A stretch of DNA of 64,000 nt from NCBI RefSeq assembly GCF_034627025.1, contig NZ_CP141050.1, forward strand, positions 1,067,472-1,131,471. Reading direction: 5' to 3'. Below, piece by piece: positions 1-64,000 of this stretch. The notes below the pieces were generated by a model. That model ran no database searches. It was not told the origin of the DNA and saw nothing but the letters and a program-made list of their open reading frames with translations. Every line of letters starts with the position of its first letter. The first letter of the stretch is position 1. This DNA is from Microvirga lotononidis (GTDB lineage Bacteria > Pseudomonadota > Alphaproteobacteria > Rhizobiales > Beijerinckiaceae). Both the position numbers and the translations under genes were made by a program.

Positions 1-251
1 CTGCCCGCCTTTTCATTCTCACGCCGACGACGCCAAGCACGCTCACCGCGCTCCCAAACAAGTGTATCTTCGGTGAGCTTGCGAAACTCTTTGAGAACAT
101 CTTTCGAGATCGCAGGGTTCCCGTTTGCGTTCCTGTAAACGTATTCCTCGGCCCATGTAGTCTGCATTTTTATGACAATTATCTCTTGGTATATCCAGTG
201 ACTATCTCCCATTTGATCGAGCATCCACTCCGCAACTACTTTCGTACTCAC
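1..251 (-). CDS. DUF6953-like protein, partial (3' end beyond window)
   Basis: An open frame reads leftward off the window edge and gives 83 residues without a stop. It begins MSTKVVAEWMLDQM and continues through WAEEYVYRNANGNPAIS and VLKEFRKLTEDTLVWERGER. The order (a short N-terminal VAEWML helix, then Y-x-N-x-NGNPAI, then RKLTED-VVWERGER-WR) is what I recall for the DUF6953 family of small proteins common in Hyphomicrobiales. The start is a GTG at 251 behind a GA-rich stretch. An internal ATG at 167 would lose the conserved N-terminal helix. Function is unknown. The C-terminus is cut only by the window. Confidence 0.72.
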   Translation of the reverse strand, partial: MSTKVVAEWMLDQMGDSHWIYQEIIVIKMQTTWAEEYVYRNANGNPAISKDVLKEFRKLTEDTLVWERGERAWRRRRENEKAG

Positions 252-919
252 CTGCCACACCTCTAGTCTGTTCTAACGAGATACTTCTCAAACACGCTGA
301 GTTGACCAGTGCATAGCATCGGCCACAACATTTCCGCACGCAATAGGAATGCATACACCAGTCCACTGAAATTTAATCTCACTTGCTAGAAGTGCAGAAC
401 CGCTCCATCGGACGACAGCTCACCAGCATGGGCTGAATCCGCCGGCAAACTCAAAGGCTGGGGAACGCTCCTTCGTGACCATCAGGGCTGCAGAAGCAAT
501 TGGGCGATGCTCAACGTGATCCTTGTTAAGTTTTTCGCGCAGAGGGCATATCGGGAACTCAGATTAAGGCAGTTGGTGCTATCGAATGCCTCCCAAGCCT
601 TGCGTCTGTGTGAGTAGAGTTAAGAACTATACTGAGATACGGGATCCGACATAGGAACATGCCTAATCGCATGCATCTCTCAATATGGGCTCACAACGGT
701 TTTCGAACTTAGGATAGGTCAAGCAGCGGGGCACAAAGCGGTGGCAAAGATCCCCAATCCGCCTCAGTCAAATCGGGACGACTTAAGGACAGATCGTCGC
801 AGCGATTCGAGTATAATCAGAATCGATTGTTGTATCAGCGTTGTATCAGAGGAATCTCAAAAGCAGACACTTCCTGAGTTGAAACCTGAAAGCGTCTGAT
901 AAAGCTGAAGAAAAGATGA
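252..919. other. intergenic stretch, no gene seen
   Basis: About 670 bases separate the partial gene from the tRNA-like sequence. I see no open frame with a plausible ribosome binding site and coding composition on either strand. Base composition is less GC-rich than the neighbouring genes. The block may be decayed DNA. Confidence 0.4.
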
Positions 920-986
920 AGCGGGCGATGGGAATCGAACCCACGACATTCAGCTTGGGGAGCTGATGCTCGCCTAGACGAGGCCT
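920..986 (-). tRNA. tRNA-Gly(CCC)-like sequence, degenerate 5' half
   Basis: Read on the minus strand, the anticodon stem TCAGC/GCTGA encloses the loop TCCCCAA (anticodon CCC). The T arm has a GTGGG stem with loop TTCGATT, and the 3' acceptor strand is CGCCCGC. The matching 5' acceptor strand GCGGGCG is absent; upstream bases read GCCCTGCC instead. Position 33 is C, not the near-universal T. The D arm is not a standard one. I read this as a 3' half of tRNA-Gly left by integration or decay, not a working tRNA. No CCA is encoded. Confidence 0.5.
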
Positions 987-1001
987 ACAGGCAGGGCTTA
1001 C

Positions 1002-1262
1002 TTACCGCGGCTGTTCGCTAGCTCTGCCCATGTTCATCTTGCCTGTCCGGCGGGCGACCTCAACGGCGACCTCTGACCAGAACCGGCAGCCGGCTTCGCT
1101 TCCTCGGGCGAGGCAGTACTCCGCCTGCTCCCGCGCTCGCTCGTAAGCAGCCCTCCCCTCATACGCAATCAGAGACACGGCCTCGTACTCGACCACTGTC
1201 AGGTCGGCACCGGGAGGCCGCCGGCGGAACAACTGTCGGATACGATGAAGGAGTTTGAGCAT
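1002..1262 (-). CDS. small hypothetical protein
   Basis: The product has 86 residues, starting MLKLLHRIRQLFRRRPPG, with a basic amphipathic N-terminus. A helical, Ala/Glu/Arg-rich body follows (EGRAAYERAREQAEYCLARG). The frame is open further upstream to 1319, but the ATG at 1262 has a GAGGA ribosome binding site seven bases before it, so I use that start. The N-terminus could be membrane-associated; there is no clear transmembrane segment. I recognise no family. It lies just past the tRNA-Gly-like sequence on the same strand. Confidence 0.55.
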   Translation of the reverse strand: MLKLLHRIRQLFRRRPPGADLTVVEYEAVSLIAYEGRAAYERAREQAEYCLARGSEAGCRFWSEVAVEVARRTGKMNMGRASEQPR

Positions 1263-1640
1263 GAGGCAATCCTCGTTCTCGACGGTAGGCCAAGCAAGCG
1301 AGAATCCTGTCGCATTCACTTCAGGCAGTCAGGTTCTCAGCCTTGGCTACGATGGTGAATGCAGGAAGGCCCACCCCAGCCTATGCCAGAGTGGGCCTGT
1401 TCAAGGGATGACCCGCAGTGGAGTCTAGAACACCGCGGGATCAGAGCCCCGGCAGCTGTTTTTCCCTTGGTCTCCCAAGGTACAATGGGTCGCTAGCTCC
1501 GCCCAACCTCTGATATGGCGATCGCCCCTTTTCCTGAAAAGAGCCCTGACGGACCATTTCGCTGGAGCGCCCCAGTCATTGACGGGCTCCGGTCCCGGAG
1601 ATAATGTTCTCTTTTCGTTCCGATCAGGCTGCCCCGGGTC

Positions 1641-4094
1641 ATGACCGCTCCATCAGCATCGCGCACGCTGTTCTTCTTCGAGAAGCCCTCGGCCATGCGC
1701 CAGCTGCAGCGCTTCTTCAAATCGCCGAGCACGATCTGTGTTTCGGCTGAGGGGCACCTCCTGGCAGCCGAGGAGCCCGGCACCGTGCGGGACGAATGGA
1801 AGTCGTGGCGGTTTGACACCCTCCCGATCGTGCTCGAGCGCATTCCGGTCACCTACGGCACCAGCCGCTCGGGCCAGTCGCACAAGCCCAAGGTCGAGGC
1901 GATCAAGCAGGCTCTTGAAGGCGCGGAGCGGGTGATCATCGCCACTGATCCGGGTCGAGAGGGCTCGATGATCGCCTGGGAGGTACTTGAGCATCTCGGG
2001 TACCGAGGTCGGGTCGGTCGTCTCAAGCTGGGGGCCCTCGACGAGATCTCGATCCGGCGCGCCTTTACGGCGATGGCCAAGGAGCCGGACTCGGGTGAGC
2101 GGGACTATGCCGCCTATCTTGAAGCCTTATGCCGCCAGTACGAAGATTATCATCTTGGCCTCAACGGCACCCGCGCCATCTCCCTGCGGCTGCGCCCGCC
2201 TACGTTTCGGGAGCCCTGGCGCTTTGGCGGCGTGCAGACGCCAACGCTTGCGATCCTGGCGGATTTGGAGAAGCGCATCCGCGACTTCGTCCCGCAGGAT
2301 TATTACAAGATTGCTCTGACGGCCGCGACGGGCAGCGGGGCCGAGATCACTCTTTGGCACGCGCCGAAAGACAAGATCCTCGACAAACAGATAGCCGAGA
2401 TCATTCAGCAGGCATCCGCCTCCTGGTCAGGTCCGCTTGGCGTTGAACAGAAGGATGTCCGCCGGTCGCCCCCTCGCCTGTTCTCGAAAGACACTCTCGC
2501 TCGCCGTTGCGCCAAACGCTTCGGCTGGGATCCGCAGCATACGGCCAAACTCGCTCAGGACCTCTATGATCAGGGTTATCTGACCTATCCCCGTACCGAG
2601 TCCGAGCACCTGCCCGAGAGCCAGACAGGCGATGCCAGTGCGGTCATTGAAAGCGCTATCAGGCTCTTGTCCGACCTTGCGAGTCTCGTGCCAACTGCGG
2701 GAGACCTCGTGTTCCGCAAGGGCAACAAAGGCCACTACGTTAAGGATCCGGGCGAGCATCATGCGATTGTGCCGCTGCGCAAGGTGCCACAGCCGGGGAG
2801 CATCAGCGCAGAGCATCTCCGCCTCTGGGAACTGGTGGCCAAGAGTTTCCTGGCGGCCCACCTGCCGGACGGCATCGATGCTCGGACGACGATCGCCGTG
2901 CAGGCCCCAACACCACTTGGCCCTAAGCGGTTTTCAATCAGCGGCAGCGTGATCAAGTCCCCCGGCTGGCGGGCCGTCTATGGCGCCGAAGCCGACGAGG
3001 AGAATGAGATTGTCCCCGGCAAGGCCAGGCCGGACGAAGAACCCACTACTGGCCGTCTGCCGCCCATCCGAGATAAGGAGCCTGGGAAGGCAACCGACGC
3101 CCGGATCGAGACAGCCAAAACCGAGCCGCCACGCCGGATCACCCGCGGCGAGTTGCCAGTTGTCATGGGCCGCCTCATCGATCAGGTGGAAGACCCAGCA
3201 CTCAAAGCCGCTCTGGAGAATCCAGCGAACCCGACCGAGCCCAAAGGCCTCGGAACCGCGGCAACCCGCGACACCATCCTGCCGAAGCTTCAGAAAAGCC
3301 AATACGTCGACCTGCTGAAGGGCAAGGATCCGCCAATCCAGGTCACGGAGGTCGGGCTTGCTTTCATCGCAGCCGTTCGCCGTGTCTTTCCCAGCTACGG
3401 TGATCCTGTTGGGCGAGCGATGTTCGAGGCTGAGTTAGCGGAGATCGGACGTGCCGTCACACGGAATGAGGCCATTCATCGGGCCACATCCTATCAGGAG
3501 CGGACGCGTGTTCGCGTACAGGAATTGATTGGGGCCATCGCGCAGTCGGAGACCGTTGCCATTGATCCTACGACAGTTCCCGTGAGTTTCGCGTCGGCTG
3601 GGAAGCCACCGACCAAGGCCATGATTGCCTTTGCCGCATCCCTTGCGGCACGCAAGGGACTCAAGCTGCCTCGAGGCTTGAAGAGCAATGCCGCCATCTG
3701 TCGGACCTTCCTTGACCAGCATGCGCCAGCACGGCCATCGGAAGCAGGAGAACCCAGGCCTCAGAATGGCCCTCGCCCTCCAAGTGAAGCGATGGTGCGC
3801 TACGCACGGGCATTAGCTGAAGAACACGGTGTGGAGTGTCCACCAGAGATCACGACAAACTTTGCTGTCTGCAGGGCCTTTCTCGACGAACACGCGTCAC
3901 ATCAGGCAACGCCAGCAGAGAACGGAAACGGGAGAACGAACCGCAAGAACCGTTCACCGGCAGCTGGGAGTGACCGTTCCGGCAAGAGCCATGCTGGAAC
4001 GCCTGCGACCAAGCGATCCATAGCAGCCAAGGGGTCATCGACCCGGGGCCATGCACGAGCGCGTCCTGCGACTCCCACCCCGCCATTACGATAA
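1641..4094 (+). CDS. type IA DNA topoisomerase (topoisomerase III-like) with altered TOPRIM motif
   Basis: This 817-residue protein belongs to the family that passes single DNA strands through a transient 5'-phosphotyrosyl break. The TOPRIM glutamate lies in FFFEKPSAM near residue 14. The metal motif reads ATDPGREGS at residues 101-109, where the family has DxDxE; here the middle aspartate is glycine (D103, G105, E107). The catalytic tyrosine is Y316 in YLTYPRTES. GLGTAATRDTI matches the later conserved domain IV segment. The C-terminus carries two related segments of about 40 residues (from roughly 655 and 712) of pattern P-KAMxxxAxxLAxxxG...AxCRxFLDxHA, ending in a basic tail. It is a plasmid-type TopB relative, likely acting in replicon decatenation. 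Loss of the second acid may change metal use. Confidence 0.85.
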   Translation: MTAPSASRTLFFFEKPSAMRQLQRFFKSPSTICVSAEGHLLAAEEPGTVRDEWKSWRFDTLPIVLERIPVTYGTSRSGQSHKPKVEAIKQALEGAERVIIATDPGREGSMIAWEVLEHLGYRGRVGRLKLGALDEISIRRAFTAMAKEPDSGERDYAAYLEALCRQYEDYHLGLNGTRAISLRLRPPTFREPWRFGGVQTPTLAILADLEKRIRDFVPQDYYKIALTAATGSGAEITLWHAPKDKILDKQIAEIIQQASASWSGPLGVEQKDVRRSPPRLFSKDTLARRCAKRFGWDPQHTAKLAQDLYDQGYLTYPRTESEHLPESQTGDASAVIESAIRLLSDLASLVPTAGDLVFRKGNKGHYVKDPGEHHAIVPLRKVPQPGSISAEHLRLWELVAKSFLAAHLPDGIDARTTIAVQAPTPLGPKRFSISGSVIKSPGWRAVYGAEADEENEIVPGKARPDEEPTTGRLPPIRDKEPGKATDARIETAKTEPPRRITRGELPVVMGRLIDQVEDPALKAALENPANPTEPKGLGTAATRDTILPKLQKSQYVDLLKGKDPPIQVTEVGLAFIAAVRRVFPSYGDPVGRAMFEAELAEIGRAVTRNEAIHRATSYQERTRVRVQELIGAIAQSETVAIDPTTVPVSFASAGKPPTKAMIAFAASLAARKGLKLPRGLKSNAAICRTFLDQHAPARPSEAGEPRPQNGPRPPSEAMVRYARALAEEHGVECPPEITTNFAVCRAFLDEHASHQATPAENGNGRTNRKNRSPAAGSDRSGKSHAGTPATKRSIAAKGSSTRGHARARPATPTPPLR

Positions 4095-4134
4095 GCGTCA
4101 CCCCGCACGCACGCCAAGGCGGCCAAAAGAATGC

Positions 4135-4527
4135 TCATCCAAGTGTTAATGAGTGTGTTGAGCTGCTTTTGGTCTTTAGCGACTCACTGCGAGATAACGA
4201 GCCATAGTGAACAGCAAGCCAGATCGTCAGCTCCGTCGCGTCTGTCCATTCTACGCGGTGGCGTTTCCGCGCCGGAATCAGCAGGTAGTCCCCTCGTTTC
4301 AGCTCTCTGGGAGCGGGTTCGCCCTCGAACAGAAGGCCAGCGGATCCAGAGAGCAACAGCACCCACTCAGGCCACTCCTGGTCGTACCAGAACCCGGGCG
4401 GACTTGCCTGCCCTGTAGAGACAATGCGCTCAATCCTGACACCTTCCGCGGCAACAAGCTCCGTGCATTCCTCGTCCACTGCATCGCGGCGGATGTGTTC
4501 AAAGATGTTTCCGACCGCAGTCATCAT
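4135..4527 (-). CDS. cupin domain protein
   Basis: The 130-residue product is a single cupin barrel. The central part reads EWPEWVLLLSGSAGLLFEG, then RELKRGDYLLIPARKRHRVEW, which corresponds to the two cupin motifs (G-x5-P-x-G-x2-H-type second motif with RGDYLLIPARKRHRV). The usual first-motif histidines are missing (WPEWVLL), so metal binding may be weak. The start at 4527 is an ATG-ATG pair behind AAGGAGGG. Cupins of this size are often sugar- or ligand-binding proteins or small enzymes. No neighbour indicates a substrate, and it is convergent with the topoisomerase gene. Confidence 0.75.
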   Translation of the reverse strand: MMTAVGNIFEHIRRDAVDEECTELVAAEGVRIERIVSTGQASPPGFWYDQEWPEWVLLLSGSAGLLFEGEPAPRELKRGDYLLIPARKRHRVEWTDATELTIWLAVHYGSLSRSESLKTKSSSTHSLTLG

Positions 4528-4717
4528 CGCCGCTAAGTCCCTCCTTGCACTGGAGGCTTTCCATTCACCTGTCGCATTGGCGCTGTTGAATTCACGCCGC
4601 TGACGCTCACATCAGATCTCTGAGGAAGAGATAAGAGGCGAGGTCGAAGTGCCATTTCATCTGTCGGGTAGGGAAACGAGTCATAATCCACGCACGCCTT
4701 GCCCCGACAACATTGAC

Positions 4718-5095
4718 CTATCGATCGGTTTCAGTTTCCTCTTCACTGCTCTCGAGAGGCTCACTCGTTTCCATGATGAAGTTATAATTGGCCGCGGAGA
4801 CGGACAACACATCGTTCCCGAACAGGGAGAACGTCACCGTTCCGCTGCTGTCGATGTTCACAGCATCCGCCTCGAGCTGGAGTGACTCCCCGGAGACAAA
4901 GTTGACCATCCAGCCTCTGACTTCGAGTGCAGCCCGGGATCCCCGCTTAGTCGCGCCTTTCCTGGCAGTTCCCCGTTTCACAGCACCTCTTTCCGCGCTC
5001 CTTCCCCGAGTGGCCGCTCGTTTGCCGACACCCTTCTTGGAAGCTCCCCGCTCCGTCGTGCGGGCCCGGCTAACCGACTTGGTCGTTCTTGCCAT
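4718..5095 (-). CDS. Arg/Lys-rich small protein with acidic C-terminus
   Basis: The product has 125 residues. The first 55 are made of irregular repeats rich in Arg, Lys, Gly, Ala, Thr and Ser (for example RGSAERG, KRGTARKGATKRG), resembling the tails of nucleic-acid-binding proteins. The remainder (LEVRGWMVNFVSGESL...FSLFGNDVLSVSAANYNFI) looks like a compact beta-rich domain followed by an acidic tail. The ATG at 5095 follows GAGAGGAGGAAG. I do not recognise the family. A DNA- or RNA-binding role is an inference from charge alone. Confidence 0.65.
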   Translation of the reverse strand: MARTTKSVSRARTTERGASKKGVGKRAATRGRSAERGAVKRGTARKGATKRGSRAALEVRGWMVNFVSGESLQLEADAVNIDSSGTVTFSLFGNDVLSVSAANYNFIMETSEPLESSEEETETDR

Positions 5096-5176
5096 GACTT
5101 CCTCCTCTCAGCTGATACCTACTCCTGGACGTAGAGGCTTATCCGACGTCGGAAAGCTCATCATCCCGACAGAAGC

Positions 5177-6559
5177 CTATCGGTGTCGCAGGCGGAACAG
5201 CGGCGCGTGATCAGGCTGGGTGGTCACAACGGCGACGGGCAAGACCGGTTGATCTGTGACCAACTCGATCCGGTACGAGCGCATGAGTTCGGCCAGCACT
5301 AAGGTGGCCTCCGTGAGGGCGAAGTGGGCGCCAATGCACACGCGAGGCCCAACCCCAAAGGGCAGGTAGGCGAAGCGGTCGATGGCCGAGGCGCCGGGGA
5401 GAAAGCGTTCTGGGGCGAACGCATCCGGCTCGTGCCAGTATTTCCGGTGCCGGTGCAGCACCCAAGGTGAGATGATCGCGAGATCGCCCGGCTTCATCGC
5501 AACACCTGCGACCTCGTCCGGCTGGCGGGCCGCCCGGACGATCACATAGGCCGGCGGGTAGAGGCGTATAGCCTCATCCAGCACCGCCCGTGTGTAGGTC
5601 AGCTTGCTGAGCGGAGGCTCCGCCCTACTGTCCGACACAGCTGTTGTGGCCTCCTGGGCGATCCGCTCCTGCACCTCCGGCAGGTGGGCCAGCAGATACA
5701 CCGACCAACACAGCGCCACCGCCGTGGTCTCGTGTCCGGCCAGGATCATGGTGGCGATCTGATCCCGCAGTTGCTTAGGCGAGAACCCCTCCCCGCTCTC
5801 CGGGTCGTGAGCCGCCATGAGCAGGTCGAGCAGATCGCGCGGACCACTGGCATGGGTCTTGGCCTTGAGCCGCTCAGCCATGATCTGGTCGATCAGCCGG
5901 ATCCAGTTCCGCCGGAACCAGGCCCGCGCCAAATCACGGGGTGTCGGAATGCCGATGGGCACAACGAAATCGAGCAGGTGCGGTCGGCCGAGCCTCTGGC
6001 CGTAGCGCATAATCTGCTCCCGGAGTTCGGGGCCGTGCTGGCCCATCTCCAGGGAGAACATGGTGCGCCCGGCGATCTCGAGGGCGAGGCGCTGGATCAC
6101 GGGAAAGAGATCCACCCGCTCCTTCTCGGTGGCGGCGAGACGGCCGATCATCTCAGTCGTGGCTGAGCGGATATGCGGAATGAGAAGCTCGACTGACCGC
6201 GGCGTAAAGGCCGGTGCCAGGGTGCGCCGCTGATGCCGCCAGGCAGGTCCCTCGCTGGTGAACAGTCCCTCCCCCAGCAGCGGCTTGAGGATCCGGAGGG
6301 TGGCGCGGGTTCGGCCATAGGCCTCCGGGTGATCGACCAGCACATGGCGGATGGCTTCGGGAGCATTGAACAGAACCGAGGAGCGGCCGAAGAAGCGACG
6401 GACGACCAGCTCCTCCTCATAGGCCCGTTGCGACCAGACACGAATGTTATTGGTTCGCATTAGCGAGGCGAGCTGGCGCGGCGAGAGGTTCTCCGGAGCA
6501 GGATCCGGATGAGGCGGGACGAAAGTCCGAGTGTACTCAGGCGCGACGGAGGTCTGCAT
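5177..6559 (-). CDS. cytochrome P450
   Basis: This is a soluble bacterial P450 of 460 residues, a heme-thiolate monooxygenase that needs electrons from a ferredoxin or flavoprotein partner (none is nearby). Visible landmarks: HVLVDHPEAYGR in the N-terminal part, GPAWRHQRRTLAPAF (helix C), AGHETTA in the oxygen-binding I helix, EAIRLYPPAY (ExxR), and the heme loop FGVGPRVCIG with the cysteine near residue 408. The frame extends to a TTG at 6589, but the ATG at 6559 is the more natural start. The I-helix and heme-loop style resembles the CYP102/CYP4-like class of fatty-acid or terpenoid hydroxylases. The substrate cannot be told. Confidence 0.93.
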   Translation of the reverse strand: MQTSVAPEYTRTFVPPHPDPAPENLSPRQLASLMRTNNIRVWSQRAYEEELVVRRFFGRSSVLFNAPEAIRHVLVDHPEAYGRTRATLRILKPLLGEGLFTSEGPAWRHQRRTLAPAFTPRSVELLIPHIRSATTEMIGRLAATEKERVDLFPVIQRLALEIAGRTMFSLEMGQHGPELREQIMRYGQRLGRPHLLDFVVPIGIPTPRDLARAWFRRNWIRLIDQIMAERLKAKTHASGPRDLLDLLMAAHDPESGEGFSPKQLRDQIATMILAGHETTAVALCWSVYLLAHLPEVQERIAQEATTAVSDSRAEPPLSKLTYTRAVLDEAIRLYPPAYVIVRAARQPDEVAGVAMKPGDLAIISPWVLHRHRKYWHEPDAFAPERFLPGASAIDRFAYLPFGVGPRVCIGAHFALTEATLVLAELMRSYRIELVTDQPVLPVAVVTTQPDHAPLFRLRHR

Positions 6560-6589
6560 CGGCCCTGTTTTACCACGTTCAGGCCCCAA

Positions 6590-6970
6590 GGCAGAGATAC
6601 GGAGCGAGCACCAAGGATAGATGGCTCAATCCACTCGACCACACCGGCTCAAACCTTTGCCTCGTAGGATATGGAGGCGCTAAGGATCGGTGGAAGCACC
6701 AGTCGGAAGGATTGGGTGCCGACAACCGACGCCAGGAACAGGATGCGGGTGCAGCAGCATGGATTCGAAGGCCGATCGTGGATTTCGCGGCTGATCCTTG
6801 CGACCAGCCAAGCTCGCTGAGAGAATTGGGAATCACCCGAACAAGAATTGAGTGTTCAATCCTTCGGGGCAGTGTTCAGACAGGGAGAATTTCGGCCGTT
6901 CGTGGCGAGCCAGTTGGTACCAGCTTGGTACCGGGTCCGATCAGAACTCTGGGAAAGGGCCTTGGGCCTA
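6590..6970. other. intergenic stretch with inverted repeat
   Basis: About 380 bases lie between the P450 gene and the tRNA-Met-like sequence. No convincing gene is seen. A short inverted repeat GGTACCAGCTTGGTACC occurs near 6916-6932. Upstream sequence of the P450 gene lies here, so its promoter must be in the right part. Confidence 0.4.
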
Positions 6971-7047
6971 TGGTAGCGGAGGAGGGATTTGAACCCCCGA
7001 CACAAGGATTATGATTCCTCTGCTCTGACCAACTTGAGGTCATAGGG
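6971..7047 (-). tRNA. tRNA-Met(CAT)-like sequence, mismatched acceptor stem
   Basis: On the minus strand the anticodon arm is GAGGA-ATCATAA-TCCTT (anticodon CAT). The D arm GACCTCAAGTTGGTCAGAGC is tRNA-like, the T arm is GGGGG-TTCAAAT-CCCTC, and the 3' end CTCCGCT-A-CCA is encoded. The 5' acceptor strand should be AGCGGAG, but the sequence there is TGTCCCT, so the stem cannot form. This is a tRNA-Met or tRNA-Ile2 relic, or a chimera made at an integration site. Next to it at 7158-7180 are two direct repeats of GTTACCCC. Confidence 0.5.
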
Positions 7048-7219
7048 ACACAGCAGGGCCAATGATATCGTCGCAGTTCCGCTTAATCCCGCGGACCGAC
7101 TCATCAGGCAGGTGGGGATCGATGCTGATCTCGGATTGCCCACCCGCCAAGCTCGCCGTTACCCCCTATGTTACCCCGCGACTGCCTGCGACCGGAGAGG
7201 CCGCTAGGGAGAATGTCTG

Positions 7220-7242
7220 AAACCCTTGCCGGTTAAGGGTTT
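7220..7242. repeat. hairpin AAACCCTT-7-AAGGGTTT
   Basis: A perfect 8-bp inverted repeat with a 7-base loop lies just downstream of the tRNA-Lys-like 3' end and 40 bases past two GTTACCCC direct repeats. The arrangement of a tRNA 3' end plus small repeats resembles integrase attachment regions. No integrase gene is nearby. Confidence 0.45.
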
Positions 7243-7249
7243 TAGGTAG

Positions 7250-7331
7250 TGAGCGCGCTGGGACTCGAACCCAGGACCCTCTGATTAAAAGTCAGAGGCT
7301 CTTTTGACTGGAGATCATTTAGCCGGCGCTC
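7250..7331 (-). tRNA. tRNA-Lys(TTT)-like sequence with enlarged D loop
   Basis: Minus strand: 5' strand GAGCGCC pairs six of seven with the 3' strand CGCGCTC (one C-C mismatch). The D stem is GGCT/AGCC with an unusually long loop of 20 bases. The anticodon arm is TCTGA-CTTTTAA-TCAGA (anticodon TTT), and the T arm is CTGGG-TTCGAGT-CCCAG. The discriminator is A, with CTA rather than CCA following. Of the three tRNA-like sequences it is the nearest to foldable, but the missing GG of the D loop and the missing spacer bases 8-9 make function doubtful. Confidence 0.5.
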
Positions 7332-7455
7332 CACGCAGAGGCGTTCGTCGACCGTCGCACTCTTGTTGCGCCAACGAGACCATCCGTGTCTATCGCGATC
7401 AACTCCAAGATCCGGGAATGTTGCGCTACGACGCTGGAGCACAGGAGCACCCACA

Positions 7456-7554
7456 ATGGATCCTGATGTGATCGGGGATCTTGAGGACGAGTTGACAGAG
7501 ATCGGCTTCAGTGCAGAGGCGGCGGGCTGGATCATCAGCAAGGTTCCCGTCTAA
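7456..7554 (+). CDS. very small hypothetical protein
   Basis: A 32-residue frame begins MDPDVIGDLEDELTEIGFSA and ends in WIISKVPV. An AGGAG sits eleven bases before the ATG. The peptide is acidic and could form two helices (a helix-break-helix reminiscent of tiny HTH or dimerisation units). Too short to assign; it may be the remnant of a larger gene. Confidence 0.3.
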   Translation: MDPDVIGDLEDELTEIGFSAEAAGWIISKVPV

Positions 7555-7730
7555 ACCGCTCGGCTGCGGGATCGAAGGTCAACGATCGCTATCCGTCCGA
7601 TGTGCCCCCCAACAAGGCAGAACAGCCCGAAGCTGTGATCCTTCTGCAACCATGGACCGGCAAATGTGCCAGTCCGGTTGACGAAAGCCCTATCAAAGGT
7701 AGGGTGTCCGCCCTTTTGCCAACAATCACC

Positions 7731-8396
7731 ATGAGACTCTGCACCTCCTTTGTCGCGCGGCACGCGCTCCCCGCCTTTGGCTTTCTGATCCTGACGGCCG
7801 GGACGCAGGCTCAGACCCTGAACGGCATTCACATCGGGGAGGACATCGCCACGGCCTCGCGGATCGTGGGCAGGCCGACCTCCAGAGTTGCCGCAGGCCC
7901 CCACGAGGAGGTCCGGTGGAGACTGTCTGACGGGAACATGTTCGCGCTCGCGACAGATCCGGTCAACGGCCGGATCGCCTATGCTGAGGAAACCTGGGGT
8001 GGCCGGCCTGATGGCAAGCCCGCCGACTTTCCTGGCTTCCGCTATGGCGAGACCACCCTTGCGGACATCCGGATGCATGCCCAGAACAACGGCTTCGCCT
8101 TCGTCGAGCGGCTCCTTGACGAGAAGCCGGATGGCCTACGCCTGTTCAATGCCTACGAGGTCGAGGGCGCTCCCGGCCTCGTGGTGACCTTCGTCAGCCG
8201 GATGTCCACGCCGGACACGCAGCGGCTCAAGGACAAGCAGGAAAGCATCGACATCAACCGGGCCGCCAAACTGGTTGGTATCATCCTCGGGGAGGCGCGC
8301 TACCTCGAGGCGATCTGGGGCCAAGCCAAGCTCAAGGGCAAGAACTACAAGCCCATTCGTTGGACCTCTGCTCGCACAGTGGCACTGAAGCCCTAA
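7731..8396 (+). CDS. exported hypothetical protein
   Basis: The 221-residue product starts with a signal peptide (MRLCTSFVARHALPAFGFLIL, then TAGTQAQ), followed by LNGIHIGEDIATASRIVGRP. That is a domain start seen in many short periplasmic proteins of Hyphomicrobiales. The frame opens upstream at 7602, but the ATG at 7731 precedes the signal peptide directly and is preferred. No catalytic motif is visible. The mature part is mixed alpha/beta and ends KPIRWTSARTVALKP. It is convergent with the L,D-transpeptidase gene. Confidence 0.7.
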   Translation: MRLCTSFVARHALPAFGFLILTAGTQAQTLNGIHIGEDIATASRIVGRPTSRVAAGPHEEVRWRLSDGNMFALATDPVNGRIAYAEETWGGRPDGKPADFPGFRYGETTLADIRMHAQNNGFAFVERLLDEKPDGLRLFNAYEVEGAPGLVVTFVSRMSTPDTQRLKDKQESIDINRAAKLVGIILGEARYLEAIWGQAKLKGKNYKPIRWTSARTVALKP

Positions 8397-8516
8397 CCGC
8401 CATTGTAACAGCGTACAGGTCTATTCAGCATGGCCCCGACATCACGGGCGCCTTCAGGCCCGGCAGGACGGTGTTTCCAGCCGCCAGATCGCTGGCGCCC
8501 GCCGGCAATGCGCCCT

Positions 8517-9722
8517 TCAACTCTTCTGTTCCAAGTGCGCGGGCACGATCTCCTGCGCTCCCAGGATCGCCGGCTGGTCGTGAGAGAAACTCACTGCAGC
8601 GCCACCAACTGGGGCGGACGTCAATAGCGATGGCAGTTCCTTCAGCCACGTGGACGGGCCGTCCACCGGCGCGATGGCGACGAGCCGTTCTTCCCTGGCT
8701 GGAGGAGAGACGACCTTTGCGTCAGCGGATGATGGGGTGCAGGGACCTGCTCCGGGACACACCGGTCGCGTCGCCCGGGCGGGCGCAATCACCCGCTCGA
8801 GGCCGGCATAGGCCAGAGCCTCGGGACGGCTGACCTCACCCAGGGAGATGCCGCGGCGCCACAGAGCGGTGAAGGAGGGGTGCTGCCCGCCATCGGCATA
8901 GGTGGTCCGGATGGCCGCCCTGCCCTCCTCCAGCAACACGGTCATATGGTCGTCTTCCATGGCCCGGTAGGCCAACACCTCTGCTTCCGTGTCCGGGCTT
9001 TTGGCCGGTTGGAAGGTGTATCGCCCCGTTGAAACAATCACGACGAGTTCTTCCCGAGTGGCCTCGAAGCGATCGGAGCCCTCCTTGAGCTGGCGCCAGA
9101 ACGCAATGTTCGGATCCAGGCGATGCTGAACGAGGTTTTCCGCCGTCATGCGAAACGGATAGGCTTGCAGCTGGACGGCCTTCTGGCCGCCCCTGAACGC
9201 CTCCCGCATCAGGGCGTAGATCTCCGCCATTCCCGCATCCGTCATGGCATAGCAGCCGGCGGAGGAGCAGGTTCCGTGCACCATCAGGGCGGAGCCGGTG
9301 GCCCCCTGCGCCCGATCGTAGGCATTGGGAAAGCCGGTGTCGAAGGAGAGATAGTGCTTGGATTTCGGGTTCATTTGGGAGGCGGTGACGGCATAGAAGC
9401 CTTCCGGCGTCTGCCGGTCTCCCTCCTTCTGCTTGGGACCGAGTTGGCCCGACCAGCGGCAGATGGGGAATGTCTTGAGGTGAAGATAGCGCCCGCTGCT
9501 GCTGCGCTTCCAGATTTCGAGCTCCGCCTCCTTCTTGTAGATGCGGATTAGCATTGGTTCGGCGGGAGCGGTGCTCTTCTCCTTCATCAGAGCCACTGTT
9601 GCTGGGGGGAGAGGCGCTTCGTGCTTCGGATATCCGGGCGCTGCCTGCGCGACCTGTCCTAGCAGGGCAGCGGCTATGAGAGCCAAGACAGGCAGATGTG
9701 ACCATCTGAGCATGGAGATCAT
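8517..9722 (-). CDS. L,D-transpeptidase family protein (YafK/DpaA-like)
   Basis: The protein has 401 residues with a signal peptide (cleavage likely after AQA near 27). The YkuD catalytic core includes GDRQTPEGFY near 101-110 and MVHGTCSSAGCYAMTDAG, where His149 and Cys157 fit the H-x3-S-x-GC active site. The family either makes 3-3 peptidoglycan cross-links or, in the YafK/DpaA branch, removes lipoprotein from peptidoglycan. The sequence context F-P-x-C-R/W-S-G-x-LGPK is typical of the YafK branch. The C-terminal third is low-complexity and periplasmic. A second ATG nine bases downstream is an alternative start. Confidence 0.88.
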   Translation of the reverse strand: MISMLRWSHLPVLALIAAALLGQVAQAAPGYPKHEAPLPPATVALMKEKSTAPAEPMLIRIYKKEAELEIWKRSSSGRYLHLKTFPICRWSGQLGPKQKEGDRQTPEGFYAVTASQMNPKSKHYLSFDTGFPNAYDRAQGATGSALMVHGTCSSAGCYAMTDAGMAEIYALMREAFRGGQKAVQLQAYPFRMTAENLVQHRLDPNIAFWRQLKEGSDRFEATREELVVIVSTGRYTFQPAKSPDTEAEVLAYRAMEDDHMTVLLEEGRAAIRTTYADGGQHPSFTALWRRGISLGEVSRPEALAYAGLERVIAPARATRPVCPGAGPCTPSSADAKVVSPPAREERLVAIAPVDGPSTWLKELPSLLTSAPVGGAAVSFSHDQPAILGAQEIVPAHLEQKS

Positions 9723-9979
9723 AGGCGGCTTTCAGTTGTTGGATGAAATGGGCTCTTATGGCGTGAGTAACGGACCGAGACTGCCATTTGCAGGAAATTG
9801 CGGCAACACGTGGCTTGCCTCCAGCCCGGGGGAGCTCAGTGAAAGAGGAGCGGCAAAGAGAAAATTGCCGCCTCGACTCGCCGGACAGGCATGGACAGTT
9901 TTGGCGAGTGTCTCCCCGGCTCTCGCGGCACGATGCCGTGCAGGATAGCGGGTTGATCGACTGAGCGCTCGGGCGACCG

Positions 9980-10327
9980 TTGAACCCAATCTCTGGTCAA
10001 CGCACAGGCTACCAGGAGTTCGACACGCTGCTGGCCCAAGTGGCGCGACGGAAAGCCGAACTGCTGATGGTGCTCGAGCGGCCGGAGATCCCGCTGCACA
10101 CCAATGCGTCCGAGAACGACCTGCGGGCCTGGGTGATCAAGCGCAAGATCTCCGGCGGCACCATGAGTGCGGATGGCCGGGTGGCCCGAGATGTGATGCT
10201 GGGGCTCTCGAAGACCTGCCGCAAACTCAGACTGTCGATCTTCGACTATCTTGGCGACCGGCTCGGCCTGAATGGGGATCAGCCGATAATTCGGCCCCTT
10301 GCCGACCTCGTCGTCCGGTCAGCCTGA
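9980..10327 (+). pseudogene. C-terminal fragment of an IS66-like transposase
   Basis: Only about 110 residues remain: IPLHTNASENDLRAWVIKRK, ISGGTMSADGRVARDVMLGL, SKTCRKLRLSIFDYLGDRLG. This is the conserved end of transposases in which the final catalytic glutamate sits in an SEN/E-x-RP-type segment. The upstream part of the gene and both inverted repeats are missing, so this is a dead remnant. It marks the left border of the region carrying the orphan binding-protein gene. IS66-like assignment is by motif memory; a related unclassified family is possible. Confidence 0.7.
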
Positions 10328-10752
10328 GGCCCCAGGCCCCCCAAACTGCCGCGATGACCTGTCCGGAGCGCCTGAACAGTTAGGCTAAGTCATTGAGGAG
10401 CAATGTACCCGGAGCCAGAAGCGAAGCGATAGGTCGTTTGCCTACTGGCTGCCTGATGCCTGTTCTCGGTGCATTTTAGTATCGATAATCGCCGCTTATC
10501 GTTACTAATGGCCAGTTCTCCGTTTTGGACCCTTTCGGAAGAGTGCATCGGTCCCTTCTAGGCCCAAATCGGCTGCGGCTGAGTCTTGGGCTTGCAGGTG
10601 TTTGGGAGCCGCTCCTGTTCCGGGCCTGGGTCTCCCCTCCCCTGCTGGACGCTCTCCGGAATTCCTGCCACGCTGACGCTTCCGGCTCCGGGCCGGACCG
10701 AACGAGAGCGCCGCCCTCGCATCAGGCGGAGCCGCCAGTGGAGAATAGCCTT
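10328..10752. other. intergenic stretch before binding-protein gene
   Basis: The same frame as the downstream gene is open from 10525, but it has no start with a good ribosome site before 10753 and its composition is poor. I see no separate gene. The promoter of the binding-protein gene is expected here. Confidence 0.4.
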
Positions 10753-12342
10753 ATGATCCGAACCAGCGTCGTCATCCCTGCAACGATCCTCCTCGCAGCC
10801 GTGTCCACCCCTGTCCTGGCCGCGTCCCTGCGCTACGCCAACCAAGGCGATCTGAAGTCCCTCGATCCTTATACGCTCAACGAGACCACCACCAACGCCC
10901 ACCTGGGGCATGTCTACGAGGGTCTGACGCGGCGCGGGAAGGACCTCGCAGTGCAGCCGTCACTTGCGGAGCGCTGGGAGATTAGCGACGACGGCCTGAC
11001 TTGGCGCTTCTTCCTGCGCAAGGGCGTCAAATTTCACAACGGCAACGACTTCAATGCTGACGACGTGATCTTCTCGGCCACCCGGGTCCGCATGAACGGC
11101 TCGAACTTCACGACCCGCGTCCCGACCAATGCCGAGTTCGTGAAGGTCGATGATTTTACCGTCGACGTGAAGCTCAAAACTCCGAACCCGATCCTGAACT
11201 CCCAATGGGACACCTGGTACATAATGGACAAGGAATGGGCGGAGGCGAACAGCGCCACCGCTCCGACGCCAGCGGCCGCCACCACGCCGAGCTTCGCGGC
11301 GCTGAACGCCAACGGCACAGGACCGTTCAAGATCGAAAGCCATCAAGCTGGCGTGAAGACGGTCTTCAAGCCGAACCCGGGCTGGTGGGACAAGCCGGAG
11401 CACAATCTCGATGAGATCGTGTTTACGCCCATCGCAAGCGACGCTACCCGGGTCGCCGCGCTCTTGTCGGGCGAGGTTGATGTCATCGAGCCGGTCCCGG
11501 TGCAGGACATTGCCCGCGTCAATTCTTCGCCTAATGCCCAGGTGCTCACCGGGCCCGAGCTCCGGACGATCTTTATTAACATGGACTCGGCCCGCGATGA
11601 GCTTCTATTCTCCAACGTGAAGGGCAAGAACCCGTTCAAGGACGTGCGGGTTCGGGAGGCATTCTTCAAAGCAATTGACATCAATCTCGTCCGCGACCGC
11701 GTCATGCGCGGACTGTCGACCCCGTCGGCCCTGATGATCGCGCCGGAACTCTTCGTTTACTCGAAGGACTTCGAGCGCCCGAAATACGACCTCGAAGGCG
11801 CCAAGAAACTGCTGGCCGATGCCGGCTATCCGAATGGGTTCGAAGTCGGCATGGACTGCCCGAATGACCGCTACGTCAACGACGAGGCGATCTGTCAGGC
11901 CATCGTTAGTATGCTGGCCCGGGCCGGTGTGAAGGTGAACCTGACCGCGCAGCCGAAGGCTCTCTACTTCGCGAAAGCCGGCAAGTCCGGCGGCTACACC
12001 ACATCCCTTTCGCTGCTCGGCTGGACCCCCGGCACCTTCGACAGCCACAATGTTCTATATGACGTCATGGGCTGCCGCGACGTGCCGGGATCAAGCCGGG
12101 GCGAGACCAATTACGGCGGGTACTGCAACAAGGAGCTTGATGCTGTGACCGACCAGATCCTGGTCGAAACGGATCCGGAGAAGCGCAATCAGCTGATCAA
12201 GACGGCATTTGAGATCGCCACCAAAGACTACGGCCATATCCCGCTGCACCAGCAGGCGCTCGCCTGGGGCGTGTCGAAGAAGGTCAAGCTCGTTCAGCGC
12301 GCCGACAACCAGCTCCTGTTCTACTGGGCCAAGAAGGACTAG
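10753..12342 (+). CDS. ABC transporter substrate-binding protein, peptide/nickel type (SBP_bac_5)
   Basis: The 529-residue product has a clear signal peptide (MIRTSVVIPATILLAAVSTP, then VLA). It then has hallmarks of DppA/OppA-type binding proteins: LRYANQGDLKSLDPYTLNE, the signature LAERWEISDDGLTWRFFLRK, GVKFHNGNDFNADDVIFSA, and GTGPFKIESH. It would capture a peptide or similar solute in the periplasm for an ABC importer. No permease or ATPase genes follow, so it is an orphan, sitting between a transposase remnant and a repeated non-coding region. Partner genes must lie elsewhere. Confidence 0.9.
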   Translation: MIRTSVVIPATILLAAVSTPVLAASLRYANQGDLKSLDPYTLNETTTNAHLGHVYEGLTRRGKDLAVQPSLAERWEISDDGLTWRFFLRKGVKFHNGNDFNADDVIFSATRVRMNGSNFTTRVPTNAEFVKVDDFTVDVKLKTPNPILNSQWDTWYIMDKEWAEANSATAPTPAAATTPSFAALNANGTGPFKIESHQAGVKTVFKPNPGWWDKPEHNLDEIVFTPIASDATRVAALLSGEVDVIEPVPVQDIARVNSSPNAQVLTGPELRTIFINMDSARDELLFSNVKGKNPFKDVRVREAFFKAIDINLVRDRVMRGLSTPSALMIAPELFVYSKDFERPKYDLEGAKKLLADAGYPNGFEVGMDCPNDRYVNDEAICQAIVSMLARAGVKVNLTAQPKALYFAKAGKSGGYTTSLSLLGWTPGTFDSHNVLYDVMGCRDVPGSSRGETNYGGYCNKELDAVTDQILVETDPEKRNQLIKTAFEIATKDYGHIPLHQQALAWGVSKKVKLVQRADNQLLFYWAKKD

Positions 12343-13160
12343 GGATCTGCGGATCGTCGTGTCGTCGGCCCTGCCAGCGCGGCGGGCCGGCATATTCAAG
12401 CACGAGGCCTTCTCAGGTGTCTCTAAGCGGATGAGGAGGCCTCCAGCCCAAATGGAGCGGCCTGATCACGATGATCTGGCACCATCCCATTTGAATGGGT
12501 TCCCGGCTTCAAGCCTCGCCCGGATGCAACAACTCCCCTCCCCTCTCGGATGACATGGTCGGACCTGGCCTCCGAGCCTGTTGTCAGGGTTTCTGGCCCC
12601 ACTGTGGCTCACCACTCCTCGCCAGGGTCCTTAAACGGCATTGTTGCACTAACCTTATGAGACACAATTCATACTGGATTGCCGCGTTTGACAGGTAGAG
12701 CATCCTATCGCTTGACACGCTGATGCAGAGTTCCTGAGTACGGCCAATGGGCCAACAGATGAGGCAGGTATGTGGTCGACTATCGATGTCAGAAGCAGCT
12801 AGCGTATCTAACATTCCATGTTGGCCTCCTCTCAGGTTGATCCGTGGGGATTTCAACTTCCCCTTCTTCGCGTTCTCAAATGAATCAAAAATCTGATTGG
12901 CAGTGATCCTCGGGTGCCAACCCACCTTCGATGCCCGAGAGGTAGCAAGCCCGTAAGCGGTTCCCATACTAGCCGATGTTTTAGACCCGTGGATCTTGGG
13001 TCCGCGTCAGCGATGATCAGAGGCTGAGGTCTCGTAGCGAGTACCTGGCCAACAAGGATACTTGTTTTGAAGCCCTGCAGAACGGTCAAAGGGACCAACG
13101 GATGAGGCAGGTATATGTCAGAAAGCCACTCTGGGCCGGGACGTTGATTTGATCTAAAGC
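12343..13160. other. non-coding stretch with a diverged duplicate
   Basis: About 820 bases lack a convincing gene. The segment near 12741-12890 is a diverged copy of 13081-13240. Both contain GATGAGGCAGGTAT, TTG(G)CCTCCTCTC and, at 12846-12863 and 13199-13216, GGGGATTTCAACTTCCCC followed by TTC-GCG/GCA-TTCTCA. Read on the minus strand each copy ends in a GAGAGGAGGC ribosome-site-like sequence and an ATG followed within three or four codons by a stop. They look like duplicated leader regions whose genes are lost. Confidence 0.5.
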
Positions 13161-13161
13161 T

Positions 13162-14061
13162 TCATTGTTGCCTCCTCTCGAAGCGACATTCTTCTTTTGG
13201 GGATTTCAACTTCCCCTTCTGCGCATTCTCAGTTGGATAGAGAATCCATACTTCTACGCTGCGGAAGCCGCAGCCTCTTGTTCGTCGATCTGGTGCAGAA
13301 CCGAGTACAATGCCCCCATGGAATTGGTGATAGATCTTGGCGGCGCGACCGGCCCCAACAAAGGGCATGATCATCTGAGCAGGGACATATGCCCCAACAT
13401 GGGCCTCCTGGGATCCTAGATCGGCTCCCACCAGCACTCCGGCGAGGCATCCCTCATTGTCGACGACGGGACCACCCAGATCGCTTCGGTTCGGATAATC
13501 GAAGCAGACGTGGGCTGCGATCGTGTGCTTGCCCCCAAACGCGGTGTCGGCGCCGTCGCGGAAGTACGTCATCGTCGGGTGGGTGGCGATCCAGCCGGCT
13601 TTAAGGACTTGGGGTGGCTCGGTGCCGAGCGTGCTAAGATTGAGAGTGCTATCCCCGAAGACACCATCGGCATAGCCGATGCGCCATACATGATTTTTGC
13701 CATTCATGGCCGCGATGGTGGCAATGTCAGGATTGGGCCAGCGCTCGATATCATCGCCGCGAACCTGGAGGACGGCGATCGGGAGAACGGGCGTCTCATA
13801 CACCCAATCGACCCAGTACACTCGCCCGGTACCGTCCAGAAGGTGGATGCGAAGATCGTGATAGGGGCCAGCCCCTTTCCACTGCTCCCAAGGGAGTTTG
13901 ATCTTGCCATCTGAGATCGTCGCGAAGGCACCGCCGCCGACGTTCGTGGCGAACCCAACGAATGAGCGTTCGCCATTGTAGGGGTGTCTGCAGATCGCAG
14001 CGATGCTCCCTTTCAGGGATGCGAGGCCTTGTTCGGTGAATATGCCAGGATTCTTCGGCAA
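13162..14061 (-). CDS. trypsin-fold-like protein, probably without catalytic serine
   Basis: The product has up to 299 residues from a TTG start behind CGGAGG. The N-terminal part reads SFVGFATNVGGGAFATISDG and later VLPIAVLQVRGDD, compatible with strands of a chymotrypsin-type fold. The segment HVCFDYPNRSDLGGPVVDNE followed by GCLAGVLVG resembles the GxSGGP-L-V active-site region, but the serine position is leucine (SDLGGP). If the fold is right, this is a pseudoprotease. The last 20 residues (NAQKGKLKSPKEECRFERRQQ) are encoded by the duplicated leader-like repeat described next to it, so the true C-terminus may be chimeric. It follows the Panacea gene on the same strand with a 75-base gap. 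Confidence 0.55.
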   Translation of the reverse strand: MPKNPGIFTEQGLASLKGSIAAICRHPYNGERSFVGFATNVGGGAFATISDGKIKLPWEQWKGAGPYHDLRIHLLDGTGRVYWVDWVYETPVLPIAVLQVRGDDIERWPNPDIATIAAMNGKNHVWRIGYADGVFGDSTLNLSTLGTEPPQVLKAGWIATHPTMTYFRDGADTAFGGKHTIAAHVCFDYPNRSDLGGPVVDNEGCLAGVLVGADLGSQEAHVGAYVPAQMIMPFVGAGRAAKIYHQFHGGIVLGSAPDRRTRGCGFRSVEVWILYPTENAQKGKLKSPKEECRFERRQQ

Positions 14062-14136
14062 TGGAGCCTCCGTGGGCTTGAACGGGATGAAGCGAGGTGG
14101 GCCCGACCATTGATCGGGTCCCAGAGTGCGGTGGCT

Positions 14137-14622
14137 CTACTGGATGAGCGAAACCTGCCGCGCTTGGGCGGTGAAGTGATGGGCAATCACCGCCTGTGGG
14201 ATCTCGACGGGGGCGGACATGAGGAAGTGATGTTCTTCGGCCACCCGCCGCCACGGTGAGTTTGGACTGTGCGCGAGGAGGCTCAGGCTGGCCTCGGGCA
14301 GCCCGGCGTGGCGCTCGTCCACCCATTCGATGAGTTCGTGGGTGATCGTGTCCTCATCCGGCACGGCGGGGCACCCCTTGACTTGAACCGGTTCCGTGAT
14401 CGGAGCATCCCCGTAGGATGACAGCTGAGTGAACAGGCGACCGAAGATCGGACCCTCGCTCCAGACCTCCGGGGCTTCGGTCAGGAGCGGCTTCCCAAGG
14501 ATCGGGATCGACCAGCCATAGAGGAGATAGCAGAGCGTCTGGCTCCGCTTGTGTGTGATACCGCCTGAACTGGCGTGGCGGGCGATCAGCGTGTTTGCGA
14601 CTGCAATCGGGGGGTATGCCAT
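14137..14622 (-). CDS. Panacea domain (DUF4065/SocA-like) protein, putative antitoxin
   Basis: The product has 161 residues: MAYPPIAVANTLIARHASSG, GITHKRSQTLCYLLYGWSIP, LLTEAPEVWSEGPIFGRLFT. This is the Panacea/SocA/GepA pattern (ITxLKLQKLLYYxxGWxLA...E.ExWxxGPVxxxVY). Panacea proteins act as versatile antitoxins of type II toxin-antitoxin systems, often encoded beside unrelated toxins. The ATG at 14622 follows GGAGAT; the frame runs a little further upstream. The downstream partner on the same strand is the pseudoprotease-like gene and the upstream partner is a 92-residue unknown. Either could be a cognate toxin, but no toxin motif is visible. Confidence 0.75.
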   Translation of the reverse strand: MAYPPIAVANTLIARHASSGGITHKRSQTLCYLLYGWSIPILGKPLLTEAPEVWSEGPIFGRLFTQLSSYGDAPITEPVQVKGCPAVPDEDTITHELIEWVDERHAGLPEASLSLLAHSPNSPWRRVAEEHHFLMSAPVEIPQAVIAHHFTAQARQVSLIQ

Positions 14623-14734
14623 GGTCCGGGATCTCCATTGAACGGAAGGCAAACGAATGCGGCGCGGGAGGATGCATCCTCCCGCGCTGGTGGTCGGTCC
14701 GGCCGACGCGAGATCGTGGCTGTGAGGCTAGCTC

Positions 14735-15013
14735 TTAGCCGCCGCGACGGTTCCACTCGGCGTTGATCGCCTCGTGCATCGCTGCGCACATGCCGTCCTG
14801 ATGATCGTCCTGGTTAGCCTTCAACCAGGTCCGGATTTCTTCATCGGTAGGGGCCGGCTCGATGCTATCACTGATCAGGGCGTCAACGTCGTTGACATCA
14901 TAGGCGGCCACCGCCCAGCCCCGGCGGCGCATTTCCTCGAGGGCGAGGCAGAGATCACGGTGGCTGAGTTTTGTCGGATCAAACGGGGATGGGTGCGGGG
15001 CGTTCGGGATCAT
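14735..15013 (-). CDS. small hypothetical protein
   Basis: A 92-residue product contains LSHRDLCLALEEMRRRGWAV, then VNDVDALISDSIEPAPTDEE and WLKANQDDHQDGMCAAMHEA. It is acidic, soluble and helical. The same frame reads upstream as GLNEDISLDQDGVQELLDRL up to a TAG near 15104 and looks coding. So this ORF may be the tail of the gene before it, separated by a frameshift. No family recognised. Confidence 0.55.
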   Translation of the reverse strand: MIPNAPHPSPFDPTKLSHRDLCLALEEMRRRGWAVAAYDVNDVDALISDSIEPAPTDEEIRTWLKANQDDHQDGMCAAMHEAINAEWNRRGG

Positions 15014-15455
15014 ACCATCCGCCTGCCTCAGACGGTCGAGTAGTTCTTGAACCCCGTCCTGATCCAGCGAGATATCCTCGTTCAGGCCCTTGGCCTCCGG
15101 AGGCTAGGAGATAGACCTCATTCGACCGCTCGAAGGGCTCTCCCAAGCCGTCCTCATGGTAATGGAAAAGAGCCGCGAGGACCGTGTTCTTGTCCTGCGT
15201 GCTGAGCGGATAGAGGAGGAGATCGGCCGTCGCCCTCTTTGCCTGTGATTTGAGCCGGCGGAGTTCGTGGGGGCGAACGTTGTGAGCTCCGAACTCCTCC
15301 GCCGTCTCCTGAGGTGTGTAGATCCCAATGTCCACACCCCACTGGAGGAGATGGCCTGCTTCGTTCAGTCCGAGGATTTCACCCTCCTCGAGAGCTTTTA
15401 CGTCGAGCAACTCTCCCGTCGCGGGGAGGTGAAGCATCATTCTGGGCAGATTCAC
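14979..15455 (-). CDS. hypothetical protein, probably frameshifted near its 3' end
   Basis: The frame starts at GTG 15455 behind AAGGA (ATG alternatives at 15440 and 15437). It reads LPATGELLDVKALEEGEILG, WGVDIGIYTPQETAEEFGAH and TADLLLYPLSTQDKNTVLAA. After FERSNEVYLLASGG the frame becomes Gly/Arg/Pro-rich and unlike a protein. The next frame instead reads GLNEDISLDQDGVQELLDRL and joins the downstream 92-residue ORF. A single-base change near 15085-15110 (CCGGAGGCCAAGGGCC) would explain this. The upstream neighbour overlaps its 5' end by about 75 bases. Confidence 0.5.
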   Translation of the reverse strand: MNLPRMMLHLPATGELLDVKALEEGEILGLNEAGHLLQWGVDIGIYTPQETAEEFGAHNVRPHELRRLKSQAKRATADLLLYPLSTQDKNTVLAALFHYHEDGLGEPFERSNEVYLLASGGQGPERGYLAGSGRGSRTTRPSEAGGWYDPERPAPIPV

Positions 15456-15651
15456 GTCGCAGTTCCTTACAGAAGGCAAGAGCGCAGAGGTCGAAAGCGG
15501 TACGGCAGGCGATTTCCCGTGCCACGGCTTCGGTCCATTCCGGATCGGTTTTCAGGGTCTTGATCCGCGCAGGCAGCAGTTCCTCCTTGTGCGTTCGAGC
15601 CGCCATCAGGGCGTCGTAAGCGATGAGAAGGGTTTGACGGGGGTCTGCCAT
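15379..15651 (-). CDS. small hypothetical protein
   Basis: The 90-residue product begins MADPRQTLLIAYDALMAART, then KTLKTDPEWTEAVAREIACR and FDLCALAFCKELR. It is helical and soluble. The ATG at 15651 has AGGA eleven bases upstream. The frame is open further to 16017, but the upstream part belongs to a different, frameshifted gene. The last 30 residues overlap the next gene and are low-quality, so the true end could be affected by an indel. No family recognised. Confidence 0.5.
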   Translation of the reverse strand: MADPRQTLLIAYDALMAARTHKEELLPARIKTLKTDPEWTEAVAREIACRTAFDLCALAFCKELRRESAQNDASPPRDGRVARRKSSRGG

Positions 15652-15700
15652 GACTGCGGAATCCTGCGGCTGTAAGGCTGGAGATGCTGTGTCCCCTCGA

Positions 15701-16017
15701 TCAGGGGCCTTTGGCCAATTCTCCAGCCTCCATGGTAGCAGAGGCGGGTAAACCAATCCCGACATGGTCAGTGGTTTTGTATCGGCCGAGCTCGCTGGGC
15801 CGGACCCGCATGAAGGACGTGGCCGTGTTGCCGTTTCAAGGATGTCGGCGCCATCATCGTGGAGCCGAACCCCGAAGTACCCGCGCGTCGCCTTCGGATT
15901 CAACGAATAGAACAGCCGCAGGAATCCAGGCTTCGTGGAGGCCGTCGATCTGGCAAGCTGGCGTGCTTCGAGACGGCGGCTGCCGTCTCGCTCAATGACG
16001 CGGTAATGATCCGGCAT
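15701..16017 (-). pseudogene. small hypothetical gene broken by one frameshift
   Basis: The 5' part reads MPDHYRVIERDGSRRLEARQ...RLFYSLNPKATRGYFGVRLH-DDGADILE. At about 15835 that frame becomes Pro/Arg/Ser-rich. Another frame then continues as NGNTATSFMRVRPSELGRYK, TTDHVGIGLPASATMEAGEL and ends AKGP-stop at 15701. Joined, they make a sensible protein of about 105 residues. One missing base at the junction is enough. It is either an assembly error or a recent inactivating mutation. Function unknown. Confidence 0.65.
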
Positions 16018-16042
16018 CGTGTTTCCTTTCTGTCAGACGCGA

Positions 16043-16243
16043 TCAGGCGCACAGGAGCCGCTCGGCGGTGGCCGAGGCGGCTGCGTAGGAGGTGTGGGGG
16101 AGGGAGAAGAAGTCGCCCTGGGCCGTCTCAACCTGGACCACGAAGACGTTACCTTCCGATAGGACGGTTGCGTCCTTTACGTCAGAGCCGAAGGTCTGGA
16201 TGTTGGCAGCTTCCTGAGACGAAGAACGATCGTAACCGGACAT
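16043..16243 (-). CDS. small hypothetical protein
   Basis: The 66-residue product reads MSGYDRSSSQEAANIQTFGS, then NVFVVQVETAQGDFFSLPHT, ending ATAERLLCA. The middle is strand-rich and the ends helical. An AAGGAGAG ribosome site precedes the ATG at 16243. Immediately upstream lies one of the clearest copies of the shared leader motif (16261-16280, minus strand GATGAATTGAAAATCCCCAA). Same-strand neighbours with small gaps suggest one transcript toward 13162. Confidence 0.65.
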   Translation of the reverse strand: MSGYDRSSSQEAANIQTFGSDVKDATVLSEGNVFVVQVETAQGDFFSLPHTSYAAASATAERLLCA

Positions 16244-16332
16244 CGTGGCTCTCCTTGATTTTGGGGATTTTCAATTCATCCCTTTCATCTCGGACTGAGC
16301 CTGGAATTCAGATCAGGGGAGTTGGCACTTCG

Positions 16333-16788
16333 CTACCCGCGCAATAGGGCGATTGCTGTTTCCGCATCGGTCCATGTGAGCTCGATGCTAGGGTCAACCT
16401 GAATGTGGAAATGCTTCTGGTGCAGCAGCATGCCTGGATCATCATCGATAATGACGTATCGGGCTGGCCGGTGGCGTTGCAGATGACGATCGATCTCGGA
16501 GCCTCTGATCGGAAGGTCGGCAATCTCCTCCTCCGGGAGTAGATCCCGTGTCCGCCAATCCATGAAATAGCAATCCTGACCGATCCCAGCCTTGGCGAGC
16601 TTGTCCCGGCAGCCGGCGTCGCGGCGCCAAGTGCTCGCGACGACCAGGCGCACACCTGTCTGGTCGAGGATATCGACGACCATAGCGGCGGATCCTGGCG
16701 CTATGTAGCCGGCCCCGCCAAGTCTTATCGACTGATCCGTGACGATCACGTCATCGATGTCGTGATAAACGAGAGCGGTCGCGGCCAT
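16333..16788 (-). CDS. HAD-like hydrolase domain protein
   Basis: The product has 151 residues. The N-terminus ALVYHDIDDVIVTD is the first HAD motif (DxDxV/T), with Asp in place of the usual Gly after the second Asp. VRLVVASTWRRD supplies the motif II Ser/Thr region, and ARYVIIDDDPGML with HIQVDPSIELT supplies motif IV acids. This arrangement matches short phage-like HAD proteins related to polynucleotide 3'-phosphatases (the family called HAD domain in Swiss Army Knife RNA repair proteins). The likely role is a phosphatase; the substrate is unknown. It is the first gene of the minus-strand small-gene series beyond NIPSNAP. Confidence 0.72.
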   Translation of the reverse strand: MAATALVYHDIDDVIVTDQSIRLGGAGYIAPGSAAMVVDILDQTGVRLVVASTWRRDAGCRDKLAKAGIGQDCYFMDWRTRDLLPEEEIADLPIRGSEIDRHLQRHRPARYVIIDDDPGMLLHQKHFHIQVDPSIELTWTDAETAIALLRG

Positions 16789-16805
16789 CTTAGGTCAATT
16801 CGATG

Positions 16806-17504
16806 TCAAGTGACCGTTCTCAGGTCATGATTGGGGCGTCCATAAGGGGTGGGTTCCAGCAGGATGCACGCAGCTGAGCCAAGAGTCTGAGCGGCACTGC
16901 TCGTTCGCAGGTCAGGCATTGTTTCGAGCTGCCGAAGACCAGAGCGTCTGTCATTATAGTTCCGCCACCCAAGAAGCATCGTAACTCCTGGATTTGCGGG
17001 ACCAGTCTGGTTCTCGAAGAGCCCCAGTACCGTCGCTCCACTGGCGGCCATCGCGGGAAGGTAAGATTGGGCAAGGAATTCATTCGCAGTACCTTGCGAA
17101 CCAACCCGCACCGCATGGATACGCAGTTCAAAGAGGTCAGCTTCGACTGGTTGGGGCGCAGTATCATCGGCCTCTGACGGATTCCAAGCAGTCGAGGCTG
17201 TGAGAAAGCGCAGATCGTAGCGCTGGACCATCTCGCTTGTTCCATTGGTCCGTTGCCGGATCGCCTGCCACTCCTGATCTGCTCCCAGACCGGCAAAGCA
17301 CCTAGACCTCTGTTCAAACCCGCCCGGCCAGCGGAGCAGCCACACGAACATGGGTACTGACGGGCCGGCGCTCACCGTCCATTGAGCAAGCCGGGGCGGG
17401 AAACCGTGTCGCTCAAAGAAGGGTGGTAGCACCTGCCCGATCCGTTCAACGAGTTCTTCCAGGCGCCCAGGGACAGCGTGGTACATCCGCAACTCGTAGA
17501 ACAT
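16806..17504 (-). CDS. NIPSNAP family protein
   Basis: The product has 232 residues and two ferredoxin-like halves. The first starts MFYELRMYHAVPGRLEELVE. The second contains LFELRIHAVRVGSQGTANEF and LGWRNYNDR. NIPSNAP proteins are small dimeric alpha/beta-barrel-type proteins often found in catabolic operons; their biochemical role is unclear. Two GTGTATACAAGA sites lie right upstream at 17529-17566 and the GntR gene ends just beyond them. I infer that this gene belongs to the GntR regulon of the adjacent catabolic island. Confidence 0.82.
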   Translation of the reverse strand: MFYELRMYHAVPGRLEELVERIGQVLPPFFERHGFPPRLAQWTVSAGPSVPMFVWLLRWPGGFEQRSRCFAGLGADQEWQAIRQRTNGTSEMVQRYDLRFLTASTAWNPSEADDTAPQPVEADLFELRIHAVRVGSQGTANEFLAQSYLPAMAASGATVLGLFENQTGPANPGVTMLLGWRNYNDRRSGLRQLETMPDLRTSSAAQTLGSAACILLEPTPYGRPNHDLRTVT

Positions 17505-17528
17505 GGCCCGTCACCTAATTCCTAATCG

Positions 17529-17566
17529 GTGTATACAAGACATCCGCCAAAAACGTGTATACAAGA
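17529..17566. promoter_or_regulatory. two GntR-type operator sites
   Basis: GTGTATACAAGA occurs twice, at 17529-17540 and 17555-17566. The starts are 26 bp apart and each contains the palindrome TGTATACA. They lie between the GntR gene and the NIPSNAP start. Related TGTATGCA copies occur upstream of the GntR gene. FCD-type GntR regulators commonly bind such short TGTATACA-like palindromes. Confidence 0.65.
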
Positions 17567-17575
17567 TTACCACCC

Positions 17576-18304
17576 CTAGGCGGAATCTGAGCTTTCGCCA
17601 ACATCTTTCGCTGCCCGCATCACAGCCAAGCCGTTAAGGTAATGAGGCTCCATCAAGGCGCTGAGCCTGTCCCCATCCCGGGCTACAAGAGCTGATTGCA
17701 TCGCCTCGTGCTCGCGCAGGGCAGCATCCCATCGGGATGGATAAAGGTTGGCAGCGGAGCGGGCGCGGCGCACGCGAGGAGCGAGCAGGTCCCACACTTC
17801 CAAGAGAACAAAATTGTGGGAAGCTGCGACAATCCCACGATGGATGTCCTGATTGAGCGCGATGTATCGAGGCAGATCGCGCTGCACATAGGCAATCATC
17901 ATCTGATGATGCGAGATCGTGATCGCCGCGATCTCCTCATCGCTGGCCTTGACACACGCCAGCTTAGCCGCCGCAGCCTCGATATGGCCGACCGTCTGAT
18001 AGAGCGCCTCGACCTCGTCGAGATCGAGCGGCGCTACAATGGCGCCCCGGTTTGGGACAAGCCGGACCAACCCTTCGCTTGCCAGCGTCCGAATGGCCTC
18101 ACGCAATGGAGTTCTGGAGATCCCGAGGTCTTCGCAGAGTTCCTTCTCCCTCAGGGGAGCCCCCGGCAGAAGCTGGCCTGAAACGATCCTTTCCCGCAGC
18201 GCGGTAACTGCTGCGCCATGGAGGCGGCCCTTGCGCCCCCCAACGGACTCAATCGGTGAAGACGTCTCGTCCCGGACGTCAGCAGGGAGATCTGAATACA
18301 TCAT
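17576..18304 (-). CDS. GntR family transcriptional regulator, FCD domain
   Basis: The product has 242 residues from an ATG-ATG at 18304/18301; the frame extends to 18346, but that would run through the operator-like site at 18311. The N-terminal winged HTH includes LRERIVSGQLLPGAPLREKE and LCEDLGISRTPLREAIRTLA. The C-terminal FCD domain shows the metal-ligand pattern D-x3-H in ALNQDIHRGIV, then REHEAMQ, then MEPHY. FCD regulators usually repress catabolic operons until an organic acid binds. It is divergent from the dehydrogenase-to-hydratase operon and in line with NIPSNAP, so it probably controls both. Confidence 0.9.
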   Translation of the reverse strand: MMYSDLPADVRDETSSPIESVGGRKGRLHGAAVTALRERIVSGQLLPGAPLREKELCEDLGISRTPLREAIRTLASEGLVRLVPNRGAIVAPLDLDEVEALYQTVGHIEAAAAKLACVKASDEEIAAITISHHQMMIAYVQRDLPRYIALNQDIHRGIVAASHNFVLLEVWDLLAPRVRRARSAANLYPSRWDAALREHEAMQSALVARDGDRLSALMEPHYLNGLAVMRAAKDVGESSDSA

Positions 18305-18310
18305 GAGATA

Positions 18311-18390
18311 TGTATGCACCACTCTTGCGCCCGAGACAAACATCAAAAAGGGAACGAGGGGTGTTGACGTTCCTGGAATTTGTATGCACG
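18311..18390. promoter_or_regulatory. putative GntR operators in divergent promoter region
   Basis: TGTATGCAC occurs at 18311-18319 and again at 18381-18389, 70 bp apart. It differs by one base from the TGTATACA sites near NIPSNAP. Both lie in the region between the GntR gene and the rightward catabolic operon. Autoregulation and control of that operon are inferred. Confidence 0.55.
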
Positions 18391-18442
18391 CTAGCTGACA
18401 ATAACCGGGGCGCTTCGACGATCCCGGGTTAGGGAGAACGCC

Positions 18443-18658
18443 ATGGCCATTTCAGGCTGCATCGCGCTTTGGCGCGAAGGGTCCCTTGCGCGCACTTTAA
18501 CCCCGACACCGACGGCATCGTGTGCGTCGATCGAACCGTTCCTCCAGCAACACCACGTGGCGGAGCCCCGGGCTGAGACTTTGATCTCAAACAAGGTGGC
18601 GCCTCTGCAAGAGGCCGGCAGCAACCCGGGCAAGCGTGTTCGAAGGACACCGCTATGA
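18443..18658 (+). CDS. possible small leader-type ORF
   Basis: A 71-codon frame starts at ATG 18443 behind AGGGAGAA with good spacing and ends in an ATGA overlap with the dehydrogenase gene, as in translational coupling. The peptide (MAISGCIALWREGSLARTLT...) matches no family I know and its composition is unremarkable. It may be only the long leader of the operon. The ribosome site and the overlap are the only arguments for it. Confidence 0.25.
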   Translation: MAISGCIALWREGSLARTLTPTPTASCASIEPFLQQHHVAEPRAETLISNKVAPLQEAGSNPGKRVRRTPL

Positions 18659-19545
18659 CAGGAGCGAGGCCGCGGCTCGGGTTCGTCGGCATCGGCCTAA
18701 TGGGTGAGGGGATGACCCGTCGCCTTCTCGACCGAGGCTGGACCGTGACAGTCTGGAATCAGGAGCCGGAGCGCCTCGATATGGTCATCCCGCACGGCGC
18801 AGTCGCTGCGGCAAGTCCGGCTGCCGTGGCAGATGCCAGTGATTTCGTCCTGATGTGCGTGCTCCATACAGAAGCGGTGCGGCGATGCGTGTTTGCACCG
18901 GATGGAATTGCGGCGGCGCAAAACAAGCCACGCATCGTCATTGACCTCTCCACAGCTGATCCAGAGGCCACTCGCGAGATGGCCATGCGCCTGCGCACCG
19001 AGACCGGGACGAGTTGGGTTGATGCCCCGATCTCCGGCGGTCCAGGGGCCGCGCGCCAGGGCACTATGACCATAATGGCCGGTGGCGAGCCCAGCGATAT
19101 CGAGGCGATCCAGCCGATCATGGACGACCTCGCCGCCAATTTCACCCCCATGGGTCCGGTCGGGGCCGGGCAAACCACCAAGATCATCAACCAGGCAATT
19201 GTCGGGACTGGTTATGTGCTGATGGCCGAAGCCGTTGTGCTCGCCGAAGCAGCGGGTATTGCGGCTGAGCGTCTCCCACAGTGCCTCGCGGGAGGTGCGG
19301 CCGACAGCGTCCTGCTGCAGACGATATACCGGCAGATGAAGGCACGCGATTTCGCGCCGCCCAAGGGCTATGCCCGCCAGCTTCTCAAGGATCTGAAGGC
19401 AGTCGTGGATTTCGAGCGCACGGCTGGCCTGTCCCTCCCGATCGTCGAAACCGCCTGTGACCGATACGCCGCCTATGTCGGGAAGGGCAATGAGATGGAG
19501 GACTCAGCATCCATCGTACGTCTTTATGAGGGAACGGGATCATGA
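18655..19545 (+). CDS. NAD(P)-dependent beta-hydroxyacid dehydrogenase (3-hydroxyisobutyrate dehydrogenase family)
   Basis: The product has 296 residues. The N-terminal Rossmann motif is GFVGIGLMGEGMTRRLL, followed by IDLSTADPEATREMA. The family signature DAPISGGPGAARQGTMTIMA is next, and the catalytic lysine lies in GAGQTTKIINQAIVG. Such enzymes oxidise 2-hydroxymethyl or 3-hydroxy acids (or reduce semialdehydes) with NAD(P). It is the first recognisable gene of the rightward operon; its end overlaps the amidohydrolase start by four bases. The substrate is not evident. Confidence 0.92.
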   Translation: MTGARPRLGFVGIGLMGEGMTRRLLDRGWTVTVWNQEPERLDMVIPHGAVAAASPAAVADASDFVLMCVLHTEAVRRCVFAPDGIAAAQNKPRIVIDLSTADPEATREMAMRLRTETGTSWVDAPISGGPGAARQGTMTIMAGGEPSDIEAIQPIMDDLAANFTPMGPVGAGQTTKIINQAIVGTGYVLMAEAVVLAEAAGIAAERLPQCLAGGAADSVLLQTIYRQMKARDFAPPKGYARQLLKDLKAVVDFERTAGLSLPIVETACDRYAAYVGKGNEMEDSASIVRLYEGTGS

Positions 19546-20453
19546 GCGACACCAGGGCCGAGATTCCGATCATTGATGCGCATCAGCATTTCTGGAATCT
19601 CAGTACGAACTATTACCCTTGGCTTCAGGATCCGGACCCGATCCCCTTTCGATACGGCGACTACTCCGCGCTCAAGCGCAACTACCTCCCTGCCGACCTG
19701 CGACGTGACATTGGCTCATACCGGGTCGTGAAAACGATTCACATCGAAGCTGAGTGGGATCGGTCGCGGCCGGTGGCTGAGACCGAATGGCTGCATGACC
19801 TCTCGCGCCGCGAAGGCCTTCCGACAGTCTGCGTGGCTCATGCGGCTCTGGACGCGCCAGATGCTGATGAGACGCTTTACCGGCAAAGCCGCGTCTCTAT
19901 CGTGCGTGGCATTCGCCACAAACCCACTGCAGCGGGCTCCCCTGGTGAGGCGAAGCGTGGCGCACCAGGATCAATGGACGATCCACAATGGCGCAAAGGA
20001 TATGCGATCCTAGGATGCCTCGGTCTGTCCTTTGATCTGCAGACGCCTTGGTGGCACTTGGACGCCGCCTCGGAACTCGCACGCGATTTTCCAAACACAC
20101 AAATCATCATCAATCACACCGGCCTGCCTGCCGATCGCAGCCCAGAGGGGCTCGCCGCGTGGCGCAGTGCCCTTGAGAAGGTGGCGACCTGCCCGAACAT
20201 TGCTATCAAGATCTCCGGCCTCGGACAGAAGGGGCGTCCCTGGAGCTTGGAGAGCAATGCGCCAGTGATCCGCGACGCCATTGCGATCTTCGGAGCCGAT
20301 CGAGCCATGTTCGCTAGCAACTACCCCGTGGACAGCCTCGTGGCCTCCTACGGAACGATTGTAGCGGGCTTCCTAGCGGCGATCGCAGACCGCCCGATGG
20401 CGGAGCAGTATCAGCTGACCCACGACAGCGCAGAGCGGATCTATCGCCTCTGA
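19542..20453 (+). CDS. amidohydrolase family protein (amidohydrolase 2, lactonase-like)
   Basis: A TIM-barrel hydrolase of 303 residues begins IIDAHQHFWN (the HxH metal motif) and has INHTGLPAD (histidine at strand 6) and MFASNYPVDSL (the final acid region, as in L-fuconolactonase and PDC hydrolases). Members hydrolyse lactones of sugar acids or related C-C or C-O bonds. The close relatives by pattern are L-fuconolactonase or 4-sulfomuconolactone hydrolase-like proteins. The start overlaps the preceding gene (ATGA). It fits a role in opening a lactone made in the pathway. Confidence 0.88.
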   Translation: MSDTRAEIPIIDAHQHFWNLSTNYYPWLQDPDPIPFRYGDYSALKRNYLPADLRRDIGSYRVVKTIHIEAEWDRSRPVAETEWLHDLSRREGLPTVCVAHAALDAPDADETLYRQSRVSIVRGIRHKPTAAGSPGEAKRGAPGSMDDPQWRKGYAILGCLGLSFDLQTPWWHLDAASELARDFPNTQIIINHTGLPADRSPEGLAAWRSALEKVATCPNIAIKISGLGQKGRPWSLESNAPVIRDAIAIFGADRAMFASNYPVDSLVASYGTIVAGFLAAIADRPMAEQYQLTHDSAERIYRL

Positions 20454-20504
20454 CCTCTTTCAACCACGGGCTCATGAGTTCGTCCAACCCAGCAGGAGAG
20501 CAGA

Positions 20505-21293
20505 ATGGATACCAAAGTCGCTTCCACTATGGGAACCAACACCGCAGGCCAGCCGGATGCATTTCGAATCCGCAAATACTTTGAGCCGTTGCGGGTCGTT
20601 GACGTTTGCGATGCCCTTGACGGGATCGGATACTTCAACATCGGCCTGGTCTCGGAAGATATTCGACCACTCTGGCTCGGGATGCGATTCTGGGGTGTCG
20701 CCTACACGCTGCGCTGTGTTCCATCCAACAAGCCGATGTGGAAGCTTGATACCACGGAAGACATCGTCAATGCCCATGGGATCTGGTTCGACAAGGTCGG
20801 ACGGGGCGCACTCGGCTTCAACGACGAAATCCAGCCTGGGCATGTGGTTGTGACCGACGTCGGGGGCGCCGACAACGTCGGGCTCTGGGGCTCGGAAAAC
20901 ACCCTTCGCGCCGTCAAAGCTGGGGCCGTTGGGATCATCACCAACGGGCAATGCCGCGATACCGCTGAGATCCTGCAGCAGAAGACGCCGGTTTGCGCTA
21001 AGAGCCGCGGCCGCACGATCATTCCCGGCCGCATCGAGGCCGTCGAGACCCAAACCACAATCGGCTTTGGCGGAGCCCAGGTTCGTCCAGGCGACATCGT
21101 TGGCTGCGACGACGATGGCCTCGTGGTCGTTCCTCTCGAAGTCGCCGAAGAGGTAGCGCGCCATGCCAAGGCAGTGCTCATTGCCGACATGAAGTCGCGA
21201 AAGAGCCATTACGAAGCGCTCGGAATGCCCGTCGATAGGACGGTCGATTTTGCTGCGGTTGACGAGTACTACGCCGCACTCGACCGGGCCTAA
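20505..21293 (+). CDS. RraA-like family protein (HMG aldolase-type)
   Basis: The product has 262 residues. The core reads VVDVCDALDGIGYF, then GGADNVGLWGSENTLRAVKA and GAVGIITNGQCRDTAEI, which is the RraA/HMG-aldolase fold with the G-x2-G-x-R-D-type end. Members in catabolic operons are 4-hydroxy-4-methyl-2-oxoglutarate aldolase or oxaloacetate decarboxylase-like enzymes that cleave a C4/C6 oxo-acid to pyruvate. GDIVGCDDDGLVVVP is the conserved DDDGVVVVP segment. An AGGAG ribosome site precedes ATG 20505. Confidence 0.85.
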   Translation: MDTKVASTMGTNTAGQPDAFRIRKYFEPLRVVDVCDALDGIGYFNIGLVSEDIRPLWLGMRFWGVAYTLRCVPSNKPMWKLDTTEDIVNAHGIWFDKVGRGALGFNDEIQPGHVVVTDVGGADNVGLWGSENTLRAVKAGAVGIITNGQCRDTAEILQQKTPVCAKSRGRTIIPGRIEAVETQTTIGFGGAQVRPGDIVGCDDDGLVVVPLEVAEEVARHAKAVLIADMKSRKSHYEALGMPVDRTVDFAAVDEYYAALDRA

Positions 21294-21299
21294 GACACA

Positions 21300-21336
21300 T
21301 CCCGGCCGGCGCGCCTCGGAGTGCCTCCGGCCGGGA
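21300..21336. repeat. intercistronic inverted repeat
   Basis: TCCCGGCCGG pairs perfectly with CCGGCCGGGA across a 17-base loop, in the gap between the RraA-like gene and the binding-protein gene. There is no T-run, so it is more likely an mRNA-stabilising or attenuating hairpin than a full terminator. Confidence 0.5.
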
Positions 21337-21413
21337 CCACTCCGCATCGGCGGCGGCTCCGCCGGAGATCAAGCAGACCTCTGCCAAGGAGGCTCGGAAC
21401 AACGGAGGAAACG

Positions 21414-22664
21414 ATGACGAAGATGAGCTATTTGACCACCGGTCTCGTACTCGGCGCATCTCTTACAATGAACGGTCTCGCTCAGGCGGCCCCGGTCGAG
21501 CTGCAGTTCTGGGAGGGGCACAGCGTTCAGGAGGAGACGGCGACGATCAAGATGATCGAGGCCTTCGAAAAAGCCAACCCGGATATCAAGATTACTCGGA
21601 CCAAGGTCAACTTCGGCGGGAATTTCGAGAAAATCACGACAGCGGTCGCATCTGGTACGGCACCGGACGTCACTCCGATCTGGAGCGGGTTCCTGACCCA
21701 ATTCGCCGCCTCCGGATCTCTCATTGATCTGAACAAGTACGGAGCGGCGGATATCAAGAACAGCATTTACCCGGCCTCCTGGAACTACGTCCAGTATAAG
21801 GACGGCGTCTATGGCGTACCATACGCTCAGGACCCGCGGATGATCGTCTACAACCTTGATGCCTTCAAGGAGGTCGGACTGGAGAAAGGCCCTGCAACCC
21901 TCGACGAACTGTACACCTCGGCGAAGGCGCTTTCCAAGAAGTCTGGAAACGCCGTTGAACGCTATGGCTTGGCCGTAGGGGATCAGGACAATATCATCTA
22001 CTTCTTCGTCAGCCTGCTTTATGCCAATGGTGGACAGGTGTTCAATGCCGACGAGACCGAAGTGGCCTTCAACAGCGATGCCGGCATGAAGGCAGCCGGC
22101 TTCCTCAGCAAAATGGCACGCGAAGGGCTCGTCTCCACCAACGTGCCGCAGGACAACATGCGCAGTGGTTTGCTCACTGGCCGCTTCGGGATGATTTTCG
22201 ATGGTCCGTGGATTTTCTATGCGGCCGCGAATCTCGGAAAGCCGGCGCAACCCTTCGATGTGGTGCCATTCCCGTCCGCGACACCCGGTGGTCCGTCGGG
22301 AACAGTCGCGAGTGTGGGAGCCTACACAGCCTTTGCGTCCAGTAAGCACCCCGAGGAAGCGGCGAAGTTCGTGAAGTTCATGGCGTCTCCAGAGGCGCAG
22401 CAGTACCGCATCCAGGTGCTCAAGACCGGTGTCTCCCCGGCGGTTGTAAACGAGCCCTACGCAAAAGAAACGTTCCAGAAGGTGCCGGCCCTCGCCAAGG
22501 CGCAGGAGATCGCCGCCAACGTCAAGATCTATCCGGTCCAGGCCAAGTGGACGAAGGTCGTCGATGCGCTGCGGCCAGCTCTCGAAGCGATCAGTTCAGG
22601 AGCTGATCCTCAGGAGACCATCAACAATGCCGCGCGTCAGGCCAATCGCGGCCTGCGGCGTTAA
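21414..22664 (+). CDS. sugar/polyol ABC transporter substrate-binding protein (SBP_bac_1)
   Basis: The 416-residue product starts at an ATG behind GGAGGA, followed by a signal peptide (MTKMSYLTTGLVLGASLTMN, then GLAQAA). The mature start VELQFWEGHSVQEETATIKM, IEAFEKANPDIKITRTKV, TAVASGTAPDV and GGPSGTVASVGAYTAFASSK are typical of CUT1 sugar-binding proteins such as UgpB/MalE relatives. It delivers the solute to the permease pair encoded downstream. The substrate cannot be told from sequence. Confidence 0.92.
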   Translation: MTKMSYLTTGLVLGASLTMNGLAQAAPVELQFWEGHSVQEETATIKMIEAFEKANPDIKITRTKVNFGGNFEKITTAVASGTAPDVTPIWSGFLTQFAASGSLIDLNKYGAADIKNSIYPASWNYVQYKDGVYGVPYAQDPRMIVYNLDAFKEVGLEKGPATLDELYTSAKALSKKSGNAVERYGLAVGDQDNIIYFFVSLLYANGGQVFNADETEVAFNSDAGMKAAGFLSKMAREGLVSTNVPQDNMRSGLLTGRFGMIFDGPWIFYAAANLGKPAQPFDVVPFPSATPGGPSGTVASVGAYTAFASSKHPEEAAKFVKFMASPEAQQYRIQVLKTGVSPAVVNEPYAKETFQKVPALAKAQEIAANVKIYPVQAKWTKVVDALRPALEAISSGADPQETINNAARQANRGLRR

Positions 22665-22670
22665 GACCTC

Positions 22671-22695
22671 CGGCGCGACCGCTGCGGTCGCGCCG
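22671..22695. repeat. intercistronic hairpin between binding protein and permease genes
   Basis: CGGCGCGACC pairs with GGTCGCGCCG around a 5-base loop, immediately after the binding-protein stop codon. Such hairpins often protect the upstream mRNA so that binding protein is made in excess over the membrane parts. No T-run follows. Confidence 0.55.
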
Positions 22696-22721
22696 CCCCA
22701 CACCGTTCCTGCCAGGAGTGA

Positions 22722-23600
22722 ATGATGGGCCTGAATCGGCAGAAGATCATCCTTGGATCTGTCTTCCTTGGCTTGCCGTTGGCTTGGCTGACCTTCTTCG
22801 TGGTGTTCCCGATCCTACTCGTCGTCTACCTGAGTTTTACGAGCTACGACATTCTTGGGTCACCCAAATGGATTGGTCTGCTCAACTATGAGGACCTTCT
22901 GGACGACGATGTATTCTGGACCGCGGTACTGAACACAGCCTATTACACGATTGTGACTGTTCCGGTCGGCATGGCCCTGTCACTTCTGCTTGCTCTATTC
23001 ATAAATCGCAGGCTACCGGGCGTCGGCTTCTTCCGCACCGTCTATTATGCTCCAGTCGTTGCGCCGCTTGTCACGACAGCTCTTGTCTGGATGTTGTTCT
23101 ATTCGGAGACGACCGGTCTGTTCAATTATCTTCTGGCGCTGCTCGGCTTCGCGCCGAAGCAGTGGCTCAGCAGCAGCACGTGGGCAATGCCCAGCGTCAT
23201 CGTTATGAGCATCTGGAAAGGGCTTGGCTTCAATATGGTGATCTTCCTTGCCGGACTTCAGTCGATCCCCCGCGAGCTCTATGAGGCAGCCTCCCTTGAC
23301 GGTGCCGGATCGACCAGCAGCTTCCGGTACATTACGCTGCCGCTGCTGGCACCTTCGACCGTCTATGTGACAATCACCTCGATCATCGCGTCGTTCCAGG
23401 TGTTCTCGCAGGTCTTTGTCATGACGGGCGGGGGGCCGAACAACTCGACCACGACCATCGTACACCAGATCTACAGGACTGCATTTGTTCATCTTGAGGT
23501 TGGCTACGCTTCTGCGATGGCACTTGCCTTGTTTGTCATCCTGGTGGCCGTGTCGATGGTGAACCTACGGCTTGTCGCCCGCAAAGAGATCTACGGATAG
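22722..23600 (+). CDS. ABC transporter permease, CUT1 type (UgpA/MalF-like)
   Basis: The 292-residue product has six predicted membrane segments, the first at PLAWLTFFVVFPILLVVYLS. The EAA loop reads EAASLDGAGSTSSFRYITLP-LL, which docks the ATPase. LNTAYYTIVTVPVGMALSL and GGGPNNSTTTIVHQIYR are typical of the UgpA/LacF class. The start is an ATG-ATG after CAGGAG. It sits six bases before the second permease gene and pairs with it as a heterodimer. Confidence 0.93.
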   Translation: MMGLNRQKIILGSVFLGLPLAWLTFFVVFPILLVVYLSFTSYDILGSPKWIGLLNYEDLLDDDVFWTAVLNTAYYTIVTVPVGMALSLLLALFINRRLPGVGFFRTVYYAPVVAPLVTTALVWMLFYSETTGLFNYLLALLGFAPKQWLSSSTWAMPSVIVMSIWKGLGFNMVIFLAGLQSIPRELYEAASLDGAGSTSSFRYITLPLLAPSTVYVTITSIIASFQVFSQVFVMTGGGPNNSTTTIVHQIYRTAFVHLEVGYASAMALALFVILVAVSMVNLRLVARKEIYG

Positions 23601-23606
23601 TCACAC

Positions 23607-24551
23607 ATGACCGCAAATCCGACAGCTTTTACCAGCGAACTCACACGTGACGGTCGTGTGGAGTTGAGCGTACGCCCGGCAGTCCGAAGGCTTCTAAAGG
23701 ATTGGTTCGGGTTCTACCTGCCAGCCACTGTCATTGCGCTCGTCATGCTGTTCCCGTTTTTCTGGATGATCTCGATCGCGTTGCGGTCTGAGCCGGAGAT
23801 CTACACTTATCCGCCTCACATTTTTCCGGAGACGATCCGCTGGGACAACTTTGCCCGGATCTGGTCAGATCCCCGCATGAAAATGGGCCTGCTGTTCTGG
23901 AACACCCTGATCTATGCGACCGTCCGAACATTCCTGCAGCTGCTCCTCTCCAGCATGGCAGCCTTCGTGCTGGCCCGCTATCGCTTCCCCGGACGAGACG
24001 CAATCTTCTTCGCCATCCTCGCCACCGTCATGATTCCTCACGAGGTGCTGGTCATCCCCCTTTTCGTGATCATGAAGCACATGCCACTGGCAGGGGGAAA
24101 CGACTGGCTCGGCATGGGTGGGACCGGCTGGCTTGACAGCTTCAAGGGTCTGATCCTTCCGGGCATCGTGAGTGGCTATTCGATCTTCTTCCTCCGCCAG
24201 TTCTTTCTTAATATGTCATCTGAGCTCGAGGACGCCGCCCGGATCGATGGCGCCAGTGAATTTGGCATCTACTGGCGCATCACGCTGCCGATGGCGATTC
24301 CGGCCCTGACGACGCTTGGCGTCTTCAGCTTTCAGTTTGCCTGGTCCGACTTCATGTGGCCGCTCATCATCACGAACAGTGATCATATCAAGACCATCCA
24401 GCTTGGTCTTGCTGTGCTGCAATCAAGCGAGGGAACCGAGTGGTCGCTCCTGATGACCGGTGCAGTGATCGCGACGCTCCCACTGATATCGCTCTTCGTT
24501 CTGCTCCAGCGATTCATCTCAACGGGCATCAGCTTTGGTGTTGGGCGATAA
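23607..24551 (+). CDS. ABC transporter permease, CUT1 type (UgpE/MalG-like)
   Basis: The product has 314 residues. The N-terminal cytoplasmic part is followed by a membrane segment at [19 protein letters not shown]; the EAA loop is [44 protein letters not shown] and the C-terminal [17 protein letters not shown] are characteristic of MalG/UgpE proteins. It forms the second half of the channel. The ATPase gene starts 43 bases after its stop. Confidence 0.93.
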
Positions 24552-24594
24552 GCGCCTTAGCCGGCGTCTGGACACGATCGGAAGGTATACAGAA

Positions 24595-25653
<1,059 letters not shown>

Positions 25654-25795
25654 ACGTCTGACTGAACGAGTGCGATTTGGTGGCATTTGGCCAGGTAGGA
25701 AGCCTTGTTCGATGCAAGACACGGTCAACAACAAGTCAGAAGGGCGATTGATTCGCCCGGAACCTGCTCTCGTAGGATGAAGAAGGACCCTCCGA

Positions 25796-26992
25796 ATGAC
25801 CCTCCCGCTTGCGCAGCTCAAGGTTCTCGACGTCAGCCAAGTCATGGCTGGGCCGTTTTGTTGCATGCTCCTCGGCGATATGGGCGCAAACGTAGTCAAG
25901 GTTGAGCCTCCGGGAACCGGCGATCAGACACGACGAGCCATGGGCTTCCGCCTAAAGGGGGCCGACAGCGGTGGCTTTCTCGCGCTGAACAGGAACAAGC
26001 GCAGCATTGAGATCGACCTGAAGAGCGAAGCCGGACGCGACGTGTTCTACGATCTCGTTCGCACGGCCGACATCCTTGTCGAGAACTACCGGCCAGGCGT
26101 CACCGCGAGATTGAAGATCGACTATCCGACATTACGGGAGATCAACCCGCGCCTCGTATATGCGAGCATCTCAGGCTTTGGGCAAACAGGCCCCTGGGCC
26201 CAACGCCCGGGCTTCGACCTGATTGCACAAGCTATGAGCGGCGTGATGAGTGGAACGGGCTATCCGGGGCTGCCGCCGGTGAAGAACAGTATTCCGGTTG
26301 CCGACCTTGGGTCCGGACTGCTGGCGCTCTACGGCATCCTCAGCGCCGTCATCGGGCGTGAGCAGACTGGGGAGGGGCAATTCATCGACGCCTCTTTGTT
26401 CGAGACGGCCCTGAGCCTGTCGATCTGGGAAACGGCGGAGTATTGGGGCACCGGACGGGTGCCCGGCCCGATCGGGAGTGCTAACCGCATGAGCGCGCCG
26501 TACCAGGCTGTGCGCGCCTCCGACGGTTACCTTGTTATCGGGGCGGCCAACCAGAAACTCTGGGTAAGCCTGTGCGAGGTCATCGGGCGTCCAGATCTCG
26601 TCGAAGACAGGCGTTTTCTGACCAACACCGATCGGCTCCAGCATCGTGAGGAACTGATCCGAGAGATCGAGAAGAACCTGAAAGAACGATCGAGGGACGA
26701 ATGGACGGATGCCTTCCTGGCAGCGGGCATTCCAGCCGCACCGATCTATGATTATGCGCAGGCACTACAGAGCAAGCAGGCGAGCGCGCGAGACATGGTG
26801 ATGGAGATGGATCATCCAGTGGAGGGAGCGATCAAGGCTCTAGGATTTCCCGTGAAGATGGGCGGAACGCCTCAACAAGTGCGCTACCCGCCCCCGCTCC
26901 TAGGGCAACACACGGAGGCCGTGCTGGCTGAGCTCGGATACGATACCGGCCGCATTCAGGCTCTGCGTGAGCAGGGAGCGTTCGGCCCATGA
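25796..26992 (+). CDS. CaiB/BaiF (family III) CoA-transferase
   Basis: The product has 398 residues. LKVLDVSQVMAGPFCCMLLG-DMGANVVKVEPPGTGD is the family III N-terminus, followed by FLALNRNKRSIEIDLKSEAG. The segment SIPVADLGSGLLALYGILSA holds the catalytic Asp, and ISGFGQTGPWAQRPGFDLIA is also diagnostic. It transfers CoA between acids without an ATP cost, activating the acid intermediate. The stop overlaps the next gene's start by four bases, so the CoA-ester is likely the substrate of the hydratase that follows. Confidence 0.92.
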   Translation: MTLPLAQLKVLDVSQVMAGPFCCMLLGDMGANVVKVEPPGTGDQTRRAMGFRLKGADSGGFLALNRNKRSIEIDLKSEAGRDVFYDLVRTADILVENYRPGVTARLKIDYPTLREINPRLVYASISGFGQTGPWAQRPGFDLIAQAMSGVMSGTGYPGLPPVKNSIPVADLGSGLLALYGILSAVIGREQTGEGQFIDASLFETALSLSIWETAEYWGTGRVPGPIGSANRMSAPYQAVRASDGYLVIGAANQKLWVSLCEVIGRPDLVEDRRFLTNTDRLQHREELIREIEKNLKERSRDEWTDAFLAAGIPAAPIYDYAQALQSKQASARDMVMEMDHPVEGAIKALGFPVKMGGTPQQVRYPPPLLGQHTEAVLAELGYDTGRIQALREQGAFGP

Positions 26993-27759
26993 GTGGCAAC
27001 GTTCACCTTAGGCGGGAAGGCCCGGTCGCTCACGTAACCTTTGATCGTCCCGAGGCGCGCAACGCCATGACGTGGGCGATGTATGAGCAACTCGCGTCCA
27101 TATGCGGGCGCATTGGAGCCGATTCTGCTATCCGCGTCGCGACCTTCCGGGGAACTGGTGGATCCTTCGTGGCTGGGACCGACATCCAGCAATTTACCGA
27201 GTTCCGAACCGGTGATGATGGCGTCGAATATGAACGCCGCATGGAAAGATTCCTGACGAGCCTCGACCGGCTGCCCTGTCCCACCCTTGCCGTCGTTGAT
27301 GGCTGGTGCGTCGGAGGAGGGCTTGCGATTGCGGCGTGCTGCGACTTGCGCATTGCAACACCCGCTGCATCATTCGGTGTTCCCATCGCACGGACCCTGG
27401 GGAACTGCCTATCCATGAGCAGCTACGCCCGCCTTGTTGCAGAGTTCGGGATCGGCCGTGTCAAGCGCATGATCCTTGGAGGAACCCTTCTGTCCGCCGC
27501 CGAAGCTCGGGAAGCCGGCTTCGTGACAGAGATTGTTGAGGCAGGAAGCATCGATGATAGAACGGCCGAATGGGTTGTCCGGCTGACTCGAAACGCACCC
27601 ATTACAATGCGGGTCAGTAAAGAGGCAATCCGGCGGGTGATTGCGTCCGGCGTGCTCGAAGGGGACGACCTGATCCGCGATTGCTATGGCAGTGCGGATT
27701 TCCATGAAGGCGTCAGCGCGTTCCTCGCCAAGCGTAAGCCTGCGTGGAGCGGCCGGTAG
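26989..27759 (+). CDS. enoyl-CoA hydratase/isomerase family protein
   Basis: This is a 256-residue crotonase-fold enzyme. FDRPEARNAMTWAMYEQL is the N-terminal pattern; FRGTGGSFVAGTDIQQF forms part of the oxyanion hole. DGWCVGGGLAIAACCDLRIA and FGVPIARTLGNCL are also conserved. The usual catalytic glutamates of hydratases are not obvious (the segment has LSMSSYARLV), so isomerase or hydrolase activity is possible. It is the last gene of the catabolic operon, followed by a terminator. Confidence 0.88.
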   Translation: MSGNVHLRREGPVAHVTFDRPEARNAMTWAMYEQLASICGRIGADSAIRVATFRGTGGSFVAGTDIQQFTEFRTGDDGVEYERRMERFLTSLDRLPCPTLAVVDGWCVGGGLAIAACCDLRIATPAASFGVPIARTLGNCLSMSSYARLVAEFGIGRVKRMILGGTLLSAAEAREAGFVTEIVEAGSIDDRTAEWVVRLTRNAPITMRVSKEAIRRVIASGVLEGDDLIRDCYGSADFHEGVSAFLAKRKPAWSGR

Positions 27760-27832
27760 TTAATCAGTTCCATTCGACGAAGCGAAACCAAGAAGTTCTC
27801 AACCGGCTCGGTGTTTTACAAATTTGTACAAA

Positions 27833-27864
27833 AGAAAAGCCACCTTGGTTAAGGTGGCTTTTCT
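27833..27864. terminator. bidirectional rho-independent terminator
   Basis: AGAAAAGCCACCTT and AAGGTGGCTTTTCT form a 14-bp perfect stem with a GGTT loop. The A-run on one side and the T-run on the other let it work from either strand. It closes the catabolic operon 74 bases after the hydratase stop codon. Confidence 0.85.
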
Positions 27865-27985
27865 CAAGCTGGCCGGGATCCGGGGGCTTCGGATCAGGCT
27901 GCGGCTGTCCGCCGTCAGCACTCATGAGACAGATCGGGTGAGTTGAGGAAGGGAGAGGTTCTGGTTCATCGTAGCCCATGAGGAC

Positions 27986-28334
27986 ATGACGATGAGACAG
28001 AAGCACAGGCCGGAGAAAGAGCCGGCTGAGACGGTGGTCAAGGAGATCCGCCGCGCCACCCGCAAGCACTACTCCGCCGAGGAGAAGATCCGCATCGTGC
28101 TGGAAGGGCTGCGCGGCGAGGACAGCATCGCCGAGCTTTGCCGGCGCGAGGGCATTTCGCCCAACGGGTATTACCGCTGGTCCAAGGAGTTCCTGGAAGC
28201 CGGCAAGAAGCGCCTGGCCGGCGACACGGCCCGGGAGGCCACCTCGGACGAGGTCAGGGGCCTGCGCCGGGAGGCTGTCGCCCTCAAGGAGGTGGTGGCC
28301 GATCTCACCCTCGAGAACCGCCTGGTCAAAAAAA
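27986..28334 (+). pseudogene. IS3-family orfA fragment, truncated by another IS
   Basis: The N-terminal HTH region of an IS3-type OrfA is intact: HYSAEEKIRIVLEGLRGEDS, IAELCRREGISPNGYYRWSK, and the leucine-zipper part ALKEVVADLTLENRLVKK. The coding sequence then runs into the end of an inserted element at about 28333. Neither the remaining orfA codons nor orfB is found on the far side at 29915 onward, so a deletion accompanied or followed the insertion. Confidence 0.8.
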
Positions 28335-29914
28335 CTAGGACGGCAAAGTTAACTGGCAGGCCTGCTGTTCGAGAGCCGCCAGGTAAGCGGCGGGATCGTG
28401 TCGAAACCGGGTGCGCAGAGTTCGCGCGCGGCGGCCTCTCTCCAGACGCTGGCGCAAGCTTCTCCAGTGCTCTCGGTTCGCGACGCCCAAGTCGCGAGCT
28501 GTCGGAGCCTGCACGCGCGTCGCGGTAGCGGCGAGCAGCCGGACCGGGCCGCGCAGAACCGCACCAGGGGCTGCCGTCTTGCGGCCGGTGGCGCGCCGCT
28601 CGTGATAGCGCTGGGAGCCGAACAGCTGTTCGAGATCGTTGTTGGTGCGCGGCAGGTCCGGCACCGCATAGGTGTGGAACAGGCCAGGGCGATCGCTGCG
28701 CGTGACCTTCTGGAAATGATCGAAGGCCTCGGCCAGCGTGCCGGCCTTGTTGCGCTGCCGCTGCATCGCACCCAGCACCCCGTTCACCCGCCGCCGCACC
28801 ATCGCCGCACTCTCCTCGTGCGGATTGCCAAGCCAATGCGCCACGGCGTGCACGAACCGGTAGGCGTACGCCACGTCCGGCCACAAGCCGGCCACCGTCT
28901 CCAATCGTCGCTTCAGTTTGAGGCCCGAGGCGGAAAGCGGGGCCCGACCATCATCGGTGATCGCGCTGCGCACGGCCGCACAATACCCCTGCACGATCGC
29001 CGCTTCGGGATCTTCCCGCTCCTCCACAGCGCGCACGATCCCGCGGATGCCGCGCACCTGCTTCTTGAGTTCCTTCTTGGCATGCCGGTCGGCCTCGAAG
29101 ATCGGATGCGCCGCCTCGCGCAGGAAATGGAACTGACACAGCTGATGCGGCACGCCCGGCAGCACCTGGGCGACGGCCTGGCGAATGGAGGTCTGACCGT
29201 CGCTGATCACGCCCGCGACCGGCACGCCCACGGCGGCCACCGCCTCGCGCAGCAGCCCCGCCAGATCCTGGGCCCGGCCGGAGAGCAGGCTGCGGGCGAG
29301 CACGATGATCCCCGAGAGGCAGTCGCGGATCACCCACAGCACCTCATGGCCGACATCCGGCTGCACGCCATCCAACGCCAGAATGACCCGCCCCTGCCGG
29401 GCCAGGAGCCTCTGCAGCGGGCGGCGCTCCAGCAGCCTTGTGGCGAGCAGCTCATCGTAGCGGTCGAGCAGGTTGGTGACACTGCGCTCGGCAATCGCCA
29501 CGCCGCGGGTGGTGAGCACCGCGTGGATCTCGGGCACGCTGCGATGCTCGCGTTGGCGCAAGGCCCCGACGAGGGCGATGATGTCCAGGCCGAACTCGTG
29601 CTGGGGCAAGGCCAGGGCCCCCTCGACCTCGGGCCGGTAGGGCTTGTGATAGCGGGCGCAGCCGAGGGTCTCGCACCAGCGGATCTTGAGCCGCAAGCGG
29701 ATCGATCCGGTCAGCGTCACAAGGGAGCGATGGTTCTCGTAGCGGATGCGCATCGGGGCTTTGCAGGCCGGACACAGCCGACAGGCGGGACGCAGCACCC
29801 GCTCGCGCTCCGGCGGCTGGCGCCCTGAGAGTCTGGTCATCCCGCACCTCCCATCAGGTACAGAAGACCCCCACCACCACACTCTATCAGACAGTCAGGT
29901 TTGCCGTCTTAGAT
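28333..29914. mobile_element. insertion sequence, DDE/MULE-type, family not assigned
   Basis: Imperfect terminal inverted repeats bound the element: the left end reads AAACTAGGACGGCAAAGTTA and the right end, inverted, AATCTAAGACGGCAAACCTG. It carries one transposase gene on the minus strand whose stop codon lies inside the left repeat. I see no target duplication in the flanks. It truncates an IS3 orfA. Confidence 0.75.
28335..29840 (-). CDS. transposase (MULE-like DDE domain)
   Basis: The product has 501 residues from ATG 29840 (the frame runs slightly further). The N-terminal zinc-ribbon-like part has CRLCPACK and WCETLGCARYHKPY. The catalytic region includes RVILALDGVQPDVGHEVLWV (first Asp), GVISDGQTSIRQAVAQVLPG (second Asp), HQLCQFHFLREAA (the C-x2-H of MULE transposases) and TNNDLEQLFGSQRYHERRAT (final acid). 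The gene ends LPS-stop within the terminal inverted repeat. I cannot place it in a named IS family with confidence. A long open frame on the opposite strand is only its shadow. Confidence 0.85.
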   Translation of the reverse strand: MTRLSGRQPPERERVLRPACRLCPACKAPMRIRYENHRSLVTLTGSIRLRLKIRWCETLGCARYHKPYRPEVEGALALPQHEFGLDIIALVGALRQREHRSVPEIHAVLTTRGVAIAERSVTNLLDRYDELLATRLLERRPLQRLLARQGRVILALDGVQPDVGHEVLWVIRDCLSGIIVLARSLLSGRAQDLAGLLREAVAAVGVPVAGVISDGQTSIRQAVAQVLPGVPHQLCQFHFLREAAHPIFEADRHAKKELKKQVRGIRGIVRAVEEREDPEAAIVQGYCAAVRSAITDDGRAPLSASGLKLKRRLETVAGLWPDVAYAYRFVHAVAHWLGNPHEESAAMVRRRVNGVLGAMQRQRNKAGTLAEAFDHFQKVTRSDRPGLFHTYAVPDLPRTNNDLEQLFGSQRYHERRATGRKTAAPGAVLRGPVRLLAATATRVQAPTARDLGVANREHWRSLRQRLERGRRARTLRTRFRHDPAAYLAALEQQACQLTLPS

Positions 29915-30106
29915 TCTTTATACTCACGTCAGGAAACCCAGCCATCATCCGGATTACGAATTTGTAATCCCCCGCAGGCATTTTGTTCATCCACGATTTA
30001 GTTCAGCCCCTCGATAATCTGCCCTATAAACCGAGGCGCCAAACGGAACGGCTGTCACCATGCCGGACCCGTTTGGACCTCACTGGTAAAGGTCAATCAG
30101 ACGATC

Positions 30107-30514
30107 ATGCGTAAGCTAACTTCTCTCGTTCTCGCCGCCTCTGTCCTGGCGGCTCCTATGTCTCAGGCGATTGCAGCACCCCGCGCCAAGATGCCAGAGA
30201 TCACCAAGCAGTACCCGGGTGAGAGCTACACCCAATACCGCCGCTACTACGGCGGCCCCCGCTATTATAATGGCCCGCGCTATTACCGCCGCGGCGGAAA
30301 CGGCGGTGCGGTTGCTGCTGGCGTCCTTGGCCTCGCCGCTGGCGCTCTGGTCGCTGGCGCGATCGCCAACCAGGCACAGGCGGCTCCGCCGCCGCCTCCC
30401 GGTACGCAGGACCCGCAACTCGCGGCCTACTGTGCCCGCAAGTACCGTTCGTACGACCCGGTCACGGGGACGTTCATGGCAAACAACGGCTATCGCTACG
30501 TCTGCACGTACTAA
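30107..30514 (+). CDS. BA14K family exported protein
   Basis: The product has 135 residues: a signal peptide (MRKLTSLVLAASVLAAPMSQ, then AIAAP), a Tyr/Arg/Gly-rich repeat (RRYYGGPRYYNGPRYYRRG), and a hydrophobic glycine-zipper-like segment (AVAAGVLGLAAGALVAGAIA). The C-terminal motif AAYCARKYRSYDPVTGTFMA, then RYVCTY with two cysteines, is the BA14K domain, known from a Brucella immunoreactive protein with lectin-like behaviour and widespread in Hyphomicrobiales. A terminator follows at 30538. Confidence 0.88.
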   Translation: MRKLTSLVLAASVLAAPMSQAIAAPRAKMPEITKQYPGESYTQYRRYYGGPRYYNGPRYYRRGGNGGAVAAGVLGLAAGALVAGAIANQAQAAPPPPPGTQDPQLAAYCARKYRSYDPVTGTFMANNGYRYVCTY

Positions 30515-30537
30515 TCGGCCCGGCCCTAGACGAACGC

Positions 30538-30567
30538 AAAGAGGCTCCAACCAGGGGCCTCTTTTTA
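30538..30567 (+). terminator. rho-independent terminator after BA14K gene
   Basis: AAGAGGCTCC pairs with GGGGCCTCTT (one mismatch) around a short loop and is followed by a T-run. It lies 24 bases past the BA14K stop. Confidence 0.75.
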
Positions 30568-30680
30568 TGAGCGTATCGTCAAACCTCTGGAAATTCGACC
30601 AATTACGATCCGGACTTTCTTCAGTTCCCTTAAAATCATCCCATCGATCCGATGATTTGAGAAACCCCGAAAGGCTCGAA

Positions 30681-31103
30681 ATGACCGATGCTCCCGCCTC
30701 CCATCCGCAGGACCTCCCTCGCGATCCGATGACGGATGTCGGTCGCCTCCTGATCCGCGCTTACAATGGCGATCAGTTCGACCCCTTCTTCATGGCCGGT
30801 CACCCGAGCCGGACTAAGGAGCCAAACGTCATCATCCGATCCTGCTTCTATTACTCGATCCTGATGACGCCGAAGATCACGATGATCTACGACAACAGCG
30901 GCCGCGGCGGCATGTGCGACATGACCGTCGACGAGATTTCCGTGATCTGGAAAACGCCCGCCCTGCTCGAAAGCCTCGGAACGACCTTCGAGGCCCTTCA
31001 GGATGGTACCGCCATCATCACGGCGACAGAGGCGCCGAAACCGGACATCGACCTCTGGGCCCGGATTGCCGAGGCCGAAGGGAATGTTCTGAAGGCGGCC
31101 TAA
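30681..31103 (+). CDS. hypothetical protein
   Basis: The 140-residue product reads MTDVGRLLIRAYNGDQFDPF, FMAGHPSRTKEPNVIIRSCF and ITMIYDNSGRGGMCDMTVDE. It is soluble and mixed alpha/beta; no family recognised. The ATG at 30681 follows GAAAGG within the shared leader motif (30651-30670). An upstream extension of the frame overlaps the BA14K gene and is noise. It is convergent with the next gene. Confidence 0.65.
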   Translation: MTDAPASHPQDLPRDPMTDVGRLLIRAYNGDQFDPFFMAGHPSRTKEPNVIIRSCFYYSILMTPKITMIYDNSGRGGMCDMTVDEISVIWKTPALLESLGTTFEALQDGTAIITATEAPKPDIDLWARIAEAEGNVLKAA

Positions 31104-31104
31104 A

Positions 31105-31497
31105 TCAGCGCAACTCGCTCCGGTGATAGGAATACTCGTTTTGAGATCCATCCTCGTGCCGCTCGACGATCCGGACCCGCTTGCCCTTGTCGAGAACCTC
31201 AAATGTCACGACGCTATCGAGCGGATCGGTTCGCCAGCGCCCGGTTTCGGTGGCCCAGATCACACGGTTGCCTTCGAGGCGACACCGATAGCTCCAAAGC
31301 TTGCCATCGGAAGGCCGATTGTAGGTAATGACGGAAACTTCGCCTTCGGCCTGGGCTTTCATAATCGATGGCTTTCTGCCCATCACACCGCCAATAGCGG
31401 CACGACAAATCTCACCTCGCTCAGCCGGGGTATGTTCGGCCGCATAAGCCGATACTGACACGGCTAACCCTGCGACCAGGATTCCAAAACGTCTCAT
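31105..31497 (-). CDS. exported hypothetical protein
   Basis: The product has 130 residues. Signal peptide MRRFGILVAGLAVSVSAYAA, then EICRAAIGGVMGRKPSIMKA and VITYNRPSDGKLWSYRCRLE. The two cysteines in the mature part (EICRAA and SYRCRLE) suggest a disulfide in the periplasm. An alternative ATG lies four codons upstream. The pattern C-R-A-AI-...-Y-C is common to small secreted proteins of rhizobia and phages of unknown role. Confidence 0.65.
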   Translation of the reverse strand: MRRFGILVAGLAVSVSAYAAEHTPAERGEICRAAIGGVMGRKPSIMKAQAEGEVSVITYNRPSDGKLWSYRCRLEGNRVIWATETGRWRTDPLDSVVTFEVLDKGKRVRIVERHEDGSQNEYSYHRSELR

Positions 31498-31568
31498 CGC
31501 TATTCTCATTTGAATTCTGGTATGGGGGCTACCAATGCTCGATCGATTCCGCTCTCGGATTACCTGCT

Positions 31569-32012
31569 ATGTTGCCGAAATGCCATAAGCCACTCCTCAT
31601 GAGCGCACTGCTCGGAGCCACTCTGAGCGCGATTGCGATACGCCCCACCTCTGCCGGCGAGCTCTATATCTATGAGCACAACCTGTCGGTCATCGACTGG
31701 TTTGTCGTCGGGGACAAAATCAAAGCAACCTATTCCAAGCCAAAGGCCAGCCTCGCAGCGGCAGGGGTCAAGGAGGGGGCAGTCCTTTTCGAAGGGACTA
31801 CGAAGGAAACCGGATCGTCGGCACCGCATTCGCGTTCAAATCCGGCTGCGCCCCTGCCCCCTATCAGGTGATCGGTATGGAGCAGGGAAGCCAGATCATC
31901 CTTCGCGCTCCGGGCCCAGTCAGATCCAAGACCGGATGCGACATCATCGGGTACTCCGCAAAAAGCCCTCATGCCGAACTGACGTTCCACTATTCTGCCA
32001 CCCACCATTGAT
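31569..32012 (+). pseudogene. exported hypothetical gene with one frameshift
   Basis: The first frame gives a signal peptide and ELYIYEHNLSVIDWFVVGDK, KPKASLAAAGVKEGAVLFEG. At about 31797 (GGGACTACG) the sensible reading moves by one base to YEGNRIVGTAFAFKSGCAPA, PYQVIGMEQGSQIILRAPGP, ending HYSATHH-stop at 32012. Adding one G to the run would restore LFEGDYEGNRIVGTAF. The intact product would be about 148 residues and periplasmic. An assembly error is as likely as a true mutation. Confidence 0.65.
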
Positions 32013-32088
32013 CGTCAGGACCCTGCCTGCAGGATCCCGCTGGGTCAGCCTGTGCTATGATCCGGATTAGTTCAAACGGACGGTTGCG

Positions 32089-33255
32089 GTGATGGAGGCA
32101 TCACTCCTTAGCAGCTTCGCTTGCCACGACGGGCAGGAAAGCCTCGTCCTCGGCCAGAGGCCGGACGGCTCCATCGCTCACCTCTCTGAGGTCCCTCGAG
32201 GGACAGCCTGCGAGTGCATCTGTCCCGGCTGCGGGGCTCCCCTCGTGGCCCGGAAGGGAGAAGTCCAACACCACCATTTCGGTCACCAGGGCACTGAAGA
32301 CGGGCGGCCCTGCAACACTGGACCGGAAACCGCCCTGCACAAATTCGCCAAGGAGGTTCTGGAACAGAAGCTACAGCTCTTCCTGCCGACCCTGGACCTT
32401 TGGGACGGTTCGGAGCGGTGGGTAGGCTTCGAAGGGAAGTCCTACGAATTTGACGCCGCCGTCTTGGAGAACCGCCTGGGCGAGATCATTCCCGACGTCG
32501 TCGTTCGAAAGGGAAACAGAGACCTGATCGTCGAGTTTGCCGTCACCCATGAATGCGGGCCTGCCAAGATCGCGCAAATCGTCGATATGGACATCAGCGC
32601 CATTGAGGTCGATCTATCCAGACTGCCCCGCGACATCTCGCGGGAGGGGCTCGAAGATGCCATCCTCCACGCCGCCCCGCGCAAATGGATCCACAATCCG
32701 AGAACCCGGGAAGGGCAGCGGGAACTTGAAACCCGTCGGCGCCGGCTAGCCGACACACTCTCCCGACAGGTATCTCCTCTTGTGAAGGCCTATCGAGCGG
32801 CTCTCGAGAGCCATCGAACCTCCCGCAATGCGTGCTTGGCGGTAGGCCGCATCGAGAGCGATGGCACGGAGAGGGCTATTGGTCACGATGTCCCCGGATC
32901 GGGTTGCTTTAAGGTCCCGCCACGGGACTGGCAGGCAACCATCGTCTCCGGCGTGATCGAACAGGCTGTTGTTGGAAGATCCGCCCATATCACTGTCAAG
33001 GAGGCGCTTCGGAAGCTCAAGGATCGAGGCTGGATCAATTTCCGTTTCAGTCGCATCTCCGAAGACCAGGCGGCTGCACTGCGAGAAAGCTTGGTTCAAT
33101 TCGAATTTCCAGAATTCGCAATTCAGGCGTGGGCCACTGCCCTCTCCCGCCAAAGCATCCTTGTTCCGGTCTCCAGCACGGGACGCTGGATTTTCCATCC
33201 CATGATCGTCAAGGAGATCCAGTCCAAGCGCCGCGCCAATCAGCAATCCAGATAG
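32089..33255 (+). CDS. CoiA-like nuclease-domain protein
   Basis: The product has 388 residues. A zinc-ribbon-like start CECICPGCGAPLVARKGEVQ is followed by HHHFGHQG and ETALHKFAKEVLEQKL. Then comes a nuclease-like core EIIPDVVVRKGNRDLIVEFA, VTHECGPAKIAQIVDMDISA, IEVDLS. This order (CxxC, HFxH, ALHxxAK, PD...EF) is that of CoiA-family proteins, linked to competence and predicted to be PD-(D/E)xK nucleases. The lysine of the ExK motif is replaced here (EFAVTH). The C-terminal half is helical and unassigned. Plasmid copies could act on incoming DNA. Confidence 0.72.
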   Translation: MMEASLLSSFACHDGQESLVLGQRPDGSIAHLSEVPRGTACECICPGCGAPLVARKGEVQHHHFGHQGTEDGRPCNTGPETALHKFAKEVLEQKLQLFLPTLDLWDGSERWVGFEGKSYEFDAAVLENRLGEIIPDVVVRKGNRDLIVEFAVTHECGPAKIAQIVDMDISAIEVDLSRLPRDISREGLEDAILHAAPRKWIHNPRTREGQRELETRRRRLADTLSRQVSPLVKAYRAALESHRTSRNACLAVGRIESDGTERAIGHDVPGSGCFKVPPRDWQATIVSGVIEQAVVGRSAHITVKEALRKLKDRGWINFRFSRISEDQAAALRESLVQFEFPEFAIQAWATALSRQSILVPVSSTGRWIFHPMIVKEIQSKRRANQQSR

Positions 33256-33344
33256 CCGCTTTCCCATAGCACGTAGGAGGTCTTCGATTTCGGGATCATT
33301 GCCGCAAACAGATGATCGGACAAATCCCCGAAAGGATCCTCACG

Positions 33345-33680
33345 ATGGACGCGAGCCGCTACTCCCTGAAGCTCCACACGGACTTCCCCGGCAAGGGCTG
33401 GCTCCTTGAGCTCCACATGAACGACAGCGACGAAGAAGAGGTTGCCTTCGTCGAGACGTTCCGGGCCACCGCCTTCCGCTACCTTGGCGCGGCGCCACAT
33501 GGGTTCACCCGCCATGAGGACGGGAAGCGCTTCGTCGACACCTGCTGGTTCCTGCAGGGCGAAAGCTCGACTTGGCTGATGTTTGAGTTCTGGACCAGCG
33601 ACCAGACGGCTATCCTCGATGGAGTTATCCGCGTCATTGAGGCGCTGGAAACCCAGGGCGTATCCGTCGTTCTGCAGTGA
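33345..33680 (+). CDS. small hypothetical protein
   Basis: The 111-residue product reads MDASRYSLKLHTDFPGKGWL, LELHMNDSDEEEVAFVETFR and GKRFVDTCWFLQGESSTWLM. It is mixed alpha/beta and acidic. ATG 33345 follows AAAGGA in the shared leader motif (33311-33330). It is followed after 12 bases by the next small gene. No family recognised. Confidence 0.62.
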   Translation: MDASRYSLKLHTDFPGKGWLLELHMNDSDEEEVAFVETFRATAFRYLGAAPHGFTRHEDGKRFVDTCWFLQGESSTWLMFEFWTSDQTAILDGVIRVIEALETQGVSVVLQ

Positions 33681-33692
33681 TACAGTGCCACC

Positions 33693-34124
33693 ATGGCCGA
33701 TCACTTCAAGTCCACCTATTATGTGCTCGATCCCAAAGGGACCGTGCATCGGATCAAGACAAAGACTATCGGGGAGCTACGAACCCTCGATAGCTTCCGC
33801 CGCCAGTGCCTGATCCATGGCTATACGGCCAAGGATCAGGAACAGGTCGAGGCCGACATCCAGGCCAAGATCTATGAGCAGATCTTTGGTGGGGACGTGC
33901 TCAAGCACGAGATCCAGAACGCCTTCCTTGAGGCAAATGGAACGCTAGTCGATCACGACAATCCAAATTCGTTCTTTGAGGCCATCGGTTATAGCCGCAC
34001 CCTGAGAGACCGCTGCAAAAGGCAGCACAAGCGGTACATGGAGGACGGGAAACTTCCGGGTGGCGGCTTCGTCTGCAATGACCCGGCCCCTTACCATGTC
34101 GATCTGCCGGGGTTCTCCGCCTGA
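33693..34124 (+). CDS. hypothetical protein
   Basis: The 143-residue product begins MADHFKSTYYVLDPKGTVHR, has a helical middle (EADIQAKIYEQIFGGDVLKH), and ends VCNDPAPYHVDLPGFSA. It is soluble. The ribosome site is poor, so it may be read from the upstream gene's transcript. A terminator lies 8 bases past its stop. No family recognised. Confidence 0.62.
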   Translation: MADHFKSTYYVLDPKGTVHRIKTKTIGELRTLDSFRRQCLIHGYTAKDQEQVEADIQAKIYEQIFGGDVLKHEIQNAFLEANGTLVDHDNPNSFFEAIGYSRTLRDRCKRQHKRYMEDGKLPGGGFVCNDPAPYHVDLPGFSA

Positions 34125-34131
34125 CCCGCCA

Positions 34132-34157
34132 ACCCGCCCTCATAAGGGGCGGGTTTT
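34132..34157 (+). terminator. rho-independent terminator
   Basis: ACCCGCCC and GGGCGGGT form an 8-bp stem with a short loop, followed by TTTCT. It ends the two-gene unit 33345-34124. Confidence 0.8.
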
Positions 34158-34264
34158 CTAATGCTCACATTTTCAAACCCCATCGCCCTGATCCCGGCTC
34201 ATCTCAATTCTCGATTGGGATTGTGAAGAGATGATTGGAAAAATCCCCAAGAAGGAGCAAGGCG

Positions 34265-34705
34265 ATGGACACCCTCGAGCAATTCACGGTTCTGTCCGGC
34301 ATTCGCATCCAGCTTCGGGCCCAGGCTATCGCCTGCAAGACAGCGTTTGCCCGTGACCTCCATGAGCGCCTGGCACAGCACCTCGCCTACATCTGCAAGA
34401 AGCTCCGGCTCGAGATCGCCGGTGCAGCCCGGTTCGGCAATGACGACGAGGGCGCCTTCGGCTGGGAAGGCCCGGACGAGATCCACCTGATCGACGCTCT
34501 CTACATCGATCACGGCTCCCGCGAGTACCAGATCAACGGCGAGGACTGGTACTCCCTCGATGGCGACGGCGAGCCGATCGCCTCGCCCGCGACGGCCGAG
34601 CAGACCGAAGGGCTCGACCGCTTCATCGAGGAACTCGCCCAGTACGGCGTCCTGGTCACGGCCAACTACGTGTTCATCCCATGCGAGGAGCAGGTCGCCG
34701 CCTAA
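34265..34705 (+). CDS. hypothetical protein
   Basis: The 146-residue product reads MDTLEQFTVLSGIRIQLRAQ, HERLAQHLAYICKKLRLEIA and GPDEIHLIDALYIDHGSREY. The ATG follows AAGGAGC and the shared leader motif (34229-34248). It has a helical N-terminal half and a strand-rich second half. I recognise no family. Confidence 0.62.
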   Translation: MDTLEQFTVLSGIRIQLRAQAIACKTAFARDLHERLAQHLAYICKKLRLEIAGAARFGNDDEGAFGWEGPDEIHLIDALYIDHGSREYQINGEDWYSLDGDGEPIASPATAEQTEGLDRFIEELAQYGVLVTANYVFIPCEEQVAA

Positions 34706-34915
34706 GGGCCGCGCCGCCCACCCTCCCAAGCGAATTCCGATCAGGAAGAAGCCGCAGATGCATGAGAACACGCTCAATCATCCCAGAGCAGTTCTGAAAG
34801 CTGGGTTCTCCAACTACCATATCCAAAATTGATCGGCACTCAATCCGCGATGGGCTTGACCTAGCGCATTCCAGGACAACACTTGCTGTGTGTCATCAAC
34901 TTCAGGGATTTGATC

Positions 34916-35209
34916 ATGCGCCTTGCGATCGGGATCGGAATTTGCCTCATTGCTCTCACGGCTCAAGCACAAGCTCAGTCCGGCCCGTCGGCCTCTGACA
35001 GTGCCAACCTATCTCGAGCAGATATCCGAGAATTGATTGATGCAACAAAGGCCGCCGCGAAGGCTTCGCGGGAGAACGTGGACTACAACCGGGTCGTGCC
35101 CGACATTCTGACCCAAATCCTGGCAAAATTGGATAAGATCGAGGACAAACTCGATAAGGTTGAGGCCACGATTAAGCGAACTCAACCGACTCGCGTCAAC
35201 GCTCGATAG
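34916..35209 (+). CDS. exported small coiled-coil protein
   Basis: The product has 97 residues. Signal peptide MRLAIGIGICLIALTAQAQA is followed by SRADIRELIDATKAAAKASR and a C-terminal heptad-like segment ILAKLDKIEDKLDKVEATIK. It is likely a periplasmic oligomer. The frame is open eleven codons upstream but the signal peptide sets the start at 34916. Function unknown. Confidence 0.6.
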   Translation: MRLAIGIGICLIALTAQAQAQSGPSASDSANLSRADIRELIDATKAAAKASRENVDYNRVVPDILTQILAKLDKIEDKLDKVEATIKRTQPTRVNAR

Positions 35210-35681
35210 GATAGGGACAAGGCCGGATCATCTAGTGAGATCCGCCTCCCGCACCTGATTTACCCCGCCCCCAACAATGGCGGTTTCGCTCCGGGCCAGC
35301 GGCCAGCTGACCGGGAGCACGGCTTCAGATCCCAGGCAGTGGCGCTCATATCGATGGGCCCTAAGGGAGCTCGCTCTGAGCGTCTGGACACAATAACATG
35401 CTCCATATTGCCGCCGCGACCCGTGGCGGCAGCATCTCCAATGCCATTCCCGCTTCGCTCGTTTTCCCGAACGATCCACCGGAGCGGGATGCCGCGGCGC
35501 AGATCTACGCCATGAACATTTACCCGATGGGCGAATTAGACAACCTGCCGATCAGGCGAGTGGTTGGAGAAGACCCCTCGCCTTTTCATTTCCGCTGAGT
35601 TGAGCATTCTTCAGCGAAGGTCTGCATCTCTGTAAGCCTTAATTGGCCGAGAGTGACAATTCAAAACCCCAGGAAATTCTT
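35210..35681. other. intergenic stretch, no convincing gene
   Basis: About 470 bases. A 66-codon frame at 35398-35598 (plus strand) has no ribosome site, although its second half (ERDAAAQIYAMNIYPMGELD) looks protein-like and may be a gene remnant. A leftward frame at 35228-35479 has Arg/Cys-rich composition typical of noise. The promoter of the gene at 35682 should lie at the right end. Confidence 0.4.
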
Positions 35682-35999
35682 ATGACCGACGCTGTATTCA
35701 AGCCAGCGGTGGAATACCCGCTGCGCGCCTTCTTGGATCTGTCCACCGCACATCTCCGGCCCGAGACGATCACCCATCTGAACACGCTCGACAACGACGA
35801 GCTTCCGTTCTCGGGCGGCGTCACCCAGCACGGTTGGCTCATCTACGCCCCACACGAAGCTGACCTCAAGGCTTATCCGAAGTGCCCGCTCGAAATTGTC
35901 GAAGCGATGAAGAAGGCCCGTGAACTCGGCGCCGACTATGTCCTCTACGACAACGAGGCAGATCCGGACCCGAACGTACTTCCGGTCTTCGAGCATTAA
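35682..35999 (+). CDS. DUF5983-like protein
   Basis: The product has 105 residues: YPLRAFLDLSTAHLRPETIT, HLNTLD, then TQHGWLIYAPHEADL and ALGADYVLYDNEADPDPNVL. The pattern LDxSTAHLxPET...GWLxxxP...AxYxxFDxDA is, as I recall it, that of DUF5983, a family of accessory proteins on conjugative plasmids. ATG 35682 follows AGGAA with a weaker copy of the leader motif (35653-35671). Confidence 0.6.
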   Translation: MTDAVFKPAVEYPLRAFLDLSTAHLRPETITHLNTLDNDELPFSGGVTQHGWLIYAPHEADLKAYPKCPLEIVEAMKKARELGADYVLYDNEADPDPNVLPVFEH

Positions 36000-36163
36000 T
36001 CCCGCCCCGATCGACCAAAGCATTCCAGTCAAGAAGGAAAGAAAGGTTTCGAGAACACATCACGGGTCGGTCCGATAACCCGCTCCTGACGTTGCGGGCG
36101 AAACTCCACGGCCGCCTCGGCCCACAAGGGCGCGAAATCGTCCGCGAGAAAGCCGCTCAGACG

Positions 36164-36685
36164 ATGTTCAGCGCCCGGGGACTGACGGCTGACAATCCTT
36201 GGGCTGAGTTTCAACATGAAGGATTCAAATTCCGGGTCAGGCAGGACGGTGATGGTCTGATGGTTGAGTTGACCGGAGAACCGACTCTAGACGAGGCCCT
36301 CAACGCTCGCGGCCTCTCCCACAAGCGCGATGCCCTCACCAGTGCGGATGGACGCCATACGATCAAGGATGAGGCGGGCACGATCATTGGCAGGTTTACC
36401 GCAACCGAGGCTTGGGTCGAGGTCATCAATGACACGAAGCGCCCGCTTCCGGATTTCGATCCGTCCAAGGTCAGGATTGAGCGCCATCGCATGAGTGTCA
36501 CTCAGGGCGAGACGTCCGTGTTCTACGAGGAACGTCTGCTCAACCGCTACGGCGACAAGATTGTCATACTTGAAAGGGACGCCACTGCACCCGCCGGCGC
36601 CAAGGTCATCGGTGGCTATCACGGATATGGCGACGACGAATGGATCGATGTGGCTCGCCGCGTGGTCACCCGAGGCTCCTGGTAG
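36164..36685 (+). CDS. hypothetical protein
   Basis: The 173-residue product reads MFSARGLTADNPWAEFQHEG, FKFRVRQDGDGLMVELTGEP and ERHRMSVTQGETSVFYEERL. The frame extends to a TTG at 36092, adding a basic stretch of 24 residues. Neither start has a strong ribosome site. It is mixed alpha/beta, no family recognised. It precedes another unknown by 12 bases, suggesting a shared transcript. Confidence 0.58.
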   Translation: MFSARGLTADNPWAEFQHEGFKFRVRQDGDGLMVELTGEPTLDEALNARGLSHKRDALTSADGRHTIKDEAGTIIGRFTATEAWVEVINDTKRPLPDFDPSKVRIERHRMSVTQGETSVFYEERLLNRYGDKIVILERDATAPAGAKVIGGYHGYGDDEWIDVARRVVTRGSW

Positions 36686-36697
36686 GGGCTTCAGCTC

Positions 36698-37501
36698 ATG
36701 CCCCGAAACACTCTAGGCGCCCGCCAGATGGCGTTCGACTTCGACGCATTGTTTGCTCCGCATCCAACGATGCCTGAGGCTGTTAAAGAAGCCGTCAAGG
36801 ACGCAGTGTTCTCCTACAGGAACCCTGTCAAAGCTCCTTCCGGAGATACCGAGACAAAGCCGTGGGCTGACCGCCCAGAGGCTGTCGAGGATAAGACCCG
36901 TTGCATCCTCGAGATCGATGGCATTCGGGCGATCTGCACGCCGGATCGCTGGATGTGCTTCTACGCTATCGATCCGGGCAAGCCCTTCATCAGCGAGACC
37001 GGATTCATGTCGGGTTGCTCCAGCCGAAAGGGATCGTCCGAGGAAACCTTCATGGCGCTGCTTACGGAGCGCAGGAAACAGCACAAGGGTAAGCTGCCGA
37101 TCCCGGCGACCACCTACCGGCTCCCCGAGCCAGGCGAGGACGGCCCGCAGCCAGCCACTGGTGCGCTTCTCGCGATGAAGAAACTCAAGACCGATCCCTA
37201 CAATGCAGCCCTCATCATCGAAGGGAACGGTCAATGGAGCGATGGCACCTGTTCCGATCATGGCAAGCCTGAAGGTCTGAAGGAGCGCACCAAAGGCATG
37301 GTGCCCGACGGCTTTGACGTCGAAGTCGATGCCAAGGGCCATGGCTTCGCCCTCATTGCTCCGAACGGCCGCAGATGGCCAGAGGACGGGTCGTTCTTCC
37401 CTGCCCTGCATAACATCCGGTGCGCCGTCACACGGCAGGCCCGTGATGATGCCGAAACCGGCGCTCCCTTCTTCTTCGAACCCCTTCCGCAAGCTGCTTG
37501 A
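36698..37501 (+). CDS. hypothetical protein
   Basis: The 267-residue product reads MAFDFDALFAPHPTMPEAVK, TRCILEIDGIRAICTPDRWM, CFYAIDPGKPFISETGFMSG. A second ATG ten codons in (ahead of MAFDFDAL) is possible. It is soluble with several aromatic and cysteine residues. No motif of a known enzyme is seen. The last gene of the run begins 15 bases later. Confidence 0.62.
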   Translation: MPRNTLGARQMAFDFDALFAPHPTMPEAVKEAVKDAVFSYRNPVKAPSGDTETKPWADRPEAVEDKTRCILEIDGIRAICTPDRWMCFYAIDPGKPFISETGFMSGCSSRKGSSEETFMALLTERRKQHKGKLPIPATTYRLPEPGEDGPQPATGALLAMKKLKTDPYNAALIIEGNGQWSDGTCSDHGKPEGLKERTKGMVPDGFDVEVDAKGHGFALIAPNGRRWPEDGSFFPALHNIRCAVTRQARDDAETGAPFFFEPLPQAA

Positions 37502-37515
37502 ACAACAGGTCATCC

Positions 37516-38334
37516 ATGCCGACAGACACCGTACTCAGCCTCGAAGCGTCCCTTCCCAAGACCGGCGACCAGATCACGGATCAAGCCGACGGGCTTACGA
37601 TCCTCATCAAGCGTCAGGACGAGGGCGTCAGCGTCTATACCTATGGCGCCGGGCAGGAAGCGTTCAAGGAAGACTGGACCCTCTTCACTGAAGGGCAGAC
37701 GGACGCGAGCTCCTATGAGGCTGCGGCCCAGGCTGCGGGATGGTCACTGCTCTCGGCCCAAGACGATCACGATGAGGCCTTTGTTCTGCAGGTCGAAGGT
37801 CAGGATGATCGTATCGAGCGCTACGGCGGCTGGGAGGAACTCTGCCTGAGCGAAGGCATCGAGGTGACCCCAGCGCCAGCAAAGCCCGAGGCAGGCCCTA
37901 CGCCCGCGACGGCCCCCAGTGCGGACTGGAGCGCTCTGCCCGATCTGCACCAGGCCGAGAAGGAAGGATGGCGCATTTCGGAATGCAACGAGGAGACCGA
38001 GACAGCCCGGCTCGAGCGCGACGATGGCATGGGCGTGTTCGCCGGCGATGCCGAGGCCTGGACCCATGTCTTCAGCAAGGCCCAGGGAGGCAGTCCCTAT
38101 CACCAATCGATCCTGAACTGGCTCAGGGACAATGCGCCCGTCGAGTTCCAGCGGATTAGCGTTCATCAGGAGGCACAGCAGGACAAAACCACCTGGGCGA
38201 TTGTCAACGATGCCGGTGAGTTCTGGTCCAACGACGATGGCTGGGTCGATCAGGAGTCGAAAACCCTATTCTACGCCCACGAGAAGCTCACCGTGAACCT
38301 GCCGATGGGCGGCCAGTGGGCCCTGGTCGGGTAA
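37516..38334 (+). CDS. hypothetical acidic protein
   Basis: The 272-residue product is strongly acidic: MPTDTVLSLEASLPKTGDQI, GWSLLSAQDDHDEAFVLQVE, a Pro/Ala-rich linker (VTPAPAKPEAGPTPATAPSA), and a second domain EGWRISECNEETETARLERD. Two globular parts joined by a flexible linker are visible. Family not recognised. Start chosen at the ATG; the frame opens six codons earlier at a TTG. Confidence 0.62.
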   Translation: MPTDTVLSLEASLPKTGDQITDQADGLTILIKRQDEGVSVYTYGAGQEAFKEDWTLFTEGQTDASSYEAAAQAAGWSLLSAQDDHDEAFVLQVEGQDDRIERYGGWEELCLSEGIEVTPAPAKPEAGPTPATAPSADWSALPDLHQAEKEGWRISECNEETETARLERDDGMGVFAGDAEAWTHVFSKAQGGSPYHQSILNWLRDNAPVEFQRISVHQEAQQDKTTWAIVNDAGEFWSNDDGWVDQESKTLFYAHEKLTVNLPMGGQWALVG

Positions 38335-38484
38335 AGCAACCTCTCTTTTCATTGCCTGCTAAACAATACCCCCTATGAGGCGCGGGCTGCGGCAGAATTC
38401 AAACTATTTGAGCTCCTCGGCAAAGTCTGTTCCCCTATAATCAAGTACATGGCTGGGATGATATTCCGACGCCAAGGGGGGCTT

Positions 38485-38745
38485 ATGGGGGCGAAGAGAA
38501 CAGAATGGCCGGTTGAACGGGATGTCGATCCCGCCGCCAATGAGAATACAAGGCGGCAACGGCCTACGCTGTCGGTGCAGGAAGCACTTGTTCTCCGGCT
38601 TTTAGCGGCGGGGGTCCCGACCAGTGACATCGCAGCGCGGCTCGCGGTCGACGAGCCTGAGGTCAAGCAGCACATCAAAGGCTTACTTCTCAAAGCCAGG
38701 GCTCAGACCAAGCCTCGTCTGGTGAGCACCCCAGCTAACGGCTGA
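38485..38745 (+). CDS. LuxR-type HTH (GerE) small regulator
   Basis: The 86-residue product has a C-terminal helix-turn-helix TLSVQEALVLRLLAAGVPTS, DIAARLAVDEPEVKQHIKGL, matching the LuxR/FixJ output domain (L-x-x-E...LLAxGxxxxEIAxxLxxSxxTVxxHxxxI). There is no receiver domain. It starts at ATG 38485 behind AAGGGGGG. It is convergent with a single-domain response regulator 18 bases away, so receiver and output functions sit side by side but are separate. Confidence 0.75.
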   Translation: MGAKRTEWPVERDVDPAANENTRRQRPTLSVQEALVLRLLAAGVPTSDIAARLAVDEPEVKQHIKGLLLKARAQTKPRLVSTPANG

Positions 38746-38762
38746 TCTAAGCCAATGCCGCC

Positions 38763-39191
38763 TCACTGGGGATTGCGCTTCACCACCCGCTCGATCATCT
38801 CGATCATCTCCGGCAGCCGATAAGGCTTCGGCAGAAACGGAACACCCGCAGACGCACACATCCCGTGACAGGCGCGGGGGCGGCCGGACGTAAAGACAAC
38901 CGACAGAAGCGGTTGGAGCGTCAAAGCTGATGCCGCCAGCTCAAACCCGTCCCGGCCGCCGAGATTGATGTCGGTAAAGAGGACGTCCACGGAAACATCG
39001 GCCAAGATCATCTCGGCTTCCTCGGCACTCGCAGCGGTAAGTACCTCGAAGCCGGCCTCGGTCAGGGCTTCAGCCGCAATCTCGCCGATGATCAACTCAT
39101 CTTCGACCACGAGAACGCGCTGACGCAGATTCTTTGGAAGGCGAGCTGTAGCCGGGGCTGGGCGGCTCCAAGAGGACAGGATCGGTGTCAT
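38763..39191 (-). CDS. single-domain response regulator
   Basis: The product has 142 residues with one receiver domain: QRVLVVEDELIIGEIAAEAL (acidic pocket), VDVLFTDINLGGRDGFELAA (phosphorylated Asp), VVFTSGRPRA, and the conserved lysine in FLPKPYRLPEM. No output domain is attached. Such proteins work as phosphate shuttles or by protein contacts; they are common in general-stress and cell-cycle pathways of alphaproteobacteria. No kinase gene is nearby. Confidence 0.88.
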   Translation of the reverse strand: MTPILSSWSRPAPATARLPKNLRQRVLVVEDELIIGEIAAEALTEAGFEVLTAASAEEAEMILADVSVDVLFTDINLGGRDGFELAASALTLQPLLSVVFTSGRPRACHGMCASAGVPFLPKPYRLPEMIEMIERVVKRNPQ

Positions 39192-39204
39192 GTACGCAAC
39201 CTCA

Positions 39205-39348
39205 CTGAGCTAGTCCGCTTGGTTAACGACGCGCCTGCCCAGCGGTTCGGCTCCCGGGCCGACGAGTGGCCGGTATGGTAAGTAAAGGGTTATCGAGCTC
39301 GTTCGAGCCGACCAAGAGGGCTGTCGTCGAGAGACGACGGCCCTTTTT
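39205..39348 (+). ncRNA. candidate small RNA ending at orphan terminator
   Basis: The DNA divergent from the response regulator has no coding frame but ends in a textbook terminator at 39318-39348. A further hairpin (CGAGCTCGTTCGAGC) lies near 39294-39308. A transcript started near 39205-39230 would be 115-140 nt. No rightward gene would otherwise use this terminator. Prediction only. Confidence 0.3.
39318..39348 (+). terminator. rho-independent terminator without upstream gene
   Basis: GGGCTGTCGTC and GACGACGGCCC form an 11-bp stem (one G-T type mismatch) with a GAGA tetraloop, followed by five T. The nearest upstream plus-strand gene ends at 38745, past a convergent gene. Confidence 0.85.
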
Positions 39349-39404
39349 GCTTGGCGCACTCCCACTCCGGAAAACCCCAGAAACATCAATCGAGGACACC
39401 TGAA

Positions 39405-39896
39405 ATGACCCAGGAATTGCATGAGGCCCTCGGGTTCAAGAAAGACAACGTGGTTCAAATGCTGGTCGAAACCAGCGGCTTGGACCCCGATGACAACGAA
39501 CTCACGTTCCCGGTCGGCGCCGTGGCGATCATTGATCGCATTGAGCGCCTCGAGGGATCTCAAGGGATCGCACTGACCCTCGCCATCGAGGGCAAGATCG
39601 TCAACGTGTTCGACGAGGGCGATGGGCTTCCGGCCAGGAAGTTCTTTGAGCCGGTCCTCACGGAACGAGACGACACCAAGCGCCCTCTCACGCTCACTGA
39701 CGTGAAGGGTGCCGACACCTACACCCATGCTGCCTTCGTACACGGCGAGGATTCGGAAGGCGACCATGAGGTTGGCGATCTTCAGGACCTGTTCCGCGCC
39801 GCATGGGACCTCATGACGGAAGAGCAGAAGGTCGGATTCCTCTTCACGGATCAGGCCAAAGCCGTTCTGCCCGCTGCCCACATCCTCACCGAGTGA
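39405..39896 (+). CDS. hypothetical protein
   Basis: The 163-residue product reads MTQELHEALGFKKDNVVQML, TFPVGAVAIIDRIERLEGSQ, GIALTLAIEGKIVNVFDEGD. It is acidic and mixed alpha/beta. A weaker copy of the leader motif (39365-39380) and a GAGGA precede the start. It is followed by a 63-residue unknown on the same strand. No family recognised. Confidence 0.62.
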   Translation: MTQELHEALGFKKDNVVQMLVETSGLDPDDNELTFPVGAVAIIDRIERLEGSQGIALTLAIEGKIVNVFDEGDGLPARKFFEPVLTERDDTKRPLTLTDVKGADTYTHAAFVHGEDSEGDHEVGDLQDLFRAAWDLMTEEQKVGFLFTDQAKAVLPAAHILTE

Positions 39897-39928
39897 TCCA
39901 ACCTCAATCCACTTAGAAGAGGGAAATC

Positions 39929-40120
39929 ATGAACCGCGCTCGCCCGACCCGGGCCCAAATCAAGTCCATGCACCAGCTCTTTCAACGCTCTCCAGATGGC
40001 AGTCCGAATTATCGGGCTTTCCGGAAGAGATTCCAGCTCCTGTCATTCGACAGCGTCTTCGGCGGAACCTGGCACGGGATGTTCATCGGCATCGAAACCG
40101 ACGGCTACCGGCACTCGTGA
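39929..40120 (+). CDS. small hypothetical protein
   Basis: The 63-residue product, MNRARPTRAQIKSMHQLFQR...FRKRFQLLSFDSVFGGTWHG, has a basic helical N-terminus and an aromatic C-terminal half ending ETDGYRHS. An AAGAGGGAAA site precedes the ATG. Similar short proteins occur on rhizobial plasmids and phages, but I cannot name the family. Confidence 0.6.
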   Translation: MNRARPTRAQIKSMHQLFQRSPDGSPNYRAFRKRFQLLSFDSVFGGTWHGMFIGIETDGYRHS

Positions 40121-40254
40121 ACAATGCTGGGGAGGCCTGATGGAAGAGTGTCGCAGAGCCTTGGATCGATGATGAATTCGCGGCATCAAATCACCATATC
40201 TCAGGCTCCCCATAGCGCCCGGAAACCGGGCAAGGACATCCCTTAGGTTCACAC

Positions 40255-41574
40255 ATGAGCGATCTCTTCCAGACGGCCACGGCGCGTAACCGCCCCAAGC
40301 CCCTTGCCGCTCAGATACGGCCAACCCGCCTCGATGACATCGTTGGTCAGCGCCATCTCCTTGCCCCCGGCACGGTGCTCCGGAACATCGTGTCCTCCGG
40401 GCGTGTGGGCGCATTGCTGTTCTGGGGGCCTCCAGGCACGGGCAAGACGACGATTGCGAGATCCATCGGCCAGGAGATCGGGAAAGAGTTTCGGGAACTC
40501 CACCCCGCGCACAACAACGTCTCCGACATCAAGGAACTCGGCCGGGAATCGCAGGTTCGCGACCTCCTGGTCTTTGCCGATGAGGTGCATCGCTTCAGCA
40601 GCAGCCAAAGCGACTATCTTCTCGGCCTCGTCGAGGACGGCGTCTTTGACCTGATTGGCGCGACGACGGGCAATCCGAGTTTCGTCCTCACCCCTGCCCT
40701 CGTGTCACGCATGACTGTCTTCCGGCTTGAGCCGCTGACCGTCAACGACATGAAGGACGTCGTCACTCGCGCCGTGGCCCACTTCGAGGAGAAAGGAATT
40801 TCGGTCAACGTCGATGAAGCAGCTCTAGCACAGCTCACAGCTCACGCGGGTGGAGATGCCAGACGCGTTCTCACGGCGATGGACCGGCTTACGGCCCATG
40901 CCACCGCGGGCTCAATGCTGACGATTACTGGGGAGATGGTCGCAGACCTGTTTCAGGCGTCGCCGGTTCTGTATGATCGGAATGCCGATCAACACTACGA
41001 CTCGATCAGCGCCTTCATCAAGTCAATGCGAGGGTCTGACCCCGACGCGACGCTCTACTGGCTGGCTAAATTAATTCATGCCGGCGAAGACCCGAGATTC
41101 ATCGCTCGGCGGATCATGATCCATGCCTCTGAGGATGTCGGCCTCGCGGATAACACCGCCCTTCAGACGGCTGTCGCGGCGCTGCATGCCGTGCAGCATA
41201 TCGGCTATCCTGAGGCCCAGATTGTCTTGGCGCATGCAGCTCTGCATATCTGCCGGGCTCCAAAATCGAACTCGGTCTGCCGCGGGATTGGACAGGCTAT
41301 GGCCTACGCCCAGTCCGCTCCGCCAATCCCAGTTCCGCTGCATCTGCGCGATACCCACTATGCCAGCGCCAAATCCTTGCATGGCTATGGCGGGTACATC
41401 TTTCCGCATGACGACGCGAGAGGCTGGGTGGAGCAGGAATATGCCCCAGGCATCACACCTGGCCAGTTCTATCAAAGCGACAGCCGGGGCCCGAATACCT
41501 TTGAGGGCCGAGCGGACCAGTTCTGGGCGGAAGTGACCGGCCGGGAGCAATCGCGGCATCCGAAGAAAAGTTAA
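40255..41574 (+). CDS. rarA: replication-associated recombination protein A (RarA/MgsA-type AAA+ ATPase)
   Basis: The product has 439 residues. RPTRLDDIVGQRHLLAPGTV is followed by Walker A GPPGTGKTT near residue 58, Walker B LLVFADEVHRFSSSQSDYLL, sensor 1 IGATTGNPSF and an arginine finger in PALVSRMTVF. The C-terminal tetramerisation part is also present: YDSISAFIKSMRGSDPDATL, YWLAKLIHAGEDPRFIARRI. RarA acts at stalled replication forks. A plasmid copy next to partition, IHF and topoisomerase genes suggests replicon maintenance. The gene symbol follows the family; this is probably a second copy besides a chromosomal one. Confidence 0.93.
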   Translation: MSDLFQTATARNRPKPLAAQIRPTRLDDIVGQRHLLAPGTVLRNIVSSGRVGALLFWGPPGTGKTTIARSIGQEIGKEFRELHPAHNNVSDIKELGRESQVRDLLVFADEVHRFSSSQSDYLLGLVEDGVFDLIGATTGNPSFVLTPALVSRMTVFRLEPLTVNDMKDVVTRAVAHFEEKGISVNVDEAALAQLTAHAGGDARRVLTAMDRLTAHATAGSMLTITGEMVADLFQASPVLYDRNADQHYDSISAFIKSMRGSDPDATLYWLAKLIHAGEDPRFIARRIMIHASEDVGLADNTALQTAVAALHAVQHIGYPEAQIVLAHAALHICRAPKSNSVCRGIGQAMAYAQSAPPIPVPLHLRDTHYASAKSLHGYGGYIFPHDDARGWVEQEYAPGITPGQFYQSDSRGPNTFEGRADQFWAEVTGREQSRHPKKS

Positions 41575-41701
41575 TATTGATTTTGCCACGTTGTTGCCAC
41601 GGTTACCTTGCCCAACTAGCCTCCTTCGCGTGATCGATCGGTCACCGGAGGGCGGAGCAGGACGCTCCGCCTGAGGGAACTACAAGGGACTAGAGACGAG
41701 A

Positions 41702-41911
41702 ATGGCGACTGGGACGGTTAAGTGGTTTAACGAAACCAAGGGTTACGGCTTCATCCAGCCGGACAATGGCGGCAAGGACGTATTCGTCCATATTTCAGCC
41801 GTGGAGCGCGCAGGCCTCCGCGGTCTGAAGGACGGCCAGAAGATCTCCTACGAGATCGAGCAGGACCGCCGGACGGGCAAAGAGTCTGCCGCCAACCTGC
41901 AGGAGGTCTAA
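41702..41911 (+). CDS. cold-shock protein (CspA family)
   Basis: The product has 69 residues: [20 protein letters not shown] with RNP1 (KGYGFI) and VFVHISAV (RNP2). It is a full-length single cold-shock domain binding single-stranded nucleic acid, an RNA chaperone. A 125-base leader separates it from rarA, which is in keeping with regulated cold-shock leaders, and a terminator follows. Confidence 0.95.
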
Positions 41912-41950
41912 GACCTCTCACTTTCGCGGATCGACCCGCCTTCACAACGA

Positions 41951-41978
41951 GCCGCTCCATTGTGGGGCGGCTTTTTTT
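41951..41978 (+). terminator. rho-independent terminator after cold-shock gene
   Basis: GCCGCTCC pairs with GGGGCGGC (one G-T) around a short loop, followed by seven T. Confidence 0.85.
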
Positions 41979-42005
41979 GTTGTGCCTGCCAAATCGGAGA
42001 ACCCC

Positions 42006-42311
42006 ATGACAGAGACATCGCCCCCTGCCTTTCTCCGCGACGAGCGCTTCATCCGCGGGCACGGAAAGGTCTTCGTGATGTTTATGGGGCGTGATGGCTA
42101 CTCGGCGGAGATGTCGACGGAAGAGTTCCCTCGCCTGCGGGAAGCCGTCAAACTCGATGCCTGCCCGAAGGTGTATCTGCGCCTTCAACGGACCAGATCG
42201 CGCTTTGCGCTCGACCGGCGCAAGAAAATGGACATTGTGGAGATCTATCATAAGGCCGGAGAACACGCTTACTACGGCTACTGCCTTGCCCTTGGCATCA
42301 AGCCTGAGTGA
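42006..42311 (+). CDS. small hypothetical protein
   Basis: The 101-residue product reads MTETSPPAFLRDERFIRGHG, KVFVMFMGRDGYSAEMSTEE and FALDRRKKMDIVEIYHKAGE. It is basic, mixed alpha/beta. It starts right after GGAGAACCCC, which is both ribosome site and a minimal form of the leader motif. No family recognised. Confidence 0.6.
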   Translation: MTETSPPAFLRDERFIRGHGKVFVMFMGRDGYSAEMSTEEFPRLREAVKLDACPKVYLRLQRTRSRFALDRRKKMDIVEIYHKAGEHAYYGYCLALGIKPE

Positions 42312-42402
42312 TTGGACCTGCCGACTTCGCAGCGCTACCAATCAGCGGGTGTGAGTGATCAAAGACTAACACCCCTGTACGAACCGCTTGTAAGGAGATG
42401 CA

Positions 42403-42630
42403 GTGACCTCTCGCCTTATGCAGATCCTGGATCGTGACGCCGCGATCATGAGAGAGAAGATGGCTGAAGTGATGCCGGCCACTGATGCCGAGTCTCAACG
42501 AGCCAGAGAGTTAATGATCCTGCTCCATACCGGGCTCTTCGTCATTCAGCGGGACGAGACCAGCACGGCAGAAGGGTTGCGAGCCTTCGCCGGTCAAATT
42601 CTCGATCGGACGCGGATCACCAGGCAGTAG
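42403..42630 (+). CDS. small hypothetical helical protein
   Basis: The 75-residue product begins at a GTG with TAAGGAGA eight bases upstream. It reads LMQILDRDAAIMREKMAEVM, DAESQRARELMILLHTGLFV, IQRDETSTAEGLRAFAGQIL. It is all-helical. No known motif. Confidence 0.58.
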   Translation: MTSRLMQILDRDAAIMREKMAEVMPATDAESQRARELMILLHTGLFVIQRDETSTAEGLRAFAGQILDRTRITRQ

Positions 42631-42750
42631 CAGCCGAAATAATCCTGTGAGTTTCAGTCCGCGGAAGTCTTTGCGAGGCAGCTGGTAACCCCAGTCGGCT
42701 ACCCAATCTCTTGCAGTCACATAGGAACCCGCCGACTGCCGGATAAGGGA

Positions 42751-43542
42751 ATGTTTCGCTACCTCTGGAGACACAAGGCGTTCAGCGCCGTTCTGCTCTT
42801 CCTCCTCGGTATCGGCTGGTATATCCAGCCGGTTGCCGCCTGGATCGGGCTGGCCCTGCTACTGTTCCTGCGCCTCACCAAAATCCATTCGGTCCTGCTG
42901 ATCTATGACCTGACGGACCGGGCGGCACTGACACATGTCAGGACGCTAGCGACGAAACGCGCCCATATGCTCTCACCTGACGAATATGGGAATGTCTCTG
43001 AGGAGGGGTGGGATAAGCACCTCAACAGCTTCATCAAGAAGACGCTCGTGCCGGAATTCCAGCGCAGGAGGATCGATCATCTCCTGGCCAAGGATTCGAA
43101 GCGGTACGCGGCTCGCTTGAGGACCCGGATCAACCGGATCATCGATCGACACCAGCCACCCGAGTCGACGGTTGTGCTCGACGACACAATGACCGGCAGG
43201 GAATTTGAGCTCTACTGCCGGGATGTCCTACAGGAGGCCGGATGGCGTGCTGCGCTCACCCCCGGATCAGGCGACCAGGGAGCTGACATCATTGCCGAGA
43301 AGGAAGACCGGCGGGTTGTGATCCAGTGCAAGTTCTACAACGGCACCGTCGGCAACAAGGCGGTTCAGGAAGCCTATGCCGCAGCCGCCTTTCAGGATGC
43401 ACCCTACGCAGTGGTTGTCACCAACTCGGTCTTCACCAAGTCGGCTCACCAGCTCGCGCACAAGAACGGCGTGCTGCTGATGCACCACACCGATCTGCCG
43501 CGGCTTGAGCTGATTGTCGCCAGCGGCGCTGGGTCTAGCTGA
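42751..43542 (+). CDS. membrane-anchored Mrr-like restriction endonuclease
   Basis: The product has 263 residues. Two N-terminal hydrophobic segments (AFSAVLLFLLGIGWYIQPVA, AWIGLALLLFLRL) are followed by a basic linker. The Mrr_cat nuclease domain includes TGREFELYCRDVLQEAGWRA, GSGDQGADIIAEKEDRRVVI and QCKFYNGTVGNKAVQEAYAA, which contains the D-QxK catalytic pattern. Mrr enzymes cut methylated or otherwise modified DNA. Membrane anchoring suggests action on DNA entering the cell. No methylase lies nearby, consistent with a modification-dependent enzyme. Confidence 0.85.
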   Translation: MFRYLWRHKAFSAVLLFLLGIGWYIQPVAAWIGLALLLFLRLTKIHSVLLIYDLTDRAALTHVRTLATKRAHMLSPDEYGNVSEEGWDKHLNSFIKKTLVPEFQRRRIDHLLAKDSKRYAARLRTRINRIIDRHQPPESTVVLDDTMTGREFELYCRDVLQEAGWRAALTPGSGDQGADIIAEKEDRRVVIQCKFYNGTVGNKAVQEAYAAAAFQDAPYAVVVTNSVFTKSAHQLAHKNGVLLMHHTDLPRLELIVASGAGSS

Positions 43543-43555
43543 TACAAGATTCCAT

Positions 43556-44029
43556 TTAGTCGTCGGAGACTTTGAGGAAGTCGTCGATCGACAACTGTGC
43601 AGGACTGGCCGACTTCGCTCTCGGCTTTTTCGGCGCTTCTTCGACACCTGCGGCCACCGGCTGCTTGCGCGGGATCGGTGTATCCTCCGACTGCATGCGC
43701 TTCATCCGGGCTTTCGCCTTATCTCGCGCCTGAGCCTCCTCGGACTGCGAATCCTCAGTGAGCCACTTTCCGCGCTTGATCACCTCGTTCACTCGACCCT
43801 GGTTGATCCCAAGCTGGAACGCGATCTCCTGCTGGGTCATGTCGGTGGTGCTATGAAGCTCGAGGATCTTGCGGGCGAGCTCTGGCGTCATTTTGCGCCC
43901 TGAGACGCGACGGGCCGGAGCGATCGACCGGGTCTTCTTCTCCTCCTTGCGCATCTTCTCCAGGATAGCCAAGGCCATATTCATGCCTTGGGCGCGCAGG
44001 GCTTCTTCAAATTGCTTCAGCGTAGCCAA
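43556..44029 (-). CDS. HTH domain protein
   Basis: The product has about 157 residues if started at a TTG (44029) behind AGGAG; the frame runs upstream to 44062. The N-terminal helix reads FEEALRAQGMNMALAILEKM. The middle has an HTH, MTPELARKILELHSTTDMTQ, QEIAFQLGINQGRVNEVIKR, followed by a charged, disordered tail ending LSIDDFLKVSDD. The HTH resembles those of small phage or plasmid repressors and replication initiators. The tail could be a protein-contact motif. It is convergent with the Mrr-like gene, separated by 13 bases. Confidence 0.7.
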   Translation of the reverse strand: MATLKQFEEALRAQGMNMALAILEKMRKEEKKTRSIAPARRVSGRKMTPELARKILELHSTTDMTQQEIAFQLGINQGRVNEVIKRGKWLTEDSQSEEAQARDKAKARMKRMQSEDTPIPRKQPVAAGVEEAPKKPRAKSASPAQLSIDDFLKVSDD

Positions 44030-44410
44030 AAGAGAGACTCCTGAACTCCTGCCCCGATGCACTCACCGGTTCAGACAAACTTTTGAACGACGAAGAGGTG
44101 ATGAGCGTCCTACCAGCCCCGCACGGCTATTGGACATGTCTGCCGAATTAAGCCGACCCGAAATAGAATGAGTCCGTGATTCGAGTTTTTCAAGCTCGGC
44201 TATTCTAATTGGTTGTTGATTTGTTCCATCTTCGCCGTTCCCCACGATGAGCGGGCGGGCTTGCTCAACCTATAGTCGGTACAAACCCCGTATTTGGCGA
44301 TACCCGCTGCTCACGGCACAGCCACCGATGGCTTTGCATCCTCCTGCGAAGGGCAATTAGCCTCTGAGAACAGGTCTCTTATTTCAGGGGCGGGTTCACG
44401 GCGCCTTAGA
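44030..44410. other. intergenic stretch
   Basis: About 380 bases between the HTH gene and IHF-alpha. No open frame stands out. The promoter of the HTH gene must lie at its left end. Confidence 0.4.
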
Positions 44411-44716
44411 TCAGGCGCTCACCGGATCGCCGTTCACACGATCCTTCAGCTTATGGGATGGGGTGAAGGTGACAACGCGGCGAGGTTCGATTGGGACCTC
44501 AACCCCCGTCTTCGGATTTCGACCGGTTCTCTCGGCTTTCTCCCGAACCACGAAATTCCCGAAGCCGGAGAGTTTCACGTTCTCGCCGCGCTCCAAGGTA
44601 TCGCAAATCTCGGCCAACACTTGCTCCGAGAGCGCCACCGCTTCGTGGCGGGTCAAACCAACAGCCTCGACGACGGCCTGGGCCAGATCCACTCGGGTCA
44701 CGTTCCTGCTGGTCAT
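44411..44716 (-). CDS. ihfA: integration host factor alpha-type protein
   Basis: The product has 101 residues: VTRVDLAQAVVEAVGLTRHE, CDTLERGENVKLSGFGNFVV, then REKAERTGRNPKTGVEVPIE and RRVVTFTPSHKLKDRV. KLSGFGNF and GRNPKTGxxVPI with the intercalating proline are diagnostic of IHF/HU. The alpha subunit is favoured by the VxLSGFGNF and VPIEPRRVVTF forms. It bends DNA in replication, recombination and transcription. ATG 44716 is preferred over 44728. A plasmid-borne extra copy is unusual. Confidence 0.9.
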   Translation of the reverse strand: MTSRNVTRVDLAQAVVEAVGLTRHEAVALSEQVLAEICDTLERGENVKLSGFGNFVVREKAERTGRNPKTGVEVPIEPRRVVTFTPSHKLKDRVNGDPVSA

Positions 44717-44760
44717 CAGATCATCCACCGTACAAAGGGGGCCCTCACGAGCGGCATGGC

Positions 44761-44946
44761 CTACGGGGGATATGTCTCCTCAAGCTTGAGCACAAGAGCT
44801 TTCAGATGCTCCGGCATGTCGGCAGCGAGCACATCATCGTACAGGCTCTTTAGGGAATGCCCGATGAAGAAGACCACCTGCTCCTGGGAAAAGTTCAAGC
44901 TGCTGGGGAGGTCACGCGACCAATCCCGAGTGTCATTCTGCTGCAT
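44761..44946 (-). CDS. NepR-like anti-sigma factor
   Basis: The product has 61 residues. The core VVFFIGHSLKSLYDDVLAAD, MPEHLKALVLKLEE matches NepR (IGxxLRxxYDxVVxEPVPDRFLxLLxxLD): two helices joined by a proline. NepR proteins hold the general-stress sigma factor EcfG until phosphorylated PhyR removes them. Neither partner is seen in the window, so this would act on the chromosomal system. The short unusual C-terminus (ETYPP) and the replaced P-V-P motif (ADMPEH) leave some doubt. Confidence 0.68.
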   Translation of the reverse strand: MQQNDTRDWSRDLPSSLNFSQEQVVFFIGHSLKSLYDDVLAADMPEHLKALVLKLEETYPP

Positions 44947-45379
44947 GGCATAATTCTCAAGGCTGTGCCCTGCATTGCCCCTGATTAACCTATGTGAAGA
45001 GGCAACTCACGCTCGTGTGATGGGTTTCAGCGGGGCCGTATCGCCCGGAACACGCCTGCAAAAGCTCAGCTGGAGGCCTTTGGACCTTACCTTAAAAGCG
45101 TAGCAAGAGCGAAGCTGACGCTCGCCATACTCGCCAGGAACCATGGCCACTAAGCTGGCAAAGGCCTGTCGCTGCGTCCCGTCATCACTGCTACCTGTCT
45201 CTTCATTGGGCCCAGTCTGGCTAACGGCCAAGCCGGTCGCCTTGATCCACCCCAGCAAAACCGATCGGCTCGATAGCTGGCAATAACCCTTTCGTCGCGG
45301 ACCCGGTCTCAAGCCGGTGAAACCATCCGCCAGGTCCGCCGTTACTCGGGCGAGGACACATCCTCCTCACTTCAAGGAA
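44947..45379. other. mostly non-coding stretch
   Basis: A leftward frame at 45007-45312 encodes 101 residues from a TTG without ribosome site; its C-terminal half (ERQLRSCYAFKVRSKGLQLS) is faintly protein-like but I do not call it a gene. Nothing else is seen. Confidence 0.35.
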
Positions 45380-45422
45380 GCCTCCTCACCTCCACGGCAA
45401 CGGCGGGTGGGGAGGCTTTTCT
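45380..45422 (+). terminator. large stem-loop terminator
   Basis: GCCTCCTCACC pairs with GGTGGGGAGGC (one mismatch) over a GC-rich loop and runs into TTTTCT. It lies before the next plus-strand gene. Confidence 0.65.
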
Positions 45423-45505
45423 GTTCATTCTGGTTGGTTAGGGGCCTTTGGCCGCAACGCCTTCAGGGCCTAGGCATGCCATAGGTTCCCATCTTGGCCT
45501 GAAAG

Positions 45506-45850
45506 ATGGTTACACCCCTGATGAGCAGCCTCTATCACTACCCCGCCATGTCGGCCCTCAATGAGGAGACAGAGCCGGACCGCGTCTTCCGGCTCCACGA
45601 GGCCTTCGGGGTGATGTGTGCCATTGCCCGAATGATCTGGCGTGAGGAAACGGGCTACGACGCCAGCTCAGCTGCCTCACCCACGGTTCGCTGGGACGGC
45701 TCGGTCATCGCGCTGCGTGACATCCGAGGCCACCTGGAGGTGATCTGGGCTTCCGCCGCCCACCAGGAACGCTATGGAGCGCTGGCCGAACTCGCCTGGG
45801 AGGCGATGTCCGAACCACGGACCCACGTATCCCATCACCTCCCCAGTTGA
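45506..45850 (+). CDS. small hypothetical protein
   Basis: The 114-residue product reads EETEPDRVFRLHEAFGVMCA, IARMIWREETGYDASSAASP and LEVIWASAAHQERYGALAEL. Alternative starts are at 45521 and 45548, and none has a strong ribosome site. It is mostly helical and acidic. No family recognised. It is convergent with the GAF-domain gene. Confidence 0.55.
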   Translation: MVTPLMSSLYHYPAMSALNEETEPDRVFRLHEAFGVMCAIARMIWREETGYDASSAASPTVRWDGSVIALRDIRGHLEVIWASAAHQERYGALAELAWEAMSEPRTHVSHHLPS

Positions 45851-45864
45851 CCGGCAAGCGCTTC

Positions 45865-46705
45865 TTAGAACGGGTAGTCGGTTTCTTCAGGGATGCGGAC
45901 GTCCCCTAGCGCCGACCTCCGGACCACCCCAACAGTCCCATCGGGCTCGCGCGTAAACTGAACGCCGTGCTGCTCAAAGGCTTGCACAACCGCGTCCACG
46001 CTGGTGCGCCGGACCGAAAGCTCTCCGGAAATCTCCATCTGCTTTACCGAGGCCGGGGAGATGCTGGCCGCCTGCGAGTTCTCGGATTGACCAATTCAGC
46101 GGCCCACGGGCTGCCCGGATCTGAGCGCTCGTCGGCAGAATCCATGTCTCGAAGTCGAGAGATTGATCGGTCGTACCAGACGCATGGAATTGGGTCTCAA
46201 CGTGACCCGAGACGTCCAGGTGGTGCAGCCAGATCTCGTCGACCACCAACCGGCTGAGACCACGAAGCAACGATGTCTGATGGGGGCTGAACTCGCGTGG
46301 CCTCACGTCCGTAATACAGAAGGCACCCAGCCGGATGCCCGGCCGGATCGTCAGTGGGGCGCCAGCATAGAATCTGATGAACGGTGGGCCCGACACATGG
46401 GGGTTTTTGATGAATGTCTGGTCTGCCCATGCGTCAGGCACCACGAAGACCTCATCGTGCAAGATCGTGTAGTTGCAGAAAGCGTGATCTCGAGGCACCT
46501 CCGTTGCATCACTTCCACCGAACCGCGCCTTCAAGAAGTACCGATGAGTGTCGGCCAGCGTCACATGAACCATCGGAACGTCGAACAACCGCTGTGCAAT
46601 CCTGCAGATCCGATCGATAGCCGGCGATGTAGGCGTGTCGAGGATCTGAAGTTGATGAAGGGCGGCGAGGCGCTCGTCTTCGTTGGACGGCAGCGGAAAA
46701 TGCAT
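45865..46705 (-). pseudogene. GAF domain-HTH protein gene with one frameshift
   Basis: The first 205 residues form a GAF sensor: LPSNEDERLAALHQLQILDT, SPAIDRICRIAQRLFDVPMV, PRDHAFCNYTILHDEVFVVP, the pattern of GAF domains in bacterial kinases and cyclases. Then TSAQIRAARGPLNWSIRELA begins a Cro/XRE-type HTH. At about 46064-46076 the frame must shift by one base to continue as ASISPASVKQMEISGELSVR, TSVDAVVQAFEQHGVQFTRE and end at 45865. Repaired, this is a ligand- or redox-sensing DNA-binding regulator of about 280 residues. Confidence 0.7.
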
Positions 46706-47008
46706 TCTTAAAAGGGGCCTCTAACAGCACAATAGAAGGGATTTCCTAAGGTCAGTCAGAAGCTTTGCAGCAGAGGAATTAAAGCCTAAATCTGACCGCA
46801 TGCCTGACGGGTCGCATATTAAGATTGCGATAGGAACCCCTACGCGAGCTCTATTCCCGTTTTCTGTTGCCGTAGTCTTTCACAATTCTGAGAGGTCAGA
46901 CATCTGGACCTAAAGCTTTTGGAGCCTCCAGGCCACGTTCTCAAACTCCATCGAGCGGAACCTTGACCGTAAGGCTACGTTCTCTTTCGAGGAGCGTCAG
47001 GAGCTCAC
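46706..47008. other. divergent intergenic region
   Basis: About 300 bases between the GAF-HTH gene (leftward) and an exported protein (rightward). It is relatively AT-rich, as expected for two promoters. No gene seen. Confidence 0.4.
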
Positions 47009-47515
47009 ATGCAGGCCTTTGAATTTCATAAAGTTGCACGACTGAGCTTGGCTGCACTTGTGCTCAGTGGATCGTCTCTGGTGATTACCGCGGCTGCCAT
47101 CGCGGCAGATCTCCCTCCATACTACGAGGATCAACAGGCGGTTCTGGAGCGTCCACCAGTCCGGCGCAGGCTTGGGGTTGAGGAGACCTATATCGCCCCA
47201 CCGGTCGAGCACAGGGTCATTGGCCGGCGGGTGATCGAGCAAGGCTTCGTTGGTGGCTATGAAGGGCCAGCCCTGGTGCCGCAGCGACCTCTGCCGATTG
47301 TGCCTCTGGAGTATAGCGATGGTTATGAGGGGCCTGCCTTGGTCCCTCCCCGGAACCTCCCGATCGTCTCTGGGCAGCCGCTCCTGCCTCCACCCGTATA
47401 CCGGGAGAGAGTTGTCGGCATCTCTGCGCCGGTAGAGGAGTGCCGCGTTGTCGTCCGAAAACGGATCGACGCCTATGGCGATGTAACAACTCGCAGAACC
47501 AGAATCTGCGACTAA
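47009..47515 (+). CDS. exported repeat-containing protein
   Basis: The product has 168 residues: a signal-type N-terminus (ARLSLAALVLSGSSLVITAA, AIAA), then Pro/Val/Arg-rich sequence. It contains two copies of GYEGPALVPxRxLPIV about 27 residues apart. The C-terminus ECRVVVRKRIDAYGDVTTRR, TRICD has two cysteines and is a motif common in small secreted proteins of rhizobia. It is likely a cell-envelope or surface protein. Confidence 0.7.
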   Translation: MQAFEFHKVARLSLAALVLSGSSLVITAAAIAADLPPYYEDQQAVLERPPVRRRLGVEETYIAPPVEHRVIGRRVIEQGFVGGYEGPALVPQRPLPIVPLEYSDGYEGPALVPPRNLPIVSGQPLLPPPVYRERVVGISAPVEECRVVVRKRIDAYGDVTTRRTRICD

Positions 47516-47540
47516 CCCCTGATCACCGCAGCCATAAATC

Positions 47541-48058
47541 TTATCGACCTCCTGGCTCCCGCAGAGAGATGCCCGCCGGCACCTTCAGCTCGCCGTCGTC
47601 CTGATCCAAGTCGATGAAATGGTTATTCCAGGGGATGACCAAACCGTCCCCGATCTTTGGCAGCTTGGACAGGGAGGTGCAGGTAATGCCCGAGCGCTCT
47701 CCCAACGAGGTCTCGGTGCCGGTGAGCCGCGCATTTGCCTGCCCAGGGCCTGAGAGGCTCCCGTCAATTCGGATGCTCTGGTCGGGAAACGACCAGGTGA
47801 AACGCTGGCCTGTCTGCTCCACCAGCCCGACCATTCGCCCGGTTTGGTGTGCGAGGCATCGAAAAATGTAGGGGCTTACCTCGTTGTTCTCGAATTCCCC
47901 TCCCCCGACGCCACCCCCGGATAGAAGGTAATCACGAACTGAGATCGGTCGGAAGCGCGGGTGCATTGCCAGAGCGAGCCCGCAAGGCTCAGGCCATCCG
48001 CGATGACTGCTGGGGACGCCAGGACAATCCCGATCATGGCGAGCAGAAAGCGTCTCAT
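47541..48058 (-). pseudogene. exported hypothetical gene with one frameshift
   Basis: The signal peptide MRRFLLAMIGIVLASPAVIA and GLSLAGSLWQCTRASDRSQF, VITFYPG are in one frame from 48058. The rest, EFENNEVSPYIFRCLAHQTG, RFTWSFPDQSIRIDGSLSGP and IPWNNHFIDLDQDD, is in another. The junction lies in a G-run at about 47911-47922. Repaired, the product is a periplasmic protein of about 170 residues with a disulfide-capable WQC/FRC pair. Confidence 0.68.
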
Positions 48059-48117
48059 AGGCTGTCTCCGATCAAGGACGGAGCAGCACCGTAGGCGGAG
48101 TCCCTTACGAAAACTTA

Positions 48118-48303
48118 TCAGCCGGTGGGATTGGAGCGATCGGCGTTGCCACCGCTGCTTTCAAGGAAGCACACCAGGGCAAAGACACTGACCACTGCCG
48201 CCAGTTCTGCACCAGACAGAAGCCAGGAGGGAGCACTCGCCCGCAGCGGCCCGATGGCCACCGCCGAGAGGAGGAAAGTAATAACTGTGCTCCACATCAA
48301 CAT
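48118..48303 (-). CDS. small membrane protein
   Basis: The 61-residue product has two hydrophobic segments (STVITFLLSAVAIGPLRA; LSGAELAAVVSVFALVCFL) and a short charged tail. ATG 48303 follows AAGGGGCGG. Function unknown. Confidence 0.5.
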   Translation of the reverse strand: MLMWSTVITFLLSAVAIGPLRASAPSWLLSGAELAAVVSVFALVCFLESSGGNADRSNPTG

Positions 48304-48467
48304 GGGAAACCGCCCCTTAGAACGGGGTGAAGCCTTAACCCATTGAAGATGAACAGCCAATGAGCACCTCGTGGCATAACTAAGGAAAGCTTAGACGACC
48401 CAACGCAGGAGCGATCCTCACAAGGCTCAATCTTCACCTTTGCCCAATAGATAGTGGATCGCCGCCA

Positions 48468-51113
48468 TTACACTTCGGCCCGGATTTCGTGGTCTGCCAT
48501 GATCTCCTCGAAGGGCTCGGGTCTGTGGATCGCATAACCCTGGGCGAACGTGATCCCCATGGACGAGACCAATTCTAAGGTCGCTTGGTCCTCGACGAAC
48601 TCGGCAACCGTCTGTGCCCCGAGTTCTTTGGCAATCTGGTGAATGGATTTGACGATGTAGCGATCCACCGCGTTCGTCGTCATGTTGTGAACGAAGCTCC
48701 CGTCGATTTTGACGATATCGACCGGGAACTGGCGCAGGTAGTTGAACGAACTCAGGCCTACGCCGAAATCATCCAGCGCAATCTGGCATCCGATTTCTCG
48801 TAGCTTGCTGACTGTCTTCGCGGCCACGGCCATATTGCTGACCACGGTGGTTTCCGTGATCTCGAATGCAAGGATCTCGGGCGCGATTCCGGAAATCTCA
48901 AGGATCTCGCGCACGTAGGCCACGAACGAAGCATCACCGATTGAGGCTGCCGACAGGTTGAGGTGGATCTGGGGATGCTGGTCAAGGCCCCCTGCCCGTC
49001 CAAGAAAGGTCAGCGCTTCCCGGACCACCCAACGGTCGATAGCGCCAATGAGATCATACCGTTCCGCCGCCGGAACAAACACAGACGGCGGGATGATCGT
49101 CCCATCCCTGTCCAGCATCCGCACCAGGACCTCATACCGCTGCTGGGTCGGATCCGCGCACGCAACAATCCTTTGAGCAAACAGCCGGAGCCGACCCTCG
49201 TCTATGGCCAGTTTAATCCCGGCAGCGACCGCAATCTCGCGGTGGCGATCAACCGCTTCGCTCTGCTCGGGTCTGTAGATGCTGACCCGGTTCCGTCCTG
49301 CCATCTTGGCCGTCAGGCAGGCAACATCCGCCTGAGCGAGGACCGCGCTTGGGGAGCGGGTGCTCGGCGTGATCTCGGTTACCCCGATGCTCGCGCCGAC
49401 ACTATAGCTGCGATCGTCCCAGGGGAACTGGATCGCACCGAGCGCGGTATTGAGCTCCTCGAGGATCAGTGTCGCATCATCGAGCGAGCACCCGAGCAGG
49501 ATGATGCCAAACTCATCTCCACCGAGCCGGCCAATCACATCGCCATCGCGCAGGTAACTCGGTAAGGCCCCTGCCACCCCTCGCAACAGGGCGTCGCCGG
49601 CGACATGACCGGCGGAATCGTTGATGATCTTCAGCCGGTCGAGATCGACAAAGGCCAGGGCATGCTTGATGCCGGTATCACGGCTTTCCGCCAGAGCCTC
49701 TTCAAGCCTCTGCTCGAAGGCTGATCGATTCAGAAGGCCGGTCAGTTCGTCATGGGTCGCATTATATCTGAGCCGCTCCTCGGCTTCTCGCCGGGCCGTG
49801 ATATCCTGGAATTGCACGATCATGTAGGCGGGCTTACCTGCCTCGTCCCGCAGGAGAGAGGCAGACCTGAGGACCCAAACTTCCACCCCATCCTTGCGCA
49901 CCAAGCGCCGTTCGCTTTCCGCGAAGGCGATCTCTCCTCGCAAGAGCGGGCCATCATCTGGTGGATCGTCATCCGGAGGCGTCAGGTCGGCCGCCGTCTT
50001 CGACAGCATCTCCCTTTCGGAAAACCCGAACAGCCGGCAGAAGGCCGGGTTTACCTTGAACACGGTTCCGTCGAGGTGCAGAAGCGCCGTCCCGATGCCT
50101 GCGCCCTTCATGGCTCCTCGGAAGAGCGCTTCGTTGTGCAAGGCCTCCTGGTGCGCCGCTCGCCGCCAGCGGAATTCCCGGCGCAGGCTCAGAGCCAGGG
50201 CGATCATGGCCCCGGTCAGGACCAGCACAATGCCGCCGATCGTCAGAGCTCGGCTTCGCCAGGCGGCATAGACATCCTGCAGGGAGCGTCCTACGCTGAT
50301 GGTAAGCGGGTAATCCCCGATCTGGGTGAAGGTGTACAGCCGCGGAATACCATCGAGTGGAGACGTGGTCGCCTCGTACGACCCTGAGCGCTCCTGCGGA
50401 TAGTAACGATAGAGCTCCGCCCCACTGACGTCCGTGCCGAGATGCTTTTCGTTCAACGGCTGCCGCACGAGCAGCCTCTTGTCCGCGCGCATGAGCGACA
50501 TGGAGCCATTCGGTCCCAGGTCCATTCTGCCGAACAGATCGGTGAAGTAGTCCAAGCCCAGGCCGACATACGCAATCCCAGCGAACCGGCCATCCGGGTG
50601 AGAAAGCCGCCGACTGAACACAATACCCCATCCAAGGCCAACCGGGCTCTTGATCGGTAGCGAAACGTAGAGCCCCACATCCGGGCGATCACGGTGGACG
50701 GTAAAATACTGTTGTTTAGAGAGGTTGATGATGTTCGGGTCCGTGAAACGAGAGTGATATCTCAGCTTTCCGGTTTCATCGACGACGGCAATGGCGGCGA
50801 GATATTGCGCCGTCGCAACCTGGTCGAACAGCAACTGGCGCTGAAGGTCAGAACCCAGTTCGGTGAAGCCCGGCTGAGTGACCCGATCTATAACCTTCTG
50901 GATCGTCAGATCGATGATCTCGATGTTGCGGGAGATATCTCGGCTCACCGATGCAACAAGATTGCTTGACGCTGCCTTGGCTTGGTCGGACGCGTTCCCC
51001 CGTTCATCGTAGACGAGGGCCACGCAAAACAGGTTGAAGACCGCAGCCAGAACCAGAACGTTCAGGACCGGACTGCGAGTAAGCAGGTTCTTACACCAGG
51101 AAATGGAGGTCAC
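48468..51113 (-). CDS. membrane sensor with PDC, PAS, GGDEF and EAL domains
   Basis: The product has 881 residues. A first membrane helix near 15-35 is followed by a periplasmic PDC/dCache sensor (VDETGKLRYHSRFTDP, IAYVGLGLDYFTDLF) and a second helix near 290. A PAS domain (HLDGTVFKVNPAFCRLFGFS), GGDEF (GRLGGDEFGII near residue 531) and EAL (RYEVLVR near 658, FEITETT, LDDFGVGLSSF, KIDGSFVH, TVAEFVED) follow. Both catalytic motifs look intact, so it could make or break cyclic di-GMP. It would couple an external chemical signal to motility, biofilm or attachment. Confidence 0.93.
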   Translation of the reverse strand: MTSISWCKNLLTRSPVLNVLVLAAVFNLFCVALVYDERGNASDQAKAASSNLVASVSRDISRNIEIIDLTIQKVIDRVTQPGFTELGSDLQRQLLFDQVATAQYLAAIAVVDETGKLRYHSRFTDPNIINLSKQQYFTVHRDRPDVGLYVSLPIKSPVGLGWGIVFSRRLSHPDGRFAGIAYVGLGLDYFTDLFGRMDLGPNGSMSLMRADKRLLVRQPLNEKHLGTDVSGAELYRYYPQERSGSYEATTSPLDGIPRLYTFTQIGDYPLTISVGRSLQDVYAAWRSRALTIGGIVLVLTGAMIALALSLRREFRWRRAAHQEALHNEALFRGAMKGAGIGTALLHLDGTVFKVNPAFCRLFGFSEREMLSKTAADLTPPDDDPPDDGPLLRGEIAFAESERRLVRKDGVEVWVLRSASLLRDEAGKPAYMIVQFQDITARREAEERLRYNATHDELTGLLNRSAFEQRLEEALAESRDTGIKHALAFVDLDRLKIINDSAGHVAGDALLRGVAGALPSYLRDGDVIGRLGGDEFGIILLGCSLDDATLILEELNTALGAIQFPWDDRSYSVGASIGVTEITPSTRSPSAVLAQADVACLTAKMAGRNRVSIYRPEQSEAVDRHREIAVAAGIKLAIDEGRLRLFAQRIVACADPTQQRYEVLVRMLDRDGTIIPPSVFVPAAERYDLIGAIDRWVVREALTFLGRAGGLDQHPQIHLNLSAASIGDASFVAYVREILEISGIAPEILAFEITETTVVSNMAVAAKTVSKLREIGCQIALDDFGVGLSSFNYLRQFPVDIVKIDGSFVHNMTTNAVDRYIVKSIHQIAKELGAQTVAEFVEDQATLELVSSMGITFAQGYAIHRPEPFEEIMADHEIRAEV

Positions 51114-51327
51114 GAGGCAATATCTTGGACAGGGGCATCGGGCGGGACTTCAACGAAATCTGTGCATCACAGGCCACAATCGGCCCTGATCGAAATAAGC
51201 CAGAGAAGCCTCTGGAAATCCATTGGACAAAGGAAATGGGGTAAATGATCGCGCCCGGATCGGAAGCGGTGACAGCCTAGGCGCACGTCGTGTTGTAAAA
51301 CTCGTCCCGAGGCACGTTGAGCCGCCC

Positions 51328-52467
51328 TTATACGATGCCCCATGCTCGGTAACGGGTTCGGCCGGTCAGTTCCCGTGGGAGAGCCCCACCCAGTTGATGC
51401 AGCATGAGGTCCACTGCCTTTGGGGTGACCTTCAGCAATTTCGCGCCGAGTGGCATGGTCACCAATGGGCGGGACAGGAACAGATCGACCAGTTCCGGCA
51501 GCTTCGAGTTCGAGCGAGTCTTGGCTGTGACCCGCCCCATCAATTCTTTGGCCAGAATTAGCCTCTCCAGATCCTTGTTCGCGATCTCGAGTGCCTCCTC
51601 GACGACACTGCAAAAGCCGTCGAGTTTCTCCTTGGCCCCTTCCCTGCCCTGTGGACGGAACCTCGACTTCTTGAAGCCGGCGGCCAGTGGCAAGAGATGG
51701 GTCGTGAGCCCTCGCGCTCTCAGGATAGAGGCGGCCATTGTCAGCCCGAGCCACGGCAAGCGGGTATAGAGGTTAAGATCGAGCCAGGCATTCCAAGCCA
51801 CCGCCGCGGCGGCAATGGCCGGCCAGTGGGAAGTCCGTTTGACGAGATCGAGCCACAAGTCCTCGGCTTCGGCCTCGTCCTGATCCGGGTCATAAACCAG
51901 GTGCGACCGGCTCTTCGGCAGCGGAGTTTCACCCGCCAGGACCCTGGTGGTGCGATCCAACACGGCGTCGATTTCAGCGAAATGCGCCTGCCAGGGGTCG
52001 GCATCATTGGCAAAGGCCGGGTAAGCCTCGTCATCATCCGGATCAGGCCGCTTACGTTTCGATGCCGTTGCTTCCAAGCCGATCCCGCCAACACCCCTTA
52101 GGGCCGCGAGCCCGTCGAAAGACACTGGCCAAGGGGCTTTGCGGGCCATTGCCGTCCGTCGAGATTTGAGAGCCGCGGCCGCCCGGGTGAGTTCATGGGT
52201 CGGGCTCCGAACATCCATTCCGGCGTCATGCAGGACGAGATCGCCGACGTCGACCAGATGGCCATCGAGCATGAGCGCTCGGACGGCTTCGGTCATATCG
52301 CAACGGGATTGCCACCCCGCCGAAAGGCCGGAAGCCTCCAACCGGGCATCGAAGCGGAGAATGGCAATCGTGAGCTGCTCCAGACGACCCGCAATTGTCT
52401 CCCACGGTAATTCGGGAATGGCGATCGCGGACCGTTCCGGTCCTTCGTCGGTCAAACTCAAGCGCAC
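51328..52467 (-). CDS. DUF1612/HTH plasmid protein (RHE_PE00001 family-like)
   Basis: The product has 379 residues. LPWETIAGRLEQLTIAILRF, DARLEASGLSAGWQSRCDMT, VDVGDLVLHDAGMDVRSPTH, and later LNLYTRLPWLGLTMAASILR and LPLAAGFKKSRFRPQ followed by a C-terminal HTH-like end LLKVTPKAVDLMLHQLG. The order matches the RHE_PE00001/DUF1612 proteins found mainly on rhizobial plasmids and symbiotic islands. Function is unknown, but the C-terminus suggests DNA binding. It supports the plasmid origin of the window. Confidence 0.7.
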   Translation of the reverse strand: MRLSLTDEGPERSAIAIPELPWETIAGRLEQLTIAILRFDARLEASGLSAGWQSRCDMTEAVRALMLDGHLVDVGDLVLHDAGMDVRSPTHELTRAAAALKSRRTAMARKAPWPVSFDGLAALRGVGGIGLEATASKRKRPDPDDDEAYPAFANDADPWQAHFAEIDAVLDRTTRVLAGETPLPKSRSHLVYDPDQDEAEAEDLWLDLVKRTSHWPAIAAAAVAWNAWLDLNLYTRLPWLGLTMAASILRARGLTTHLLPLAAGFKKSRFRPQGREGAKEKLDGFCSVVEEALEIANKDLERLILAKELMGRVTAKTRSNSKLPELVDLFLSRPLVTMPLGAKLLKVTPKAVDLMLHQLGGALPRELTGRTRYRAWGIV

Positions 52468-52569
52468 CAGCAGCCCCGGTAAGCGGGGCAGATTGGGAGG
52501 CGAAGGCCCGAACCGTCATGCGGATAAGATTCGAGACGGAGCGACGTTCTACCGGCCGCGCCACTCCGC

Positions 52570-53235
52570 TCAACCTGCCCTTCGTTTGGCCAAAATCATC
52601 GCCAGGGGATTGGGCTTTGCGTCACCGACCCGGTGGAGCGTGTTCCTGTCCTGATGAGCAAAAGGCGCGTCCCGGCCATGCACCAGCAGCTCGGTATCAG
52701 TCACGTAGCTCCAGCTTCCATCTGGGTGGAAGGTGATCGTGATCTTGTAAGTGTCCGTGCGGAACGCCTGCTCCAGAAAGGTTGTCGAGCAAATGCCATA
52801 TTCGGTTTGCCCGCGGGTTGCCGTTACAATTATCTCGTCCGCGTCGGCTGTCGCCTTGCCCGCCGCGATGGCAACCTGCCCGCGCGGGATGGCCACGGTC
52901 TGCATGACAAGGCCGGTGGCCGGCTCCCACAGCCAATAGCCGACCTGATCGTGGAAGGTGATGTCCTCTTCCTCGGTCGTGATGTGGATGTGGTAGCGCA
53001 GGCCGTAGAGCAGCTGTGGTCCGTTCGTCTGCGGGTCGATCGCCCGAAAATCGATGGTCTCGATGAACACGCGCCGCTCCGGGCCTTCTGCCTTGGGATT
53101 GAGGTCAATGCCCTTGCGCGCCCGCCAGCGTCCCGCCAGCCGTCGCAAGGGACCCAGATTGTTCAGTGTTTCCGGATCGACATCGCTGGGTTCGGTGAAG
53201 ACGTCCGCGGGAACAGTCATAAGCGCAGGGATCAT
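52570..53235 (-). CDS. FABP-like / heme-binding beta-barrel protein
   Basis: The 221-residue product starts at ATG 53235 after GAGAGG. LGPLRRLAGRWRARKGIDLN is the typical start (LxPLxxLxGTWxGxG). Later strands FHDQVGYWLWEPATGLVMQT, VAIPRGQVAIAAG match the FABP/THAP4-like (DUF1794) barrel. Some members bind heme and isomerise peroxynitrite. The proximal histidine of known nitrobindins is not evident from the motifs I can see, so the ligand is open. Confidence 0.78.
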   Translation of the reverse strand: MIPALMTVPADVFTEPSDVDPETLNNLGPLRRLAGRWRARKGIDLNPKAEGPERRVFIETIDFRAIDPQTNGPQLLYGLRYHIHITTEEEDITFHDQVGYWLWEPATGLVMQTVAIPRGQVAIAAGKATADADEIIVTATRGQTEYGICSTTFLEQAFRTDTYKITITFHPDGSWSYVTDTELLVHGRDAPFAHQDRNTLHRVGDAKPNPLAMILAKRRAG

Positions 53236-53586
53236 GGCGCAACCTCTCTCTTTGCAGCTGGAGGGACAAGCATACACTGACAACGATTGTCGGCTCGGGC
53301 TGCGGCGGCAACCGCGACCTTGATCATGTCAGAGGGCAGGATGCAATCAGGCCTTGAAGGACCTGATTGCAGCGTACAAGTTACGAACATCGAGACGCCG
53401 CCGCTTGTCCTCTCCCGCACAGCCTGATTGTGGGTCGGCAGTTGCGAGAAGCCCCGCTCGCCAAGCTTGAGGGTGGTGGTTAGATCTGAGACCGGCTGGC
53501 GCAGAGCCTTTCAGGACAGGGGCTGGGTGAAATGAGGGTGTGGTCCCGTCATCCACGGATTGAATCACATCGACGCCTCTGGGGAT
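53236..53586. other. intergenic stretch with perfect hairpin
   Basis: About 350 bases between the FABP-like gene and IS66. TGCAATCAGG at 53342-53351 pairs exactly with CCTGATTGCA at 53362-53371 (10-bp stem, 10-base loop, no T-run). No gene seen; a weak leftward frame at 53347-53568 has no support. Confidence 0.45.
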
Positions 53587-53665
53587 GTAAGCGGTAAGCT
53601 GACCACATCTGGCGCGGCATGATGCGATGGCTGATCTTTACTGACATCAAAGTGAGGAGCTTTCG

Positions 53666-54070
53666 GTGTCAGTTTCTATGTCTGCGCCTATGTCTGATGA
53701 TAGAAGTTTCCATGTCCTGGAAGCCATCCCCAGCCGCCTGGAGGTGAGTCCCGATCGGCCCCGCCGGCGCTGGTCGGTTGAAGCCAAAATGGCCCTCATT
53801 GAGGAGACTCTTAAGCCTGGGGCCAATGTGTCGGCCATTGCGCGGCAGGCCGGGATTGCGCCAGCACAACTGTTCGGCTGGCGCCGCAAGGCGATGCAGG
53901 CAGGTGCCGTCCAAGGCGAGCCCCATGAGCAGCGGCTTGGATTCGTTGAAGTCACGCCGACATCCGCCTCGATGATCGAGATCGTTGTCGCTGACGTGGT
54001 GGTTCGCGTTGGGGCTGATGTTGATCAGAACCACCTGGTCAACATCCTCCGGGCGGTCCGACAAGCATGA
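53666..54070 (+). CDS. tnpA: IS66 TnpA (OrfA)
   Basis: The product has 134 residues. RRRWSVEAKMALIEETLKPG and ANVSAIARQAGIAPAQLFGW, RRKA form the HTH_8 DNA-binding region of IS66 accessory protein A. The C-terminal part (MIEIVVADVVVRVGADVDQN) is the usual end. The stop overlaps the tnpB start by four bases (ATGA), so translation is coupled. Needed for transposition of IS66 elements; its precise role is unknown. Confidence 0.93.
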   Translation: MSVSMSAPMSDDRSFHVLEAIPSRLEVSPDRPRRRWSVEAKMALIEETLKPGANVSAIARQAGIAPAQLFGWRRKAMQAGAVQGEPHEQRLGFVEVTPTSASMIEIVVADVVVRVGADVDQNHLVNILRAVRQA

Positions 54071-54411
54071 TCCCGGCCGGCGTGAAGGTGTTCCTGGCCA
54101 GCCATCCGGTTGATTTTAGGAAAGGTCCGGACGGCTTGCTGGCGCTGGTGCGCGAGGCCGGATCCGATCCCTTCAGCGGCGCGCTTTACGTCTTCCGGGC
54201 CAAACGGGCGGATCGTGTCAAAATCGTCTGGTGGGACGGCACCGGCGTGGTCCTGTACAGCAAGCGCTTGGAGAAGGCGCACTTCTGCTGGCCGCGGATC
54301 GGTCAGCATCGGGTGCAGCTCAATCATGCTCAGCTGCTCGCTCTGGTCGATGGCATGGACTGGAAGCGGGTGCACGCCGTGAGCGTCAGGGCTCCGCAAT
54401 CGGTCGGATAG
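54067..54411 (+). CDS. tnpB: IS66 TnpB (Orf2)
   Basis: The 114-residue product matches the whole IS66 Orf2 family: VKVFLASHPVDFRKGPDGLL, GALYVFRAKRADRVKIVWWD, GTGVVLYSKRLEKAHFCWP. Full length. It is found only in IS66-type elements, next to the transposase. Confidence 0.95.
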   Translation: MIPAGVKVFLASHPVDFRKGPDGLLALVREAGSDPFSGALYVFRAKRADRVKIVWWDGTGVVLYSKRLEKAHFCWPRIGQHRVQLNHAQLLALVDGMDWKRVHAVSVRAPQSVG

Positions 54412-54477
54412 TTCTCCCTGCGGCATGATGAATCAGAGCCGGAGAGCCGCTTCGGCAGGTGGTCCCGCCATGCTCTG

Positions 54478-56061
54478 ATGGACGCGATGACGGCCCATGA
54501 TTCCACCCTTCCCGATGATGTCGACGCGCTCAAGGCGATGGTGCGGGCGATGGCCGAGAAGACCGCGCGTCTGGAACAGCGCAATGCTCATCTCGAGCAG
54601 GTGAACCAAGGCGCCGAGGAGCGGATCGCGCGGCTGATGGAGATCGTCAAGATGCTCGAGCGGGCCCGCTACGGCACCCGATCCGAGCGGCTCGGCAAGG
54701 CTCGGCTGACGGACGATCAGTATGCCCTCGCGCTCGATGAGATCGAGACCGGTGTGGCGGCCCTCGAGGTCGAGAGGGACGAGATCCTGGGACGCTCGTC
54801 AACCAAGCGGCCACCGCGCCCGCGCAAAGGCTTTGCAGCGCATCTGGAACGGGTTGAGGTGGTGATCGAGCCGGATGATCCTGCGGGCTGCGAAGGGCTG
54901 GAGCGGATCCGGATCGGCGAGGACGTCTGCGAGCGGCTGGACGTGACGCCGGCGCAGTTCCGGGTGATCGTCACGCGCCGGCCCAAGTATGTCTACAAGG
55001 GCCGCGACGGCGTCATTCAGGCTCCGGCGCCGGCCCGGATCATCGCCAGCGGCATTCCCACCGAGGCGCTGCTGGCCCAGATCGCGGTGTCGAAGTACGC
55101 CGATGGCCTGCCGCTGTACCGCCAGGAAGCGATCTACGCCCGCGACCAGGTTCTCATCGAGCGTTCGCAGATGGCGCAGTGGATGGGCAAGGTCGGGTTT
55201 GAGCTCGAGCCCCTGGCCGCGTATGCCCTGGCGCGGATCAAGCAGGGCGAGCGGATCTTTGCCGATGAGACCACCCTGCCGACCGGGATGGGCAAGGCCA
55301 AGACAGCATACTTGTGGGCCTATGTGCGCGATGATCGGCCGTTTGGCGGCCGCGATCCGCCGATCGTCGTCTACCGCTTTGAGGACAGTCGGGCCGGTGA
55401 GTGCGTGGTCCATCACCTGGAGGGCTATCGCGGCATTCTGCAGGTGGATGGTTACACGGCCTATCATCGCCTTGCCCGGCCGAAGGGAGCCAATGAAGGC
55501 GTGCAGCTGGCCGCCTGCTGGTCGCACGTGCGCAGGAAATTCTACGAGCTGCACGTGTCGACTGCCTCCAATGTGGCCGCGCAGACGCTGGAGCAGATGG
55601 CTTCGCTCTGGGCTCTGGAGGAGAGGGTTCGCGGCAAGGATGTGGGAACAAGAAGGCAGGCCCGCCAGGCGGAATCGGCTGCTGTCGTGAGCGGACTCTT
55701 CGCGCTGTGGGAACAGGAACTGCCAAAGCTGTCGCGCAAATCGAAGATGGCCGAGGCGATCCGGTATGCGCTCACGCGCCGTGCCTCTTTAGAGCGGTTC
55801 TTGTCGGACGGACGCGTCGAGTTGGATTCCAACACGGTTGAACGCGCGATCCGGCCTCAGACAATCACACGCAAGAACTCGCTCTTCGCCGGCTCCGATG
55901 GCGGCGGTCGCACATGGGCTGCTATTGCCAGCCTTCTGGCCACGGCCAAAATGAACAACGTCGATCCACACGCCTGGCTGACGCAAACGCTTGAGCGCAT
56001 CGCCAACGGGTGGCCCAACCGCGAGATCGATGCTCTCATGCCGTGGAACTATCGCCCCTGA
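54478..56061 (+). CDS. tnpC: IS66 transposase TnpC
   Basis: The product has 527 residues. An N-terminal coiled coil (MVRAMAEKTARLEQRNAHLE) and KMLERARYGTRSERL are followed by the catalytic part: RIFADETTLPTGM (Asp), ILQVDGYTAYHRL (Asp), and ERAIRPQTITRKNSLFAGSD, (Glu within V-E-R-AIRP), then GGRTWAAIASLLATAKMNN. The three motifs and the length are complete, so it should be active. Confidence 0.95.
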   Translation: MDAMTAHDSTLPDDVDALKAMVRAMAEKTARLEQRNAHLEQVNQGAEERIARLMEIVKMLERARYGTRSERLGKARLTDDQYALALDEIETGVAALEVERDEILGRSSTKRPPRPRKGFAAHLERVEVVIEPDDPAGCEGLERIRIGEDVCERLDVTPAQFRVIVTRRPKYVYKGRDGVIQAPAPARIIASGIPTEALLAQIAVSKYADGLPLYRQEAIYARDQVLIERSQMAQWMGKVGFELEPLAAYALARIKQGERIFADETTLPTGMGKAKTAYLWAYVRDDRPFGGRDPPIVVYRFEDSRAGECVVHHLEGYRGILQVDGYTAYHRLARPKGANEGVQLAACWSHVRRKFYELHVSTASNVAAQTLEQMASLWALEERVRGKDVGTRRQARQAESAAVVSGLFALWEQELPKLSRKSKMAEAIRYALTRRASLERFLSDGRVELDSNTVERAIRPQTITRKNSLFAGSDGGGRTWAAIASLLATAKMNNVDPHAWLTQTLERIANGWPNREIDALMPWNYRP

Positions 56062-56091
56062 ACGGCATCAGCTACGCGCTTACCTGGGGAT

Positions 56092-56696
56092 CCTTTTGCC
56101 TGCCAATCTGCCCCGCTTACCAGCCCCGTCACTAGCTTCGCAACATCTAAGCTATTGTATAAGAAAGAGTCTACTTCAATAACCGTAGTGTCCAGCGACT
56201 TGGCTACAGCTTGCCGTGCGGAGCGAGAGCCGCTTGAAAACTGGCATTCCAGGCTGTTTAGGCCCTAAATCGGCCGATCTGCGCCAATCTTGGCCGCTTC
56301 TGACCGCCCCGCAGAGCAAATTCCCCGCAACTGGCTAAGAAAGTACGACTACAGCAGCCCTCAAAAAGCAGTCTGGCGGCGACATCAACCGTTCGTTTAA
56401 TCCGCGTTCTTAACCTGTACAAAGCCCGTGGGGCTGGATGCCATTTTTGCCTTTAAAGCTCGTTGCAACAGCCGCGTCCCCGCTGATGTCATGGCACTCG
56501 CCTGCCGTCATGAGGCGACATGCGATGACGGCACTCTCGTTCAAAGCATACCAGGGACTGCCCATTCTCAAAGATGTGCCCCTCTTCTCCCCCTTCACAG
56601 TGTCTTGCCCAGCTTAAAGCAGCCCACGGACGTAATGATTATACTGTTGGACAGCATGTGGAGGATAGTGAGCAAAGCCCCCTACCCTCCACTTGG
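56092..56696. other. intergenic stretch downstream of repB, no repC
   Basis: About 600 bases where a RepABC operon would carry its counter-transcribed RNA and the start of repC. A leftward 62-codon frame at 56410-56598 does not look like RepC. No other gene is visible. The block is relatively AT-rich. The IS66 insertion lies immediately beyond. Confidence 0.5.
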
Positions 56697-57791
56697 TCAA
56701 TCGCCTTCCTTCTTGGGTGCTTCATACTCGCGACACAGTTCTTCAAGCTTCTGAACCAGGAAGTCAGAGAATCCAGGATCGTCGCGGCGGTCGATCTGGA
56801 TCGTGCAACGGGCATCCGTCGTGCTGATGCTGGCTCGCCGGCGTCCAAACGAGTCATTGAGATAGGTCTGCACGGGAGCAACTTTCGTGGTGCTCGCAGT
56901 CGCCTCCTTCTTCATGACCTGATCATAAAGGGCCACGAACCGATCATCAGACTGAAGGGCTCGGAACTCGTCGGTCTTTACGAAAGCCAGTGCCTTCTTG
57001 ATTTTATCCTTTTCCTTAAAGATGGTCAGAAGGTCATTCCACCGAGGGCGGCCAATACTAGGAGCCTTACCGATCGCGTAGATCACATCGCGCGGGATGC
57101 GATTAGCAATGCTGATCATGGTTGAGAGGTTGTTCTCAGTGATCGTCAGAGCAGCGCTGATGATTGATCGAGCATAGCCTTGCTGTTCAAGCTCCGAAGC
57201 GAATCGCGCTTTTTCGATGAAGCTTAGATCGAGTCGTGCATTATTTTCTTGACCCTGCGCAATTACGAGCTCTGCGTCGGTCAGCTTCTTGACGACTGCG
57301 CGGACGTTCATCCCGAGTTTTGCAACGGCGCGAAGACGGCGGTGACCGAATGCGACTTGGTAGCGTCCCTCCTTTTCGGGATGGGGGCGCACCAGGATCG
57401 GGACGAGCTGACCTTGCTCATGAATCTGCTGGGCGAGCTCTTCGATCTCAGCGTCGCTGATCTCCATGCGGTCGGAGATGAACGAAGGATCGATCTCATC
57501 TGGGCTAAGCTCGATAATTGTCTCGCCAGCCTCAAGTTTTGACTTTAGAGCCTCCACCTCAGGGCCTGCGTTTTCAAGCCTGCGTTCGATAACCTCTCGC
57601 ATTGCCCCGATTGGGTTGTTCGGGTTAGGGGGAGTCCTCATCGTTGCACTAATGCTTCGGAGCCATGAGCCCTCGGTGGCGGATGCCTGAGGAGGGGTAG
57701 CCGGCCGTTCGGTCCCGCCGACAACCCCGAGTGGTGCAAGAGAATCGTCCATATCTGGATCAAGGAAAGACTTTCTGTCGCGCTTACCCAT
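56697..57791 (-). CDS. repB: plasmid partitioning protein RepB (ParB family)
   Basis: The product has 364 residues. ISDAEIEELAQQIHEQGQLV, PILVRPHPEKEGRYQVAFGH, RRLRAVAKLG is the ParB nuclease-like box with GHRRLRA. ENNARLDLSFIEKARFASEL and ITENNLSTMISIANRIP hold the HTH that binds parS. The C-terminus has the RepB extension (FSDFLVQKLEELCREYEAPK). The start ATG overlaps the repA stop (TAATG) behind GGGGGAGGG. It loads onto the parS-like array upstream of repA and partners RepA in segregation. Confidence 0.93.
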   Translation of the reverse strand: MGKRDRKSFLDPDMDDSLAPLGVVGGTERPATPPQASATEGSWLRSISATMRTPPNPNNPIGAMREVIERRLENAGPEVEALKSKLEAGETIIELSPDEIDPSFISDRMEISDAEIEELAQQIHEQGQLVPILVRPHPEKEGRYQVAFGHRRLRAVAKLGMNVRAVVKKLTDAELVIAQGQENNARLDLSFIEKARFASELEQQGYARSIISAALTITENNLSTMISIANRIPRDVIYAIGKAPSIGRPRWNDLLTIFKEKDKIKKALAFVKTDEFRALQSDDRFVALYDQVMKKEATASTTKVAPVQTYLNDSFGRRRASISTTDARCTIQIDRRDDPGFSDFLVQKLEELCREYEAPKKEGD

Positions 57792-59005
57792 TACACCCTC
57801 CCCCATGCGGCTTTGATAAGTTCTTCGATTTCAGCATTGACGCTGTTTAACGACTCCATGGCCCGGTCGTAGGTACCTTTCGAGAAGTCCTCACGAGGGA
57901 CCTCATAGAGCGTTTGCTTAGTTATCCCTGCATCCGAGATCGCGGTGCTCTTGAGCACTGCGTTGGTCAGAACATACTCTTTGAACATGCCCCGCATGAA
58001 ATCGACCATGTCTGCTTGTGGCTTGTCGCTCGGCTCGAAGCGCGTAATAAGGTAGCGAATCCAGTCGTAACGAACCTTGCCACCTGCATCCTGCACAACG
58101 TCTAACATTGAGGATGTCATTTTAAGGAACTGGCACATCGACATGACGTCCAGCATTTGCGGATGCACGGTGACCACCAGCGCGGTAGAGGCGCTGAGAG
58201 CCGACATGGTGAGGAAGCCGAGTTGAGGTGGGCAGTCGATCAGAACGATGTCGTACTGATCACTTACAGCAGAGAGAGCCAGCCCAACACGTTCGAAGAA
58301 CATGACCGACGCGTCCCGGTTATGGCTCCGGAGGTGCATTGGCGTTTCGGTCTCGAATTCGGTCAACTCGAGGTTGGCTGGAATGAGGTCCAAATTCGGG
58401 AAGTAAGTCTTCTGGATCACATCTTTGGGATGGCAGGCGTCGGCTGAATACCGGATGGCTCCGTAGAGGGTTTGGTGGTCCCCGACGTCTAGTTCAGGCT
58501 GAAGCCCGTGGATAGCCGTGAGGCTAGCTTGTGGGTCCAGATCTACGGCGAGCACGCGATATCCGTTAAGGGCAAGATACTGTGCCAGGTGGGCTGTGGT
58601 AGTCGTCTTGGCGCTGCCACCTTTGAAGTTGACACAACTGATGACCTGCAGGTGTTCGCCCTCACCACGATGCTTAACGTAGTGACGGCGGGCCTTATCG
58701 GCGCTATCCAGGTGAAAGCGCAGAGCATTGATGTCTTCGACCGAGTACAGCCTGCGACCATTCGGGAGGACTTCGACCTGAGGCCCCTTCCCCTCCAACG
58801 CCAACTGCCTCAGGTAGCTATCCGCAATACCGATCATCTTCGCGACTTCGCCTGAGGTGAACTTGCGAAGCCGCTTTTGGATGCCAGGATGATTCTGCTT
58901 CACACGCTGTGCATGAAGCTTTGCGGATAGATCGCTTGAGTGCTTTCGGATGACTTCTTGGTCAACGAAAGACGCCAAGTCGATTCTTGGTTGGGCCAGA
59001 GACAC
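57791..59005 (-). CDS. repA: plasmid partitioning ATPase RepA (ParA family)
   Basis: The product has 404 residues. The N-terminal HTH reads FTSGEVAKMIGIADSYLRQL, followed by the Walker-type ATPase ISCVNFKGGSAKTTTTAHLA (deviant Walker A) and VLAVDLDPQASLTAIHGLQP. DIVLIDCPPQLGFLTMSAL and VVTVHPQMLDVMSMCQFLKM complete the ParA signature. RepA moves plasmids apart and represses the operon through its HTH. Full length for the RepABC type. The parS-like array lies directly upstream. Confidence 0.95.
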   Translation of the reverse strand: MSLAQPRIDLASFVDQEVIRKHSSDLSAKLHAQRVKQNHPGIQKRLRKFTSGEVAKMIGIADSYLRQLALEGKGPQVEVLPNGRRLYSVEDINALRFHLDSADKARRHYVKHRGEGEHLQVISCVNFKGGSAKTTTTAHLAQYLALNGYRVLAVDLDPQASLTAIHGLQPELDVGDHQTLYGAIRYSADACHPKDVIQKTYFPNLDLIPANLELTEFETETPMHLRSHNRDASVMFFERVGLALSAVSDQYDIVLIDCPPQLGFLTMSALSASTALVVTVHPQMLDVMSMCQFLKMTSSMLDVVQDAGGKVRYDWIRYLITRFEPSDKPQADMVDFMRGMFKEYVLTNAVLKSTAISDAGITKQTLYEVPREDFSKGTYDRAMESLNSVNAEIEELIKAAWGRV

Positions 59006-59156
59006 TTTGGCTCTCCTTCAGACGGAAACCCGGGGCTAAAAGCACCCTCTTCCGTTACTAAAAGGTCGAAATTCTATACAAATCGTTAATGAGACCCTCT
59101 TTTGAGACGTTTCGAGCCGATTTTGTCAGTGATGCTGGCATCTGCCTCCACCCGGA

Positions 59157-60357
59157 GTTCTCAGCTGAGAAGATTGGGAGCGAGTGGGCTGGTCGGGATT
59201 AATCCGGAACCAAGGCACTTCTCAGCTGAGAAGTCTTCGCTCCTTTGAGCGATCTCACGGACTCATCGACTGTGAGCGACTCATTTTTATCGGAAACGGC
59301 ACCGAGGCCCAAATTTGTAACTTCTCATCTGAGAACTTTTGCATCCACTGACCACCCCGGAGCGGGCGACACACTTTGCTGCCGGAGAATCCAATCGGGC
59401 GGTCCCAGATCGTATCTAAACCTGCGCGGCAGTTCTCAGCTGAGAACTCTTGTTTTCAGGTCCAAGGCACTACACGTGTCTCAGTCGCGCCGCCTACCGG
59501 TGGCCATGTCTTCTCAGCTGAGACTTCAGAAAGGCTTTGAATGCGAGCCGATCCGTTCCCCGGTTCTCCAGTTGGTAGGAAGATTAAGGTGAGGAGTATA
59601 GGACCGATCCGGGAGTTCTCAGCTCAGAACTCGATGTGAAGAAGACACCAAGGAAGGGCCCCACCCCGCTCAAACACGGCGGAGTACGAACTGAAGGTAT
59701 GGTTCTAGCAGGGTTATTCGCCAATCCCGGGACCGCAGTACTTCTCAGCTGAGAGCGTTGATATCGACGACCTGTTCTGACCTTGCCTTGAGGTAGCATC
59801 TTGGCCCGGTAGGGCTACTGGCCGGTCTGTTGGGTTGATCTCTGAAGCAGAGAGGCCCTTTACCATAGGACCCGGAGTCCTGGGCCCCCGACTGGCATCC
59901 AGGTTGCTAAACGAGGCGGCTGACAGAGTTTGCCGCTAAAGTTGCAAATGGCCTTGCGGTCTTCTCAGCTGAGAACTTGTTGCTGTGGCTATGCATGTTG
60001 GCTGAGAGGTATCGTGAAAAAAGGCATCCGACTGCAGAAAACTTGTTCGCTCATATGATGCCTTAACTTAACACGGATCGGTACCAGACAACTCAATACT
60101 CCCGAGCCTGTTTCGGTATAAGCTCCTCAGCTGCGACCATGTCAGCCAGTTGCTCTTAACAACTCGCTGTGTACCCGGCGTACGATTGGTCGAGGCGCGA
60201 AAACGCTCATTTAGGCCTTGGAAGTTCTCAGCTGAGAACTTCGAGAGTATCCATTAGGAGCCACTTTTACTCGAATAGGCGGACTCTTCGAAGCACAGCC
60301 GGTTGTCGAAATGGGTTCGACACCTCGGCTCTAGGCAGAAACTTCTCAGCTGAGAAG
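59157..60357. repeat. parS-like centromere array, ten 16-bp palindromes
   Basis: Core GTTCTCAGCTGAGAAC fits the RepABC parS consensus GTTNNCNGCNGNNAAC. Copies start at 59157, 59218, 59321, 59432 (perfect), 59510, 59615, 59741, 59961, 60224 (perfect) and 60342. The others differ by one to three bases, mostly at the outer positions. A degenerate copy (12 of 16) lies near 60123. Spacing is irregular, 61-263 bp. The array fills the otherwise gene-free 1.4 kb between repA and the next gene. RepB binding is inferred from the consensus. Confidence 0.9.
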
Positions 60358-60455
60358 AGGCTCCCAGCAGACGAGGATGGCGCGGCATTTCCTGACGACC
60401 TAGTATGTTATACTTCGCGTAGCTTAGGGAGTCAGCCGGCGATAGGGGAAGAGCT

Positions 60456-60743
60456 ATGGGGCAGGGGAGCGTCGTGGATGATAGGCGTGGCACCCCATTC
60501 GAGCTCTCGGGTTCCGAGCTGGCTGCTTTGTGCCGATCTCGACCATCAAGGCATGCGGTTTCCGAGGAAACACATTCTGAGAGCCTGTTCCTGGGTTTGT
60601 TGGCGAAATGCGTGAGCCGCCCCAAACTGCAAGTTATGGTTAACGAGCTTTTTGATGCCGAGCTGGCTCGCATGACCATGAGAAGTGCGTGCGTTCCGAT
60701 TCCAGCTCACAGAGACTACCTAAAGGAGCGAGCGGAGCTCTAG
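60456..60743 (+). CDS. small hypothetical protein
   Basis: The 95-residue product begins MGQGSVVDDRRGTPFELSGS, with SLFLGLLAKCVSRPKLQVMV and LFDAELARMTMRSACVPIPA. An AGGGGAAGAG site precedes the ATG, and a possible -10 (TATGTTATACT) lies near 60403. It is helical, with a basic middle. It borders the parS array, so a role in plasmid maintenance is possible but unproven. Confidence 0.55.
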   Translation: MGQGSVVDDRRGTPFELSGSELAALCRSRPSRHAVSEETHSESLFLGLLAKCVSRPKLQVMVNELFDAELARMTMRSACVPIPAHRDYLKERAEL

Positions 60744-60885
60744 AACCTAGTCGAGGAGAACAGGCAGGGGCTTGAGAGCACTCTGCCCCCTCGACAGCTG
60801 CCTTTCCGTCCTGTCGACAACGCCCTCTGAGGATAGGCCGTTACACCTTCGGCTCCGCTCGTAAACCAGGTTCCCTGGAGAAGCG

Positions 60886-61809
60886 CTATGCTGCGTCCTC
60901 CGGGGAAGTCGGCAGAATCAGCCCGGCCCTTCGCGCTTGATCGAGTTGTTGCTTGACGGAAGAGGCGTTCCATTTTGTCCCGCCTCGTGGGTTTCGCTCG
61001 CGCATGCGTTCGAGTTGCACAGCAATATCCCGCAGCGACAGACCCGGATCGGCCATGGCAATGCCAGCGATCAGCGTCATGAGCCGGTCCGCAGAGGGGC
61101 GGGGAGGGGACTTCTGAAGCAACGCCGGATCGGCCATGCGCTGCGAGACCAGTTTTCGAACGGCACGCCGAAGGCGCTCCGCCGTCCAATCTTGGCCCCA
61201 TCCATTCAGAACCTGAACGACGTCGGACCACGGCTGGCCCGGCCGCATGCGCTTCACCGTGGGCATCCAGCGATCGGCCGAGGCAATGAGTGGGTCGAGA
61301 TACCGCTTCTCTCGGGCAAGTGTCAGTCGGCGGACAGTTTCCGGGCGGTGTTCGCGAACCCCGGGGCTGCCGAGAACCTTCCCGCGGGCTTTGGCGGCCC
61401 GTAGTCCGGCCTTGGTGCGCTCGGAGATCAGCGATCGCTCGAGCTGCGCCACCGCACCGAGCACTTGCAGCGAGAACATGCCCTGGGGTGTCGATGTATC
61501 GATCGGATCCTGGAGAGATTTGAAATGCGCGCCCTTCTTCTCGAGCCCCTCAATGACCTCGAGCAGATGGCTCACCGAACGCGCCAGCCGGTCGAGGCGC
61601 ACGACGACGAGCACGTCACCAGCCCGGATCTCCTTGAGCAGTTGAGCAAGAACCGGACGGGCCCGGGAACCCCCGGAGCCCTGCTCCTGATGGATTAGCC
61701 CGCAGCCGGCCGCCTCGAGCTCGATGAGCTGGGCGTCCGTCATCTGGTCGTCGGTCGACACGCGGGCATAGCCGATCAGGCGCCGTTTCGGGGCAGGGGA
61801 GGGGGCCAT
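60886..61809 (-). CDS. serine recombinase (resolvase/invertase family)
   Basis: The product has 307 residues. LIGYARVSTDDQMTDAQLIE has the nucleophile Ser18; VVVRLDRLARSVSHLLEVIE and GGSRARPVLAQLL complete the catalytic domain, and the E-helix SLISERTKAGLRAAKARGK follows. The C-terminus is about 120 residues longer than that of classical Tn3 resolvases and holds two more HTH-like parts, so it is a medium-size invertase-type enzyme. It may resolve plasmid multimers, consistent with its place beside the partition locus. Confidence 0.9.
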   Translation of the reverse strand: MAPSPAPKRRLIGYARVSTDDQMTDAQLIELEAAGCGLIHQEQGSGGSRARPVLAQLLKEIRAGDVLVVVRLDRLARSVSHLLEVIEGLEKKGAHFKSLQDPIDTSTPQGMFSLQVLGAVAQLERSLISERTKAGLRAAKARGKVLGSPGVREHRPETVRRLTLAREKRYLDPLIASADRWMPTVKRMRPGQPWSDVVQVLNGWGQDWTAERLRRAVRKLVSQRMADPALLQKSPPRPSADRLMTLIAGIAMADPGLSLRDIAVQLERMRERNPRGGTKWNASSVKQQLDQARRAGLILPTSPEDAA

Positions 61810-61870
61810 CAGGGGGCACTCATCTCGGTTCGGTTCTCGGGCTTACGATCGAGAGGATGACGTGCGAAGC

Positions 61871-62302
61871 TTATACGGCTGACAACAAGTTGGCGGTCGA
61901 CCACGAGGGCCAGCCGGTCCCCGCGAAATCACGATCGTGGCTCCACAGGTCGGCATCCAAGGTCCAGGCCAAAGCCAGCAAGTGGGCATCGGTGACGCTG
62001 CCGTTACGGGACGCCGGCCCGTTGCTGAGCGCCGTTGCAGCCGCTGTCCTATCCTCGTCGGCGACGTCCTCACGGGCGATAATGGTGACGAGCTCAAGCA
62101 GGCTTTCCAGAACGGCGAGATCGCTGGGCCTGACATGCCCGATGACCCGATAGGCCTCATCAAAGGCTTCTTCGCTGGTGAGCAGGCTCCGCCGTCCTGA
62201 GATCAGGTCCAGGTGTGCACCGGTCATTGACCCCAGGACCGCGGCTACAAGGATATTGGCGTCGACCACCAAGGCGGCTGGAACGCCGCGCGGTCGGCTC
62301 AA
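61871..62302 (-). CDS. PIN-domain toxin (VapC-like)
   Basis: The product has 143 residues. ALVVDANILVAAVLGS gives the first Asp; TSEEAFDEAYRVIGH the conserved Glu; SVTDAHLLALAWTLDADLWS, HDRDFA the later acids. PIN toxins of this kind are Mg-dependent RNases. It overlaps its antitoxin gene by four bases (ATGA). The window places the pair between the recombinase and IS256, a usual plasmid-addiction position. Confidence 0.85.
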   Translation of the reverse strand: MSRPRGVPAALVVDANILVAAVLGSMTGAHLDLISGRRSLLTSEEAFDEAYRVIGHVRPSDLAVLESLLELVTIIAREDVADEDRTAAATALSNGPASRNGSVTDAHLLALAWTLDADLWSHDRDFAGTGWPSWSTANLLSAV

Positions 62303-62529
62303 GGACCGAACTCGCGGTCAAGGGCAGCCTGCTCCTCGGGAGAGCGTTGGGAGTGTGCCTGTGCCAGCGCCTGACGAAACCGTGCCCGGGCCGCTTCGGA
62401 CGCGGGACGCAGCGGGACGAGCAGAGCAACGGTTCGCCCATCGCTCTGCACAGGGACAGCACCTGGCAGCCGCTCGATCGAAGCCGCCGACAATTTCTGG
62501 AGTTCTCTCATTGTTATCACATGTGCCAT
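62299..62529 (-). CDS. antitoxin of PIN-toxin pair
   Basis: The 76-residue product begins MAHVITMRELQKLSAASIER, LPGAVPVQSDGRTVALLVPL, which is the Phd/AbrB-like DNA-binding strand pattern of prevent-host-death antitoxins. The C-terminal helix (RFRQALAQAHSQRSPEEQAA) would bind the toxin. It is translated first and overlaps the toxin start. Confidence 0.8.
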   Translation of the reverse strand: MAHVITMRELQKLSAASIERLPGAVPVQSDGRTVALLVPLRPASEAARARFRQALAQAHSQRSPEEQAALDREFGP

Positions 62530-62706
62530 GCAATGTATGTAAACACGTAGGGCGGCGTTTTCAAGCGACGTGAAGCCGATTTGTACAATTTCACAAGGCG
62601 CGTACTAACGATCGTTTGAAGACGTCTTTCAAGTCATTTTGTTAACCGGCGGGGGAGGGGAGGGCTTCCCTGCAGCCGGCGAAAATGCTTTGAAAACGAG
62701 GGCATT

Positions 62707-63993
62707 AGGATTGTGTGCGTCAAGTTCTGCAAAGCGGGCGGCCGACAGGCTGGCTAAGCGGCTTGGCGGAGTTGATCCTTTTTGTGCTCCTTCAGATCGT
62801 CCATGTTGAGGTAGCGGTGAGCTTCGAGCCAGTTCTCGTGCATCTCCACCGCTAGCGCCCGCACCAGCCGGCAGCATGAGGCGGCATTGGGGAAGATCCG
62901 CACCACGTAGGTGCGTCGGCGGATCTCCTCGTTCAGGCGCTCGAGCATGTTGGTGCTCTTGAGATGCTTATGGTGCTGGCGCGGCAGCCGGTAGAACGTG
63001 AACGTCTCCTCGATTGTTTCCTCGGCCCAGGCGATCAGGCGCGGGTAGCGCGCCTCCCACTTGGCGATCCAGGCGGAGAGATCCCGCCGCGCCTCCTCGA
63101 CCGAACGCCGGTCGTAGAGCCAGCGCAGCTCCTGCAGGCAGTCGTCATCGGCCTTGCGCGGCAGGTGATCGAGCGCGTTGCGGAGGAAGTGCACATAGCA
63201 GCGCTGGTAGGCGGCCTCACTCAGCACTTCGCGGATCGCCGCTCTCAGCCCGGCATGATCATCGGCCACCACCAGCTCGACCCCGGACAGCCCGCGCTCG
63301 CGCAGGCCCAGCAGAAACGTGCGCCAGGAGGACTGGCTTTCCCGGTTGGCCATCTCGACGCCCAGGATCTGGCGCCGGCCATCCCAGTCGATGCCCACCG
63401 CAATCAGCACCGCCTGCGAGCGGACGATGCCGCCCTCGCGCACCTTCTCGTAACGGGCATCCAGGATCAGGTATGGGAACGGCTCCTCGAGCCGGCGGGA
63501 GGCGAACTGGGCCAGGCTGTCGTCGAGCCGCTTGTTGATCGAGGAGATGGCGGAAGCCGAGAAGCTGTGGCCGCACAGCTCCTCGGTGATGGCCTTGACC
63601 TTGCGGGTAGAGACCCCCTGCACGTACATCTCGGCCAGGGTGGCGACCAGCGCCTGCTCGGAGCGCTGATAGCGCTCGAACAGCTCGGTCGAGAAGCGCC
63701 CGTCCCGGTCCTGCGGCACCCGCAGCTCGAGTTTGCCCACGCGGGTCACCAGGGTGCGGGTGTAATAGCCCGAGCGGTAGCCGAGGCGGGAGGCGGTGCG
63801 CTCGCCCTTCTCGGCCTGGAGCGCATCGGTCATCTCGGCTTCGAGCATCTCCTGCATGACGGCCCGCACGATCTCGCGCAGCCCGTCCGGGTTCTGGCTC
63901 AGAAGGTCCTTGATGGCGGCCGCGGCAGGTTTATCCTTGGAGTTGGTCATGGTGGGGCTCCTCTCGGAGGGTGACGTTGAACATCACCATCCT
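62707..63993 (-). mobile_element. IS256 family insertion sequence, right end near window edge
   Basis: Imperfect terminal repeats AGGATTGTGTGCGTCAAGTTC (left) and AGGATGGTGATGTTCAACGT (right, inverted) match at about 14 of 21 positions and bracket the transposase gene. Only seven bases of flank remain on the right, so a target duplication cannot be checked. Confidence 0.75.
62754..63950 (-). CDS. IS256 family transposase
   Basis: The product has 398 residues: ILDARYEKVREGGIVRSQAV (first Asp), VVADDHAGLRAAIREVLSEA, YQRCYVHFLRNALDHLPR (second Asp with C-x2-H) and STNMLERLNEEIRRRTYVVR (final Glu). This is the mutator-type IS256 DDE pattern and full length for the family. The transposase looks intact. 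Confidence 0.93.
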   Translation of the reverse strand: MTNSKDKPAAAAIKDLLSQNPDGLREIVRAVMQEMLEAEMTDALQAEKGERTASRLGYRSGYYTRTLVTRVGKLELRVPQDRDGRFSTELFERYQRSEQALVATLAEMYVQGVSTRKVKAITEELCGHSFSASAISSINKRLDDSLAQFASRRLEEPFPYLILDARYEKVREGGIVRSQAVLIAVGIDWDGRRQILGVEMANRESQSSWRTFLLGLRERGLSGVELVVADDHAGLRAAIREVLSEAAYQRCYVHFLRNALDHLPRKADDDCLQELRWLYDRRSVEEARRDLSAWIAKWEARYPRLIAWAEETIEETFTFYRLPRQHHKHLKSTNMLERLNEEIRRRTYVVRIFPNAASCCRLVRALAVEMHENWLEAHRYLNMDDLKEHKKDQLRQAA

Positions 63994-64000
63994 GCCATGA

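What the first reader, a model, noticed from the sequence alone, without database searches (positions are those of the whole stretch)
59157..60357. Ten-copy parS-like centromere array upstream of repA
Ten 16-bp palindromes fitting GTTNNCNGCNGNNAAC occupy 1.2 kb of otherwise gene-free DNA beside repA. RepABC plasmids usually carry one to a few parS sites; an irregularly spaced ten-copy array would be a large centromere, with possible effects on copy number, incompatibility and RepA-RepB dosage. Most copies have C or G at the outer positions, suggesting two flavours of site.
Basis: partly seen in the sequence, partly recalled or inferred. Interest (0 to 1): 0.75.

Follow-up and report, generated by a model that had tools for sequence, protein, structure and literature searches.

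The report
Ten-site plasmid centromere beside repAB
A large soil-bacterium plasmid carries ten copies of a DNA address that its segregation protein probably grips to pull the copies apart; it is the biggest such cluster in our survey, and it marks the centre of the plasmid's layout although the known replication-starter gene lies nearly half a plasmid away.

Summary
The array is real: ten copies of a 14-bp palindrome, TTCTCAGCTGAGAA (at most 1 mismatch), in 1.2 kb of AT-rich, apparently gene-free DNA upstream of repA, and no other such copy in the 7.3-Mb genome.

It is best read as a RepB-bound parS centromere of a 1.13-Mb Microvirga megaplasmid. The nearest RepB relative (M. subterranea, 71% identical) has the same palindrome seven times, with diverged spacers. 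Over 113 RepB proteins, palindrome identity closely tracks RepB clade.

Upstream multi-parS arrays are usual at Microvirga repAB loci without linked repC. Ten is the top of that range and the most among 174 loci surveyed.

Two points go beyond the finding. This is not a repABC operon: the only RepC match on the replicon lies 517 kb away. And FtsK-orienting motifs (KOPS) switch strand, pointing away, at the RepAB-parS locus in 43 of 43 informative unlinked loci, but at only 1 of 10 informative standalone RepC genes. So the array marks the replicon's origin pole although the gene that usually bears the origin is elsewhere. Where replication starts is open and testable. RepB binding is inferred.

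The parts
59157..59172 (.). parS site 1, nearest repA (GTTCTCAGCTGAGAAG)
59218..59233 (.). parS site 2 (CTTCTCAGCTGAGAAG)
59321..59336 (.). parS site 3 (CTTCTCATCTGAGAAC, 1 core mismatch)
59432..59447 (.). parS site 4 (GTTCTCAGCTGAGAAC, fits the published consensus exactly)
59510..59525 (.). parS site 5 (CTTCTCAGCTGAGACT, 1 core mismatch)
59615..59630 (.). parS site 6 (GTTCTCAGCTCAGAAC, 1 core mismatch)
59741..59756 (.). parS site 7 (CTTCTCAGCTGAGAGC, 1 core mismatch)
59961..59976 (.). parS site 8 (CTTCTCAGCTGAGAAC)
60124..60137 (.). degenerate eleventh copy (TCCTCAGCTGCGAC, 3 core mismatches); function doubtful
60224..60239 (.). parS site 9 (GTTCTCAGCTGAGAAC, fits the published consensus exactly)
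60342..60357 (.). parS site 10, farthest from repA (CTTCTCAGCTGAGAAG)
57791..59005 (-). repA (ParA-type ATPase, 404 aa)
   Evidence: TIGR03453 E=1e-184, above its cut-off; AAA_31, CbiA
56697..57806 (-). repB (ParB-type DNA-binding protein, 369 aa), overlaps repA by 16 bp as called from its first ATG; presumed ligand of the array
   Evidence: TIGR03454 E=2.8e-102, above its cut-off; ParB_N and RepB; ParB/Noc homology
59009..59090 (-). leader of repA, the main stretch outside the palindromes that aligns with M. subterranea (77% over 82 bp); presumed promoter/operator
   Evidence: similarity; function inferred

Best explanation
The array is the centromere (parS cluster) of a 1.13-Mb Microvirga megaplasmid. 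RepB dimers, the product of the adjacent repAB genes, bind each 14-16-bp palindrome, load and spread to form one large partition complex, and RepA (ParA ATPase) pulls sister complexes apart. The site nearest repA, about 150 bp before its start codon, probably also lets RepB help RepA repress the repAB promoter. The partition module is uncoupled from repC, yet it marks the origin pole of the replicon: KOPS motifs point away from it on both sides. Shown here: the sites, their uniqueness, their co-inheritance with RepB, the absence of linked repC, and the KOPS divergence. Inferred: RepB binding, spreading, the segregation function, autoregulation, and why there are ten sites.
For: Ten copies in 1.2 kb, none in 100 shuffles; no other copy with at most 1 mismatch in the genome. 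RepA and RepB exceed the NCBIfam equivalog cut-offs. Exact palindrome in 2 of 48 genus genomes, in both only beside this RepAB type; M. subterranea has 7 copies, while the DNA between aligns little beyond the sites and an 82-bp leader. On a tree of 113 RepB, 36 palindromes need 39 changes (200 label shuffles: mean 92.6, minimum 87); for loci with at least 3 sites, 27 palindromes in 76 rows need 28 changes (mean 61.6, minimum 57). The three other RepAB loci of this genome have different palindromes. KOPS (GGGNAGGG) is on the minus strand up to C3 1,126,256 and on the plus strand from 1,127,930, enclosing the array. In 47 unlinked genus loci 430 motifs point away from the array's far edge and 36 toward it, with a strand switch pointing away in 43 of 43 loci informative on both sides (4 not informative). 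GGGCAGGG and GGGTAGGG are polar, their reversals GGGACGGG and GGGATGGG are not. Published parS of repABC replicons share this palindrome type, and in pAMI4 each is bound by RepB in vitro (PMC9040568).
Against: No binding or stability data for this RepB. In published tests on small plasmids extra parS sites lowered stability (PMC9040568, on pSymA and pAMI4), so ten sites may not simply mean better partition. Four of ten cores carry a mismatch. Site number does not correlate significantly with replicon size in 18 loci of five genomes (Spearman 0.20, p = 0.42). C3 GC skew supports an origin near the array only weakly (permutation p = 0.08). The same core also occurs twice beside a RepB of another genus that is not its nearest relative (L316), so palindromes can recur.
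Confidence: 0.9

Rival explanations
1. The array is mainly a RepA/RepB operator that sets repAB dosage (autorepression) rather than a centromere.
For: Upstream parS sites in Rhizobiales were proposed to regulate operon transcription (PMC9040568, passages). The nearest site is about 150 bp from the repA start, and the main conserved non-palindromic stretch is the repA leader.
Against: Sites reach 1.35 kb upstream, far beyond an operator; the KOPS divergence at the locus points to replicon-scale organisation. The two roles are not exclusive.
Confidence: 0.06
2. The palindromes are binding sites of a replication initiator (iterons), so the array is the replication origin rather than the centromere.
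For: KOPS diverges here and C3 GC skew has its fitted origin nearby (p = 0.08); the region is the AT-rich extreme of the window; no repC adjoins it.
Against: Palindromes at irregular spacings of 61-263 bp, unlike regular direct iterons (recalled); palindrome identity tracks RepB; sites of the same type accompany repAB whether or not repC is linked; no RPA-type initiator in the genome. An origin elsewhere in or beside the array is not excluded.
Confidence: 0.03
3. The repeats belong to a mobile element, such as target sites of the neighbouring serine recombinase, or are a dispersed repeat family.
For: A resolvase gene (60886-61809) and a Mutator/IS256-type transposase gene lie just beyond the array.
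Against: No dispersed copies with at most 1 mismatch in 7.3 Mb; the same palindrome sits upstream of repA in M. subterranea, and arrays of the same type accompany most RepAB loci of the genus.
Confidence: 0.01

Closest known systems
Upstream parS clusters of large Rhizobiales repABC replicons (S. meliloti pSymA with six; A. tumefaciens and R. rhizogenes K84 chromosome 2)
   Same: Palindromes of the same family, multiplied upstream of repA, no site at the repA/repB junction, large replicon (PMC9040568, sections read)
   Different: Ten sites rather than pSymA's six; repC is not in the operon; the core is TTCTCAGCTGAGAA
3parS locus of Paracoccus aminophilus pAMI4
   Same: Several parS in a long non-coding AT-rich stretch, shown there to be bound by RepB and needed for stability (PMC9040568)
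   Different: 3parS lies 11.5 kb downstream of repC in a replicon with a canonical repABC operon; here the array adjoins repA
repAB array of Microvirga subterranea (L039, same locus as L237)
   Same: Same palindrome, same position, RepB 71% identical, no repC match in the 10 kb beyond repB
   Different: Seven copies, diverged spacers
KOPS organisation of chromosomes and large extrachromosomal replicons (PMC13342612, PMC12153318; passages read)
   Same: GGGNAGGG polarised from the origin toward the terminus
   Different: In canonical repABC replicons origin and centromere adjoin; here the array sits at the divergence point while the RepC match is 517 kb away

Membership tests
RepABC-type (alphaproteobacterial) RepA-RepB-parS partition system | RepA above the TIGR03453 equivalog cut-off | tested here: met
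   613.8 bits against 348.45
RepABC-type (alphaproteobacterial) RepA-RepB-parS partition system | RepB above the TIGR03454 equivalog cut-off | tested here: met
   342.4 bits against 201.5; ParB_N and RepB Pfam domains
RepABC-type (alphaproteobacterial) RepA-RepB-parS partition system | Palindromic sites near repAB, unique to the locus and co-inherited with RepB | tested here: met
RepABC-type (alphaproteobacterial) RepA-RepB-parS partition system | parS matches the published consensus GTTNNCNGCNGNNAAC | tested here: inconclusive
   2 of 10 match exactly; the others depart at the outer bases and/or by one core mismatch
RepABC-type (alphaproteobacterial) RepA-RepB-parS partition system | RepB binds the sites | not testable with these tools
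   needs gel shift or ChIP
repABC operon / repABC replicon in the strict sense | repC downstream of repB in the same operon | tested here: not met
   no RepC match next to this repAB; the only PF03428 match on C3 is at 609,191-609,691
Multi-parS cluster upstream of repA | several copies upstream of repA and none at the repA/repB junction | tested here: met
   10 upstream, 0 at the junction

The most novel reading that the evidence does not exclude
In Microvirga megaplasmids the centromere and the replication origin have come apart. RepC, with the origin that usually lies inside its gene, initiates replication tens to hundreds of kilobases away, while the RepAB-parS array alone defines the pole from which KOPS polarity, and presumably segregation and replicon folding, radiates. 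Replicon polarity would then follow the centromere rather than the origin. The rival within the same data is that RepC acts in trans on an unrecognised origin at the array.
Probability: 0.25. Interest if true: 0.75.

Novelty: new variant of a known kind. Interest (0 to 1): 0.5.

Why it matters
In canonical repABC replicons the centromere, partition genes and replication origin sit within a few kilobases, so their roles in organising a replicon are hard to tell apart by position. Microvirga replicons separate repAB-parS from repC naturally, in many replicons. The array shows how large a parS cluster can become, and the KOPS data suggest that replicon polarity is anchored at the RepAB-parS locus. 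One marker-frequency experiment would say whether polarity follows the centromere or the origin.

Tried and rejected
Published consensus as the search pattern: finds only 2 of 10 sites, so later scans used the core.

Dispersed-repeat and transposon readings: rejected by uniqueness in the genome and by the conserved array in M. subterranea.

RPA-type initiator (PF10134): none in the genome. Of seven ORFs tested in the first 10 kb of C3, two matched Pfam (DnaJ; UPF0182), none an initiator. Other initiator families were not searched.

Rfam in 54000-64000: no match at gathering thresholds. DNA similarity of the array region to plasmids: only short matches with E of 0.4 or more, in 15 records.

'Two flavours of site': rejected.

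'Loss of linked repC goes with loss of the junction parS': among genus loci with at least 2 sites and 1 kb upstream, the junction site is present in 16 of 23 linked, 0 of 46 unlinked and 0 of 11 undecided loci. But the phylogenetic test is not significant (5 independent pairs on supported branches, median p = 1), and in other genera of the family 5 of 9 loci scored as unlinked keep a junction site. I do not claim it as general. RepC was sought with seven RepC proteins of this genome at E 1e-6, so divergent linked RepC may be missed.

RepB columns that separate palindrome groups: residues 226 and 229, in the region that I take to be the helix-turn-helix (recalled from ParB work), rank 1st and 5th, but N-terminal variable columns rank as high; weak, no tree correction.

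GANTC sites in the array: 5 against 2.2 expected, p = 0.07; not claimed.

Reversed KOPS as a control: GGGANGGG is also polar, because GGGAAGGG belongs to both patterns and GGGAGGGG is polar too. GGGACGGG, GGGATGGG and GGGNTGGG are not polar. So the polarity is of G/A-rich octamers that include KOPS, not of KOPS alone. Part of the plus-strand excess may be coding bias of rep genes; with repA and repB left out it remains.

Fixing the KOPS switch exactly to the parS sites: fitted switch intervals overlap the upstream parS span in only 47 of 79 loci, so the switch is placed at the RepAB-parS locus, within a few kilobases, not at the sites themselves.

A first tally at standalone RepC genes leaned toward divergence: 42 motifs against 25, and 8 of 13 stretches with more divergent than convergent motifs, 2 the reverse, 3 ties. 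I judged that it counts unequal motif numbers on the two sides as divergence, so I repeated it as a strand-switch test for both kinds of locus, which is the comparison used in the summary.

The best C3 origin from sampled KOPS under equal arms was 190 kb (p = 0.045), against 0 kb for GC skew (p = 0.08); C2 gave no significant fit by either (p = 0.98 for GC skew; 0.19 for KOPS). I rely on the local switch instead.

Full report
WHERE IT IS. The window is bases 1,067,472-1,131,471 of contig C3 (1,131,471 bp) of a four-contig genome of 7,316,924 bp; C1 is 4.97 Mb, C2 1.18 Mb, C4 40.9 kb. The genus is Microvirga by inference: same-genus genomes have repA at the coordinates of named M. ossetica, M. 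terrae and Microvirga sp. VF16 plasmids, and the nearest RepB is from M. subterranea.

THE OBSERVATION. The region 59157-60357 holds ten copies of a palindrome with start-to-start spacings of 61, 103, 111, 78, 105, 126, 220, 263 and 118 bp. The core TTCTCAGCTGAGAA is exact in six and has one mismatch in four; 100 shuffles of the window gave none. In the whole genome all ten places with at most one mismatch are in this array; 14 places with two mismatches lie elsewhere. A further degenerate copy with three mismatches is at 60124. The outer base is G or C on each half-site independently, so 'two flavours' is not supported. Longer repeat families in the region all share the palindrome or are two-copy matches, so I do not read the array as a duplicated longer unit.

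THE GENES. repA (57791-59005, minus) and repB (56697-57806, minus) are above the equivalog cut-offs for the RepABC-type partition proteins. RepB resembles ParB, Noc and Spo0J of solved structure. An IS66 transposase gene (54478-56061, plus) lies beyond repB. No repC was found next to repB. The only RP-C (PF03428) match on C3 is at 609,191-609,691, 517 kb from the array. C4 has repA, repB and repC together.

OTHER LOCI IN THE SAME GENOME. Each other RepAB has its own palindrome: C2 at 214 kb CTTTGCAGCTGCAAAG-type (4 copies), C2 at 629 kb GTTGTCCGCGGACAAC (5), C4 GTTGTCATCTGACAAC-type (2). Co-resident partition systems therefore have different sites, as expected if each RepB reads its own (inference).

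COMPARATIVE EVIDENCE. RepA was found above its cut-off in 36 of 48 genus genomes, 85 loci in all. All 85 were examined, with 40 loci from other genera of the family (a chosen part's list) and 50 more distant loci, which are those of the 80 that are not Microvirga. One of these 175 (L324, a clipped stretch) was dropped for lack of a RepA or RepB match, leaving 174. Best palindrome family per locus: 10 sites in 1 locus (this one), 8 in 1, 7 in 5, 6 in 3, 5 in 15, 4 in 25, 3 in 41, 2 in 64, none in 19. Shuffled regions gave at most 2, so families of two can be chance. Upstream sites number 2-10 (median 4) in 46 unlinked genus loci and 1-6 (median 2) in 23 linked ones. The exact palindrome of this array occurs in 2 of 48 genus genomes, in each only at the repAB locus; the second is M. 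subterranea, with seven copies 212-922 bp upstream of repA. Between the two, the DNA aligns mainly at the sites and over an 82-bp repA leader, so the palindromes are what is retained. One locus of another genus (L316, repC linked) uses the same core twice. On a RepB tree of 113 rows, palindrome identity changes 39 times for 36 palindromes, against 87 or more with shuffled labels; for loci with at least three sites, 28 changes for 27 palindromes against 57 or more. This is co-inheritance of RepB and site, the best available substitute for a binding test.

REPC IS ELSEWHERE. Of the 85 genus loci, 25 have RepC linked, 47 do not, and 13 are undecided for want of sequence. In G019 and G032 the ten contigs other than C1 each carry one RepAB and at least one RepC: two of the ten have a linked RepC, eight have RepC only elsewhere on the contig. 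repAB genes not closely associated with repC have been noted in print for several Alphaproteobacteria (PMC2783167, passage seen). Searches with Microvirga, repABC, repC and repAB listed 15 of 89 and 12 of 59 papers, none of which holds the word Microvirga; I found nothing in print on this arrangement there, within those lists.

THE ARRAY IS THE ORIGIN POLE. GGGNAGGG is the KOPS motif, oriented from origin toward dif or the terminus (PMC13342612 and PMC12153318, passages). In this genome it is polar: on C1 the plus-strand form GGGCAGGG becomes dense just past the chromosomal ParAB-like genes at 1.73 Mb (14 listed places below 1.712 Mb, 86 from 1.758 to 2.814 Mb; the list is cut there). On C3, sampled at 400 kb, there are 29 plus and 9 minus motifs up to 821 kb, and 1 plus and 18 minus from 873 to 1,121 kb. 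Near the array the last minus-strand motif is at 1,126,256 and the first plus-strand one at 1,127,930; the array is 1,126,628-1,127,828. In the window, the twelve motifs from 37,399 to 58,785 are minus (eleven with overlaps merged) and the six from 60,459 on are plus (four merged). The C2 loci at 214 and 629 kb show the same divergence. Over 47 genus loci without linked repC, 430 motifs point away from the far edge of the array and 36 toward it. With repA and repB left out, counts are (+84, -198) upstream of repA, the plus ones lying mostly inside the arrays, and (+125, -6) beyond repB. Counted from the repA start, 46 of 47 unlinked and 25 of 25 linked genus loci lean the same way; in other genera of the family 26 against 1 (28 linked loci) and 10 against 0 (11 unlinked), and in the distant set 36 against 2 (44 linked loci).

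REPAB AGAINST REPC. As a strand-switch test (majority minus on the left, plus on the right), unlinked genus RepAB loci give a switch pointing away in 43 of 43 informative loci at the far site (4 not informative) and 41 of 44 at the repA start (3 not informative). Of 13 stretches around standalone RepC genes (5 own, 8 from named Microvirga plasmids) 1 of 10 informative ones has such a switch, and 9 keep the same majority strand on both sides; within 6 kb it is 0 of 5. A cruder tally was less clear-cut: 42 divergent to 25 convergent motifs. At the C3 RepC, plus-strand motifs stand on both sides (581, 587, 612, 615, 642 kb).

HOW IT MOST LIKELY WORKS. RepB binds the palindromes and nucleates one partition complex, and RepA separates sister complexes. 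For pAMI4 it was shown that RepB binds each parS, that the 3parS locus exerts incompatibility, and that deleting it lowers stability and disperses RepB foci (PMC9040568; I read the abstract, parts 1-3 of 6 and passages). The same paper reports six sites upstream of repA in pSymA, multiplication of upstream sites without a junction site in the largest Rhizobiales replicons, and that adding sites can destabilise small test plasmids. Why this replicon has ten is unknown; size does not explain it.

WHAT IS OPEN. In canonical repABC replicons the origin lies inside repC (PMC9040568, introduction). If that holds for the C3 RepC, the replication origin is nearly opposite the centromere (if C3 is circular) and KOPS polarity is set by the centromere. 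If instead replication starts at the array, RepC or another initiator acts there. GC skew favours the array weakly (p = 0.08). Marker-frequency sequencing would decide.

JUDGEMENT. The finding is real and correctly read in outline: an extreme member of a known class, multi-parS clusters upstream of repA. The extra interest lies in its uncoupling from repC and its position at the pole of replicon polarity.

Noticed in passing
C2 of the same genome: RepAB at 214-216 kb and 629-632 kb (L030, L031): One 1.18-Mb replicon carries two RepAB-parS loci with different palindromes, each at a KOPS divergence point, and five RepC matches; it looks like a dicentric fusion of two replicons. The ten contigs other than C1 of two relatives (G019, G032) have one RepAB each.
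   Followed up: partly
L033, L035, L036, L037 (C3 609 kb; C2 87, 513 and 718 kb): Standalone RepC genes at C3 609 kb and C2 87 and 718 kb are 81-83% identical; those at C3 609 kb and C2 513 kb have identical profile scores and the same first 50 residues, so two co-resident replicons may share a recently duplicated initiator.
   Followed up: no
C4:3029-4189 (L032): repA of the small repABC plasmid is reported with one TAA inside the match.
   Followed up: no
arrays of unlinked genus loci: KOPS-like motifs are frequent inside the arrays and almost all on one strand (66 plus, 4 minus over 47 kb), so the strand switch often lies at the far edge of the array.
   Followed up: partly
window 60886-63950: Next to the array: a serine resolvase gene, a PIN-domain protein gene (61871-62302, possibly a toxin of a toxin-antitoxin pair) and a Mutator/IS256-type transposase gene, up to the contig end.
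   Followed up: no
window 60456-60743: A 95-aa ORF just beyond the array without Pfam match or relative in the plasmid collection.
   Followed up: no
L226 (161-kb repABC plasmid of a relative): Seven copies of TGGGGAGCTCCCCA-type sites spread through a complete repABC operon, including two at the repA/repB junction and two beyond it.
   Followed up: no
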